NCBI GenBank assembly: GCA_027013225.1
Contig: JALUXU010000051.1
Coordinates: 1 to 44,762 of the forward strand
Reading direction: 5' to 3'
DNA: 44,762 nucleotides
DNA from: Acidihalobacter sp.
GTDB lineage: Bacteria > Pseudomonadota > Gammaproteobacteria > DSM-5130 > Acidihalobacteraceae
The notes beneath the pieces are model-generated. The model ran no database searches. It was not told the origin of the DNA and saw only the letters and a list, made by a program, of their open reading frames with translations. The position numbers and the translations under genes were made by a program. Below, in pieces: positions 1 through 44,762 of the stretch (position 1 is the stretch's first letter; each line of letters starts with the position of its first letter).

Positions 1-135
1 AACTGTTCGGGTTGTGGTCAGATGAGGGGGAGGCGATCCGTGCTGCTAGCGGTGTGCGTCACCAAGGCTGTGTCGACCTACCTCCCCCGAGCCTCAACAT
101 AACGCTTTTTGGATATACAAGGCTGTCAAGTGATC
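1..135. other. Short stretch without recognisable gene
   Basis: No open frame on either strand survives here. There is an 8-base inverted repeat (GGGGGAGG at 26-33, CCTCCCCC at 81-88) with a 47-base gap, too far apart for a convincing terminator of hpnH. Confidence 0.4.
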
Positions 136-1278
136 TCAGCCATTACTTCCGGTTTTCTGGCGCGGTGCGTGCTCGGCATTAGGAGTATGGATGGGAATAA
201 CCCGCGCCACCCCTTTTTTACCAGCTGCAGCGGGCAGTCCTTCGGCTGGATCGGGCGCCATAGCCCCTTCCGTTCGGGGGCCCGCAAGGGATACCTTCAG
301 CGCCTTAAGAGGATGCGCTACGGCATCGTTTACCGCTGTCGGCTCGAAACCGCAATGCGCCATGCAATTGGAACATTTTGGGTTATTGCCAACGCCATAG
401 GCGTCCCAATCTGTTTCGTTCATGAGTTCGTCGAAGCTTGCCGCATAACCCTCATCGACCAACAAATAACAAGGACGTTGCCAACCGAAGACGTTGCGGG
501 TTGGATTCCCCCACGGGGTGCACGCATAACTCTGATTACCGGCAAGGTAGTCAAGATACAAGGAGGAATGGTTTAGGGGCCATTTTTTCTTGCGACGCTT
601 GAATACATCGCGGAACAATTGCTTGGTTTGCGTGCGCTGCAGGAATAAATCCTGCCGTGGGGCATGCTCATAACTGAAGCCTGGCGAAACGGTGATCCCC
701 TCGACACCGAGCTCGGTCGCGAAATCGAAGAAATCAGCAATCTCCTCCGGGGTTTCTCCCTGGAAAAGAGTGCAGTTAATAGTGACCCGAAATCCTTTCT
801 CGACGACTTCACGGATGACGGGTACCACGCGGTCGAACACGCCCTCCTGAGAGACCGAGGCATCATGTCGTTCGCGATTACCATCGAGATGAATGGAGAA
901 GGTCAGATAGGGGGAGGGCTCATAATCTCCCAAACGTTTTTTCAGCAACAAGGCGTTTGTGCACAAATACACGAACTTGCGGCGTTCGATCATGCCGCGC
1001 ACGATTTGAGGCATTTCCTTGTGAACAAGAGGTTCGCCTCCCGCGATCGATACTACGGGCGCACCGCATTCATCAGCCGCGGCCAGGCATTCATCAACAC
1101 TCAAACGCTTGTTGAGAACCTCATCAGGATAGTCGATCTTGCCACAGCCGGCGCAGGCGAGATTGCAGCGAAACAGCGGCTCGAGCATCAATACGAGAGG
1201 ATACCGCTCCTGACGTTTGAGTTTTTTGCCCATGATGTAACGGGCTATCTGGAATTGCTGACGTAATGGCACACCCAT
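136..1278 (-). CDS. hpnH: Adenosyl-hopene transferase HpnH (radical SAM)
   Basis: 380 residues. HpnH joins the 5'-deoxyadenosyl group of SAM to the hopene side chain, the first step towards extended (C35) hopanoids of the outer membrane. Near residue 40 the radical SAM cluster motif CNLACAGC (CxxxCxxC) is visible, followed by the SAM-binding GGEPL. The C-terminal part holds the extra cysteines (CSNCMAHC) typical of the family. I chose the ATG at 1278 because AGTGGAG lies 8 bases before it; a longer frame to 1302 would add eight unremarkable residues. The protein reads away from the PsiE-like gene. The other hopanoid genes must lie elsewhere, since the 135 bases beyond its stop hold no frame I recognise. 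The last ~40 residues are low-complexity and probably variable. Confidence 0.9.
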   Translation of the reverse strand: MGVPLRQQFQIARYIMGKKLKRQERYPLVLMLEPLFRCNLACAGCGKIDYPDEVLNKRLSVDECLAAADECGAPVVSIAGGEPLVHKEMPQIVRGMIERRKFVYLCTNALLLKKRLGDYEPSPYLTFSIHLDGNRERHDASVSQEGVFDRVVPVIREVVEKGFRVTINCTLFQGETPEEIADFFDFATELGVEGITVSPGFSYEHAPRQDLFLQRTQTKQLFRDVFKRRKKKWPLNHSSLYLDYLAGNQSYACTPWGNPTRNVFGWQRPCYLLVDEGYAASFDELMNETDWDAYGVGNNPKCSNCMAHCGFEPTAVNDAVAHPLKALKVSLAGPRTEGAMAPDPAEGLPAAAGKKGVARVIPIHTPNAEHAPRQKTGSNG

Positions 1279-1529
1279 GTTGTTGGCTCCACTTCGATTC
1301 ATTGCCAGTATCCATCGTGCGAACCCGCCGCCGAAAGCGCGTCACCAGTGATCCGCGTGCTCGATTCGAGGCTGTCAGATCTTGAGCTTCACACGATAGA
1401 AGATAAGTTCACGGCATTTTGCACTATCTAGGCCCTCCTTCCAAGTTTTGCTTATGTTTCTTCTTGACGGCAAAATATGGACAACGCGCTTGTTGGACTA
1501 TTGCAGTCGAATTCTACTGGGGGCGCATC

Positions 1530-1997
1530 ATGACATTTAACGTAAAAAAAATCTTCGAACGAGTAACCGGCCTGGTGTTTGCCGTGATGCTGCTTTTCCT
1601 GTCCATCGGCATCATCATCGGCACGATTCGGCTGTTCGCCTTGTTATATGATCTTATCGTCAGCAAACACATCATGACCAACTATGTGCATGTCATTTCT
1701 CAAGTGCTGGCGTTATTCATTCTTATCGAATTGACCCGTTCCCTAGTCGAATACTTTGAAGTCAAACGAGTACGATTGACTTTCATCATCGACGCAGCAA
1801 TTGTTTTTGTATTGCGTGATGTAATGATTGGATTGTTCGAATCCAAACTGGAAGTCATGACGCTGTATGCATTGAGCGCCTTGCTACTGGTGCTTGGACT
1901 GCTGCGTATCGGCTCTATTGTCGTGCATCAACGTTATCTCATGCTCAACCGAAGCTACGGCAGGGGAGAAATCATAGATGAGGACGAGCTGTCATGA
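1530..1997 (+). CDS. PsiE-family inner-membrane protein
   Basis: 155 residues with four predicted membrane helices (about residues 13-35, 50-72, 85-103 and 112-130). The layout and the conserved ELxRS...E stretch between helices 2 and 3 fit the PsiE family, named for phosphate-starvation-inducible E. coli PsiE; the molecular function is unknown. The frame opens at 1419, but the ATG at 1530 is preceded by TGGGGG and starts the first conserved helix. It lies 45 bases before gltA on the same strand and may be cotranscribed. A second PsiE-like protein is at 40452-40901; the two are distant in sequence. Confidence 0.75.
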   Translation: MTFNVKKIFERVTGLVFAVMLLFLSIGIIIGTIRLFALLYDLIVSKHIMTNYVHVISQVLALFILIELTRSLVEYFEVKRVRLTFIIDAAIVFVLRDVMIGLFESKLEVMTLYALSALLLVLGLLRIGSIVVHQRYLMLNRSYGRGEIIDEDELS

Positions 1998-2042
1998 TTT
2001 ATAACTGACAGTTGAAATCATCGTTCACCAGGAGAGCAACAA

Positions 2043-3350
2043 ATGAGCAAAGACACCGTGACGATCACCGATAATGCTACCGGCCGCAGTATTGAGCTGC
2101 CGGTATTGCACGGCACCGCAGGCCCCTCAGCGATTGACGTGCGCTCCCTGTTCAAGTCACTCGGCTACTTCACCTTCGACCCGGGTTTCATGTCCACTGC
2201 CAGCTGCAAAAGCGCGATCACCTTCATTGATGGCGAACAGGGAATTTTGCGCTACCGGGGCTATCCGATTGAACAACTGGCCGAACACAGCAGTTATCTT
2301 GAGGTCTGCTATCTGTTGCTGTACGGCGAGCTGCCGAACACCGCCGAATTCGATTCATTCTCTTCCAGTATCAAGCGCCACGCTCTTTTACACGAAGCCA
2401 TGCGCCGCTTTGTAAGCGCTTTTCGCCATGATGCCCATCCCATGGCCATCATGGTCGGTGTGGTTGGCGCCCTGGCCGCATTTTATGGGGATGCCACCAA
2501 TGTCCATGACCCGAGCGTGCGTGAACTGGCTTCTCACCGCTTGATCGCCAAAATGCCCACTATCGCGGCCTGGAGCTACAAGCATTCCATAGGCGAACCG
2601 TTCATCTACCCGAACAACAGCCTGGGTTTCGCCGAGAACTTCCTGCATATGATGTTTTCCGTCCCGGCCGAGCCCTTCAAACCCGATCCTCGCATCGTCA
2701 AGGCGCTGGACCTGATCCTGATTCTGCATGCCGACCATGAACAAAACGCCTCCACATCCACCGTTCGCCTGACGGGCAGTTCCGAAGCCAGCCCCTTTGC
2801 CGCCGTATCGGCCGGCATCGGTTCCTTGTGGGGCCCTTCGCACGGCGGCGCCAATGAAGCCGTGATCCGCATGCTCGAAGAAATCGTCGAATCAGGCAAA
2901 CCGGTACAACATTACATAGACCGCGCCAAAGACAAGAACGACCGTTACCGTCTGATGGGTTTCGGACATCGTGTCTACAAGAATTATGATCCACGCGCGC
3001 GCATCATTCGCCAGGCCTGTTACGAGGTATTGGAGACTTTGAGCGATGATCATGCCAACAAGGCCTTGTTCGATACTGCGATGGAACTCGAGCGCATCGC
3101 CCTGGAAGACGACTATTTCAAGGAGCGAAAGCTGTATCCCAATGTAGACTTTTATTCCGGAATCATCTTGCGTGCCATCGGCATTCCCATGAATATGTTC
3201 ACGGTCGTCTTCGCCATGGCTCGGGTGGTCGGTTGGCTGGCGCACTGGAACGAGATGATGAGCGATCCCGATGCCCGGATCGCCCGTCCGCGGCAACTGT
3301 ATGTCGGCAAGGTTGAGCGCGATTATGTGGGGATCGACAAGCGCGGTTGA
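2043..3350 (+). CDS. gltA: Citrate synthase
   Basis: 435 residues, full length for the Gram-negative hexameric (type II) citrate synthases, which condense acetyl-CoA with oxaloacetate to open the TCA cycle. Catalytic elements are visible: the histidine in [15 protein letters not shown], the second histidine in [13 protein letters not shown], and the aspartate in PNVDFYSG. The N-terminal beta domain (residues 1-60) found in the NADH-sensitive type II enzymes is present. The start has AGGAG nine bases upstream. Downstream after 65 bases comes a small DUF2892 gene and then a strong terminator, so gltA is probably transcribed with that gene and perhaps with the PsiE-like gene before it. Confidence 0.97.
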
Positions 3351-3415
3351 CGCATTGACTAAAGTCGCCTGCCACCCCATATTGTAAGCACTCCACAACC
3401 ATTGAGGATTTCATC

Positions 3416-3619
3416 ATGACTATCGATCGTATCGTTTTAGCTCTTGCCGGCGCGATGATTATGGCCAGCCTGATTCTGTATTACTGGGTCAGCCCCTACT
3501 GGCTTTGGCTCACCGCCTTCGTGGGCCTCAACATGTTTCAAGCCGCTTTCTCCGGTTTCTGCCCGCTGGCCAAAATACTCAAGGCCATCGGTTTCAAACC
3601 GGGCGAAGCCTTCCACTAA
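3416..3619 (+). CDS. DUF2892 (YgaP-type) small membrane protein
   Basis: 67 residues with two hydrophobic helices (about 8-26 and 32-48) and the family signature [17 protein letters not shown], in which the FCP cysteine is conserved. In other bacteria this domain is fused to rhodanese (YgaP) or encoded beside sulfide and persulfide enzymes. Here the persulfide dioxygenase operon begins 230 bases downstream, so a link to sulfane-sulfur handling is plausible, although a terminator separates them. GAGGA precedes the ATG at a usable distance. Confidence 0.8.
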
Positions 3620-3727
3620 GGCTGCGCGTACACAAGCAGACTCATAGGTTCCCCCGCAGACTCGCGTCTCGGCGGATCGCGGGTCTAAAAGCGGCTTGTT
3701 GCGATCAATATGCTTTAACAACCCTCC

Positions 3728-3752
3728 AAAGCCCGGCTTGCCGGGCTTTTTT
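3728..3752 (+). terminator. Rho-independent terminator after gltA/DUF2892
   Basis: Stem AAAGCCCGGC / GCCGGGCTTT with a two-base centre, followed by a T-run. It ends the gltA-DUF2892 unit and isolates the next operon. Confidence 0.9.
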
Positions 3753-3780
3753 ATATTTGACCAAGAGAATCACTCAGGTA

Positions 3781-3809
3781 TTGACTCGGGTGATAAATCA
3801 TGTTGATAT
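3781..3809 (+). promoter_or_regulatory. Sigma-70 promoter of the sulfide/persulfide operon
   Basis: TTGACT (3781-3786), a 17-base spacer and TGATAT (3804-3809), about 40 bases before the ATG of the dioxygenase and just after a terminator. The match to consensus and the position make it a good candidate; transcription is not demonstrated. Confidence 0.6.
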
Positions 3810-3849
3810 ACCCATTAGTATTTAACCGAATTTTAATGGAGTATACGCC

Positions 3850-4536
3850 ATGATCATCTTTCGTCAGCTTTTCGAGTCCGACACCTCCACCTACACTTAC
3901 CTGCTGGCCGACCCCTTGAGCCGTGAAGGCATCATCATCGATCCGGTCAAGGAACAGCATGAACGCGATCTCGAGCTCATCCGCGAACTCGGCATCGATC
4001 TGCGCTACAGCATAGAAACTCATGTGCATGCCGATCATGTCACTGGTTCCGGGCTGATCCGCGAGGCAACCGGCGCCAAGGTTGTCACCGGCATGGCCAC
4101 CGGCCTCGACTGCTCGGACATTTTGATCGCCGACGGCGAAACCCTGACCTTCGGCGATGAAGTGCTCACCGCCATCGCCACACCGGGACATACCGACGGA
4201 TGCACAACCTACCGCTGGCGTGACCGCCTGTTCACCGGCGATACCTTGCTGATCAACGCCTGCGGGCGTACCGATTTCCAGCAGGGCGATGCCGGCAAGC
4301 TATACGACAGCATCCAGAAACTGTTCGCATTTTTCGATGAAACCTTAGTCTTTCCCGGCCATGACTACGAAGGCCGCCGGGTTTCCAGCATCGGGCAGGA
4401 AAAAGCGATCAATCCGCGCCTGGCAGGCAAGTCTCGTGAAGAATTCATCAATATCATGAACGGCCTGGATTTGCCTTACCCGCGCCATATAGACCGGGCG
4501 CTTCCGGCCAATCAGAGTTGCGGTCTCGCTGCCTGA
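3850..4536 (+). CDS. ETHE1-like persulfide dioxygenase (metallo-beta-lactamase fold)
   Basis: 228 residues. Enzymes of this group oxidise glutathione persulfide to sulfite with O2 at a mononuclear iron. The metal motif HVHADH (about residue 58), the later GHTDGC histidine, the GDTLLINACGRTDFQQGD stretch and FPGHDY supply the ligands expected for the ETHE1/Blh subgroup; GRTDFQ is typical of persulfide dioxygenases rather than glyoxalase II. The start has GGAG 8 bases upstream. It is the first gene of an operon with the duplicated-domain protein and an SQR-like flavoprotein, which fits sulfide to persulfide to sulfite oxidation. Confidence 0.88.
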   Translation: MIIFRQLFESDTSTYTYLLADPLSREGIIIDPVKEQHERDLELIRELGIDLRYSIETHVHADHVTGSGLIREATGAKVVTGMATGLDCSDILIADGETLTFGDEVLTAIATPGHTDGCTTYRWRDRLFTGDTLLINACGRTDFQQGDAGKLYDSIQKLFAFFDETLVFPGHDYEGRRVSSIGQEKAINPRLAGKSREEFINIMNGLDLPYPRHIDRALPANQSCGLAA

Positions 4537-4573
4537 TCAGAGCTACCGTCAAAACGAAGCAAGGAGAATAAAT

Positions 4574-5215
4574 ATGCAAAACAATGGCAATGGAAACGGA
4601 CCTGGCGGCATGGGCCGGGGCATGGGCCGGGGCATGGGCCGGGGCATGGGTGAAGGCATGGGCCGCCAAAGAGGCGCCCAGGGGCCGATTTCCAGGGACG
4701 CCGCCGAGGATCTGCATGCACGGCAGGCTGCCCTGGGCATAGACGAACAGGAAATGCAGCGCATGCACATGGCCGGCATGGATGAGCAAAAAATGCAGCG
4801 CCACCGGCACGACCAACAGGTATTTCATACCCTGCTGGAACATCACCAAGAACTCAAGCGTGAGGTAGAAAACCTACCCAATGGCATCCGCTCAGTGACC
4901 ACTTCCGACAACCCGGAACTCGCCGCATTGATCATCGAGCACGCCCACGTCATGCACAAGCGCTTGCAGGAAGGGTTCGGCCTGCGTCACTGGGATCCGG
5001 CGTTTCCCGAAATCTTTGCCCGCGCCGACGCCGTGCATATGGAAATCCGCAACCTCCCCAACGGGGTGGAAACCTTGGAGACCAGCGAGGATCCCAATGT
5101 AGTCAAACTGATCCAGGCACACGGCGCCGTGGTCAGCGGCTTTGTGCGCGAAGGCTTCGCCGCTGCCCAGCGCTCAAGTCCCTTGCCCGCGGATTACCAG
5201 CGCGCCGTCACCTGA
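4574..5215 (+). CDS. Unknown protein: Gly-Met-Arg repeats plus two copies of an NLPNG domain
   Basis: 213 residues, family not recognised. Residues 12-31 are four-residue G-M-G-R repeats, encoded by five 12-base units. Residues 45-80 are rich in Met, Gln and His. Then follow two related segments of about 50 residues (about 80-140 and 150-200). Each carries NLPNG, a T-TS-(D/E)-(N/D)P stretch, an LI-x-x-H/xxHxxV helix and EGF, so the C-terminal part is an internal duplication. No signal peptide or membrane helix is seen. Good Shine-Dalgarno AAGGAG. It lies 37 bases after the persulfide dioxygenase and 22 bases before the SQR-like gene, so a role in sulfur or metal binding is inferred, not shown. 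Confidence 0.8.
   Translation: MQNNGNGNGPGGMGRGMGRGMGRGMGEGMGRQRGAQGPISRDAAEDLHARQAALGIDEQEMQRMHMAGMDEQKMQRHRHDQQVFHTLLEHHQELKREVENLPNGIRSVTTSDNPELAALIIEHAHVMHKRLQEGFGLRHWDPAFPEIFARADAVHMEIRNLPNGVETLETSEDPNVVKLIQAHGAVVSGFVREGFAAAQRSSPLPADYQRAVT
4607..4666 (+). repeat. Five 12-bp tandem units in the unknown protein gene
   Basis: Unit GGCATGGGCCGG, five times, the fourth diverged to end in TGAA and the last ending in CGC. It encodes the Gly-Met-Gly-Arg repeats. Such repeats change copy number easily. Confidence 0.9.
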
Positions 5216-5237
5216 ACGAAAACGAGAGGAAGCCACC

Positions 5238-6386
5238 ATGCATAGAATCACTGTCATCGGCGCTGGTTTCGGCGCGCTCACTGCCGTACGCGAACTGCGC
5301 CGGCACGACCAAACCGCCGAAATCACCCTCATCGCCCCCAAGGCTGAGCTGATCTATCTGCCCAGCCTGATCTGGATTCCTGCGGGAATACGACAACCTG
5401 AAGATCTACGCATCAATCTGCATGCGTTCTTTGCCACGCACAAGGTCAAGCATGTCGCCGCGCGGGTCACCGCCATCGAACAGGGCGGACGACGGGTGGT
5501 GACGGACGGTGACACGGCCGTGGACAACGATGGCCTGATCATTGCCGCTGGTGGGCGTTTTCTCAAAAAACTGCCCGGTATCGAACATGCCATCACCATA
5601 TGTGAAGGCATCGAGGCGGCGGTTACTATTCGCGATCGCCTGAACGATATGCAAAACGGCACTATTGCCGTCGGCTTCGGCGCCAATCCGAAAGAACCCG
5701 CCTCGGTACGCGGTGGCCCCATGTTCGAACTGCTGTTCGGCCTTGACAACCTGCTGAAACGGCAAGGTCGGCGGGATAAATTCAAGCTGGTATTCTTCAA
5801 TGGAGCATCCCGTCCAGGGGCGCGTCTCGGCGACAAAGCCGTGGACAGGCTGCTGGACGAGATGAAAAAACGCGATATTGAAACCCGCCTCGGCCACAAA
5901 CCCGTTCGTTTCGAGGCAGACAAGGTAGTCACGGAAGCGGAGGAATTCCCAGCGGACCTGATCCTGTTCATGCCGGGCATGACCGGGCCTGATTTCGCGC
6001 CTTCGTCCGGGCTTGCGCTTTCATCCGGCGGCCTTATTCAAGCCGATGAACATGCCCGCGCCACGGGCGCAGAACGGGTTTATGTGGCCGGCGACTCCGG
6101 CAGCTTCCCGGGCCCGGAGTGGGCGCCCAAGCAGGCGCACATGGCCGACCTCCAGGCCGAAGCGGCCGCGCGTAATCTGCTCGACGAGCTGACCGGCAGA
6201 GAACCGACTCATACCTTCAAGACCGAACTGGTATGCATCATCGACACCCTGGAGACCGGCATTCTGGTCTTCCGGAATCCCAAACGCGGATTTATCACTC
6301 CGCCCAGCCGCCTCCTGCATTTTGCAAAACGCAGCTTCGAACACAACTATCTGCAGCGTTACCGTCGTCCGAAACCGATGCGCTGA
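5238..6386 (+). CDS. SQR-like FAD-dependent oxidoreductase
   Basis: 382 residues of the sulfide:quinone oxidoreductase / flavocytochrome c sulfide dehydrogenase superfamily, which oxidises sulfide and passes electrons through FAD to quinone or cytochrome. The N-terminal FAD motif GAGFGALTA (residues 8-16), the second GGRFLKKLPG region and the C-terminal VYVAGDSG flavin motif are visible. Only two cysteines sit in plausible redox positions, C122 (ICEGIEAA) and C333 (LVCIIDT), so it differs from the classic three-cysteine type I enzyme. The C-terminal segment after 350 is amphipathic and could attach to the membrane. Start chosen at 5238 after GAGAGGA; the frame itself opens earlier inside the previous gene. 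Last gene of the operon. Confidence 0.82.
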   Translation: MHRITVIGAGFGALTAVRELRRHDQTAEITLIAPKAELIYLPSLIWIPAGIRQPEDLRINLHAFFATHKVKHVAARVTAIEQGGRRVVTDGDTAVDNDGLIIAAGGRFLKKLPGIEHAITICEGIEAAVTIRDRLNDMQNGTIAVGFGANPKEPASVRGGPMFELLFGLDNLLKRQGRRDKFKLVFFNGASRPGARLGDKAVDRLLDEMKKRDIETRLGHKPVRFEADKVVTEAEEFPADLILFMPGMTGPDFAPSSGLALSSGGLIQADEHARATGAERVYVAGDSGSFPGPEWAPKQAHMADLQAEAAARNLLDELTGREPTHTFKTELVCIIDTLETGILVFRNPKRGFITPPSRLLHFAKRSFEHNYLQRYRRPKPMR

Positions 6387-6428
6387 AACCCAGTGCGCGC
6401 CGCATCGTTCCGCGGACCGCAGACTGTC

Positions 6429-6662
6429 TCAGCCATAGGAACCATCTCCTGAATCGACCTGGCGGCGTAGGGCCATGGCCCGGCCCAGCGCCTGCAGTTC
6501 GGCGTGGCCGAGGCGGCGGGCCGCCAGAGGGAACACGGCCTGGTCTTCGAAGCGCACGTGCGCGCGTTCGAGGGCGTCGCAAAAATGCATGATGCGGTGG
6601 TGGCAGCCAGCGAACAGCGTAAGCGGTTCGTCGAAGCCGGCGGCGGGCGGCTGGATCAGCAT
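6429..6662 (-). pseudogene. Hemerythrin-domain gene with internal deletion
   Basis: 77 residues. The first part (AGFDEPLTLFAGCHHRIMHFC) and the last part (AHVRFEDQ...LGRAMALRR) match the two ends of the 180-residue hemerythrin at 13227-13769, but the ~100 central residues, including the HHxxE iron-ligand helices, are absent. The join falls exactly at an LER tripeptide that occurs at both edges of the missing segment in the paralogue, as expected from deletion between short direct repeats. It keeps an ATG with GGAG upstream and overlaps the globin stop by 7 bases, so it may still be translated, but it cannot form the usual diiron four-helix bundle. Confidence 0.75.
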
Positions 6663-6988
6663 GGGGCTCGCTCCGCGATCAGGCTCAGACTGCGGCCCAT
6701 GGCCTGGGCGCGCGCCAGCCATTGGGCGGCGAGATCGGACGGCAGGTGGGCGTGCAGGCAGTCTTCGAACAGGGCCAGCCAGTGGCGGATCTCTTCGCCG
6801 CGCACGCCGATGGCCGCATGGGCGTCCGCCACGCGATAGCGGTAGGGCGCGTACGCCGGACCGCCGAGGGAGACCCACCAGAAATGGGTCAGTTTGGCTT
6901 CGTGCGCAGGCCAGTCTTCGACCACGGCAGCGAAACGCGGGCCGAGCAGAGGGTCTCGGCGCACGCGGGCATAGAAGTCCTGGACCAC
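6656..6988 (-). pseudogene. Group III truncated hemoglobin, 5' end lost into an upstream gene
   Basis: The readable part is 110 residues from a GTG at 6988 and matches truncated (2-on-2) globins: FYARVRRDPLLGPRF, HEAKLTHFWW and a later histidine in DAHAAIG before the RHWLALFE helix. These proteins bind O2 or NO. Homologous N-terminal sequence continues in frame upstream of the GTG (TAEHIGLGAIRR aligns with the first helix) but contains no ATG, GTG or TTG; instead the frame runs back into the tail of the DUF336 gene as far as its TAG at 7079-7081. A GTG start would remove the first helix. I infer loss of the original start by deletion; a functional shortened globin is less likely. Confidence 0.7.
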
Positions 6989-7078
6989 GCGCCGAATGGC
7001 GCCCAGGCCGATGTGTTCGGCAGTGTTCCGGGGCCGGGCGGACAGGGCGGAAGTGGGGGCGCGAAACGATAAGGCCGC

Positions 7079-7351
7079 CTAGGCTTTTTCGCGGCTGATC
7101 TTCAGCGTCAATACGGAGGCGTAGGTATCGCGCAATACGACCTGCGGATTGCCGCCGCGATCGAGCACCGTGACCGCCACCGAGACCCCTTTGCCGCGGC
7201 AGGTCTTGATGGTTTGTTTGGCGATATGAAGCGCCGTGTCCAGACTGAGCTGTGGCACGCGCACCGCGGGCGGCGGTGGCGCCGCTGTAGCCGCCGCGGC
7301 GAGCAGGAAGAATGCAACGCCTGTCAGCAGACGATGAATTGGGCGGCCCAT
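7079..7351 (-). pseudogene. DUF336 (GlcG/HbpS-like) secreted protein, stopped and truncated
   Basis: 90 residues from the ATG at 7351 (GGGGAAG just upstream), with a clear signal peptide (residues 1-25, ending AAAATAAP) and the first half of a DUF336 domain: LSLDTALHIAK, VSVAVTVLDRGGNPQVVLRD, LKISREKA. Family members continue KAYTALSFRxPT. Here a TAG stands where the Tyr codon belongs, and the same frame continues AALSFRAPTSALSA to about 7040 before running into globin sequence. So the gene has both a nonsense codon and a deleted C-terminal half. TAG is used as an ordinary stop elsewhere in the window (for example tauE and tolA), so recoding is unlikely. Confidence 0.75.
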
Positions 7352-7734
7352 GTCTCTTCCCCTTCGGCTGGTGGTCATTGATTAAAGAGACGGCGGCCCA
7401 CGCCGGTTTATTTCCTCATAACGGCGCCTCCGGCAGCGCAAGGTCAGGAGGTCTTGCGCACCGCGCCCAAGTCAGAGCCAGCGGGTTTGAGCGGCGCTTC
7501 AGCCGCTCACCCCGTGTTCGTGGCATGAAAGGCAATTTCAGGCCAGCGTTCCTGCATCATCTGCAGGTTTACCTGGGTGGGCGCGATATAGACCAGATCG
7601 CCGCCGTGGTCCAATGCGGATGGTCCCGTGGTTGTGGATGCCGATGACTAAGCACGCATCACTTCACATTCCGCCTTGCATCCTTTGTCATCCGCATGCG
7701 TCTTCCTAGGCAAACAACCTAAAGGAGATAGTTG
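7352..7734. other. Gene-poor stretch holding the prfC remnant
   Basis: 383 bases without an intact gene. It holds the prfC fragments (7507-7648), a weak hairpin GAGCGGC/GCCGCTC at 7489-7508 just past the remnant's stop, and the unidentified upstream region of the rhodanese operon with the Shine-Dalgarno AAAGGAG at 7721-7727. No clear promoter was seen. Confidence 0.5.
7507..7648 (-). pseudogene. prfC (release factor 3) remnant, two fused fragments
   Basis: Reading the minus strand, 7648 to 7610 encodes [13 protein letters not shown], the conserved domain II strand of peptide chain release factor 3. At about 7610-7617 the frame shifts and the sequence becomes [18 protein letters not shown]...[10 protein letters not shown] ending at TGA 7507-7509, which is the extreme C-terminus of RF3. 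Some 170 residues between these points, and everything before them, are missing. The join lies in CGCATTGGA, which could be shared by both native sites, so a microhomology deletion is likely. In the same frame after the stop, 7444-7506 could encode a further 20 residues of unknown origin. Confidence 0.7.
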
Positions 7735-8133
7735 ATGGAACGACATGCTTTTGCGGACTATTTACGAAGCTTTGATTACGAAGAACGCTTGGCGATGAAA
7801 ATCCAACTCCCCGAGATGTTCGATTTGTATGCCGAAGGCAAGGCTGAGCTGGTAGATATCCGCTTTCGAGAGGAATATGCCGCCTGGAACTTGGGTTTTG
7901 GGTTGCACATCCCCCTGAACGAACTGCCGGATCGGCTCGAAGAACTGGATCGCAGCAAGATCATCGTCACTATGTGCCCGCATTACGACCGGGCTGAAAT
8001 AGCCCGTCTTTATCTCATACTTCAAGGCTTTGAATCTCGTTATTTGACCGATGGGATGCTAGGCATCGCCAACGCTTTGCGTGGCGACAGAGCCCGGGAT
8101 TACATGAACCGGATAGGAGATCGCAGAAAATGA
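7735..8133 (+). CDS. Rhodanese-domain protein 1
   Basis: 132 residues, a single rhodanese domain, a fold that carries sulfane sulfur as a cysteine persulfide. The LVDIRFREEYAAWNLG strand-helix and the active-site Cys in TMCPHYDR are visible. The loop CPHYDR is not the common CRxGxR, suggesting a specialised subtype. An N-terminal helix of ~25 residues precedes the domain. Start at 7735 is 7 bases after AAAGGAG; a TTG directly before is in frame but less likely. First of three genes joined by ATGA overlaps with a second rhodanese and a TauE permease. Confidence 0.82.
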   Translation: MERHAFADYLRSFDYEERLAMKIQLPEMFDLYAEGKAELVDIRFREEYAAWNLGFGLHIPLNELPDRLEELDRSKIIVTMCPHYDRAEIARLYLILQGFESRYLTDGMLGIANALRGDRARDYMNRIGDRRK

Positions 8134-8513
8134 ATGCTGTTGAGATTGATGAACTGGCAAGAAAGGCGGCCCCCGCTGCCATGGGTGAAGTGCGTATCGG
8201 ACTGGATGAGTTCATCCAGGCATATAACGAAGGCAAATGTGAGCTCATCGACATACGCATGCCGGAGGAAACGGCTATCTGGCAATTCAATTTGGGTCTG
8301 CGTATTCCTTCTAATGAGCTTCCTGAACGTCTCGACGAGCTACCAAGAGAAAAATTGCTGGTGATTGCCTGCCCAATGTCGGACCGTTCAAATATGGTTC
8401 GCAGCTATTTGGCCGCCAAAGGATTCCAGGCTAAATATCTGTCCGGAGGGCTTCTGGGCTTGGCCGATCGGCTTAAGGGCGGTGCTGCCAAGAGCTTGAA
8501 GCTTCGGCAATGA
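8130..8513 (+). CDS. Rhodanese-domain protein 2 (paralogue of the preceding gene)
   Basis: 127 residues, clearly related to the preceding protein: LIDIRMPEETAIWQFNLGLRIP against LVDIRFREEYAAWNLGFGLHIP, the NELPxRLxEL helix, and an active-site loop ACPMSDRSN against MCPHYDRAE. The order suggests tandem duplication. The cysteine is kept in both, so both can in principle form persulfides. Its ATG overlaps the previous stop (ATGA), indicating translational coupling. No signal peptide, so cytoplasmic. Confidence 0.82.
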   Translation: MNAVEIDELARKAAPAAMGEVRIGLDEFIQAYNEGKCELIDIRMPEETAIWQFNLGLRIPSNELPERLDELPREKLLVIACPMSDRSNMVRSYLAAKGFQAKYLSGGLLGLADRLKGGAAKSLKLRQ

Positions 8514-9256
8514 GCGATATATTGATCAGGGACGGGATCTATTTTCTCATCACTTTCGTCCTTTCCACCGTATTCGCCATGGGAGGAGTGGGTTCAGCCA
8601 TCGCGCTGGTACCCACTCTCTCTATGCTTGGAGTGCCATTCAACTTGGCAAAAAGCATTGGCTTGTTTGTCAATTCCGCCTCGACTATCACCGCCTCGGT
8701 GATGAACCTGCGTCGAGGTGTGCTGGATATACGCTTCGCTCTCCCACTGGTGATCGCCGTGGTTATGGCCACGCCGGCAGGCGCTTGGCTTAGCCGTTAT
8801 GTGCCGGAACACGATGTAAAATGGGTATTGGCGGTTTTTATGCTGATTAGCGCGGGCTTATTGCTGTTTTCAAAGCGTGAAGCCAAGGTGGCCTACGATC
8901 GAGCCTGGGTGATGATTGTTCTCGGCGGCGGCGTCGGTCTTGTTTCCGGCCTTATCGGCGTAGGGGGCGGCGCACCCATTCTGGCAGTGCTCGTTCTGCT
9001 TGGCTTCGATGCGAAAAAAGCGGCCTACGCAGTTACCTTTGTGATTCCCTTCTCTACGCTCAGCGGCTTTTTCACTTACCTCCATTTCGTCCACATGGAT
9101 TGGATTTTGCTCGGGGTGGTCGGCTTTGGGGCCATGCTCGGAGGCTATCTTGGCGGGCGCATCATGCATTATTCCTTAAAGCCTGCCCAAATCAAAAAGC
9201 TGATCGCCATCCTGTTGCTTGGACTGGCAGGAAAAATGATCTGGAGCCTGGTATAG
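8510..9256 (+). CDS. TauE/SafE-family sulfite/sulfonate exporter
   Basis: 248 residues with seven to eight hydrophobic helices and the two internally repeated glycine-rich motifs of the family: GGVGSAIALVPTL near residue 26 and GLIGVGGGAPILAVL near residue 147. Family members move sulfite, sulfoacetate or related anions across the inner membrane. Translationally coupled to the two rhodaneses by an ATGA overlap, so export of sulfite or another product of sulfur transfer is the likely job. Ends with TAG. Confidence 0.85.
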   Translation: MSDILIRDGIYFLITFVLSTVFAMGGVGSAIALVPTLSMLGVPFNLAKSIGLFVNSASTITASVMNLRRGVLDIRFALPLVIAVVMATPAGAWLSRYVPEHDVKWVLAVFMLISAGLLLFSKREAKVAYDRAWVMIVLGGGVGLVSGLIGVGGGAPILAVLVLLGFDAKKAAYAVTFVIPFSTLSGFFTYLHFVHMDWILLGVVGFGAMLGGYLGGRIMHYSLKPAQIKKLIAILLLGLAGKMIWSLV

Positions 9257-9291
9257 CCTTTTAAGCGCATGTTTTTCATTTCAACAGACCG

Positions 9292-9321
9292 TTAATCGGC
9301 GCACACCAGATCGGCTACAAT
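9292..9321 (+). promoter_or_regulatory. Possible promoter of ygfZ
   Basis: TTAATC (9292-9297), 18-base spacer, TACAAT (9316-9321), 70 bases before the ygfZ start. The -10 is good, the -35 weak. Confidence 0.4.
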
Positions 9322-9391
9322 AGCGCGTAAAACAAACGCACGCCATTTTGACCATCGCAGCGGGGCCGACAACACCCCCAAGGGAGGCAAC

Positions 9392-10447
9392 ATGAGACCT
9401 GACTGGAAAAGTTTTCTCGGCGATAACGGAGCGGAATTCGATGATGAACGGGTGATCAGTTTTGGCAATCCGGAACGCGAGCGGCGCATCACCACCACCA
9501 GCGATGTTTTTTGTGATTTATCCCACTTTGGCCTGATCGCCGCTCATGGCGAAGACGCAGAAACCTTTCTTCAAGGGCAGTTCAGTAATGACGTGCGCAA
9601 AGTCGGCGAAGCGCATAGCCAGCTCAGCAGTTACTGCACGCCCAAAGGGCGGATGCTGGCCAATTTCCGCCTCTTCAGGCGCACCGACACCTATTTCATG
9701 CGTCTTCCGCAATCGCTGATAGAAACCATGCTCAAGCGCCTGAATATGTATGTGCTGCGTGCCAAAGTCACTCTCGAAAACGCCGATGACGCCTTAGTGC
9801 GCATGGGCTACGCCGGACCCAATGCCGCAAACGAACTTGCCGAGGCTCTGGGCTCTTCCATTCCGGAAAATCCGAACGAGGCGCTCTCCTTGGCTCAACT
9901 GAGCATATTGCGCGTTCCCGGCATCCACCCCCGCTTTGAGATCTACGGGGAACTCGAAGCGCTGCAGGCGCTGTGGGAAAAGCTCAACGTGCGCGGCGCG
10001 CCCGTGGGCGCCGATTGTTGGGGGCTGCTGGATGTATTGGCGGGCATCCCCAACATCCATCCGCAAACGAGCGAGGCGTTCGTGCCACAAATGGCCAATA
10101 TGGACCTTCTCGGTGGCATCAGCTTCGAGAAGGGCTGCTACCCCGGCCAGGAGATCGTCGCGCGCACCCGTTATCTGGGCACGCTTAAACGCCGGATGTA
10201 CCTGTTCCATGTAGATACCGAGGCTGTCTCTCCTGGTCAGGAAATCTTCGATGCCGCCCATGCGGATGCGGGCCGCGTCGGGATCGTCGTCGAGGGATAC
10301 CCTTATCCCAACGGCGGAATCGAGGGATTGGCCGTGTTACAGATCAAAAGCGTCGAGGATCCGGCATCCAAATTGCGTTTGGCCTCCCCCACGGGACCGC
10401 GCCTCTCCGTCCGGCCACCGCCCTACCCCATAGAGGAAACCACCTGA
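9392..10447 (+). CDS. ygfZ: YgfZ/GcvT-domain protein (folate-binding, Fe-S repair, tRNA modification)
   Basis: 351 residues. YgfZ is a tetrahydrofolate-binding protein that supports MiaB-type radical Fe-S enzymes. The diagnostic K-G-C-Y-x-G-Q-E motif is present as KGCYPGQEIVARTRYLG (about residue 246), and the N-terminal half has FLQGQFSNDV and YCTPKGRMLANF, typical of the aminomethyltransferase fold. The start has GGGAGG nearby. Convergent with lysS (8 bases between the stops), so it is likely a single-gene unit. Confidence 0.88.
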   Translation: MRPDWKSFLGDNGAEFDDERVISFGNPERERRITTTSDVFCDLSHFGLIAAHGEDAETFLQGQFSNDVRKVGEAHSQLSSYCTPKGRMLANFRLFRRTDTYFMRLPQSLIETMLKRLNMYVLRAKVTLENADDALVRMGYAGPNAANELAEALGSSIPENPNEALSLAQLSILRVPGIHPRFEIYGELEALQALWEKLNVRGAPVGADCWGLLDVLAGIPNIHPQTSEAFVPQMANMDLLGGISFEKGCYPGQEIVARTRYLGTLKRRMYLFHVDTEAVSPGQEIFDAAHADAGRVGIVVEGYPYPNGGIEGLAVLQIKSVEDPASKLRLASPTGPRLSVRPPPYPIEETT

Positions 10448-10455
10448 GGGCAACT

Positions 10456-11946
10456 TCACTCCGGCCGCATGTGCGGAAACAACAGCACGTCGCGAATCGA
10501 GGGCGCGTCCGTAAATAACATCACCAGCCGGTCGATGCCAATCCCCTCGCCCGCCGTCGGCGGCATCCCATATTCCAGCGCACGCACATAGTCGGCGTCG
10601 AAATGCATGGCCTCCTCGTCGCCGGCCTCTTTTTCTTCCACCTGCCGGCGAAAGCGCTCCGCCTGGTCTTCATAGTCGTTCAACTCGGAAAAACCATTGG
10701 CCAGCTCTCTGCCAGCGACAAAGAATTCAAAGCGGTCGGTGACTTGCGGATTTTTCGAGTTGCGGCGTGCCAGCGGAGATACTTCTGTGGGGTACTCGGT
10801 AATGAAGGTCGGCTCCATCAACCGCGGCTCCACTGTTTTTTCGAAAATCTCCGTCAAGATCTTGCCGGGGCCATACGCCAGTTTCAATTCGATGCCTAGA
10901 GCAGCAGCAAATGCACGAAGCTTTTCGGTATCTGCGACTTGCTCAAGGGTAAGCTGAGGATTGAAGCGCAATACCGCTTCTTGCAGGGTGAAGCGCGCGA
11001 ATGGCTTGGACAAGTCATATTCCTCCCCCTGATAACTCAGAAGCAGCGTACCCATCACCTCCCTGGCCACCTGACGTAAAAGCTGTTCCGTGAAATCGAT
11101 CAGGTCCTCGTAAGTAGCGTAGGCCTGATAAAACTCCAGCATGGTGAATTCGGGATTGTGCCGTGTGGAGACGCCTTCGTTGCGAAAGTTGCGATTGATT
11201 TCGAATACCCGCTCGAACCCACCCACGACCAGACGTTTTAGATAGAGTTCCGGCGCTATGCGCAAATAGAGCGGCATATCCAGTGCGTTGTGATGGGTGA
11301 CGAAGGGGCGTGCCGTCGCGCCGCCGGGAATGGGTTGCATCATCGGCGTCTCCACCTCGAGGAATCCATGCTCGATCATGAAGCCGCGGATAGCCTGCAC
11401 AATGCGCGAACGCATGCAAAATACCTCGCGTGCGGCCTCGTTCATGATCAGATCGACATAGCGCTGGCGATAACGCAATTCCTGATCGGTCAGACCATGA
11501 AATTTTTCCGGCAAGGGGCGCAGCGCCTTGGTCAACAGACGAACGGCATCTACGCGCACGCTCAACTCGCCGGTTTTCGTTTTTATCAGCGTGCCTTCCG
11601 CGCCGATGATATCGCCGATATCCCATCCCTTGAACGCCTGATAGGCATCACCCAGCAAATCGCGTTGCAGATACAGCTGAATCCTTCCGCTCATATCCTG
11701 CAGCTGCGCGAAACTAGCCTTGCCCATTACCCGCTTGAGCATCATCCGGCCGGCAACGCGAACCCGTTTCCCTTCCGCAGCCAACCAGTCGGCATCCTTG
11801 TCGTCAAACGCTGCATGCAGTTCGCCGGCCAGCGCATCACGGCGAAAATCGTTGGGAAAAGCTTCCCCGGTCTCCCGCAATCGGGCAAGTTTCTCCCTGC
11901 GCTGAGCGATCAGTTTGTTTTCATCGGGGGAGGTGGATGTATCCAT
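10456..11946 (-). CDS. lysS: Lysyl-tRNA synthetase, class II
   Basis: 496 residues, normal for LysS. An N-terminal OB-fold anticodon domain (about residues 60-150; [22 protein letters not shown]) is followed by the class II catalytic core with motif 2 ([20 protein letters not shown]) and motif 3 ([11 protein letters not shown]). The frame extends 99 codons upstream into prfB, but the ATG at 11946 has AGGAAA eight bases before it and starts at the expected length. It lies 17 bases after prfB, the same order as in E. coli, so the two are cotranscribed. Confidence 0.96.
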
Positions 11947-11963
11947 CTGCTTTTTCCTGTGAG

Positions 11964-13059
11964 TCAGAGCCCGCTCTTGAGCGCGGCTTCGATGAATGGA
12001 TCGATATTGCCATCGAGGACGGACTGGGTATTGCCGATCTCGACGCCGGTACGCAAGTCTTTGATGCGCGACTGGTCGAGCACATAGGAACGAATCTGAC
12101 TCCCCCAACCGATATCTGACTTGGATTCCTCCAGCGCCTGTTGTTCGGCACTGCGTTTTTGCAGCTCCAACTCGTACAGCTTGGCTTTGAGCTGCTTCAT
12201 CGCCGTGGCACGATTCTTGTGCTGGGAACGGTCGTTCTGGCACTGGGTCACGATGCCCGTTGGCAAATGCGTGATGCGCACCGCCGATTCGGTGCGGTTG
12301 ACGTGCTGGCCGCCGGCGCCACTGGCCCGATAGACGTCGATGCGCAAGTCGGCAGGGTTGATGTCAATATCGATGTCATCGTCGATTTCAGGCGCCACGA
12401 ACACCGCCGCGAAGGAAGTGTGCCGCCGATTACCCGAATCGAAAGGCGACTTGCGCACCAAACGATGGACGCCGGTTTCCGTACGCAGCCAGCCAAACGC
12501 GTACTCGCCCTCGAAGCGCACCGTGGCGCTCTTGATGCCCGCCACTTCGCCCTCGGATACTTCGATCAATTCGGTCTTGAATCCGCGCCTCTCACCCCAG
12601 CGCAAATACATGCGCAACAGCATTTCGGCCCAATCCTGGGCTTCAGTCCCGCCCGAACCGGCCTGAATGTCGAGGAAGGCGTTACTGGCATCCATTTCCC
12701 CCGAAAACATGCGCCTAAACTCCAGCTTGCCCACTTCAGCGGCATAGCGCTCGAGATCGTTTTCGACGGCCGTTACCGTGTCTTCGTCCTCTTCCGCTTC
12801 GGCTAGCTCCAGCAATTCACGGGCATCCGTCAAACCGCTGCTCAAGCGGTCATAGACATCGACCACCGCCTCCAGTTGGGCGCGCTCTTTCCCAAGCGCC
12901 TGAGCACGCTCGGGGTCATTCCATACATCGGGAAGTTCAAGCTCCCGCCTAACCTCTTCTAGCCGTTCGCGTTTGGTTTCGAGGTCAAAGATACCCCCTC
13001 AGCGCTTCGAGGCGCTGCGAAAGATCCTGAATTTGGTGATACAAGGGATTCAATTCCAT
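11964..13059 (-). CDS. prfB: Peptide chain release factor 2, with programmed +1 frameshift
   Basis: RF2 ends translation at UGA and UAA. The gene is read as 13059-12988 (24 codons), then after CTT the ribosome skips one base (T at 12987) and continues 12986-11964, giving 364 residues. Without the shift it stops at TGA 12985-12987. The SPF stop-recognition tripeptide is visible ([15 protein letters not shown]), as is the catalytic GGQ ([17 protein letters not shown]). The ATG at 13059 has AGGAAG 11 bases upstream. Annotation pipelines that ignore the shift would start it falsely at 12866. First gene of the prfB-lysS operon. Confidence 0.95.
12984..12999 (-). promoter_or_regulatory. prfB programmed frameshift site
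   Basis: Minus-strand AGGGGGTATCTTTGAC: an internal Shine-Dalgarno (AGGGGG) three bases before the slippery CTT, then in-frame TGA C. It is the classic E. coli arrangement and autoregulates RF2: low RF2 means more frameshifting. Confidence 0.95.
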
Positions 13060-13161
13060 GGGATACTTGCTTCCTGGATGTAAAGTCCGGCCACACCCAC
13101 GCAAAGGGGCTCACCGCAAAAACCGAAATTTTAGCACGCAGCGATCCTTTATTCAGTCAGA

Positions 13162-13236
13162 TTTGCCGTTTAGACAGGACCGCGTCATCTAACCGTGGCG
13201 AATTTAGATGACAGGGCCCTGGCCGTTTAGATGACG
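13162..13236. repeat. Cluster of short TTTAGATGAC repeats, mobile-element end remnants
   Basis: Within 75 bases the motif occurs about four times: GCCGTTTAGA (13164), inverted GTCATCTAAC (13184), GAATTTAGATGAC (13200) and GCCGTTTAGATGAC (13222). The segment 13198-13221 recurs exactly in inverted orientation at 26200-26223. The last copy supplies the final codons and TAA of the hemerythrin gene. I infer insertion-sequence or MITE end remnants; no transposase is present. Confidence 0.55.
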
Positions 13237-13769
13237 TTATCGTGCACACCCCGTCGATTCGCCATCGCCCGTCCCATTTCGGACAGATCGTCGGCGCTCA
13301 GAATGCGGCGCGCCACAGAAAACAATTTTTCTTCCTCGAATCGAACGTGTTCACGCTCCAGGGTGATGAAAGTCCCGGCCTGGTCAAGCGGGCATGCATG
13401 CCCTTCATTGATGGCTTGAAGCTGTGGGCGCAAAGCATTCCATGCCTCGGCTTGGTAAACATGTTCGGCAGCGATGTGCCGCCGCCAGCCTTCCACCAGT
13501 CCTCGCTCGCCCGCGGCATCAAGGCGGCGCTGCATCCTTGGCAGCAGATCTTCTTCCTCGTCCTGATGATGTAAGGGCGCGGCGCGATCAAAGTAGTTCA
13601 AAATGCGCCCGGCCGCCGCTTGCGCTTGCGCATCAGCGCCTGCGACTTGAAGATGCTCTTGCAATCGCTCAAGCGTGTCGCAAAAGCCGATGATGCGGCG
13701 GTGACAGGCCAAAAGCAGATCCAGCGGGGAATCGAAGCCCGCTGAAACGGAAGGCATCAAGTTATTCAT
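13227..13769 (-). CDS. Hemerythrin-domain protein (HHE), cytoplasmic
   Basis: 180 residues. Diiron hemerythrins bind O2 or sense O2 and NO. Ligand-type motifs are seen in four helices: CHRRIIGFCDTLE (about 24), LHHQDEEEDLL (about 70), HIAAEH (about 100) and REHVRFEEEKLF (about 145). The ATG at 13769 overlaps the stop of the lipoyl-carrier gene (ATGA), so it is coupled to it; six extra residues would be added by an earlier ATG. The stop codon and last residues (NVI) lie inside a repeated GTCATCTAA motif, so the original C-terminus may have been replaced. It is the intact relative of the deleted copy at 6429-6662. Confidence 0.85.
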   Translation of the reverse strand: MNNLMPSVSAGFDSPLDLLLACHRRIIGFCDTLERLQEHLQVAGADAQAQAAAGRILNYFDRAAPLHHQDEEEDLLPRMQRRLDAAGERGLVEGWRRHIAAEHVYQAEAWNALRPQLQAINEGHACPLDQAGTFITLEREHVRFEEEKLFSVARRILSADDLSEMGRAMANRRGVHDNVI

Positions 13770-14212
13770 TCGGTACAGCGCATGCACTGAATGCCATAGC
13801 GGTCGATCCAGGCATGCAACGCCTTAATGGCTTCTTCGCCGGTATGCATGGAATCCAGCGCATGCTCCGGGTCGGTGGGAGCCAGCCGGGCGATCCACGC
13901 ATCATGATACGGATCAATGTTGAGCAGGTGCGGCGTTTCCAGCAAGGCTTCGTTACGCGCCACCACCTTGCCCTCGAAGGGCAAGGGCACGCCTCCAGCC
14001 CATTTGCCGCTTTCAAGGGTGGCCACTTGACGGCCAGCGGGAACAACCTTGCCCACCGGCTTGATGCGCACTCGCAAAATACGACCCGCAAAGGACTGCG
14101 CCGGATCGGTGATACCCATGGTGATGGTGCCATCGCCTTCGGGACAGGCCCATACATAGTCGAGATCGTAATACAGTTCTTCAGGCAGTTCGCATCCGTG
14201 ATATTGACTCAT
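13766..14212 (-). CDS. GcvH-like lipoyl carrier protein with C-terminal CxxC
   Basis: 148 residues of the glycine-cleavage H / lipoate-binding protein fold. The lipoylation hairpin is TLESGKWAGGVPLPFEG, with Lys at about 71 as the attachment site; N-terminal GCELPEELYYD and MGITDPAQ fit the lipoate-binding (LbpA) type found in sulfur oxidisers more than housekeeping GcvH, though the assignment is not proven. Residues after 125 form an extra tail ending CMRCTE, a CxxC not found in ordinary GcvH. No gcvT/gcvP lie near. It sits between two hemerythrin genes, both joined by ATGA overlaps, so it works with them rather than in glycine cleavage. Confidence 0.82.
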   Translation of the reverse strand: MSQYHGCELPEELYYDLDYVWACPEGDGTITMGITDPAQSFAGRILRVRIKPVGKVVPAGRQVATLESGKWAGGVPLPFEGKVVARNEALLETPHLLNIDPYHDAWIARLAPTDPEHALDSMHTGEEAIKALHAWIDRYGIQCMRCTE

Positions 14213-14688
14213 GCCCTGATCTCCTCGTTGTGCGCCTTACGCAGGGCGTCGGCCGCCGCCTCGGCCACATCTTTCAACGGCCCATCGCCCATAAACAGAG
14301 GAAATATATCGCCCTCCTCGGTGCGATGATGGTCGGCGATTACCCGCGCAAGTAATTCGATGGCCTCCTCGGCCTCTTCGGCTTCTCTGTCCTCAATCGC
14401 TGATATGACTTCTTCGGCATAAGCGGGAATCTCGACATGACGCTTGCGCAGAATCGACAGCGTGCGCTCCAGATCCTCGTCTCCGGACGCCAGTTCATCG
14501 ACCTTGGGATAGACCCATTGCTCTTCCACATCAATATGCGATTGCAACGCATGACGAAGGGCGCGGGCGCGTTCTAGCGCCTCTTCCCAGCTATCTTGAT
14601 CTACCAGCGTCTTCAGCTGCTTAATTTCCTCTTCGGTACGGCGGTGATCACCGATGAATGCCTCCTCAAGCGGATCATGATGACTCAT
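14209..14688 (-). CDS. Hemerythrin-domain protein (HHE), first gene of FNR-box operon
   Basis: 159 residues, acidic, all-helical, with two HxxxE(E) motifs, HIDVEEQWVYP (about residue 51) and HHRTEEGDIFP (about 119), plus DHRRTEEE at the N-terminus and KRHVEI in between, so a complete diiron site is likely. Only distantly similar to the second hemerythrin of the same operon. No signal peptide. An FNR box lies 63 bases upstream, and GGAG-rich sequence precedes the ATG. Confidence 0.86.
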   Translation of the reverse strand: MSHHDPLEEAFIGDHRRTEEEIKQLKTLVDQDSWEEALERARALRHALQSHIDVEEQWVYPKVDELASGDEDLERTLSILRKRHVEIPAYAEEVISAIEDREAEEAEEAIELLARVIADHHRTEEGDIFPLFMGDGPLKDVAEAAADALRKAHNEEIRA

Positions 14689-14750
14689 TGCCTATTCCTC
14701 CTTTTTGAGTCGTGGAGTACACAGCATATTAAACAAATAGCTTTTACGCC

Positions 14751-14764
14751 TTGATGCAGATCAA
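14751..14764. promoter_or_regulatory. Perfect FNR/Anr box between the divergent operons
   Basis: TTGATGCAGATCAA matches the FNR consensus TTGAT-N4-ATCAA at every fixed base. Its centre (14757.5) is 41.5 bases before a start predicted at about 14799 for the rightward operon, whose -10 is TATTAT (14787-14792): class II activator geometry. Leftward, a -10-like TATGCT (14728-14723) fits the same spacing. Anaerobic activation of both sides is inferred. Confidence 0.8.
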
Positions 14765-14786
14765 GGCATTGCCGCGCCAAACAGAT

Positions 14787-14792
14787 TATTAT
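14787..14792 (+). promoter_or_regulatory. -10 element of the thioredoxin-like operon
   Basis: TATTAT, placed as expected for an FNR-activated class II promoter with the box at 14751-14764. There is no good -35, as is usual for such promoters. Confidence 0.55.
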
Positions 14793-14816
14793 CATAGAAA
14801 CAAAGGAGGCTCCATG

Positions 14817-15074
14817 ATGAGTAAGAAAGTGCAACTTCTGGTTTCCGAGTGGTGTCCGACCTGTTCCCAGGCGGAACAGCTCTGGAAACAACTCGCGGCA
14901 CAAACGGGCGCCGAACTCGAAATCCTGGATGTGGCCAAGCGTCCCGGTCGAGATATCGTCGCCAAACTGATGATCCGGTCGGTGCCGGCGGCGGTCATAG
15001 ACGACAAACTGGCCTTTGTCGGCGTTCCCGATCCGGAAAAGGCGCGGGCGGCGATTGTCGGGGACGACGCATGA
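14817..15074 (+). CDS. Thioredoxin-like CPTC protein
   Basis: 85 residues, a minimal thioredoxin/glutaredoxin fold with the redox pair CPTC at about residues 13-16 (SEWCPTCSQAEQLW) and the cis-proline segment IRSVPAAVID. Such short proteins reduce or relay disulfides or persulfides of specific partners. Two ATGs (14814, 14817) follow AAAGGAGG; the second has the better 7-base spacing. First gene of the rightward FNR-box operon and overlapped by the DUF488 gene. Confidence 0.8.
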   Translation: MSKKVQLLVSEWCPTCSQAEQLWKQLAAQTGAELEILDVAKRPGRDIVAKLMIRSVPAAVIDDKLAFVGVPDPEKARAAIVGDDA

Positions 15075-15436
15075 GCCCAGGGCATCACCGCATCCGCATC
15101 AAGCGGATCTATGAAACACCCGCTCCTGATGACGGCCTGCGGATTCTGGTGGACCGGCTTTGGCCAAGGGGCTTGCGCAAGGAAAACGCGCGCATCGATC
15201 ACTGGCTGAAGGAGATCGCTCCTTCCGACGCTTTGCGGCGAGAATTCGGCCACGACGTTTCGAAATGGGCCATGTTTCAGCACCGTTACCGTGAAGAACT
15301 GGCGGCCAATCCGGCACTGGAAGAGCTTCGCGCGCTGGCCTCGCAAAACGATATCACTTTGCTGTACGCCGCGAAGGACGAGGCTCACAACCAAGCCGTG
15401 ATACTCAAACAGGTGCTAGAGGAAAACCTGAAGTGA
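15071..15436 (+). CDS. DUF488 family protein
   Basis: 121 residues, matching DUF488 from end to end: IRIKRIYETP, DGLRILVDRLWPRGLRKENARIDHWLKEIAPS, FGHD, WAMFQHRYREEL, and TLLYAAKDEAHNQAVIL. The function is unknown, and the small basic fold with conserved Arg, Trp and His suggests an enzyme or nucleic-acid binder. In many proteobacteria such genes sit near hemerythrin or globin genes. ATGA overlap with the thioredoxin-like gene and GTGA overlap with the next gene show one transcript. Confidence 0.85.
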   Translation: MSPGHHRIRIKRIYETPAPDDGLRILVDRLWPRGLRKENARIDHWLKEIAPSDALRREFGHDVSKWAMFQHRYREELAANPALEELRALASQNDITLLYAAKDEAHNQAVILKQVLEENLK

Positions 15437-15930
15437 CCGCCATGGAAGCGGTTTCTCCGCGCAGGCCACACCTGACGCTACTGGTGTTGCTGGGCATGGT
15501 ATTGACCGTGACATTACAGCTCGTCTCCGGCCTGATGCTGGCTCTTGGTCAGTACTGGGTATTGCCGTGGCACATCGTCGACGGTCAGGTCACTGCGGGC
15601 TTCTTGCTCGCCGAATGGGCTTGGCTGCTTTTCAGCCCCTCCGGGCGCACTCATTTTCGCCGGATTTTTCTGCTTTCCGCCAGTTACCGGCGCAACTTGC
15701 TTGAACACCTGCGAGGCAAAGGCGGCACGCCTCTGCGCGAAGGCTTAAATGGCGCGCTGGAAGGCGTTTTTATGCTCGCCGCCAGCGCGGCCGTCGCGTT
15801 CGGCCTGGCCCTATGGCAAGGCTGTGCGGCCTGTCTTGACTGGCACCGCGCACTCGCGGTGACGCTCGCCGTCCTGTGGATCGCTCATTCGCTGCTCAGC
15901 GCCTGCGACCATTGGCCAAGGAAGCGATAA
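15433..15930 (+). CDS. Four-helix membrane protein, possibly cytochrome b-like
   Basis: 165 residues, no family recognised with certainty. Four hydrophobic helices are seen at about 14-38, 45-66, 107-128 and 136-158. Histidines sit inside or at the ends of helices 2 and 4 (LPWHIVDGQ, DWHRALA, WIAHSLL), an arrangement that could hold b-type heme, as in DUF4405/cytochrome b561-like bundles; this is inference. The GTG at 15433 overlaps the DUF488 stop; an ATG nine bases on is an alternative. Last gene of the FNR-box operon, convergent with the AMMECR1 gene. Confidence 0.7.
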   Translation: MTAMEAVSPRRPHLTLLVLLGMVLTVTLQLVSGLMLALGQYWVLPWHIVDGQVTAGFLLAEWAWLLFSPSGRTHFRRIFLLSASYRRNLLEHLRGKGGTPLREGLNGALEGVFMLAASAAVAFGLALWQGCAACLDWHRALAVTLAVLWIAHSLLSACDHWPRKR

Positions 15931-15964
15931 AACCGAAACGAGCGCGGACCTCGCCCGGCGGATC

Positions 15965-16543
15965 TCAGAACTCTTCCGTGGTATAGCGCCAGGCTCGCAT
16001 GGTTGGGCTTTCGTAATCGGGCGGCAGGCCGGCCTTGCGCTTTAGCGCCGCGATGAAATCCCGGGCATCAGGCAATTGCTCCCACACGCTCGGCAAGAAC
16101 GTGGCCTTGTATTGTCCATCCTGTAGGATCAGGCCGTCCACCCCGGGTCGGAGCGCCCGCAACAGGCTATCCGTGTCGGCGGCCGGTAAAGGCTCGGGCG
16201 GACTGAGTACAGAAATCTTGATATCAAGGGCATCCAGTTCCTCCGGTCGCAGAGGCGGGAAGCGAGGATCCTGAAAAGCCGCTGCAAACGCATGATCCGC
16301 AACATCCTGAGCCAGTGGTTGGTAGGCCTCGAGCGCACCGATGCAACCTCGCAACAGGCCGCGCTCCTGTAGGGTTACGAAACTGGCGCGGTGTTCACGC
16401 AGCTTATCCGGTTCGGTTGAAAGATCGGCGCGCAATGGCCTGCCGCTTTCAAATCCGTGCCGGATCGACGCCTCGGCGATCGCATGCAGACGCGCCCGCT
16501 CTTGCGGCGTGTAATGTGTATTAAGCGACTTCCCAAGCACCAT
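15965..16543 (-). CDS. amrA: AmmeMemoRadiSam system protein A (AMMECR1 domain)
   Basis: 192 residues covering an AMMECR1 domain: the signature LRGCIGALEAYQPLAQDVADHAFAAAFQDPRFPPL is visible (cysteine at about 70), followed by IKISVLSPPEPL and GVDGLILQDG. Function not established; the three-gene system is thought to act on radical or redox-dependent modification. The start at 16543 overlaps the end of the Memo gene by 23 bases, so the two are coupled. A longer frame upstream lies inside Memo and is not coding. Confidence 0.88.
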   Translation of the reverse strand: MVLGKSLNTHYTPQERARLHAIAEASIRHGFESGRPLRADLSTEPDKLREHRASFVTLQERGLLRGCIGALEAYQPLAQDVADHAFAAAFQDPRFPPLRPEELDALDIKISVLSPPEPLPAADTDSLLRALRPGVDGLILQDGQYKATFLPSVWEQLPDARDFIAALKRKAGLPPDYESPTMRAWRYTTEEF

Positions 16544-17333
16544 ATCCCACCACCTGTTCTCTTGGTCCGGCCGTATCGCCGGAGTTACGCAAATCCAGCC
16601 GCTTGACATGGGCGCCGTGACGACGCGCTTCCAGCAGCAGGCCTTGTATGGGTATCCGCCCACATGCCTGCTCATAAGCGATTGCTTCGGGCTCCAGATG
16701 CTCGATAGCCTCGGCAGTAAGACGGTCGAGCTCGCGGGCGCTGAAATAATCCAGATAGTGGCTCAGATCCGAACTGATGAGAATCAAGGTATGCGGATCG
16801 TCCCAAAACAGCTCCAGCACCCGCGACACTTCTTCCGGGGAAGCATCACCGACAACGATCGGCACCAGCTTGAAGCCATCGCCCAGCACGACCTGCAAAA
16901 ACGGTAGCTGCACTTCAAGGCTGTGCTCTTGGGCATGCGGTGTATCGGACTCGATCACAAACGGCAGCTCACGCAGGTGCTCTATCGCCTCCCGATCCAA
17001 AGGAACTCTCCCCAATGGGGTCATGAATCCGTCGACGGAGGGTGCGGCCAATCCGCGAAAAGCAACACGATGGGCCGGCCCCAACAGAATGACGCGGCGA
17101 ATCTCGTTGCGTTGTGGAATCAAACGGGCATAGGCATGCGCCGCCACCGGTCCTGAATAGATATAACCGGCATGCGGCACGATCAGCGCCTTGAGCGGCT
17201 GCGGTTTCAATCCGGCCTCGTCCTCCGCCGCTGCTTCGAGATAGCGGACGATAGTCGAACGCAGTGTCTGCGGGTCATCCGGATAGAACATCCCGGCCAC
17301 AGCCGGCGGACGTACACGAGTTGATGTATTCAT
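16521..17333 (-). CDS. amrB: AmmeMemoRadiSam system protein B (Memo family)
   Basis: 270 residues, full length for the Memo family, related in fold to class III extradiol dioxygenases. The conserved metal-site histidines can be seen in VPHAGYIYSGPVAAH, LGPAHR, EHSLEVQLPFL and SSDLSHYL. Human Memo1 binds iron or copper; the bacterial role is unknown. First gene of a leftward pair with the AMMECR1 gene, divergent from the radical SAM member with about 137 bases between. Confidence 0.9.
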   Translation of the reverse strand: MNTSTRVRPPAVAGMFYPDDPQTLRSTIVRYLEAAAEDEAGLKPQPLKALIVPHAGYIYSGPVAAHAYARLIPQRNEIRRVILLGPAHRVAFRGLAAPSVDGFMTPLGRVPLDREAIEHLRELPFVIESDTPHAQEHSLEVQLPFLQVVLGDGFKLVPIVVGDASPEEVSRVLELFWDDPHTLILISSDLSHYLDYFSARELDRLTAEAIEHLEPEAIAYEQACGRIPIQGLLLEARRHGAHVKRLDLRNSGDTAGPREQVVGYGAWEVA

Positions 17334-17470
17334 CTTCCTTTGGTTCCTCTAAGACTTCACTGATGTACATATGTAGTCCGTGCCCGCGATTATCAAGCCC
17401 CCCTTGAAATAATGGTTTTATCCTCCATAGTCATTCTAAGAGAATGTTTTTAATACATGGAATTACCGAT

Positions 17471-18559
17471 ATGCAAAATTCATCTAGCTCGTCCATTGTT
17501 GAAACCAAATACTGGCATACCCTCGAAGACGGCCGCGTGCAATGCGACGTGTGCCCTCGCTTTTGCAAACTGCACGAAGGACAACAAGGACTGTGTTTCG
17601 TACGCGCCAACCAAGGCGGGCGCATCGTAATGACCAGTTATGGCCGCTCCAGCGGCTTCGTCATCGACCCGATTGAGAAAAAGCCGCTCAATCACTTCCT
17701 TCCCGGCAGCGGCGTGTTGTCGTTTGGCACCGCCGGCTGCAACCTCGCCTGCAAGTATTGCCAGAACTGGGACATGAGCAAGGCGCGCGACATGGATCGC
17801 CTGATGGATCAGGCCAGCCCCGAACAGCTCGCCGAAGCCGCACGCCAAGTGGGCGCGCGATCTTTGGCTTATACCTACAACGATCCGGTGATCTTTCTCG
17901 AATATGCGATTGATACGGCCAAGGAAGCACGCAAAAGAGGCGTCAAGAACGTGGCGGTCACTGCTGGCTACATCACGCCCGAACCTCGCGCCGAATTTTT
18001 TGCGCATATGGATGCCGCCAACATCGACCTCAAATCATTCGATGAAAAATTTTATTACAAGCTCTGCGGAGGACATCTGCAACCGGTGCTTGACACAATC
18101 GAATACGTGGCCAAAGAAACCGATTGCTGGCTGGAACTGACCACCTTGCTGATCCCCGGCCACAACGATTCGCCCACCGAGATCGAACGCATGTGTCAGT
18201 GGTTGCTGGAACATGCGGGGCCTGACGTACCCTTGCACTTCACCGCCTTCCACCCCGACTTCAAAATGATCGACGTGCCTCCGACGCCGCCAGAAACGCT
18301 CAGCCAGGCACGGGAAATCGCCCTCAAACAAGGATTGCGCTTCGTCTATACAGGCAACGTGCATGACGAAGGAGGCGAAAGCACCTATTGTTCCCACTGC
18401 GGCCACAAACTGATCGGACGCGACTGGTTCACCCTCACCCACTGGGAACTCGATCATGGCCATTGCCCGAAATGCGGCACCGCCCTGCCGGGCGTTTTCG
18501 AAGACAAGCCCGGTGACTGGGGCGCCCGCCGCCTGCCGATCAGGATTGCCGCCGCATGA
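17471..18559 (+). CDS. amrS: AmmeMemoRadiSam system radical SAM enzyme
   Basis: 362 residues. The radical SAM motif CNLACKYCQNW is at about residue 94. Before it is a cysteine-rich head, CDVCPRFCKLHEGQQGLC (related to pyruvate-formate-lyase activases), and after the barrel a C-terminal zinc- or rubredoxin-like knuckle YCSHCGHK...HCPKCGTALPG. This combination is specific to the AmmeMemoRadiSam group. The ATG at 17471 begins the conserved part with GGA at a usable distance; an ATG at 17444 would add nine residues. A weak promoter (TTGAAA 17404, CATAGT 17426) precedes it. A strong terminator follows 17 bases after the stop. Confidence 0.9.
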   Translation: MQNSSSSSIVETKYWHTLEDGRVQCDVCPRFCKLHEGQQGLCFVRANQGGRIVMTSYGRSSGFVIDPIEKKPLNHFLPGSGVLSFGTAGCNLACKYCQNWDMSKARDMDRLMDQASPEQLAEAARQVGARSLAYTYNDPVIFLEYAIDTAKEARKRGVKNVAVTAGYITPEPRAEFFAHMDAANIDLKSFDEKFYYKLCGGHLQPVLDTIEYVAKETDCWLELTTLLIPGHNDSPTEIERMCQWLLEHAGPDVPLHFTAFHPDFKMIDVPPTPPETLSQAREIALKQGLRFVYTGNVHDEGGESTYCSHCGHKLIGRDWFTLTHWELDHGHCPKCGTALPGVFEDKPGDWGARRLPIRIAAA

Positions 18560-18576
18560 GATGGTCTTGAAGAATC

Positions 18577-18626
18577 TAACAGGGAGTTGAAAAAGGGCCC
18601 TCCGGCCCTTTTTCAACTCCCTGTTA
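18577..18626. terminator. 23-bp perfect stem, terminator
   Basis: Perfect inverted repeat 18577-18599 / 18604-18626 with a 4-base loop; the stem carries GGGCC next to an A5/T5 run. Its inner GC part followed by T5 works as a bidirectional terminator for amrS. The unusual length suggests it may also be a dispersed palindromic element. Confidence 0.85.
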
Positions 18627-18649
18627 ACGGGAAGAAATAGCATGTGAGC

Positions 18650-18678
18650 TTGGTCAATATAGCCAATGAACCTGTAAT
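18650..18678 (+). promoter_or_regulatory. Promoter of the large flavoprotein gene
   Basis: TTGGTC (18650-18655), a 17-base spacer and TGTAAT (18673-18678), 55 bases before the ATG at 18733 and directly after a terminator. Confidence 0.5.
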
Positions 18679-18732
18679 TCAGCGCGCAACAAGTTAATAT
18701 TGCGCTTTTCTTTTTCTTGCCAGAGAGAAGCC

Positions 18733-21700
18733 ATGCCTACACACGCTCGTTTTCCCGGATTGGAACGCCTCGACCTTAACTATTCGGATTTGCGCACAGC
18801 GCATGGATTGAACAAACTCGACGCGGCTTTTCGTGAAAAGTTGAGCCAAAAGGCGCCCGAGCTTGCCGAAATTCTTGAAGCCACCCGCCAAGGCAAAGGG
18901 CCGGAAGGCCAGGAACTCAGCGAATGGCTGATTGCCACATCCATCCATGTCGAGGATTTTTTGACAGAAATCTTCGGCATCGCACCTGAGATGGAGTCGT
19001 TGCGACAAGAAATCCTCGCCCAGGATCCAGTCATGCGCATGAAAGCCGGGCTGGTTTCCCGCCGTGCTCGCCGCTATCGAGGTGAGATCAAATCTGACCT
19101 GGATGAACTACATGCCTGGGTAATGGCAAAAGCTGCGGAACTGGAACCCGATGACCCCGAGCTTGGCGTGGCCCGCTTGTTCGATCGTCTCGTCGATGAC
19201 TCCGAGGCGGCCGACGATCTGGAACGTCTGGTGCAATGGGCGGCACTGACGCTCAAACACCCCGAGCGCGTCGCCGGCTGGGTAAGCTTCCATCTGCCGG
19301 AGCGCGTCGATCATGCCCGCCTGGTCAACCTCCAGCCAGCACCTGAACAAGGATGCAAGACCATCCGCCTGCAGGCCGATCCGGCCACATGGCGCAAACG
19401 CGATGGCTTCGCCCTCACCGATACCCGAGCCAGCATGCGGGAGGTGCAAGATCAGGTGAACTACTGCATTTTCTGCCACGATCACGATGGCGATTTTTGC
19501 TCCAAAGGTTTTCCTGAGAAAAAAGGCTCGCCCGAACTGGGGCTCAAACACGATCCACTGGGCAACATTCTCACCGGCTGTCCGGTGGAGGAAAAAATCT
19601 CGGAAATGCACGTTTTGCGGCGCGACGGCCGGCCATTGGCGGCTCTGGCCATGGCGATGCGCGACAACCCCATGCTTCCTGCCACCGGTCATCGCATATG
19701 CAACGACTGCATGAAAGCCTGCATCTACCAAAAGCAGGATCCGGTCAACATTCCGCAGATCGAAACCCGTACCCTGACCGACATTCTCGACCTGCCCTGG
19801 GGCATCGAACTGTATGACCTGCTCACCCGCTGGAATCCTCTGCGTCACAAGCAAGCCGTGATGGCCGCATACAATGGCCACAGAGTGCTCATCGCGGGGA
19901 TGGGGCCGGCTGGATTTACCATGGCGCACCACCTGACTCAAGAAGGCTGCGCCGTGGTCGGCATCGACGGACTGAAAATAGAGCCCTTACCTCAGGACCT
20001 GATCGACAACCCCGTAGAACACTGGAACGACCTGGTCGAACCGCTGGACAAAAGAATTCTGCTCGGTTTCGGCGGGGTCGCCGAATACGGCATTACCCCG
20101 CGCTGGGACAAGAACTTTCTCAAGCTGATTTATCTCACCCTGCTGCGCCGCCCGACCTTTCAGGTTTTCGGCGGCGTGCGCCTCGGCGGCACCCTGACAC
20201 TGGAAGACGCCTGGCGGCTGGGCTTCGACCACATTTGCCTCGCCACCGGCGCCGGCTTGCCACGCGTCATCCCCATGGGCAACAGCCTCGCTCGCGGCAT
20301 GCGTCAAGCCAGCGACTTTCTCATGGCGCTGCAACTGACCGGCGCCGCCAAGGAAGAAAGTCTGGCCAATCTGCAAGTGCGTCTGCCGGCGGTGGTCATC
20401 GGCGGCGGACTGACCGCCATAGATACCGCCACCGAAGTCCAGGCTTACTACATAAAACAGGTCGAAAAAATTCTTGCTCGCTACGAAGCTCTTCAAGCCG
20501 AGGGCGGCAATGAAGAGATTCTGCCCGGACTCAACCCAGAGGATCAGGGCGTGCTCGAAGAATTTCTCGCCCATGGCCGCGAGGTACGGGCCGAACGCGA
20601 ACGCGCGGCGGCCGAAGGTCGCCGGCCGGACTTCATCCCCTTGCTGCGGCAATGGGGCGGTGTCACCCTGGCCTATCGCAAAGGCATGAATGCCTCACCG
20701 GCCTACCTCCGCAATCATGAGGAGATCATCAAGGCCGCCGAAGAAGGCATCTATTACGCCGAAGGGCTCGATCCTGTGCGCGTGGAACTGGATGAATTTC
20801 AGCATACCCAAGCCGTGGTCTTCCGCCGCGTCGTGGCGGAGGAAGGCCGCTGGATCGGCACAGGAGAAGAGATACGCCTGCCCGCCCGCGCCGTGTTCGT
20901 GGCCGCCGGCACCGTCCCCAACACCATTTACGAGCGGGAACATCCAAACACCTTCGAACTGGAAGGCACCCACTACAGACCCTACCGCAATCACACCGGC
21001 CACCTCCAGCCGGTCGATGTCGCTGAACATTGCAAAAGCACCGAGTTCGGTGGATTCACCTCTTATGAACACGAGGGCCGGAAAATTACCTTCCTGGGCG
21101 ACACCAACCCCGTGTTCAACGGCAGCGTAGTCAAGGCGGTGGCTTCGGCCAAGCGCAGCTATGGTGGGGTTATGCGTGCGCTTTCCATTCTCTCCCCACA
21201 CACCGAGGAACCCTATCAAGCGTTCGCTGAAATCCTGCGTGATCGCCTGACTGCCACCGTCGCCGAAGTGATCCGGCCGAATCCGGCCGTGGTCGAACTG
21301 TGGGTGCGCGCCCCCCTGGCCGCCCGCAATTTCAGGCCGGGGCAATTCTTCCGCCTGCAAACTTTTGAAAGCGACAGCCAAATAGTAGAAAACACCCGTT
21401 TGCAAATCCCGGTGATCACCGTCAGTGGCACTGGTGTAGAAGGCGACAAGATCCGGCTTCTGGTTCTGCAATGGGGCAGCAGCCCTCGCCTGGTGGGTCG
21501 TCTCAAGGCCGGCGACCGACTCGTTCTCATGGGGCCCACCGGCGCGCCCGCCCATATCCCTGAAGGCAAAACCGTGCTCATCATCGCCGGCCGCTGGGGC
21601 GCTGCCGTGATGTTGGATCTCGGCCCGGCGCTTCGTGCCGCGGGCAATCGTGTGGTTTATGTGGGCGCATTCAGCTCGGCGCACGAACTCGACCGCCAGG

Positions 21701-22227
21701 ATGAGCTCGAAGCCGCCGCCGACCAGATCATTTGGGCCGTCGGCTCGGGTCGCCAGATCGAGGCACGGCGCCCGCAGGACATCAGCATCGAGTCCCGTGA
21801 CGTGGTCGACCTGCTCTGCCGTTACAGCGCGGGCGAATTCACCACGCCGGAACAGGTGCATGAGCCCTTGAGCGCTGTCGATCAAGTAATGGTCATGGGT
21901 TCCACGGGCTTACTGAACGCGTTCCAGCAAGCTTTGCGGCCGAAAGGCAAACTGCATGCATTGTTCAAAACCGATGTGCAGGCATTCGGCACCGTCGGCA
22001 GCCCCATGCAATGCATGCTCAAGGGGGTGTGTGGCCAATGCCTGCAGTGGCAGATCGACCCGGAGACCGGAGAACGCACGCGCGCCGTTTTTTCCTGCGC
22101 GGAGCAGGATCAACCCCTCTCCTGGATCGACATCGGCAACCTCGCCGCGCGTCAAGCCCAGAACCGCCTGTCCGACCGCCTCGCCGGCCGCTGGCTGGAT
22201 CATGTATTGGCGCGGGCTCAGGATTGA
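18733..22227 (+). CDS. Fused GltD/NfnB-like and PyrK/NfnA-like flavoprotein
   Basis: 1164 residues. Residues 1-230 are an uncharacterised helical domain. Residues ~240-340 carry cysteine groups (CIFCHDHDGDFC, CPVEEK, CNDCMKAC) like the Fe-S head of GltD and NfnB. Around 388 is an FAD motif (AGMGPAGFTMAHHL) and around 555 the NAD(P) motif (IGGGLTAIDTATE). From ~840 a ferredoxin-reductase-type FAD/NAD module follows (RPGQFFRLQ, GPTGAPAHIPEG), ending in a PyrK-type [2Fe-2S] cysteine set CMLKGVCGQC...C near 1094. The layout is that of NADH-dependent ferredoxin:NADP oxidoreductase with both subunits on one chain, so pyridine-nucleotide transhydrogenation or electron bifurcation is possible; the substrate is unknown. 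Start chosen at 18733 after AGAGAGAA. Transcribed alone. Confidence 0.8.
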   Translation: MPTHARFPGLERLDLNYSDLRTAHGLNKLDAAFREKLSQKAPELAEILEATRQGKGPEGQELSEWLIATSIHVEDFLTEIFGIAPEMESLRQEILAQDPVMRMKAGLVSRRARRYRGEIKSDLDELHAWVMAKAAELEPDDPELGVARLFDRLVDDSEAADDLERLVQWAALTLKHPERVAGWVSFHLPERVDHARLVNLQPAPEQGCKTIRLQADPATWRKRDGFALTDTRASMREVQDQVNYCIFCHDHDGDFCSKGFPEKKGSPELGLKHDPLGNILTGCPVEEKISEMHVLRRDGRPLAALAMAMRDNPMLPATGHRICNDCMKACIYQKQDPVNIPQIETRTLTDILDLPWGIELYDLLTRWNPLRHKQAVMAAYNGHRVLIAGMGPAGFTMAHHLTQEGCAVVGIDGLKIEPLPQDLIDNPVEHWNDLVEPLDKRILLGFGGVAEYGITPRWDKNFLKLIYLTLLRRPTFQVFGGVRLGGTLTLEDAWRLGFDHICLATGAGLPRVIPMGNSLARGMRQASDFLMALQLTGAAKEESLANLQVRLPAVVIGGGLTAIDTATEVQAYYIKQVEKILARYEALQAEGGNEEILPGLNPEDQGVLEEFLAHGREVRAERERAAAEGRRPDFIPLLRQWGGVTLAYRKGMNASPAYLRNHEEIIKAAEEGIYYAEGLDPVRVELDEFQHTQAVVFRRVVAEEGRWIGTGEEIRLPARAVFVAAGTVPNTIYEREHPNTFELEGTHYRPYRNHTGHLQPVDVAEHCKSTEFGGFTSYEHEGRKITFLGDTNPVFNGSVVKAVASAKRSYGGVMRALSILSPHTEEPYQAFAEILRDRLTATVAEVIRPNPAVVELWVRAPLAARNFRPGQFFRLQTFESDSQIVENTRLQIPVITVSGTGVEGDKIRLLVLQWGSSPRLVGRLKAGDRLVLMGPTGAPAHIPEGKTVLIIAGRWGAAVMLDLGPALRAAGNRVVYVGAFSSAHELDRQDELEAAADQIIWAVGSGRQIEARRPQDISIESRDVVDLLCRYSAGEFTTPEQVHEPLSAVDQVMVMGSTGLLNAFQQALRPKGKLHALFKTDVQAFGTVGSPMQCMLKGVCGQCLQWQIDPETGERTRAVFSCAEQDQPLSWIDIGNLAARQAQNRLSDRLAGRWLDHVLARAQD

Positions 22228-22395
22228 GCCGCGCCTCCCTTTGGGCCCGGCCGCCCGCCGATCCGGGGTAACCGGGCCGAAACGGGGACTCTCAAGCGAG
22301 TGCCAACGCGTCGTGCCAGCCTATTGATAAAAAAGGGGGGTCGTAACGCCCGAGAGCGGCCCGCTGGGCGCGTACAGCTTCAGCTCCGCAGCCGC

Positions 22396-22584
22396 CTAGA
22401 AGTCTCTGTGCTCCCATATATCGTGGTTGTTTTTTCGGCGGTCCCGGTGGGACCGCCGGTCTTCATTGTCAAGCTCAAAACGTATGAGCTCACGCCTGTC
22501 CCTTCCCGAACGGCGGGTTCTCATTCTCCTGTCGGGACCCTTGTAATCACTCGTTTGTATCAGGCCGGATGGTTGTTTCATCAT
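22396..22584 (-). CDS. Small DRR-motif protein
   Basis: 62 residues, basic and highly charged, no domain known to me. It contains repeated G-x-D-R-R and D-R-R units: KGPDRRMRTRRSGRDRREL, then DNEDRRSHRDRRK, ending DIWEHRDF. Small proteins of this style are widespread in Gammaproteobacteria and unstudied; binding to nucleic acid or to an acidic partner is conceivable. The ATG at 22584 follows GAGGTGAG; a GTG six bases earlier is also possible. It lies 226 bases downstream of ppsR on the same strand. Confidence 0.65.
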   Translation of the reverse strand: MMKQPSGLIQTSDYKGPDRRMRTRRSGRDRRELIRFELDNEDRRSHRDRRKNNHDIWEHRDF

Positions 22585-22810
22585 TCTCACCTCGCTCCAA
22601 TTAAGGAAAATAATAGCAGCTCAACGCCTGGATGGCGAAGTGATTTGGAAGATTTTCCACTGATACGATTGTGAATTTTCTTGAGCATACCCACCGCGGC
22701 GCGATCATCGCGTCCTGATAGCGGAACATTCGGATTGCGCCGCGGCAGACCATCCCATTCCGTTTCAAAATGCCTGCGACGAACTGGAAACCGCGCTTTT
22801 CGCCTAAAGG

Positions 22811-23629
22811 CTATATCCGCCCGGGTCTCGCATGCCGGATCACACTGGCAATTTCCTCCACGGACATACGGGTGGTATTCAGGAACGGTATTCCGAGCCG
22901 CCGATACAAGCGTTCGGCGCGGATCAATTCCCACCGGCATTGTTCCAGTGACGCATAGCGGCTTTTAGCCAAACGCTCACCTCGGATTTCGGATAGTCGT
23001 GAAGGGTCTATACTCAGGCCATAGAGTTTGTCGTGATACGCCGTCAATGCCGAGGGCAGATCGCCGGTGGCGAGTATTTCCTCGGTTAAAGGCATATTGG
23101 CGGCAAAAATTCCGTGCTGCAACGCAAGATACAGGCAGGTCGGCGTTTTCCCGCAGCGGGAAGGCGCGATCAGGATCAGATCGGCTTGATCGTAATGGCG
23201 GGTGGAGGCGCCATCATCATGCGCAAGAGTGAAATTGACCGCTTCAATGCGATGAAAATACCTCGCCGTATCGATACCGTGAGCCAGACCGATGGAATGG
23301 CTGGCGCGCATTCCCAGCGCATCTTCCATACGCGATATAAAAGATTCGAAAAAATCGATGAAAACGCCGTCCGCCGCCTGCAGCAACACCCTTACCTCAT
23401 CGTCAACCGCGGTGCTGAAAACCAGGGGTTTCGCGGGGCGATGCGCGCGCGCATATGCGTTGATGCGCGCCACTGCCTCACCCGCCCGCTCGCGGCTATT
23501 GATGAAAGGCAGGGTGAAACGCTCGAAACGTACCCCCTGAAACTGCGTGAGGAGCATATTGCCCAAGGTTTCTGCGGTGATGCCGGTGCGATCGGAAAGG
23601 AAGAATACGCCGTGGGTCTGCTGAGTCAT
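22811..23629 (-). CDS. ppsR: PEP synthase regulatory kinase/pyrophosphorylase
   Basis: 272 residues of the DUF299 family. These proteins inactivate PEP synthase by ADP-dependent phosphorylation of a threonine and reactivate it by phosphorolysis. The P-loop APSRCGKTPTCLYLA (about residue 154), the N-terminal FFLSDRTGITAETLG and the KLYGLSIDP stretch are visible. It is divergent from its target gene ppsA with ~108 bases between; the space holds an imperfect inverted CGTCAG...CTGACG (23654-23675), perhaps an operator. Confidence 0.93.
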   Translation of the reverse strand: MTQQTHGVFFLSDRTGITAETLGNMLLTQFQGVRFERFTLPFINSRERAGEAVARINAYARAHRPAKPLVFSTAVDDEVRVLLQAADGVFIDFFESFISRMEDALGMRASHSIGLAHGIDTARYFHRIEAVNFTLAHDDGASTRHYDQADLILIAPSRCGKTPTCLYLALQHGIFAANMPLTEEILATGDLPSALTAYHDKLYGLSIDPSRLSEIRGERLAKSRYASLEQCRWELIRAERLYRRLGIPFLNTTRMSVEEIASVIRHARPGRI

Positions 23630-23737
23630 ATTTACGCCATCCGCATAGAAAATCGTCAGTCATTTCACTCCTGACGAGGCGTACCGTCAAATGAATGCGA
23701 GCGGGAAAACAGATTATTGAGAAAAGGAGAAACTGGC

Positions 23738-26116
23738 ATGCAGCGCATCATGTGGTTCGATCAGATAGGCATGGACGATATCGACCTTGTCGGCGGCAAA
23801 AATGCCTCACTGGGCGAAATGATCTCTCACTTGAGCGGCCTCGGCGTCAAGGTACCCATGGGATTTGCCACCACTGCGGACGCTTATCGTGAATTCCTCG
23901 CTCATAAGGGACTGGATAGCTGGATCAAGAAACGCCTGACGGACATGGACGTGGACGATATCGCCGCCCTGTCCTCGACAGCAGAAGAAATACGCGAGCG
24001 CATCCGGGCGCAACCCTACCCTTCGGCGCTGGAAAACGCGATAAGGGGCAATTTCAATCGCCTGGAAGCAATGAGCGGCCCGGAAGCGTCCTATGCGGTG
24101 CGCTCCTCGGCCACTGCCGAAGATTTACCGGACGCCTCCTTTGCCGGTCAGCAGGAAACCCTGCTCAATGTTTCCGGCATTGACGGTATTCTCGCGGCTA
24201 TCAAGCAAGTATTCGCCAGCCTGTTCACCGACCGCGCCATCACTTACCGCGCCCATCAAGGATTCGATCAGCAAGACATCGCCCTCAGCGCCGGCATTCA
24301 ACGCATGGTGCGCTCGGACATCGGCGCCAGCGGCGTGATGTTCACCCTGGATACCGAATCCGGATTCCGCGACGTGGTTTTCATCACCGCCGCTTACGGC
24401 CTGGGCGAAGCCGTGGTTCAAGGAGCGGTGAATCCGGATGAATTTTATGTGCACAAGCCCACCTTGCGCGCCAGGCGCCCGGCGATCCTGCGCCGCGCTT
24501 TGGGAGACAAGGCCATCCGCATTGTATACGCCGCGCCGGGATCGGCGTCGACCATAGAAACCGTAGCCACGGATGAAGCCGCGCGCCGCCGTTTCTGCCT
24601 CGGCGATACCGAGGTCGAAACCCTCGCCCGCCAGGCGCTGATCATCGAGGAGCACTATGGCCGCCCCATGGATATCGAATGGGGCAAGGATGGGCTCGAC
24701 GGCGAGCTTTATATCCTCCAGGCACGGCCAGAAACAATTCATGCCCGGAATGCTGCCGCGATTCGCCGCTATGTGCTCGATCCGGATCAGAAACGGCAGG
24801 TGCTGGTGGAAGGACGGGCGGTGGGCGATCGCATCGGTGCCGGAGTGATCCGCGTGATTCGCGATCTGGACGAGATGGATCGGGTATGCGAAGGAGATAT
24901 CCTCGTCACCGAGATGACCGATCCCGACTGGGAACCGGTGATGAAACGAGTGGCGGCCATCGTCACCGACCGTGGCGGGCGTACCTGTCACGCGGCGATC
25001 ATCGCCCGGGAATTGGGCATCCCTGCAGTCGTCGGCACAGGGAAAGCCACCCGCATACTGAAAGACGGTGAGGAGGCGACGGTTTCCTGCGCCGAAGGCG
25101 ACACCGGCTATGTTTATGCAGGCCGCTTGAATTTCAAGGTGCAGGAGTTCACGCCCGATGCCATGCCACAAATCCCCGTGAAAATCATGCTCAATGTAGG
25201 CAATCCGGATCGCGCCTTCGCCTTCGCCGGCATCCCCAACCATGGCGTGGGGCTTGCCCGCCTGGAGTTTATCATCAATCGCATGATCGGCATTCACCCT
25301 CAGGCCTTGCTTGAATTCGATACGCTGCCCGAAGCACTGCAATCACAGATACGCGAACGCACCGAAGCCTGGGGCGAGCCGGTCGAATATTACGTCAAGC
25401 GTCTCGCCGAAGGGATCGCCACCATCGCCGCCGCCTTTTCTCCAAAGCCGGCGATCGTGCGACTGTCCGACTTCAAATCCAACGAATATGCCCACCTCCT
25501 GGCCGGTGAGCGCTATGAACCCAAGGAAGAAAACCCCATGCTCGGCTTCCGTGGCGCCTCTCGCTATCTTTCGGAAACATTCATGCCATGCTTCGAACTC
25601 GAATGCCGGGCATTGCGCTATGTACGCGAAGAAATGGGGCTGGATAACGTCAAGGTCATGATCCCATTCGTGCGCACGGTCGATGAAGCCAGGCAAGTCA
25701 TCGAGTTGCTGGCCCGCAACGGACTCGAACCCGGCCAAGGGAACCTGCAAATAATGATGATGTGCGAACTGCCCGCCAATGCCTTGCTGTCCGAGGATTT
25801 TCTTGAATACTTCGATGGATTTTCCATAGGTTCCAATGACATGACCCAACTCACCCTGGGCCTGGATCGCGATTCCGGTTTGGTCGCCAATCGCTTCGAC
25901 GAACGCAATCCGGCCGTCTTGCGTCTGTTGGAAATGGCCATAGACGCCTGCCGCCGGCAGAAAAAATACATTGGCATATGCGGCCAAGGCCCTTCGGATC
26001 ACCCCGATTTGGCCGAATGGCTGATGGCGCGGGGCATCGACAGCATCTCACTGAATCCGGACACGGTCGTTTCCACCTGGTTACGTCTGGCAGGCAAAAG
26101 CCCTCATGTTTCATGA
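23738..26116 (+). CDS. ppsA: Phosphoenolpyruvate synthase
   Basis: 792 residues. PpsA makes PEP from pyruvate and ATP (giving AMP and phosphate) for gluconeogenesis. The N-terminal ATP-grasp part ([21 protein letters not shown]), the phospho-histidine swivelling domain ([21 protein letters not shown], His at about 419) and the C-terminal TIM barrel with catalytic Cys ([11 protein letters not shown]) are in order. The ATG at 23738 has AAAGGAGA seven bases upstream. Opposed to ppsR, its regulator. Confidence 0.97.
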
Positions 26117-26169
26117 AAATCCGGCAGACAATCGGAAAATTGATGGAAGGCTTTTCGTCGCAGACGATT

Positions 26170-26196
26170 GATATCTTCCCATTCAGGTAAGATATC
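26170..26196 (+). terminator. Hairpin after ppsA
   Basis: GATATCTT / AAGATATC with an 11-base loop, 54 bases after the ppsA stop. AT-rich stem and no T-run, so a weak terminator or an operator-like palindrome. Confidence 0.3.
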
Positions 26197-26199
26197 GGG

Positions 26200-26223
26200 C
26201 AGGGCCCTGTCATCTAAATTCGC
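26200..26223 (-). repeat. Inverted copy of the 13198-13221 repeat
   Basis: The minus strand reads GCGAATTTAGATGACAGGGC followed by CCTG, identical to the plus strand at 13198-13221, 13 kb away. Confidence 0.85.
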
Positions 26224-26240
26224 AAGCCGCTGAAAAGCGC

Positions 26241-26333
26241 AGCGGGCGTCTGCCCGGAAAACGTCGGCGGCAAGGAGGCCGCGTCGGGCCCACAGGGATG
26301 TATTCACGGCGTTTTTCCGGGCAGACACCCGCT
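26241..26333. repeat. Long imperfect palindrome between ppsA and dxs
   Basis: Left arm 26241-26263 and right arm 26310-26333 pair over 23 positions with one mismatch and one bulge (AGCGGGCGTCTGCCCGG against its complement). The 46-base middle contains a smaller GCGGC/GCCGC hairpin. It adjoins the 24-base relic and may be a non-autonomous element. Confidence 0.75.
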
Positions 26334-26522
26334 CCGCCACGGTTGGATGGCGTGGTCCTGAGATATCGGGCTTTATTACATCAATTTTTCAAGCAAAACG
26401 GACCTTGCGGTTTCACTATTAGCGGGCAGACAAGGTAAAATTGATTTGGTTCGGCACTTGCACATTGATGGCAAAGGGCTAAGAATCCAGAAAAGCGTCG
26501 CCACTACAACCTTCGATGAGAC

Positions 26523-28415
26523 ATGACCTATACCTTGCTCGATACAATCGATAGCCCCGAAGACATCCGTGCTCTGGAGCCGAAACAATTGCAACAGCTG
26601 GTCGATGAACTTCGCGCCTTCATCATCGACTCGGTGTCAAGCACCGGCGGCCACTTCGCTGCCAATCTCGGAACAGTCGAACTCACGGTAGCGCTTCACC
26701 GCGTTTACAATACGCCTCATGACCGCCTGGTCTGGGATGTGGGTCATCAGGCCTATGCGCACAAGATACTCACGGGGCGCAGGCGAGCGATGCCCACCTT
26801 GCGGCAGAAGGGAGGACTCTCCGGCTTCCCCAGACGCGAAGAAAGCCTCTATGACACATTCGGCGTCGGCCACTCCAGCACCTCCATCAGCGCGGCGCTG
26901 GGGATGGCTCTGGCCGCACGGCATCAGCATGCCGACCGCAAGGTCGCTGCGGTCATCGGCGACGGAGCGCTGACCGCCGGCATGGCCTACGAAGCCCTGT
27001 GTCATGCCGGCAGTATCGATGCCGACCTGCTGGTCATTCTCAACGACAACGACATGTCCATTTCGCCCAATGTGGGCGCAATGTCCAATTACCTGACCCG
27101 CTTGCTGTCATCGCCGCTGTACACCAACCTGCGAGAAAGCAGCAAGGATCTGCTCAAACGTCTGCCTCCGGTGTGGGAAGTAGCGCAACGCACCCGCGAA
27201 CACCTGCGCGGCATGCTGATCCCGGGCACCCTGTTCGAGGAAATGGGTTTCCATTATTTCGGCCCCATAGATGGTCATGACGTCCACCTTTTGACGCAGA
27301 CCCTGGAAAACCTGCGCGGGCTCAAGGGTCCCCGCCTGCTCCATATCGTCACCCGCAAGGGCAAAGGCTATACGCCGGCTGAAGAAAACCCGGTGGCCTA
27401 CCATGGGGTGAGCCGCTTCGATCCCGAGCGCGGAATCCAACCCACATCGGGCGGCAAGCCCGCCAGCCCCACCTACACACAGGTATTCGGCCGCTGGCTG
27501 TGCGACATGGCCGCCCGCGACGAACGCCTTACCGCCATCACCCCGGCGATGCGCGAAGGTTCGGGGCTGGTCGAATTTTCCGAACAGTATCCGGATCGTT
27601 ACTACGACGTCGCCATCGCCGAACAGCACGCCGTCACACTGGCCGCGGGCATGGCCTGCGATGGCCTCAAACCCGTGGTCGCCATTTACTCCACGTTCCT
27701 GCAGCGAGGCTATGATCAACTCATCCATGACGTTGCCTTGCAGAACCTGCCGGTGCTGTTCGCCATCGACCGCGCCGGCGTGGTCGGCCCCGACGGCGCC
27801 ACCCATGCGGGCAGCTTCGACATGAGCTTCATGCGTTGCCTGCCGAACATGCTGATCATGGCGCCCTCCGATGAAAACGAATGCCGCCAGATGCTTTACA
27901 CCGGCTTCATCCATGAAGGCCCCGCCGCGGTTCGCTATCCGCGCGGCAAAGGACCCGGAGCGATCATCGAGGAAGAAATGCGCGCTCTGCCCATCGGCAA
28001 GGCCGAGATCGTCCGCCGCGGACACGAGGCCGCACTCCTGTGTTTCGGAGCGCCCCTGGCTGGCGCCCGCATCGCCGCCGACGCCCTGGATACCACTCTC
28101 GTCAACATGCGTTTCGTGAAGCCACTGGACGAAGATCTCATCCTCGAAATGGCCGCTTCGCACCGGCTGCTGGTAACGATCGAAGACAACGCCATCGCCG
28201 GCGGCGCAGGGTCGGGAGTCAACGAACTGCTGGCCAGGCATGGCTTGCAAGTAGAGATCCTCAACCTCGGCCTGCCAGACCGTTTTCTTGAACACGCCAG
28301 CCGCGAGGAGCTGCTGCAAGAAGCCGGACTCGATGCCGAAAGCATCCGCGCCCGGGTGGCCGCGCGTCTTGCCGACAGCGGCAAAATCGTCCAACACCGC
28401 AGAGTCCGCCAATGA
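26523..28415 (+). CDS. dxs: 1-deoxy-D-xylulose-5-phosphate synthase
   Basis: 630 residues. Dxs joins pyruvate and glyceraldehyde 3-phosphate, using thiamine diphosphate, as the first step of the MEP isoprenoid pathway. The TPP-binding [14 protein letters not shown]...NDNDMSIS, the N-terminal [17 protein letters not shown] and the transketolase-like [18 protein letters not shown] are all present. ispF of the same pathway lies 1 kb away on the other strand, and hpnH suggests a demand for hopanoid precursors. Coupled to folE2 by an ATGA overlap. Confidence 0.97.
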
Positions 28416-29224
28416 ACCATAGCCGCCGCGCCGCCGAAATGGCGGCAGACATGCCGGATGTACAAAGCAGCCTTGACGAGCGACAGATCGTCATAGACAA
28501 AGTGGGGGTCAAGGCTCTGCGGCATCCCTTGCGCGTGCGCACGCGCAAGGGCGATGAACAAGCGACCGTGGCCACGGTCGAAATGTATGTCGACCTCCCC
28601 GCCCACAGCAAGGGCACGCATATGTCGCGTTTCAACGCCTTGCTCAATGAATACGACGCGCCCCTGGATCTTAAAGGGTTTGGTTCCTTATTGGCAGAGA
28701 TGACGGCCAGGCTGGAAGCCCATCGGGGGTATATCGGCTTGAGTTTCCCGTATTTCGTGCGCAAGGCCGCGCCGGTCTCCGGCGTTGAAAGCCTGATGGA
28801 CTACGATGTCCGTATCGTCGGAGAACGCGCCGGAGATAAAAACCGCTTCAAATTGCAAGTCATGGTGCCGGTCACCAGCTTGTGCCCCTGCTCGCGCGAC
28901 ATCTCCGAGTATGGCGCCCATAACCAGCGCTCCCACATTACTCTGAGCGTTGAGCTGCGCGATGATGGCCTCTGGATCGAGGATCTGATCGACCTCGCCG
29001 AAGCGGAAGCTTCCTGCGAGGTATTTGGATTGCTGAAACGTCCGGACGAAAAATTCGTCACCGAACGCGCCTACGAAAACCCGAAATTCGTCGAAGACGC
29101 CGTGCGCGACCTGGCCGTTCGCCTGAATGCCGATCCACGCATCAGCGCCTACACCGTCGAATGTGAAAATTTCGAATCCATCCACAATCATTCGGCCTAC
29201 GCCAGGATCGAACGTTCACGCTAG
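28412..29224 (+). CDS. folE2: GTP cyclohydrolase FolE2 (type IB)
   Basis: 270 residues. FolE2 converts GTP to dihydroneopterin triphosphate for folate. The metal-site motif with tandem cysteines, [18 protein letters not shown] (about residues 156-173), and the [14 protein letters not shown] segment identify the zinc-flexible type IB enzyme, often used when zinc is short. The ATG overlaps the dxs stop. No other FolE is seen in the window. Confidence 0.94.
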
Positions 29225-29290
29225 AGCGAGCCTCTTGTCCCGTCTCCGGCCCGATTCCCAAGCCCTGAACAGGAGACCGCCGCAAGCGGC

Positions 29291-29773
29291 TCAGCGGCGC
29301 TCGATCAAGGCGACGGCATGCGCGGCGACACCCTCCTCCCTACCGACAAAGCCCAGCCGCTCGGTCGTGGTCGCCTTCACATTCGACCGCGAAGGCTCCA
29401 GCGCCAGATCCTCGGCCAGATTCTGGCGCATGACCTCGATGTGAGGCGCGAGCTTGGGCGCCTGCGCCACCACGGTACAATCCACATTGACGACCCGCCA
29501 ACCCTCGCCGCCGATCATCTGCCGGACGCGGCGCAGCAAATCACGGCTGTCGGCGCCGGCAAAGCGCGGATCGGTGTCCGGAAAGTGCCTGCCGATATCA
29601 CCCAGCCCCGCCGCGCCCAGCAAAGCATCGCACACGGCATGAATCAGCACATCGCCATCCGAATGCGCCTTGAAGGCGCGATCGTGCGGCACGCGCACTC
29701 CGCCCAGCATCAAATGATCGCCCGCCTCGAAGGCATGTACGTCGTAACCGTGACCGATACGGATTTCATTCAT
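29291..29773 (-). CDS. ispF: 2-C-methyl-D-erythritol 2,4-cyclodiphosphate synthase
   Basis: 160 residues, the usual trimeric IspF. Metal ligands are visible in [11 protein letters not shown] (Asp, His) and the [26 protein letters not shown] loop; the C-terminal [21 protein letters not shown] closes the family signature. It makes the cyclodiphosphate of the MEP pathway. IspD is not adjacent; instead the gene is the last of the surface-glycan operon, 27 bases after the phosphoglycosyltransferase. Confidence 0.95.
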
Positions 29774-29800
29774 ATTTTAATTTTCTCCTGTTCGCTTGCA

Positions 29801-31207
29801 TCAATACGCATTGCGGTGCACGAAGCCCCGCCGCAACGTCAGCAGGATGATCTTGATGTCGAAGGCCAGCGACCAGTGCTCGATGTAGTAAAGATCGTGC
29901 TCCAGACGCTTGTGGATCTTTTCCTCGCCGTCGATTTCGCCGCGCCAGCCGTTGACCTGCGCCCAGCCGGTGATGCCCGGCTTGACCTTGTTGCGCAGCA
30001 TGTAGCCATCGACCAGGCGCTTGAATTCTTCGTTGTGCTCGAGGGCATGGGGACGCGGCCCGACGATGGACATGTCGCCCTTGAGCACGTTGAAGAACTG
30101 CGGCAGCTCGTCAAGACTGGTGCGCCGCAGGAAAGCGCCGAAGGATGTCACGCGCGGGTCCTTCCGGCGGGCCTGCGTGACCTGCCCATCCGGCTCCTCA
30201 TGCATCTTCATGGTGCGGAACTTCCATACCTCGAAGGGCCTGCCGTCCCAACCCAGACGGCGCTGGCGGAACAGCACCGGCCCCGGCGAACTCAGCTTCA
30301 CGCCGATGGCGATCAACACCATCAGCGGGCTGACCAGAAGCAGGATCAGCCCCGCCAGCACGCGATCCTCGATGGCCTTGAGCAGCCGGTTGGGCCCCTC
30401 CATCGGGCTGGTGGACAGGTCGATCATCGGCCGCCCCAGCACGTCGCTCACGCCGTGATTGAGCAGATACAGGCCGAACAGGTCGGGCACATAGCGCACA
30501 TTGGCCGTGGTGCCGCGCAGCGCCTTTAGTATCTCGCGCAGGCGGGCGCTCTCCTCCAACGGAATCGCCACCCATACCTCGTCCGCCGTCGAGGATTCCA
30601 TGAAACGCGGCAATTCCTCCAGAGGACGGGGAGGCGGATCGTTCGGCCAGTCTCCATTCCGCTTGCCGAACACCGCCGCGATGCGATACCCCGCCCAGGG
30701 GTTTTCGTCCACCTGGCGGATCAAATCGCGCGCCGCCGGGCCGGTGCCGACCACCGCCACATCCCGCCGGTTGTAACCGCGCCGACGCATGGCCCGCAGC
30801 ACTGTGAACACGCACAGGCGCACCCCCATAAGAAACAGCGCGCCGAGCCCCGCCCAGGCCGCCATCCACAGGCGGGAAAAATCCGTGCCCTGCTTGGCCA
30901 GTACCAGCAAGGCGAGCAGCGCCGAGAACACCAGAAACCAGGCCGCGAACGCCCGCGCCGCCGGCGCGAACAGGCCGCGCGCGCGCCAGGAGTGATACAC
31001 CCCGAACATCGGGAACAGAAGCGCGGCCAGCAAGCCGCCGATCAGGACCAGCGCCGCGTAATCCACCGGCGGCAACTTCCCGCCCCATTTCCAGCCGAAG
31101 CGCAGGTAATACGCCAGCACCCCGCTTGCCAATACGGCCAAAACATCCAGTACGCGGGTGATCGCCGAAATCGTCGCCGAATGGGTTTTCAAAATGCCGG
31201 TGCGCAT
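29801..31207 (-). CDS. Undecaprenyl-phosphate sugar phosphotransferase (WbaP/WcaJ type)
   Basis: 468 residues of the polyprenyl phosphoglycosyltransferase family that starts a lipid-linked repeat unit. Four N-terminal membrane helices (residues ~15-125) precede a CoA-binding-like nucleotide domain (DVAVVGTGPAARDL, about 150), a fifth hydrophobic segment (VLAGLILLLVSPLMVLIAIGV) and the catalytic domain: FRQRRLGWDGRPFEVWKFRTMK, RRTSLDELPQFFNVLKGDMSIVGPRP and GITGWAQVNGWRG. The sugar added is probably glucose or galactose phosphate but cannot be read. Last glycan gene of the operon before ispF. Confidence 0.93.
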   Translation of the reverse strand: MRTGILKTHSATISAITRVLDVLAVLASGVLAYYLRFGWKWGGKLPPVDYAALVLIGGLLAALLFPMFGVYHSWRARGLFAPAARAFAAWFLVFSALLALLVLAKQGTDFSRLWMAAWAGLGALFLMGVRLCVFTVLRAMRRRGYNRRDVAVVGTGPAARDLIRQVDENPWAGYRIAAVFGKRNGDWPNDPPPRPLEELPRFMESSTADEVWVAIPLEESARLREILKALRGTTANVRYVPDLFGLYLLNHGVSDVLGRPMIDLSTSPMEGPNRLLKAIEDRVLAGLILLLVSPLMVLIAIGVKLSSPGPVLFRQRRLGWDGRPFEVWKFRTMKMHEEPDGQVTQARRKDPRVTSFGAFLRRTSLDELPQFFNVLKGDMSIVGPRPHALEHNEEFKRLVDGYMLRNKVKPGITGWAQVNGWRGEIDGEEKIHKRLEHDLYYIEHWSLAFDIKIILLTLRRGFVHRNAY

Positions 31208-31291
31208 GCGCTGGAAACGCCTATATGAATAACGAAATGAACTCTGTCAAGCGAACGATTCTAACCGAAATCCGCCCGAAAGGACGCAAGC

Positions 31292-32419
31292 TCAAGAAGC
31301 AGTCTCCAGGCTTGCCACGACACGCGTGAACGCTTCCCGAAACCGCTGCGTCGAAAAACGCTCGGCGTTGCGCCGACAATCCTCCGGGCGGATGACTGCG
31401 CCTTCGCGCTCGAAGCGCCCGACCGCCGCGATGATCGCCTGCGGCGTCTGCGCGTCGAAAAACACGCCGGTCGGCGCCTCGGCGTCCAAGCCGCACACCG
31501 TCTCCAGCGCCCCGCCGCGCCCGTAGGCGATCACCGGCGTGCCGCAAGCCTGCGCTTCCACCGGCGCGATGCCGAAATCCTCCTCGGCGGCGAACACGAA
31601 CGCCCGCGCGCGGGCCATCAGGCCGGCCAGTTCTTCCGACGGCACATGCCCCCGCAGCTCGATGTTGGGCCGGCCCGCCGCCAGGCGTTCGATCTTCGCC
31701 CGCTCCGGCCCGTCGCCGGCCACCAGCAGGCGCTTGTCCGGCATGCGGGCGAAAGCCTCGACGATGAGATTTATTCCCTTGTAGGGCACCAGCCGCGAGG
31801 CGGTGAGGTAATAAGCATCCTTGTCGGCCTGAAAGGCGAAGCGCGCCACGTCCACCGGCGGATACACCACCTCGGCCTCGCGCCGGTAGGTTTTGTGGAT
31901 GCGGCGGGCGATGAAGCGCGAATTGGCCACGAACCGGTCCACGCCGTTGGCCGTGCGTACATCCCACAGCCGCAGCCGGTGCAGCAGATAACGCGCCAGC
32001 CAACCCTTCACGCCGCGATCCAGCCCGGATTCGCGCAGGTACTGATGCTGCAAGTCCCAGGCATAGCGGATCGGCGAATGCACATAGCTGACGTGCACCT
32101 GATCCGGCCCCGTCAACACGCCTTTGGCCACGGCATGAGAGCTGGAGATCACCAGATCATAAGCCGACAGATCGAACTGCTCGACAGCCAGCGGCATCAA
32201 CGGCAGATAGCGCCGATAATGCCTGCGCGCGCCGGGCAGATGCTGGATGAAGGTGGTTTCCGGTTTTCGCCCCCCAAGAAAGCCGCGCTCGGCTTCGGGC
32301 AGAAAATCGCACACCGCATACAGATCGGCCTCGGGATAAAGCCGCAGCAACTGCTCCAGCAGCCGCTCGGCGCCGGCATAGACCGTGAGCCAGTCGTGGA
32401 CGAGGGCGATACGCTTCAT
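31292..32419 (-). CDS. Family 4 glycosyltransferase (GT-B)
   Basis: 375 residues. An N-terminal Rossmann half (ALVHDWLTVYAGAERLLEQLL) and a C-terminal nucleotide-sugar half (DAYYLTASRLVPYKGINLIVEAF, LLVAGDGPE, FVFAAEEDFGIAPVEAQACGTPVIAYGRGG) make a typical GT4. It is closest in style to WbaZ/mannosyl-type enzymes, but the donor is not determinable. The ATG overlaps the stop of the preceding GT4 gene by ATGA. Confidence 0.9.
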   Translation of the reverse strand: MKRIALVHDWLTVYAGAERLLEQLLRLYPEADLYAVCDFLPEAERGFLGGRKPETTFIQHLPGARRHYRRYLPLMPLAVEQFDLSAYDLVISSSHAVAKGVLTGPDQVHVSYVHSPIRYAWDLQHQYLRESGLDRGVKGWLARYLLHRLRLWDVRTANGVDRFVANSRFIARRIHKTYRREAEVVYPPVDVARFAFQADKDAYYLTASRLVPYKGINLIVEAFARMPDKRLLVAGDGPERAKIERLAAGRPNIELRGHVPSEELAGLMARARAFVFAAEEDFGIAPVEAQACGTPVIAYGRGGALETVCGLDAEAPTGVFFDAQTPQAIIAAVGRFEREGAVIRPEDCRRNAERFSTQRFREAFTRVVASLETAS

Positions 32420-33540
32420 CGGTCCTCAGCCTCCATCACCCGCCGGTACACGGCGGCGGTGGCCTCGGCCATGCCTTCGACCGAATACCGTTCGCGCTGT
32501 ATCCGGCGGGCGCGCTCGCCCATTTGACGGCGCAGGGCGGAATCGCGCAACAAGGCGCGCAGGGCATCGGCCGCCGCGGCGGGATCGCCCAGTGGGTAAA
32601 GCCTCCCGGCGCCCTCACCCAGCAGTTCGCGCTGGCCGACGACGTCGCTCGCCACCACCGCCAGCCCAAGCGACATCGCCTCCAGCACCGCCAACGGCAG
32701 CCCTTCCCAGCGCGAAGTGGACAGATACGCATCGGCGGCGGCCAGCCAGGGCAGCGGCGCGTCGCTTTTGCCGAGGAAACGGACGTTGGCAATACGCTCA
32801 TCCCGCGCGCGCCGCGCCAGCAATGCCGATTCATCACCCTCCCCGATCCACGCGAACAGCGCCTCCGGCAGGCGTTTGGCCACCTCCAGAGCTTCAAGCA
32901 TGTTTTTTTGATAATCGAAGCGGCTCAAGGTCATGATCACCGGGCGCGCCTCATCGACGCCCAGGCGTTGCCGCGATTCATGCCGCCAGCGGGCACGTTG
33001 CGCGTCGGCCACCGCCTCCACGCCGTTGACGATCACCGAATGCGGCGTGCGCGGCCACAAGCCCGCCGCCTGAGCCGCAGCACGTTCCTCATCGGACACG
33101 AAGATCAGATGATCCACCCAGCGGGCGGTGAGGTTCTCATAAGCGCGATAAAGACGCCGCTTCAGCGGCGAATAGGACTCGACGTGCACGCCGTGCGGCG
33201 TGTGCACGCAAGGCGTGCGCAGAATCGCCGCGGCCATGCGCGCATACACGCCCGCGCCCTTGCCGTGGGCATGGAGCAGATCGACGCCTTGGTCCCCGGC
33301 CCAACGAGCCAATCTCCTGGCGAACGACAAGTCGAAACGGCGGTGCGGCAAGGTGAATACGCGACCGCCCACAAGAGACTCGAAGCGCTCCCGAAATGGC
33401 GGCTCATCCGGGCAGGCGACAAAGGCTTGAATATCCGCCGGCAGATGCTTGAGCAGCAATTCGAGATGACGCGGCCCGCCGCCGTAGTCGGCGCGCACGG
33501 AAATTACTAAGACTTTCCTGGTGAGTTGCGCATAATTCAC
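32416..33540 (-). CDS. Family 4 glycosyltransferase (GT-B)
   Basis: 374 residues. N-terminal VRADYGGGPRHLELLL and the LHAHGKGAGVYARM segment, then TLSRFDYQKNMLEALEVAK and the donor-site STSRWEGLPLAVLEAMSLGLAVVASDV, give a complete GT4 enzyme of the exopolysaccharide type. The start has a 9-base gap from the fused glycosyltransferase before it and an ATGA overlap with the GT4 after it, so all are one transcript. Confidence 0.9.
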   Translation of the reverse strand: MNYAQLTRKVLVISVRADYGGGPRHLELLLKHLPADIQAFVACPDEPPFRERFESLVGGRVFTLPHRRFDLSFARRLARWAGDQGVDLLHAHGKGAGVYARMAAAILRTPCVHTPHGVHVESYSPLKRRLYRAYENLTARWVDHLIFVSDEERAAAQAAGLWPRTPHSVIVNGVEAVADAQRARWRHESRQRLGVDEARPVIMTLSRFDYQKNMLEALEVAKRLPEALFAWIGEGDESALLARRARDERIANVRFLGKSDAPLPWLAAADAYLSTSRWEGLPLAVLEAMSLGLAVVASDVVGQRELLGEGAGRLYPLGDPAAAADALRALLRDSALRRQMGERARRIQRERYSVEGMAEATAAVYRRVMEAEDR

Positions 33541-33549
33541 ACAGAGGCC

Positions 33550-35769
33550 TTATGTTCTGTGCTTTGACAAAAAGCGGACACTCTTTCTGTAGGCACCTTT
33601 TACTCCACCCTCTTTCAAAGCCTGCTTGAACTTCAATCTCAAGATGGGGTTACTTACCATCAATTTGACACCTTTCAAGAGATAACGAGGCTTGAAGATA
33701 AATGAGGCGCCCATATTCACGGCACGATCAAGTGATCGGTGATCAACTGATTGGTTTGTTTTCCATGCAAACTCGGCATTCAAGTGCAGATGAAGTCCAT
33801 AACCCAGTGCCGCGCCCAACGCAGGCGGAAGCGATTCCAGATAGGGACGCAAACTGCGGTAATGCATGAGCCGCTCATTTCCGCTTCTCAGCATCCCATC
33901 ATTACTGGCGCGATACCAGAACAAGGGTTCGGGATAGAATCCCATCTTGGCTCCTGAAAGCGCCGCTTTGGCGAAAAACTCCCAGTCTTCGTGACCTATC
34001 CCATAATCTTCGGTGAATCCGCCTATGCGTTCGAAGACGGATTTTTTGACAATCGCATTGGCGTCTCCAAATCCATTTCGTATTGCACCCACACCTACTG
34101 CATTTCCCAGAGGAATCCATAATGCTTCCGGCCGACCTGATTGTGGTGGTTTATTCCCAGAAAATACAGCAAGCGGGCAAGTCATTATGTCAGCGCCAGA
34201 TTTTTGGATTCCCTTAACAAACAATTCAATCTCGTTTTCGAACGCGATATTGTCATCGTCCATGAAAAGCAGATATTCACCCGTCGCATGTTTTGCGGCA
34301 GTGTTTCTGGCCGCGCCAAGATAGGCGTTCTCCTGTCTGATGATTTTCCATCCGCGGCGGGCAAAATCTGCTTCTATTTCGTTCAACATAGCCTGTGCAG
34401 CAGGCGATTGGCTGCCATCATCTACAAGGACGACCTCGAAGTTATGATAAGTCTGTCTTTCCAATGAATCGATTGCCTGTCGCAAGTAATGAGGCCGTTC
34501 ATGATGGACAAGACAGACGCTGACCTTAGGTTGATAATTTTCATTGTGCGTAACTGTTTTCGTCTGCGCTTCTGAACTGACCTCGCTCAAAAAATCAGTC
34601 CATTGCTGGCGCGCCGCTTCTTCACTCACACGCAATCTTGCTTTGGGCGTGGACTGGAGCGATTCGATCAGTTTTTGCGCCAAGGCGGCGGGTGTCGGCT
34701 TGAACAATACGCGTGCATTGTCTTCTGGATGGATCAGTTCGGCAATCCCGCCCACATCGGCCGCGAGAAACGCAATGTTCTGGCTCAGGCATTCGAGTAC
34801 CGTATAGGGTGAGTTTTCGACCAGCGAAGGAATGACCGCCAATCGTGCATTGCCCCGCAAATAAGCCAAGGCTTCGGCACTATCCTTGTCATCGATAACG
34901 GAGAGAGGCTTAGGCCATCGTTTGCTTTTATCTTCCAGATAGGCCGTGCTTGAGAAGGTTGCTGTCTCGACCCTTTTCCCTAGAAAAGTGATTTTTTCTA
35001 TTTTCTCCCAATGCGCCTCGTTCATTCGATCCAGGCCGCGACAGAAAATCTCCAATCCTTTGCGAAGCTCAAGCCTGCCGAAAAACACCACTTCGTTTAT
35101 AGTCGTTTCATCGGGTTTGGAATCAGGTGATATGGCAGGTACATCAGGCATCAAATTCCTGATGACTCTACGATGAGAGTCCTCCGGCATCTTCCAGTTT
35201 CGTGCTGCCATCCACTCAAACATGTATGCGCTAGGACTGACGACATAATCCGCCATTTCAACACAGGAAGACTCCATCTCGAAGAGATCAACCTGATCGG
35301 GCGAGTCGGGTAACCAGAAATTTCCGCCATCAGCCCATCCGGTGGGGCTATGAGTCACAACGACAATCGGTGTTTTTTCTAAAGCAGCGCCCGTGCGACG
35401 CGCTGCCAGGCTGTAATAGGCTTCTGCATTCCATTCCGGGAAGATGATCGCATCGAAAGTGTCTCGTTCGCTCCGGGCTTTCAGCCATTGATAAATCTCA
35501 TAGCTTTTTATCCGGAACCACGGTGCATCCAGCCGACTCCCTTTCCACGACGGAAGCGGAACAAAGTCAACGCCCATTTTTTGGTAACAGTCGATCCAGT
35601 GAGCAATGGATTTTGTTTCGCTATGGCTCCCGAGGGTATACAACGCGGTTACGGAGTGACTGCTGGCTGCCAGATATTTTGCCAATGCCGTGAAAGCCGT
35701 GCCGATCCCGCCATTACGAATAGGCCCAACCCAGTCGGGCGAGACGAGTAAAATTTTATGTTTTTTCAT
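33550..35769 (-). CDS. Two-domain glycosyltransferase (GT4 fused to GT2)
   Basis: 739 residues. The N-terminal half (1-390) is a GT-B domain: VSPDWVGPIRNGGIGTAF at the start, EVVFFGRLELRKGLEIF at about 230, and NSPYTVLECLSQNIAFLAADVGG at about 330. From about residue 415 a family 2 GT-A domain starts: VSVCLVHHERPHYLRQAIDSL, VVLVDDGSQSP, LFMDDDN, then GGFTEDYGIGHEDWEF. Each half keeps its donor-site residues, so the protein may add two sugars in sequence. Base composition is clearly more AT-rich than neighbouring glycan genes, suggesting separate acquisition. Confidence 0.88.
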   Translation of the reverse strand: MKKHKILLVSPDWVGPIRNGGIGTAFTALAKYLAASSHSVTALYTLGSHSETKSIAHWIDCYQKMGVDFVPLPSWKGSRLDAPWFRIKSYEIYQWLKARSERDTFDAIIFPEWNAEAYYSLAARRTGAALEKTPIVVVTHSPTGWADGGNFWLPDSPDQVDLFEMESSCVEMADYVVSPSAYMFEWMAARNWKMPEDSHRRVIRNLMPDVPAISPDSKPDETTINEVVFFGRLELRKGLEIFCRGLDRMNEAHWEKIEKITFLGKRVETATFSSTAYLEDKSKRWPKPLSVIDDKDSAEALAYLRGNARLAVIPSLVENSPYTVLECLSQNIAFLAADVGGIAELIHPEDNARVLFKPTPAALAQKLIESLQSTPKARLRVSEEAARQQWTDFLSEVSSEAQTKTVTHNENYQPKVSVCLVHHERPHYLRQAIDSLERQTYHNFEVVLVDDGSQSPAAQAMLNEIEADFARRGWKIIRQENAYLGAARNTAAKHATGEYLLFMDDDNIAFENEIELFVKGIQKSGADIMTCPLAVFSGNKPPQSGRPEALWIPLGNAVGVGAIRNGFGDANAIVKKSVFERIGGFTEDYGIGHEDWEFFAKAALSGAKMGFYPEPLFWYRASNDGMLRSGNERLMHYRSLRPYLESLPPALGAALGYGLHLHLNAEFAWKTNQSVDHRSLDRAVNMGASFIFKPRYLLKGVKLMVSNPILRLKFKQALKEGGVKGAYRKSVRFLSKHRT

Positions 35770-35849
35770 TAATCTTCACTTTCCGGAACCAGCTATAGCT
35801 TTTGTCAGTGATTTTAGTTTTTTCAAATGCCACTTTAATCCCCATTATT

Positions 35850-36914
35850 TTAGATTTCTCTAGATTTCTCGACTGTTTTACGCAATGGCTTCGTCACTCG
35901 CCACGATCTGGAGTTTAGTACTCCGGCCAGTTCGGCCCTGGCCTGTTCGGCTTCGGCCCTGGCCTGTTCGGCTTCGGCCCTGGCCTGTTCGGCTTCGGCC
36001 CTGGCCTGTTCGGATTCCTTGTCTATCCACTTGAGATACTTTCTTTCTTTATCCCAGGATTCCAACCAAGCCTCCAACTTGGGTGGGAGCGCATTTTTGA
36101 TGGATAGCCATTCCGTCGGTTGCGCCAGATTACTCAAGTGAGCATAGACATCAAATACGAGCGGGGGGCACGCTTCATCACGCTCCAGTTCCTCAATAGT
36201 GTGTTTTGAATGCCTGAAATCGGCATCGATGAAATCGGAAACGTATTCGTCCAATGCATGTTCATCGCCAATGCTCAGCGTCAACATGCTCGCCAGCGCC
36301 TGTAGATGGTCTCTTGGCGTTTCCAGATAATTGTCGTAATCGATGATCCCTCTCAAGGAATCCGCTCTCAGGCTGTATTGGAGCCCTTCAAGCGTGTGAG
36401 CCAGCCATAACTGGTAGCCCCGTTCCCGGAGAATGCCATCCCGCTTGACCAACGAGTCCGCAACGCTCATGGGGTTGCGCAGGGCCAGAAGGCAATCGAC
36501 GCGCAAATCGCAGCGGGCGAAGACATCGAACCAAAATGGCAACAGCCGGGATATTCTCGGATCCTTGAGGCCGAAGACAGGGATGTTTTCCGTTTTCTTT
36601 TTGATGAGATCTACCGCCCGATCAAAAAAACCGAGACGGTAAATTTTGGTCATTTCCGTTTCGTTTATCTCAGAGAGGGTGTTCAACCACGTCCGGCCCA
36701 AGGCGCGCAGGATCTCTTCATTCAATTCGACAACGTCATTGTCTTCCCAGAATCCTTTATCGTTGATCCCTACCGCGGGGGGTATCAGGTTGCTCCCCAA
36801 TGAGACCCCAAGCACCTGAAGCCCTCGTGTGAGCATGCTGGTACCGCTGCGGTGCATACCCAGGACGAGGATCAATCGTTTCCTCTCTGTCGTCATGTTC
36901 GTCATTAATTTCAT
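35850..36914 (-). CDS. Sulfotransferase-like protein with C-terminal coiled coil
   Basis: 354 residues. The N-terminus LILVLGMHRSGTSMLTRGLQ is a P-loop of the sulfotransferase type (5'-PSB loop RSGTS), GLKDPR and LALRNPMSVADSLVKRDG are the matching later motifs, so PAPS-dependent sulfation of the glycan is plausible. Residues ~295-325 are four EQARAEA heptads forming a coiled coil, encoded by a 21-base tandem repeat, then a tail NSRSWRVTKPLRKT that is common at the ends of glycan enzymes. The ATG overlaps the Wzt stop by ATGA. AT-rich like the next gene. Confidence 0.75.
   Translation of the reverse strand: MKLMTNMTTERKRLILVLGMHRSGTSMLTRGLQVLGVSLGSNLIPPAVGINDKGFWEDNDVVELNEEILRALGRTWLNTLSEINETEMTKIYRLGFFDRAVDLIKKKTENIPVFGLKDPRISRLLPFWFDVFARCDLRVDCLLALRNPMSVADSLVKRDGILRERGYQLWLAHTLEGLQYSLRADSLRGIIDYDNYLETPRDHLQALASMLTLSIGDEHALDEYVSDFIDADFRHSKHTIEELERDEACPPLVFDVYAHLSNLAQPTEWLSIKNALPPKLEAWLESWDKERKYLKWIDKESEQARAEAEQARAEAEQARAEAEQARAELAGVLNSRSWRVTKPLRKTVEKSREI
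35934..36017 (-). repeat. Four 21-bp units encoding coiled-coil heptads
   Basis: Nearly perfect copies of the complement of CCTGGCCTGTTCGGCTTCGGC, encoding E-Q-A-R-A-E-A. The last copy changes to E-L. Slippage-prone. Confidence 0.9.
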
Positions 36915-37672
36915 GTCGTTTGAATCGGTATGACCTTCTGCTTCTGGACCGAGTCGATCAGATTGGCCACGTCGCCTGCTGCGACCATCTTTCCATGCTC
37001 CATCCGTATGTACCGATCACAAAACTGCGCGACCTGGTCTTGCGAATGCGACACGAACAACAGTGTCATGCCGCCATTGCGCATTTCCTCTATGCGGGCG
37101 AGGCATTTTTGCTGGAAGTCGGCATCGCCCACGGACAGGATTTCGTCGGCGAGCAGGATTTCGGGGTCGAGATGGATGGCGACGGAAAAGCCGAGCCGGG
37201 CGTACATGCCGGAGGAATAGTTCTTGACTGGCTCGTAGATGAAGTCGCCGAGTTCGGAAAATTCGAGGATCTTGGGAAACAAGGCGCGGGTTTCGCGGTT
37301 CTTGAGGCCGAACAGGCTGGCGTTGAGGTAGATGTTTTCCTCGCCGGTCAGCTCCGGGCTGAAGCCGACGCCCAGCGCGATCATGGGCACCAGGCGGCCG
37401 CGGGTGAGAATGCGCCCGGCGGTGGGCGGATAGATGCCGGCAATCAGCGACAGCAAGGTGCTCTTGCCGGAGCCGTTGTGCCCCATCAGGCCCAGCGCCT
37501 CGCCGCGCGCGACGGTGAAGGAGACATCCTCGACGGCATGGAAGATGTGCGGCTGCGGGCGCCAGCGTTTGTGGAACAGACCGACGAAGCGCTTTTTCAG
37601 CGTGTCCTGGGCGTTGTGGTGGAGCACGAAGTCTTTGCTGACGTGCTCGACGATGACGGCCGGCTCGCTCAC
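36911..37672 (-). CDS. wzt: Polysaccharide ABC exporter, ATPase subunit
   Basis: 253 residues. Walker A is GLMGHNGSGKST (about 65), signature KNYSSGMYARLGF (about 150), Walker B PEILLADEILSVGD, H-loop FVSHSQ. This is the ABCH-type ATPase of O-antigen or capsule export. It lacks the ~150-residue C-terminal carbohydrate-binding domain seen in long Wzt proteins, so export probably does not depend on recognition of a chain terminus. Starts with GTG overlapping the permease stop (GTGA). The frame extends upstream, but that part lies inside wzm. Confidence 0.92.
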   Translation of the reverse strand: MSEPAVIVEHVSKDFVLHHNAQDTLKKRFVGLFHKRWRPQPHIFHAVEDVSFTVARGEALGLMGHNGSGKSTLLSLIAGIYPPTAGRILTRGRLVPMIALGVGFSPELTGEENIYLNASLFGLKNRETRALFPKILEFSELGDFIYEPVKNYSSGMYARLGFSVAIHLDPEILLADEILSVGDADFQQKCLARIEEMRNGGMTLLFVSHSQDQVAQFCDRYIRMEHGKMVAAGDVANLIDSVQKQKVIPIQTT

Positions 37673-38469
37673 AGGCGCTCGATCAGGCGCGCGCCGCGCC
37701 GGTAGAACAGGGTGAGGCCGATGGCGAGCGAGAGCGCCGTCCACAGCGCGAAGCCAAGGCTGAGTTTCCACGAAGGCAACGTGTCGGCCCAGAACAGGCT
37801 CTGGAAGATGAGCGAGAATTCGGCAAAGGGGCTGAGCTTCATCAGCGACTGGATCAGCGGATGATGGATGCGGCTGAGCGGATAGATGATGGGTGTGGCC
37901 CAGAACAGGAGCTGGATAAAGACTTCGACCAGGTGCTTGAGGTCGCGAAAATCCACGTACAGCACGCACAGGGCGAGCATGATGCCGAAGGTGAAGCCCA
38001 GAAACAGGATGAGGTAGAAAGGATAGAGCAACAGCCCCGGATGCCAGTGGCCGCCGAGCGGCACATAAAGCGCGAACAAAATGCCCAGCGCCATGAGCCA
38101 CAGCGTGGCGTTGACCAGCAGGTTCGACAGCGGCACGAGCAGGCGCGGAAAGTAGATTTTCTTCAAAAGGTCGGCGTTGCCCACCAGCAGTTCCGAGCTT
38201 TGCATCACCAGCAGGGAGAACAGGTTCCAGTGAATGATGCCGACCACCATGAACAGCGGATAGTGTGGAAGATTCGATGGAAACACGTAGGTGAAGACCA
38301 CCAGATACATCAGGGTGATCATCAAAGGATTCATCAGCGACCAGGCAAACCCCAGCGCGGCGCCCTGATAGCGCACCTTGATTTCCTTGGCCACCAGGTT
38401 GCGCACCAGATCGCGGTAGCTCCACCAGCGTTGGAAGGGAGCGAGAGCGGATTGGATAGCGGCAGTCAT
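37669..38469 (-). CDS. wzm: Polysaccharide ABC exporter, permease subunit
   Basis: 266 residues with six membrane helices of the ABC-2 family. The cytoplasmic start WWSYRDLVRNLVAKEIKVRYQGA and the first helix LGFAWSLMNPLMITLMYLVVF are the standard Wzm signature. Moves lipid-linked glycan across the inner membrane with the Wzt ATPase. First gene of the glycan operon, which then runs to ispF; about 140 bases separate it from the DedA gene. Confidence 0.92.
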   Translation of the reverse strand: MTAAIQSALAPFQRWWSYRDLVRNLVAKEIKVRYQGAALGFAWSLMNPLMITLMYLVVFTYVFPSNLPHYPLFMVVGIIHWNLFSLLVMQSSELLVGNADLLKKIYFPRLLVPLSNLLVNATLWLMALGILFALYVPLGGHWHPGLLLYPFYLILFLGFTFGIMLALCVLYVDFRDLKHLVEVFIQLLFWATPIIYPLSRIHHPLIQSLMKLSPFAEFSLIFQSLFWADTLPSWKLSLGFALWTALSLAIGLTLFYRRGARLIERL

Positions 38470-38609
38470 GGGCGTGATTGCAAGATTGAGAAGAGTAATC
38501 GCGCGAATTCTAGCAGAATTTGAATAACAACCGGGTGAGGTTTGGCGGCAAGGTAGCGCCGCATGCTAGCGATCGATTGCCGTCGCTTGCGGATCAGGCA
38601 ACCACGGCT

Positions 38610-39239
38610 TCAATCCTGGCGATTCTGTTCCGTGTCATGGCGAAGCAGCTTGATATGCCGCCAGACGTACCAAATAAAGCCAGCTATCAGCAAGGCAACG
38701 ATGGCCAGATTGAAACGATGGAAAAGGCCGCCGATCGTATCCCAGTGTTCTCCCAGCTTGACGCCGACCCAGGCCAGCAGCAGGCACCATAGAAACGAAC
38801 CAACGAAGGTATACAAATTGAATCGCCATAGCGACATGCGCGCAATACCGGCGGGAATGGAAATATAACCGCGCACCACCGGCAACATGCGGCCAATGAA
38901 TATGATCAAGTCACCATGGCGTTTGAAAAGTCGATCCGCCGAATCAAGATCATGGCGACTGATGAGAAGATAAGGGCCGTAGCGTTCCAGGAACGGCCTG
39001 CCTCCCCAAGCGCTGACCAGATAAACGATCAATGAACCGGCCACGCATCCGATGGCGCCCACAAAAGCCACCAACCAAAGGTTGAACACCCCCTTGGTGG
39101 CCAAATAGCCCGAGAAAGGCATGATGACTTCGGATGGCAACGGCACGCAGGCGCTTTCGATGGCCATGAGCACGAACACGCCCGCATAACCCAGCTGATT
39201 GATAACGTGAATAATAAATCCTGCGAGATGTTCAAGCAT
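38610..39239 (-). CDS. DedA-family membrane protein
   Basis: 209 residues. Family features are visible: ESACVPLPSEVIMPFSGYLA, GSLIVYLVSAWGGRPFLERYG, and FIGRMLPVVRGYISIPAGIARMSLWRF, with four or five helices. DedA proteins are linked to undecaprenyl-phosphate or phospholipid recycling across the membrane and to proton-dependent stress resistance. Its place just upstream of a glycan export operon is consistent with carrier-lipid recycling, but this is inference. Confidence 0.88.
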   Translation of the reverse strand: MLEHLAGFIIHVINQLGYAGVFVLMAIESACVPLPSEVIMPFSGYLATKGVFNLWLVAFVGAIGCVAGSLIVYLVSAWGGRPFLERYGPYLLISRHDLDSADRLFKRHGDLIIFIGRMLPVVRGYISIPAGIARMSLWRFNLYTFVGSFLWCLLLAWVGVKLGEHWDTIGGLFHRFNLAIVALLIAGFIWYVWRHIKLLRHDTEQNRQD

Positions 39240-39311
39240 TAAGGCCTTCCTGATGCGGGAAAGAGAATGGTGGAGAGGGTTACGAGCCGCTTTTGAATCG
39301 CAATCTAAACA

Positions 39312-40202
39312 CTATTCAACAGGATTATCCAGCACGCCGATAGGCGCTATGCTCACCGACACCACATCACCCGGTTTGAGATATCTGGGCGGGGTGAATC
39401 CGGCCCCGACACCGGCCGGCGTACCGGTGGCAATGATATCGCCCGCTTGCAGAGTCATCACGGCGGAAAGGGTTTCAATCAAAGTTGGTATATCGAAAAT
39501 CAGTTCGCTCACGCATCCTTGCTGGCGCAATTCGCCATTGACATGGGTCTGCACGCATAAATCGCCAACGTTCGCCACTTCATCCGCGGTGAGGATGGCC
39601 GGTCCCATGGGACAGAAACCATCTAGACTTTTCCCCAAAAACCATTGTCCATGCCGTTTTTGCAAAGCCCGGGAAGTCACATCATTGAGAATCGTGTAGC
39701 CAAAGACGTGAGACATCGCCTCCGCGCGCGTGATCTCGCGGCCGCCGCGACCGATGACGACGCCCAGCTCACCTTCGTAATCCGTCGTCCCGGTGGTATC
39801 CAGATAGGATGGAATCGGTTCCTTGGGACCAATTACCGTGGTCGTTGCCTTGGTAAACACGATAGGCTGATCCGGCACATCCGCTGCGCCCGAGGGCAGG
39901 GATTTTATTTCATTGGCATGGGCCCGATAGTTTTTGCCGATGCAGATGATGTTTCTCGGCGGGCGCACAATGGGGGCCCGCAAGCAGATCTCGCTCAACG
40001 AAAGGCGATTCATGCTTCCTGCCTGCAATGCCTTTCGGCAGACAGTCATCGCCTCTTCGCCGGCGCGGATAAGTTCGAGCATGTCATTCGGCACATTGCG
40101 CCCCATCTGTTCCAGGGGAATCACCGTTTTTGTTTCCCGGTCGAGTGCGCCGAGCCGGCATTGTCCTGCCTTTTCATAGGTTACAAGTAACATTTTCCCC
40201 AT
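39312..40202 (-). CDS. Fumarylacetoacetase-fold hydrolase (FAH family)
   Basis: 296 residues. The FAH domain starts near residue 85 (NIICIGKNYRAHANEI) and carries the metal ligands in TDYEGELGVVIGRGG and the TILNDVTSRALQ loop, ending with TGTPAGVGAGFTPPRYLKPGD. The family includes acylpyruvate hydrolases, oxaloacetate decarboxylases and aromatic-pathway enzymes; the substrate cannot be read. The first 80 residues are the usual N-terminal extension of the longer subgroup. An ATG at 40193 is an alternative start. Confidence 0.87.
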   Translation of the reverse strand: MGKMLLVTYEKAGQCRLGALDRETKTVIPLEQMGRNVPNDMLELIRAGEEAMTVCRKALQAGSMNRLSLSEICLRAPIVRPPRNIICIGKNYRAHANEIKSLPSGAADVPDQPIVFTKATTTVIGPKEPIPSYLDTTGTTDYEGELGVVIGRGGREITRAEAMSHVFGYTILNDVTSRALQKRHGQWFLGKSLDGFCPMGPAILTADEVANVGDLCVQTHVNGELRQQGCVSELIFDIPTLIETLSAVMTLQAGDIIATGTPAGVGAGFTPPRYLKPGDVVSVSIAPIGVLDNPVE

Positions 40203-40451
40203 CCCGTGGTGTTTTTAGGCTTACCCGAATAGTTCATTCTGTCTCTGATAAAAAAGATACGGTGCGGACTGGAAATAGTGGTCCATGCATGCCAGCGAAT
40301 AAGGAAGTGTAGTCGGACCGGCACCGGGCGCGGCGCCGCGGTGAATTGTTTCCAAACCTGACGGGAGATTGCGAACGCGAACGATCCCCAAGGCCCAATA
40401 GGTCGATGTTGTAAGATTATAATTGGAATAACATATTTTCGAGACCCGATC

Positions 40452-40901
40452 ATGCGTGAACATTGGTTCGAATCCGTCATGGAAATGTCTAACCGGCTGC
40501 TCCATGCCTTTATCGCCTTAGCCTTGTTGGTCGCCAGCCTATTGCTGATCTGGCAATTTCTGTTTGACATTTATCAAACCGTGATCTCCGGTAATATCGC
40601 CCGCGGCTTTCTCAAATCCCTCGGCAACTTGTTCATACTGTGGGTGCTTTCATCGCTGATCTCCGCCGAAGTGCGCTACATGCGAACCGGCCATTTTTCG
40701 GTCAACGTGTTCATCGAAGCCGCTCTGATCACCCTCCTACGCCAGCTGATCATCATTCCGGTGGAAAGCCGCGGCCATATCCAGGAATGGGCATGGACAT
40801 ACGGTTTGATCGTAGCTGCCGTTCTCGCGGTTGGCCTGACCTACTTTCTCGTTCTAAAAACCCAGCCATCTGAATCAGAACCCCGCCCGCCGACACAATG
40901 A
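40452..40901 (+). CDS. PsiE-like inner-membrane protein
   Basis: 149 residues with four helices (about 14-38, 52-70, 80-98, 110-135). LFILWVLSSLISAEVRYMRTGHFSVNVFIEAALITLLRQLII follows the PsiE pattern. No partner gene: it reads outwards between the FAH gene and cpoB. A TATAAT palindrome (40418-40423) 28 bases upstream could be the -10, without a clear -35. Distant relative of the protein at 1530. Confidence 0.7.
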   Translation: MREHWFESVMEMSNRLLHAFIALALLVASLLLIWQFLFDIYQTVISGNIARGFLKSLGNLFILWVLSSLISAEVRYMRTGHFSVNVFIEAALITLLRQLIIIPVESRGHIQEWAWTYGLIVAAVLAVGLTYFLVLKTQPSESEPRPPTQ

Positions 40902-41030
40902 CCCCGATCTGACGCCCATGTAGTAAACACGGGCCATAACGGGCGGGATGAGACATGAATTGAGTTCAGATTTTCGCTCACCCCCAGCTCACCTTACCGT
41001 GACCCTATTGAGCCGAGAGGCTCACAAGAA

Positions 41031-41843
41031 TCAATGTCCTTGGCTTTGCATCTGCCTCAACCGATCCATGGCAAGACGTGCCTCAGTTGTGCCAGGATAC
41101 TGGTTGATCACGCTTTGTAGCGTCTTTCGCGCTTCGCTCCATTGCTTCAAGGCATCGTAGCAGTATCCAATTTTCAGCAACGCCGCCGGGACTTTATTGC
41201 TTTGGGGGTAGTTGTAGATCACGTTCTGAAAATGCTTCAACGCCTGTTTGTACATCTGCTCGACATAATAGGCCTCGCCTATCCAATATTCGGCGTTGGC
41301 GACATAGGGGCTTCTGGGATAGGCGCTTTCGAAAGATTCAAATGCAGTGATGGCCGCCTTGTAATGACTGTTCATCAGCAGATTGAACGCCTTTTGATAC
41401 GCCTCAAGATCCTTGCCATTATAATTTGGAGCCGATCCCGTCTGCGGAACGATGGAGGACGCTTGGGTGGTGGTCGCAGAAGAAGCTGGCGGTGTGGGCA
41501 CTGCCGTCGTCGGTGGAGCCAGACTCGTGCTGGCGGCAGAAACGGATGGATTCTGCCCGCTCGACGCTTCGAGCGCCTGGAGACGCTTATCGATATTCAT
41601 ATAGAGACGGCGCTGACGCTCGCGCAATCTCTGTATCTGATGCTCCAACACTTGATTTTGGCCGGTCAAAGAACGAACCTGCTGGCGCAGATTTTGAATC
41701 TGCATGTAAATCTGCACCAAAGTCGTTTGTGACTCTCCGGTGGCTGGAGGGGGGGCAACCGCCGGAGTGTTGGCAGCCCAAACCGGAATTGACAACATGA
41801 TCATGCCGGCAAAAAAGCCTGCTTTAATTCGAAACATACACAT
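41031..41843 (-). CDS. cpoB: Cell division coordinator CpoB (YbgF)
   Basis: 270 residues. A signal peptide (about 1-22, ending VWAAN), a coiled coil (residues 35-85, LQxQ-rich) that trimerises, a Ser/Thr/Pro linker, then a C-terminal TPR domain (from YQKAFNLLMNSHYKAAITAFESF to the end). In E. coli CpoB links Tol-Pal to PBP1b during division, in the periplasm. Last gene of the tolA-tolB-pal-cpoB order on the minus strand. The start has no strong Shine-Dalgarno; the ATG at 41843 or 41837 begins the signal. Confidence 0.93.
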   Translation of the reverse strand: MCMFRIKAGFFAGMIMLSIPVWAANTPAVAPPPATGESQTTLVQIYMQIQNLRQQVRSLTGQNQVLEHQIQRLRERQRRLYMNIDKRLQALEASSGQNPSVSAASTSLAPPTTAVPTPPASSATTTQASSIVPQTGSAPNYNGKDLEAYQKAFNLLMNSHYKAAITAFESFESAYPRSPYVANAEYWIGEAYYVEQMYKQALKHFQNVIYNYPQSNKVPAALLKIGYCYDALKQWSEARKTLQSVINQYPGTTEARLAMDRLRQMQSQGH

Positions 41844-42084
41844 ATTTTTATGACCTGTCTGTTGCTTGAACGGCCATTGATGACGCGTTCCAAGTTCATA
41901 AACCACTAGATTAACTGTTCCTGGATAGTGGGTCGTATCGCCGCTCAGCGCCGTGCGCCTATACTCACTTGCCTACGAACCCGATATATATCTGCAATCC
42001 GTATTCCGTGCGTTTTGTGCCGAATTCAATCTCAAACGAACTTCATCTCATCTTGCTTTGACGGCCTCCAAGGGCGCCTTTTTA

Positions 42085-42639
42085 TCATGGTCGGGAATTG
42101 AGCGGATAGACGATGTTCACGCGCCGGTTTTTCGCCCAACAACTTTCTGTTTGCTGAAAACACACCGGATTGTCTTTCCCATAGCTGATGACTTCTACTT
42201 GCTTGGGTGACACACCTTCCAGTTCAAGCAATTTCGCAACGCTCAAGGCGCGGCGTTCTCCCAAAGCCATGTTATAAGCCTGGGTGCCACGATCATCCGT
42301 ATTGCCTTCAATTCTGACCCGGAGATTGGGATGCGCCGCAAGATATTTGGCGTTCCGGCTGATCACGGACAAATATTTCGGCTCGATCTGACTGCTGTTG
42401 AATGCGAAATAAATGGTTCTCTGGGCAATCGGGCTATTTGGTGAATTCAGAGGGATTTCCTGCAGATTCTGACTGTTCAAAGCAGATGCCCGTCCACCCT
42501 TCGACGAAGTCGCGGAGGCCTGATTTTTGCCCGCAGCCGATGGAGTCATGCCAGTCTCCAGTTGCTTAGATGTGGGTGCGCAGGCGGCCAGAGAAACCAA
42601 GGCTATTCCCATCAGTGCACCGCGATAAACTTTGTTCAT
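42085..42639 (-). CDS. pal: Peptidoglycan-associated lipoprotein Pal
   Basis: 184 residues. The lipobox SLAACAP gives Cys at about residue 19 as lipid anchor, followed by a variable 60-residue linker and an OmpA-like peptidoglycan-binding domain: IYFAFNSSQIEP, EGNTDDRGTQAYNMALGERRA, YGKDNPV, NRRVNIVY. Pal ties the outer membrane to the wall and binds TolB. The ATG at 42639 is preceded by GGGGAA; the longer frame has no sense. 75 bases after tolB. Confidence 0.96.
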   Translation of the reverse strand: MNKVYRGALMGIALVSLAACAPTSKQLETGMTPSAAGKNQASATSSKGGRASALNSQNLQEIPLNSPNSPIAQRTIYFAFNSSQIEPKYLSVISRNAKYLAAHPNLRVRIEGNTDDRGTQAYNMALGERRALSVAKLLELEGVSPKQVEVISYGKDNPVCFQQTESCWAKNRRVNIVYPLNSRP

Positions 42640-42714
42640 TCTGATTCCCCTTCTGTGTTGGTCGTCTTTTGAAACTACATTTTGTTCACACTGTCGCAGC
42701 CGGCCCGCTTCCAT

Positions 42715-44028
42715 TCAGGAGCTCGGCAGGGTCAAGAACGGCGACCAAGCCGGCTGACTGACATTCTCCGTCCCACTCAGACGCATGCGGATGTTCCCAT
42801 CCACGCTAACCGTAGCAAGTACTCGCTTGCCTTGGTAGCTCGTACTGTAAATGATCATGCTGCCATTGGGCGCAAAACTTGGAGAAGAATCCAGTGGGCC
42901 GTTCGTCAACACTCGCATTCTGCCTGTATTGAGGTTCAACAAGGCGATCTTGAACGCGCCGTTTTGAGAATGCACGAAAGCGATTTCATGGCCATCGGGA
43001 GAGATAGTCGCGCCGGCATTGTAATTGCCATCGAAAGTCAGGCGCTGCGCCGAACCGCCGCCAAGCGGCTTGACATACAACTGAGGCGAGCCGCCACGAT
43101 CCGAAGTGAATACGATGGCCTTTCCGTCCGGCATCCATGCGGCTCCCGTATTGATGGAAAGGTTATGAGTAAACTGGCTCAGCTTGTGCGTCTTGAGATT
43201 CAAGATGAAGATTTCCGGATAGCCGTCTTGGGTCAATGTCAGCGCCAATCGTGTCCCGTCAGGCGAAAAGGCGGGTGCGCTGTTCAAACCAGGGCGGTTG
43301 GACACCAGAATACGCTTTGCGGTCGCCAGATTCTGGAGGTAAATCTGGGGGCGGCCGGTTTCAAAGGAAACGTAGGCCAAATCCTGGGCGTTGGGTGACC
43401 ATGCCGGCATCGCCAGAGGCTGAGTGGAACTGTACACGGCGTGAGCATTATAGCCGTCTATCCCGGCCACCATGAGTCGATAACGGACGGGGCGATCATT
43501 TTTCACTTCCGTGCTGATATAGGCTATGCGCGTATTGAATGCGCCGCGCTGCCCAGTAAGCTCCTGATAGACCAGATCGCTGATACGATGCGCGGCTTCC
43601 CGGAGCTGGTCTGCCTTGGCGTTTATCGTGTAACCGATCAACTGCACCTTCTGCAAGGTATCGAATAACTGGAATGTGACCTGATACAAGCCGGGAGCAG
43701 TTTCGTCGACGTGCCCGATGACGATATCGCTGATTCCCATCTGAGACCATGCAGTGAAGTTTATGTCACCCGGCCGGCTTGGCTGCTGCGGCATCTTATC
43801 GACCGGCAAAGGCGAAAACAGGCCGCTTCTCTGCAAGTCATTGGTGATGACATCGGCAACCTTCAAAGGCGCTTTCCCCTGACCATGCCAGGCAAACGGC
43901 ACGATGCCGATGGGAGTCGCGCCAACGGCTCCCTGGGTAATGGTTATATTCAGATCGGCACGGGCCGATGTTGCGATCAGAGACAATGACAACAACAAGA
44001 AAGCGGCAATACGTTTGATATTCATCAT
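42715..44028 (-). CDS. tolB: Tol-Pal system protein TolB
   Basis: 437 residues, periplasmic, with a signal peptide (about residues 1-24, ending ATSARA), an N-terminal domain (residues 25-160) and a C-terminal six-bladed beta-propeller of WD-like repeats (WSPNAQDLAYVS, FSPDGTRLALTL, WMPDGKAIVFTSDRGG, ISPDGHEIAFVH, FAPNGSMIIYST). It binds Pal and TolA. Starts two bases after the tolA stop; either of two neighbouring ATGs can start it. Confidence 0.97.
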   Translation of the reverse strand: MMNIKRIAAFLLLSLSLIATSARADLNITITQGAVGATPIGIVPFAWHGQGKAPLKVADVITNDLQRSGLFSPLPVDKMPQQPSRPGDINFTAWSQMGISDIVIGHVDETAPGLYQVTFQLFDTLQKVQLIGYTINAKADQLREAAHRISDLVYQELTGQRGAFNTRIAYISTEVKNDRPVRYRLMVAGIDGYNAHAVYSSTQPLAMPAWSPNAQDLAYVSFETGRPQIYLQNLATAKRILVSNRPGLNSAPAFSPDGTRLALTLTQDGYPEIFILNLKTHKLSQFTHNLSINTGAAWMPDGKAIVFTSDRGGSPQLYVKPLGGGSAQRLTFDGNYNAGATISPDGHEIAFVHSQNGAFKIALLNLNTGRMRVLTNGPLDSSPSFAPNGSMIIYSTSYQGKRVLATVSVDGNIRMRLSGTENVSQPAWSPFLTLPSS

Positions 44029-44030
44029 GG

Positions 44031-44762
44031 CTAGTTAGGCTCGAATTTGAAACTCAGTTTGGATTGGAAGATTTGCGGGCTCGGCGCCAGCGGCAGCGGT
44101 TGGGATTTCCATATGGCCGCCTCCACCGAACGGCGGAACAATTCATCGCCGGTGCATTTGCCGACATGAACGCTGAGAATATACCCGGCTTGATCCTGGG
44201 TCACGGTCACATGACAACTTTCTCCCGGCCGATAACCGGGAGGAATGATCCAGTTGCGCTGAATTTTGGCTTGAATCTCTCCGCTCCAACGGTCTAGCAA
44301 AGCGGCCTCACGTCGAGCGCGCAGCGCCGCCTGTTGTTTTTTCAACGCGGCCGCCTCGGCAGCGAGTTGTTGTTGTAATTGTTTTTTCGCCACCGCCATT
44401 TGCGCGGCCTTGGCTTTCGCGGCGAGCTCGGCTTTACGTTTGGCTTCGGCAGCGGCCTTGGCCTTGGCGGCGAGCTCGGCTTTGCGTTTGGCTTCGGCGG
44501 CGGCCTTGGCCTTGGCAGCGAGCTCGGCTTTACGTTTGGCCTCAGCAGCGGCCTTGGCCTTGGCGGCGAGCTCGGCTTTACGTTTGGCTTCGGCGGCGGC
44601 CTTGGCCTTGGCGGCGAGCTCGGCTTTACGTTTGACTTCGGCGGCGGCCTTGGCCTTGGCGGCGAGCTCGGCTTTGCGTTTGGCTTCGGCGGCGAGCTCG
44701 GCTTTGCGGTTGGCTTCGGCGGCGGCCTTGGCCTTGGCGGCGAGTTCGGCTTTACGTTTGGC
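44031..44762 (-). CDS. tolA: TolA, C-terminal part (cut by window end)
   Basis: 243 readable residues; the N-terminal membrane anchor lies outside. The visible part starts in a long alanine/lysine helix made of 16-residue repeats (AKRKAELAAKAKAAAE) and ends with the globular domain (WSGEIQAKIQRNWIIPPGYRPGESCHVTVTQD, then SVEAAIWKSQPLP and FKFEPN). TolA spans the periplasm and couples TolQ-TolR energy to TolB-Pal. Only a short open frame with an internal start would be called by an ORF finder; the true gene continues past 44762. Ends with TAG. Confidence 0.95.
   Translation of the reverse strand, partial: AKRKAELAAKAKAAAEANRKAELAAEAKRKAELAAKAKAAAEVKRKAELAAKAKAAAEAKRKAELAAKAKAAAEAKRKAELAAKAKAAAEAKRKAELAAKAKAAAEAKRKAELAAKAKAAQMAVAKKQLQQQLAAEAAALKKQQAALRARREAALLDRWSGEIQAKIQRNWIIPPGYRPGESCHVTVTQDQAGYILSVHVGKCTGDELFRRSVEAAIWKSQPLPLAPSPQIFQSKLSFKFEPN
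44403..44762 (-). repeat. 48-bp tandem repeats in tolA
   Basis: At least six copies of a 48-base unit at 44422, 44470, 44518, 44566, 44614, 44662, with a 30-base short unit then another at 44740. Encodes the 16-residue helix repeats; length may vary between strains. Confidence 0.9.

Follow-up and report, generated by a model that had tools for sequence, protein, structure and literature searches.

A third LbpA clade of lipoate carriers in a candidate NO-responsive accessory module of sHdr sulfur oxidation

Our analysis of a 44,762-nucleotide contig of Acidihalobacter sp. (JALUXU010000051.1; hereafter the window) indicates, by phylogeny and conserved residues, that its lipoyl carrier is a member of a third LbpA clade, apart from GcvH, LbpA1 and LbpA2, which we name LbpA3. 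We propose that lbpA3 and its neighbours form an accessory module of sHdr sulfur oxidation that responds to NO, a reading to which we give about an even chance: the sequence gives good support to the regulation and the association; the chemistry we infer. An earlier sequence-only reading of the locus had recognised the lipoyl carrier and missed that it belongs to a third LbpA clade, one found in sulfur oxidisers, which is the core of the present finding.

The lbpA3 gene (13766..14212, minus strand) encodes a GcvH-like protein of 148 aa (Pfam GCV_H, 2e-32). The tree separates GcvH, LbpA2 (95), LbpA1 (99) and LbpA3 (SH-aLRT 98), with LbpA3 as sister to LbpA1 (94). The hallmarks of LbpA proteins are a lipoyl lysine and extra cysteines near both ends (PMC6067878); LbpA3 has the lysine and the cysteines near its N- and C-termini, which are absent from GcvH, and adds C146 to form a CxxC. 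The lysine (K70, within ESGKW), C7 and the C-terminal CxxC (C143-M-R-C146) are invariant in 52 sequences, and the LbpA3 model adopts the H-protein fold (pLDDT 93) and matches H-proteins in Foldseek. LbpA3 shares fold and lipoylation motif with GcvH, which provides its best PDB and Foldseek matches, but scores 72.9 against the GcvH equivalog cut-off of 115.9 bits and falls outside the GcvH clade, and the window's genome has its own GcvH on contig C5. With LbpA1 and LbpA2 of the sHdr pathway (PMC6067878, PMC10332631) it has in common the H-protein fold, the lipoyl lysine, cysteines near both ends and occurrence in sHdr genomes; it differs from them in forming a separate clade, in its C-terminal CxxC (CMRC) in place of one cysteine, and in a gene that lies mostly outside the shdr cluster, with thioredoxin (Trx) and hemerythrin genes, under a DNR/FNR-type box. 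The conserved residues, together with a lipoate-ligase paralogue adjoining lbpA3 in 14 of 16 Acidiferrobacter-type loci, suggest that LbpA3 is competent for lipoylation. Searches of the open-access literature returned no earlier description of LbpA3, yielding unrelated lipid and plant papers, and none of a GcvH-like protein with hemerythrin.

As judged from sequence matches, LbpA3 is almost confined to type I sHdr genomes. It occurs in 18 of 369 genomes of the class, and LbpA1/2 matches are found in 16 of these 18 versus 16 of the 351 genomes without LbpA3 (Fisher 2e-17). sHdrB1 is present in 18 of 19 LbpA3 genomes, the exception being a genome that is 75% complete, and in 23 of the 25 genomes behind further lbpA3 loci, the other two giving no match. 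The lbpA3 gene adjoins the sHdrB1 gene in one genome (G030, locus L037), and the two are close together in loci L057 and L073 as well; the window's genome carries a complete shdr-lbpA1-lbpA2-lipS1/S2-slplA cluster on a contig other than that of the lbpA3 locus. Because four genomes contain LbpA1, LbpA2 and sHdrB1 without LbpA3, the protein is accessory. An in-frame stop was reported in sHdrB1 of three genomes; judging by its coordinates, which fall where the match ends, it was taken to be the gene's own terminal stop.

The sequence-only reading described six genes, nearly all joined by ATGA or GTGA overlaps; all six are present, with small corrections of start sites. The minus-strand operon begins with HHE1 (14209..14688; Pfam Hemerythrin, 1e-16) and continues with lbpA3 and HHE2 (13227..13769; Hemerythrin, 3e-12). 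The plus-strand operon encodes a small Trx-like protein of 86 aa with a CPTC motif (14814..15074; Thioredoxin_3, 2e-13), a DUF488 protein (15071..15436; DUF488/DUF488-N3i, 6e-41) and a four-helix membrane protein (15433..15930) that is weakly cytochrome b561-like (Pfam E 0.12, below the cut-off). Genes overlap at all four within-operon junctions, by ATGA at 14212-14209, 13769-13766 and 15071-15074 and by GTGA at 15433-15436. HHE2 most likely starts at ATG 13769, overlapping the lbpA3 stop, and the Trx-like gene at ATG 14814, preceded by AAAGGAGG.

The comparative counts indicate that this grouping is not chance, because the set recurs in 73 loci and its promoter box recurs far above shuffle expectation. 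Of the 73 lbpA3 loci with enough flank, 70 have a Trx-like gene no more than 4 kb from lbpA3; within the same distance, 61 have a hemerythrin-domain gene (HHE1 and HHE2 queries converge on one set after profile iteration and were counted together), 46 a DNR-like regulator and 20 a DUF488 gene. Other neighbours encode an Hmp-like globin with a reductase, and NnrS/COX1-like 4TM proteins. The pairing of LbpA3 with Trx spans the Acidithiobacillus, Acidiferrobacter-type, Thioalkalivibrio and beta lineages, and in Thioalkalivibrio and beta loci Trx is fused to a 4TM NnrS/COX1-like domain. The DUF488, globin, membrane-protein and DNR genes vary by lineage; the distribution marks DUF488 and the membrane protein as lineage-dependent extras, which rules out, as a general scheme, one fixed chain passing through either DUF488 or the b561-like protein. 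The earlier reading, which had made its case depend on co-occurrence in other genomes, is borne out in this respect, and its coherent redox module, which it did not know as a described system, recurs with no description found in the open-access literature; its six-gene unit is not constant, the DUF488 and membrane proteins being present in some lineages only.

The variation among lineages would suit a loose co-regulation, in which unrelated NO or low-oxygen stress genes sit under one DNR/FNR box and share no pathway. We consider this very improbable; the near-constant LbpA3-Trx pairing across four lineages, including the Trx-membrane fusions, argues against it. The frequencies of Trx and hemerythrin partners and the same fusions are also what one would expect of a lipoyl-dependent NO or peroxide reductase, modelled on the lipoyl-fed AhpD/AhpC system of mycobacteria, in which LbpA3 and Trx would donate electrons, diiron (or 4TM heme-type) proteins would reduce NO, and sulfur oxidation would be irrelevant. 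Such a reductase, however, leaves the near-exclusive presence of LbpA3 in type I sHdr genomes unexplained. Among the neighbourhoods inspected we noticed neither AhpC nor an E3-type reductase, and we consider this reading improbable.

Both hemerythrin-domain proteins retain a full set of diiron ligands: H15, H51, E55, H84, H120 and E124 in HHE1 (97-100% conserved in 40 sequences), and H29, H73, E77, H109, H147 and E151 in HHE2 (100% in 44 sequences; numbering counted from GTG 13787). These four histidines and two glutamates, in the order H-HxxxE-H-HxxxE, are the set of YtfE (compared with PMC9268430). The likeness to YtfE/RIC is nevertheless confined to the HHE domain: HHE1 scores 20.9 bits against the RIC cut-off of 204.7, and HHE2 gives no match to the RIC model.

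The box between the divergent operons, TTGATGCAGATCAA (14751..14764; extended, CGCCTTGATGCAGATCAAGGCA), is a perfect TTGAT-N4-ATCAA, as the sequence-only reading stated; it is the sole perfect match within the window and one of 12 in the 2.27 Mb genome. If TATTAT (14787..14792, plus strand), a candidate read from the sequence, serves as the −10 element, the centre of the box falls at −41.5 for the plus operon, a class II spacing; the candidate element is not conserved in relatives. A sigma-70 consensus scan listed no promoter at the divergent region; such scans commonly miss activator-dependent promoters. With up to one mismatch allowed, the box occurs upstream of lbpA3 in 10 of 10 loci of the window and its class relatives, 11 of 11 Thioalkalivibrio-type, 17 of 24 beta/other and 7 of 15 Acidiferrobacter-type loci, whereas dinucleotide shuffles give an expectation of 0.1-0.6 per group. 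(A reversed-sequence control was discarded as unfair to a palindromic motif, and the shuffles were used instead.)

Combining 44 boxes gives cTTGATnnnn(A/G)TCAAgG. The published motif of DNR, an NO-sensing regulator, is CTTGATnnnnATCAAG (PMC1274295), and the extended box of the window is of this type and is conserved in relatives. The hcp-hcr-dnr promoter of the same genome has a CGCCTTGAT flank like the lbpA3 boxes, and the genome's DNR-like regulator is encoded adjoining hcr and hcp (G000:C9). In 10 of the 19 LbpA3 class genomes a DNR-like gene is found no further than 2.6 kb from lbpA3, and one such regulator has P. aeruginosa DNR as its best PDB match (1e-32 versus 9e-13 for FNR). The FNR control proposed earlier thus stands in part: the FNR-type box is real and recurring, but its flanks are DNR-type, and it is better read as a DNR site, which FNR may also use. 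The locus resembles the DNR/NnrR regulons of NO response and denitrification (PMC1274295) in its box, its DNR-like regulator, its NnrS-like, globin and hemerythrin genes and the hcp-hcr-dnr genes elsewhere in the window's genome, and differs from them in that a text search of that survey gave no 'lipo' or 'thioredoxin' term.

Oxygen control is conceivable, because a DNR-like regulator was not found in 5 of the 19 LbpA3 genomes and the window's genome also encodes an FNR with N-terminal cysteines. One could thus picture a low-oxygen sulfur-transfer branch: a fall in O2 would let FNR induce LbpA3, which with Trx would deliver sulfane sulfur to sHdr or return LbpA1/2 to the oxidised state; the hemerythrins would scavenge or buffer O2, and NO would be incidental. 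Consistent with it are the FNR itself, other perfect boxes that precede genes for a cytochrome bd-type oxidase and a molybdopterin oxidoreductase, and the phylogenetic tie of LbpA3 to LbpA1 and sHdr. Those other boxes, however, have A/T flanks where the lbpA3 box is DNR-like, and DNR-like genes adjoin lbpA3; the hemerythrin ligands, moreover, form the YtfE set, from which that of O2-carrier hemerythrins differs. We regard such a branch as rather unlikely.

The sequence-only reading had left NO, O2 and persulfide side by side. We favour NO because of the DNR-type flanks, the DNR-like genes, the YtfE-type ligands and the globin and NnrS-like neighbours, and a link to sulfur is found in the sHdr association; on these grounds the module is probably induced by NO, probably at low O2. 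The accessory module that we prefer would be a thiol relay of lipoyl and thioredoxin proteins that serves or protects sHdr. NO would cause a DNR-type activator (possibly also FNR) to bind the central box and start both operons, a step supported by motif, regulator and neighbourhood. LbpA3 would receive its lipoyl group, at K70, from the sHdr cluster's own dedicated sLpl(AB)/LipS1/S2 machinery. We further infer that electrons (or sulfane sulfur) may pass between its lipoyl arm and C-terminal CxxC and the Trx-like protein encoded with it and, in lineages that have heme-type membrane proteins, through these to or from the quinone pool; and that the YtfE-type diiron proteins may bind or reduce NO, with LbpA3 and Trx as a source of reducing power or as a means to repair thiols that NO has modified. 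The lipoyl-dependent sHdr pathway would then keep working, or be replaced, under NO; in other enzymes, RNS are known to block the lipoyl arm (PMC9974485). More tentatively, and with considerable doubt, LbpA3 might be an NO-inducible lipoyl carrier of electrons or sulfur, whose own CxxC and dedicated thioredoxin (membrane-fused in some lineages) link sHdr with both the detoxification of NO and the respiratory membrane.

If this is correct, protein-bound lipoate would have a further role in LbpA3, in addition to those in 2-oxoacid/glycine metabolism and in the core of sHdr, and the module would join NO defence to bacterial sulfur-oxidation chemistry. The third LbpA clade, whose genes lie away from the core cluster, beside that of a thioredoxin partner and under regulation of the NO type, offers a defined, testable entry point to the way in which LbpA proteins pass on sulfur and electrons within sHdr and to the way in which sHdr survives NO. 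Carriers of LbpA3 include Acidithiobacillus, Thioalkalivibrio, Sulfuriferula and relatives, and the matter is relevant to bioleaching, mine drainage and soda-lake sulfur cycling.

As for the plus-operon proteins, the Trx-like family conserves its W-C-x-x-C motif at 90% or more. The DUF488 protein falls in DUF488-N3i, the subclade that Pfam terms 'inactive'; we found no PDB relative of it, and no description of DUF488 with hemerythrin in the open-access literature. The membrane protein gave no Foldseek match below E 1, and an AhpD match was rejected because its CxxC is not conserved; its H47, H138 and H152 are invariant in five sequences.

Two divergent operons, 125 bases apart, make up the locus. 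The minus-strand operon encodes two hemerythrin-domain proteins, HHE1 (14209-14688) and HHE2 (13227-13769), and between them a GcvH-like lipoyl carrier (lbpA3, 13766-14212; "LbpA3" is a name coined in this analysis); the plus-strand operon encodes an 86-aa thioredoxin-like protein with CPTC (Trx, 14814-15074), a DUF488 protein (15071-15436) and a membrane protein with four helices that is weakly b561-like (15433-15930). Adjacent genes within the operons overlap at all four junctions, through ATGA or GTGA, and a perfect box, TTGATGCAGATCAA, lies between the operons (14751-14764); it is the sole perfect match within the window and one of 12 across the genome. The observation of the sequence-only reading, six genes, nearly all joined by overlaps, around a central perfect FNR box, was correct.

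The lipoyl lysine of LbpA3 is K70, in ESGKW; K70, C7, C143 and C146 are invariant both in the 10 sequences of the first search and in the 52 of a larger alignment. We know of no prior instance of the second C-terminal cysteine, which makes CMRC. The AlphaFold model (pLDDT 93) is an H-protein plus a C-terminal helix and the CMRC tail. Additional cysteines close to both ends are the hallmark of LbpA, the sHdr lipoate-binding proteins (PMC6067878), and LbpA3 has cysteines near both ends in common with them. In a tree built by a quick maximum-likelihood method with SH-aLRT support only, the carrier falls outside GcvH (99) and forms a separate clade (98), with LbpA1 as its sister (94) and LbpA2 apart (95).

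LbpA3 occurs in 18 of 369 genomes of the class; LbpA1/LbpA2 matches are present in 16 of these 18 vs. 16 of the 351 genomes without LbpA3 (Fisher 2e-17, shared ancestry ignored, as in all LbpA3 genome counts). sHdrB1 is encoded in 18/19 LbpA3 genomes (the exception is an assembly 75% complete) and in 23/25 genomes behind further loci. In a phylum-wide sample (n = 398), two genomes have LbpA3: the window's and another that likewise has an LbpA. A complete sHdr cluster is present on contig C4 of the window's genome, its genes named by likeness to published clusters rather than by model search: rhodanese, sHdrC1, B1, A, hypothetical, C2, B2, LbpA1, DsrE, LbpA2, LipS1, sLplA, LipT and LipS2. A genome-collection scan yielded 80 lbpA3 loci, many from MAGs, spanning Acidithiobacillus, Acidiferrobacter-type MAGs, Thioalkalivibrio, Sulfuriferula, Thiobacillus, Sideroxydans and unnamed MAGs; their gene calls are six-frame ORFs, not curated genes.

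Among the 73 loci flanked on each side by 2.5 kb or more, Trx lies within 4 kb of lbpA3 in 70, a hemerythrin domain in 61, a DNR-like regulator in 46, an NnrS/COX1-like 4TM protein in 34, DUF488 in 20, a lipoate-ligase-like gene in 14 and a globin in 13. Three arrangements were seen. Acidithiobacillus loci have the order globin-reductase-Trx-HHE-lbpA3; Acidiferrobacter-type loci combine lbpA3-HHE with divergent HHE and Trx-DUF488, near the window's layout; Thioalkalivibrio and beta-lineage loci have 4TM-lbpA3-Trx, in which Trx forms a fusion with a second 4TM domain. These counts and arrangements show that Trx is the most constant partner of LbpA3, and that DUF488 and the b561-like protein are accessory. 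Adjacency is not constant; no more than 100 bases separate Trx from lbpA3 in 30/70 loci (median gap 517).

The ligase-like gene (L078:6168-7877, L080:6169-7284), ~25% identical to sLplA, is divergent from the lbpA3-adjoining DNR-like gene in 14/16 Acidiferrobacter-type loci. Elsewhere in the window's genome, a perfect TTGATN4ATCAA box (G000:C63:124386-124399, L149) lies 73 bases upstream of the gene for a CopD-like membrane protein of 169 aa; a membrane-protein gene akin to it by eye comes after DUF488 in 13 Acidiferrobacter-type loci.

The putative diiron ligands of HHE1 (H15, H51, E55, H84, H120, E124) and HHE2 (H29, H73, E77, H109, H147, E151) are conserved at 97-100%, in the same pattern as those of YtfE (H84, H129/E133, H160, H204/E208; PMC9268430). 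By family score, neither is a RIC protein. One HHE2 homologue (L041:10768-11646) carries a C-terminal extension that we take to resemble DUF1971/YeaR; a separate protein, presumably of this kind, is encoded near lbpA3 in L119.

In the closest relative (L035), the regulator adjoining lbpA3 has P. aeruginosa DNR as its top PDB match (1e-32; FNR, 9e-13), and DNR-like proteins occur in 14/19 LbpA3 genomes, in ten of them no more than 2.6 kb from lbpA3. Relatives also have the box upstream of lbpA3, at a frequency well above that in shuffled sequences; 44 distinct sites give cTTGATnnnn(A/G)TCAAgG, a close match to the DNR motif as published, CTTGATnnnnATCAAG (PMC1274295). The dnr-like gene of the window's genome is grouped with hcr and hcp, in an operon whose perfect box has the same CGCCTTGAT flank as the lbpA3 box; boxes preceding a bd-type oxidase and a molybdopterin oxidoreductase have A/T flanks. 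Given the regulator match, motif and flanks, we read the lbpA3 box as a candidate DNR-type, NO-responsive site; as the genome also encodes FNR, FNR may share it.

We propose that DNR senses NO and would induce both operons, a step with support from sequence; that LbpA3 is probably lipoylated, judging by conservation and neighbourhood, either by the sHdr-type ligase or by the ligase that Acidiferrobacter-type loci themselves encode; that its lipoyl arm and CxxC may swap electrons or sulfane sulfur with Trx; that heme-type membrane proteins, where present, would link this exchange to quinones; and that the diiron proteins would deal with NO. The module could thereby shield or stand in for lipoyl-dependent sulfur oxidation during exposure to NO, a plausible need because RNS modify the lipoyl arms of other enzymes (PMC9974485).

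Three AmmeMemoRadiSam components follow at 15965-18559 (AMMECR1 domain, -; Memo, -; radical SAM enzyme, +), and then a 1175-aa glutamate-synthase-beta/ferredoxin-reductase-like protein (18700-22227), whose top NCBIfam match, PRK06567, is partial in coverage and below cut-off. On the other side, the adjoining peptide release factor 2 gene, prfB, reads AGGGGGTATCTTTGAC at 12985-13000 (-), which resembles its known programmed +1 frameshift site. Beside prfB, at the HHE2 3' end (13184-13235), a GTTTAGATGAC-like 11-mer occurs three times, once inverted; allowing up to one mismatch, the window has four matches vs. 0.5 expected.
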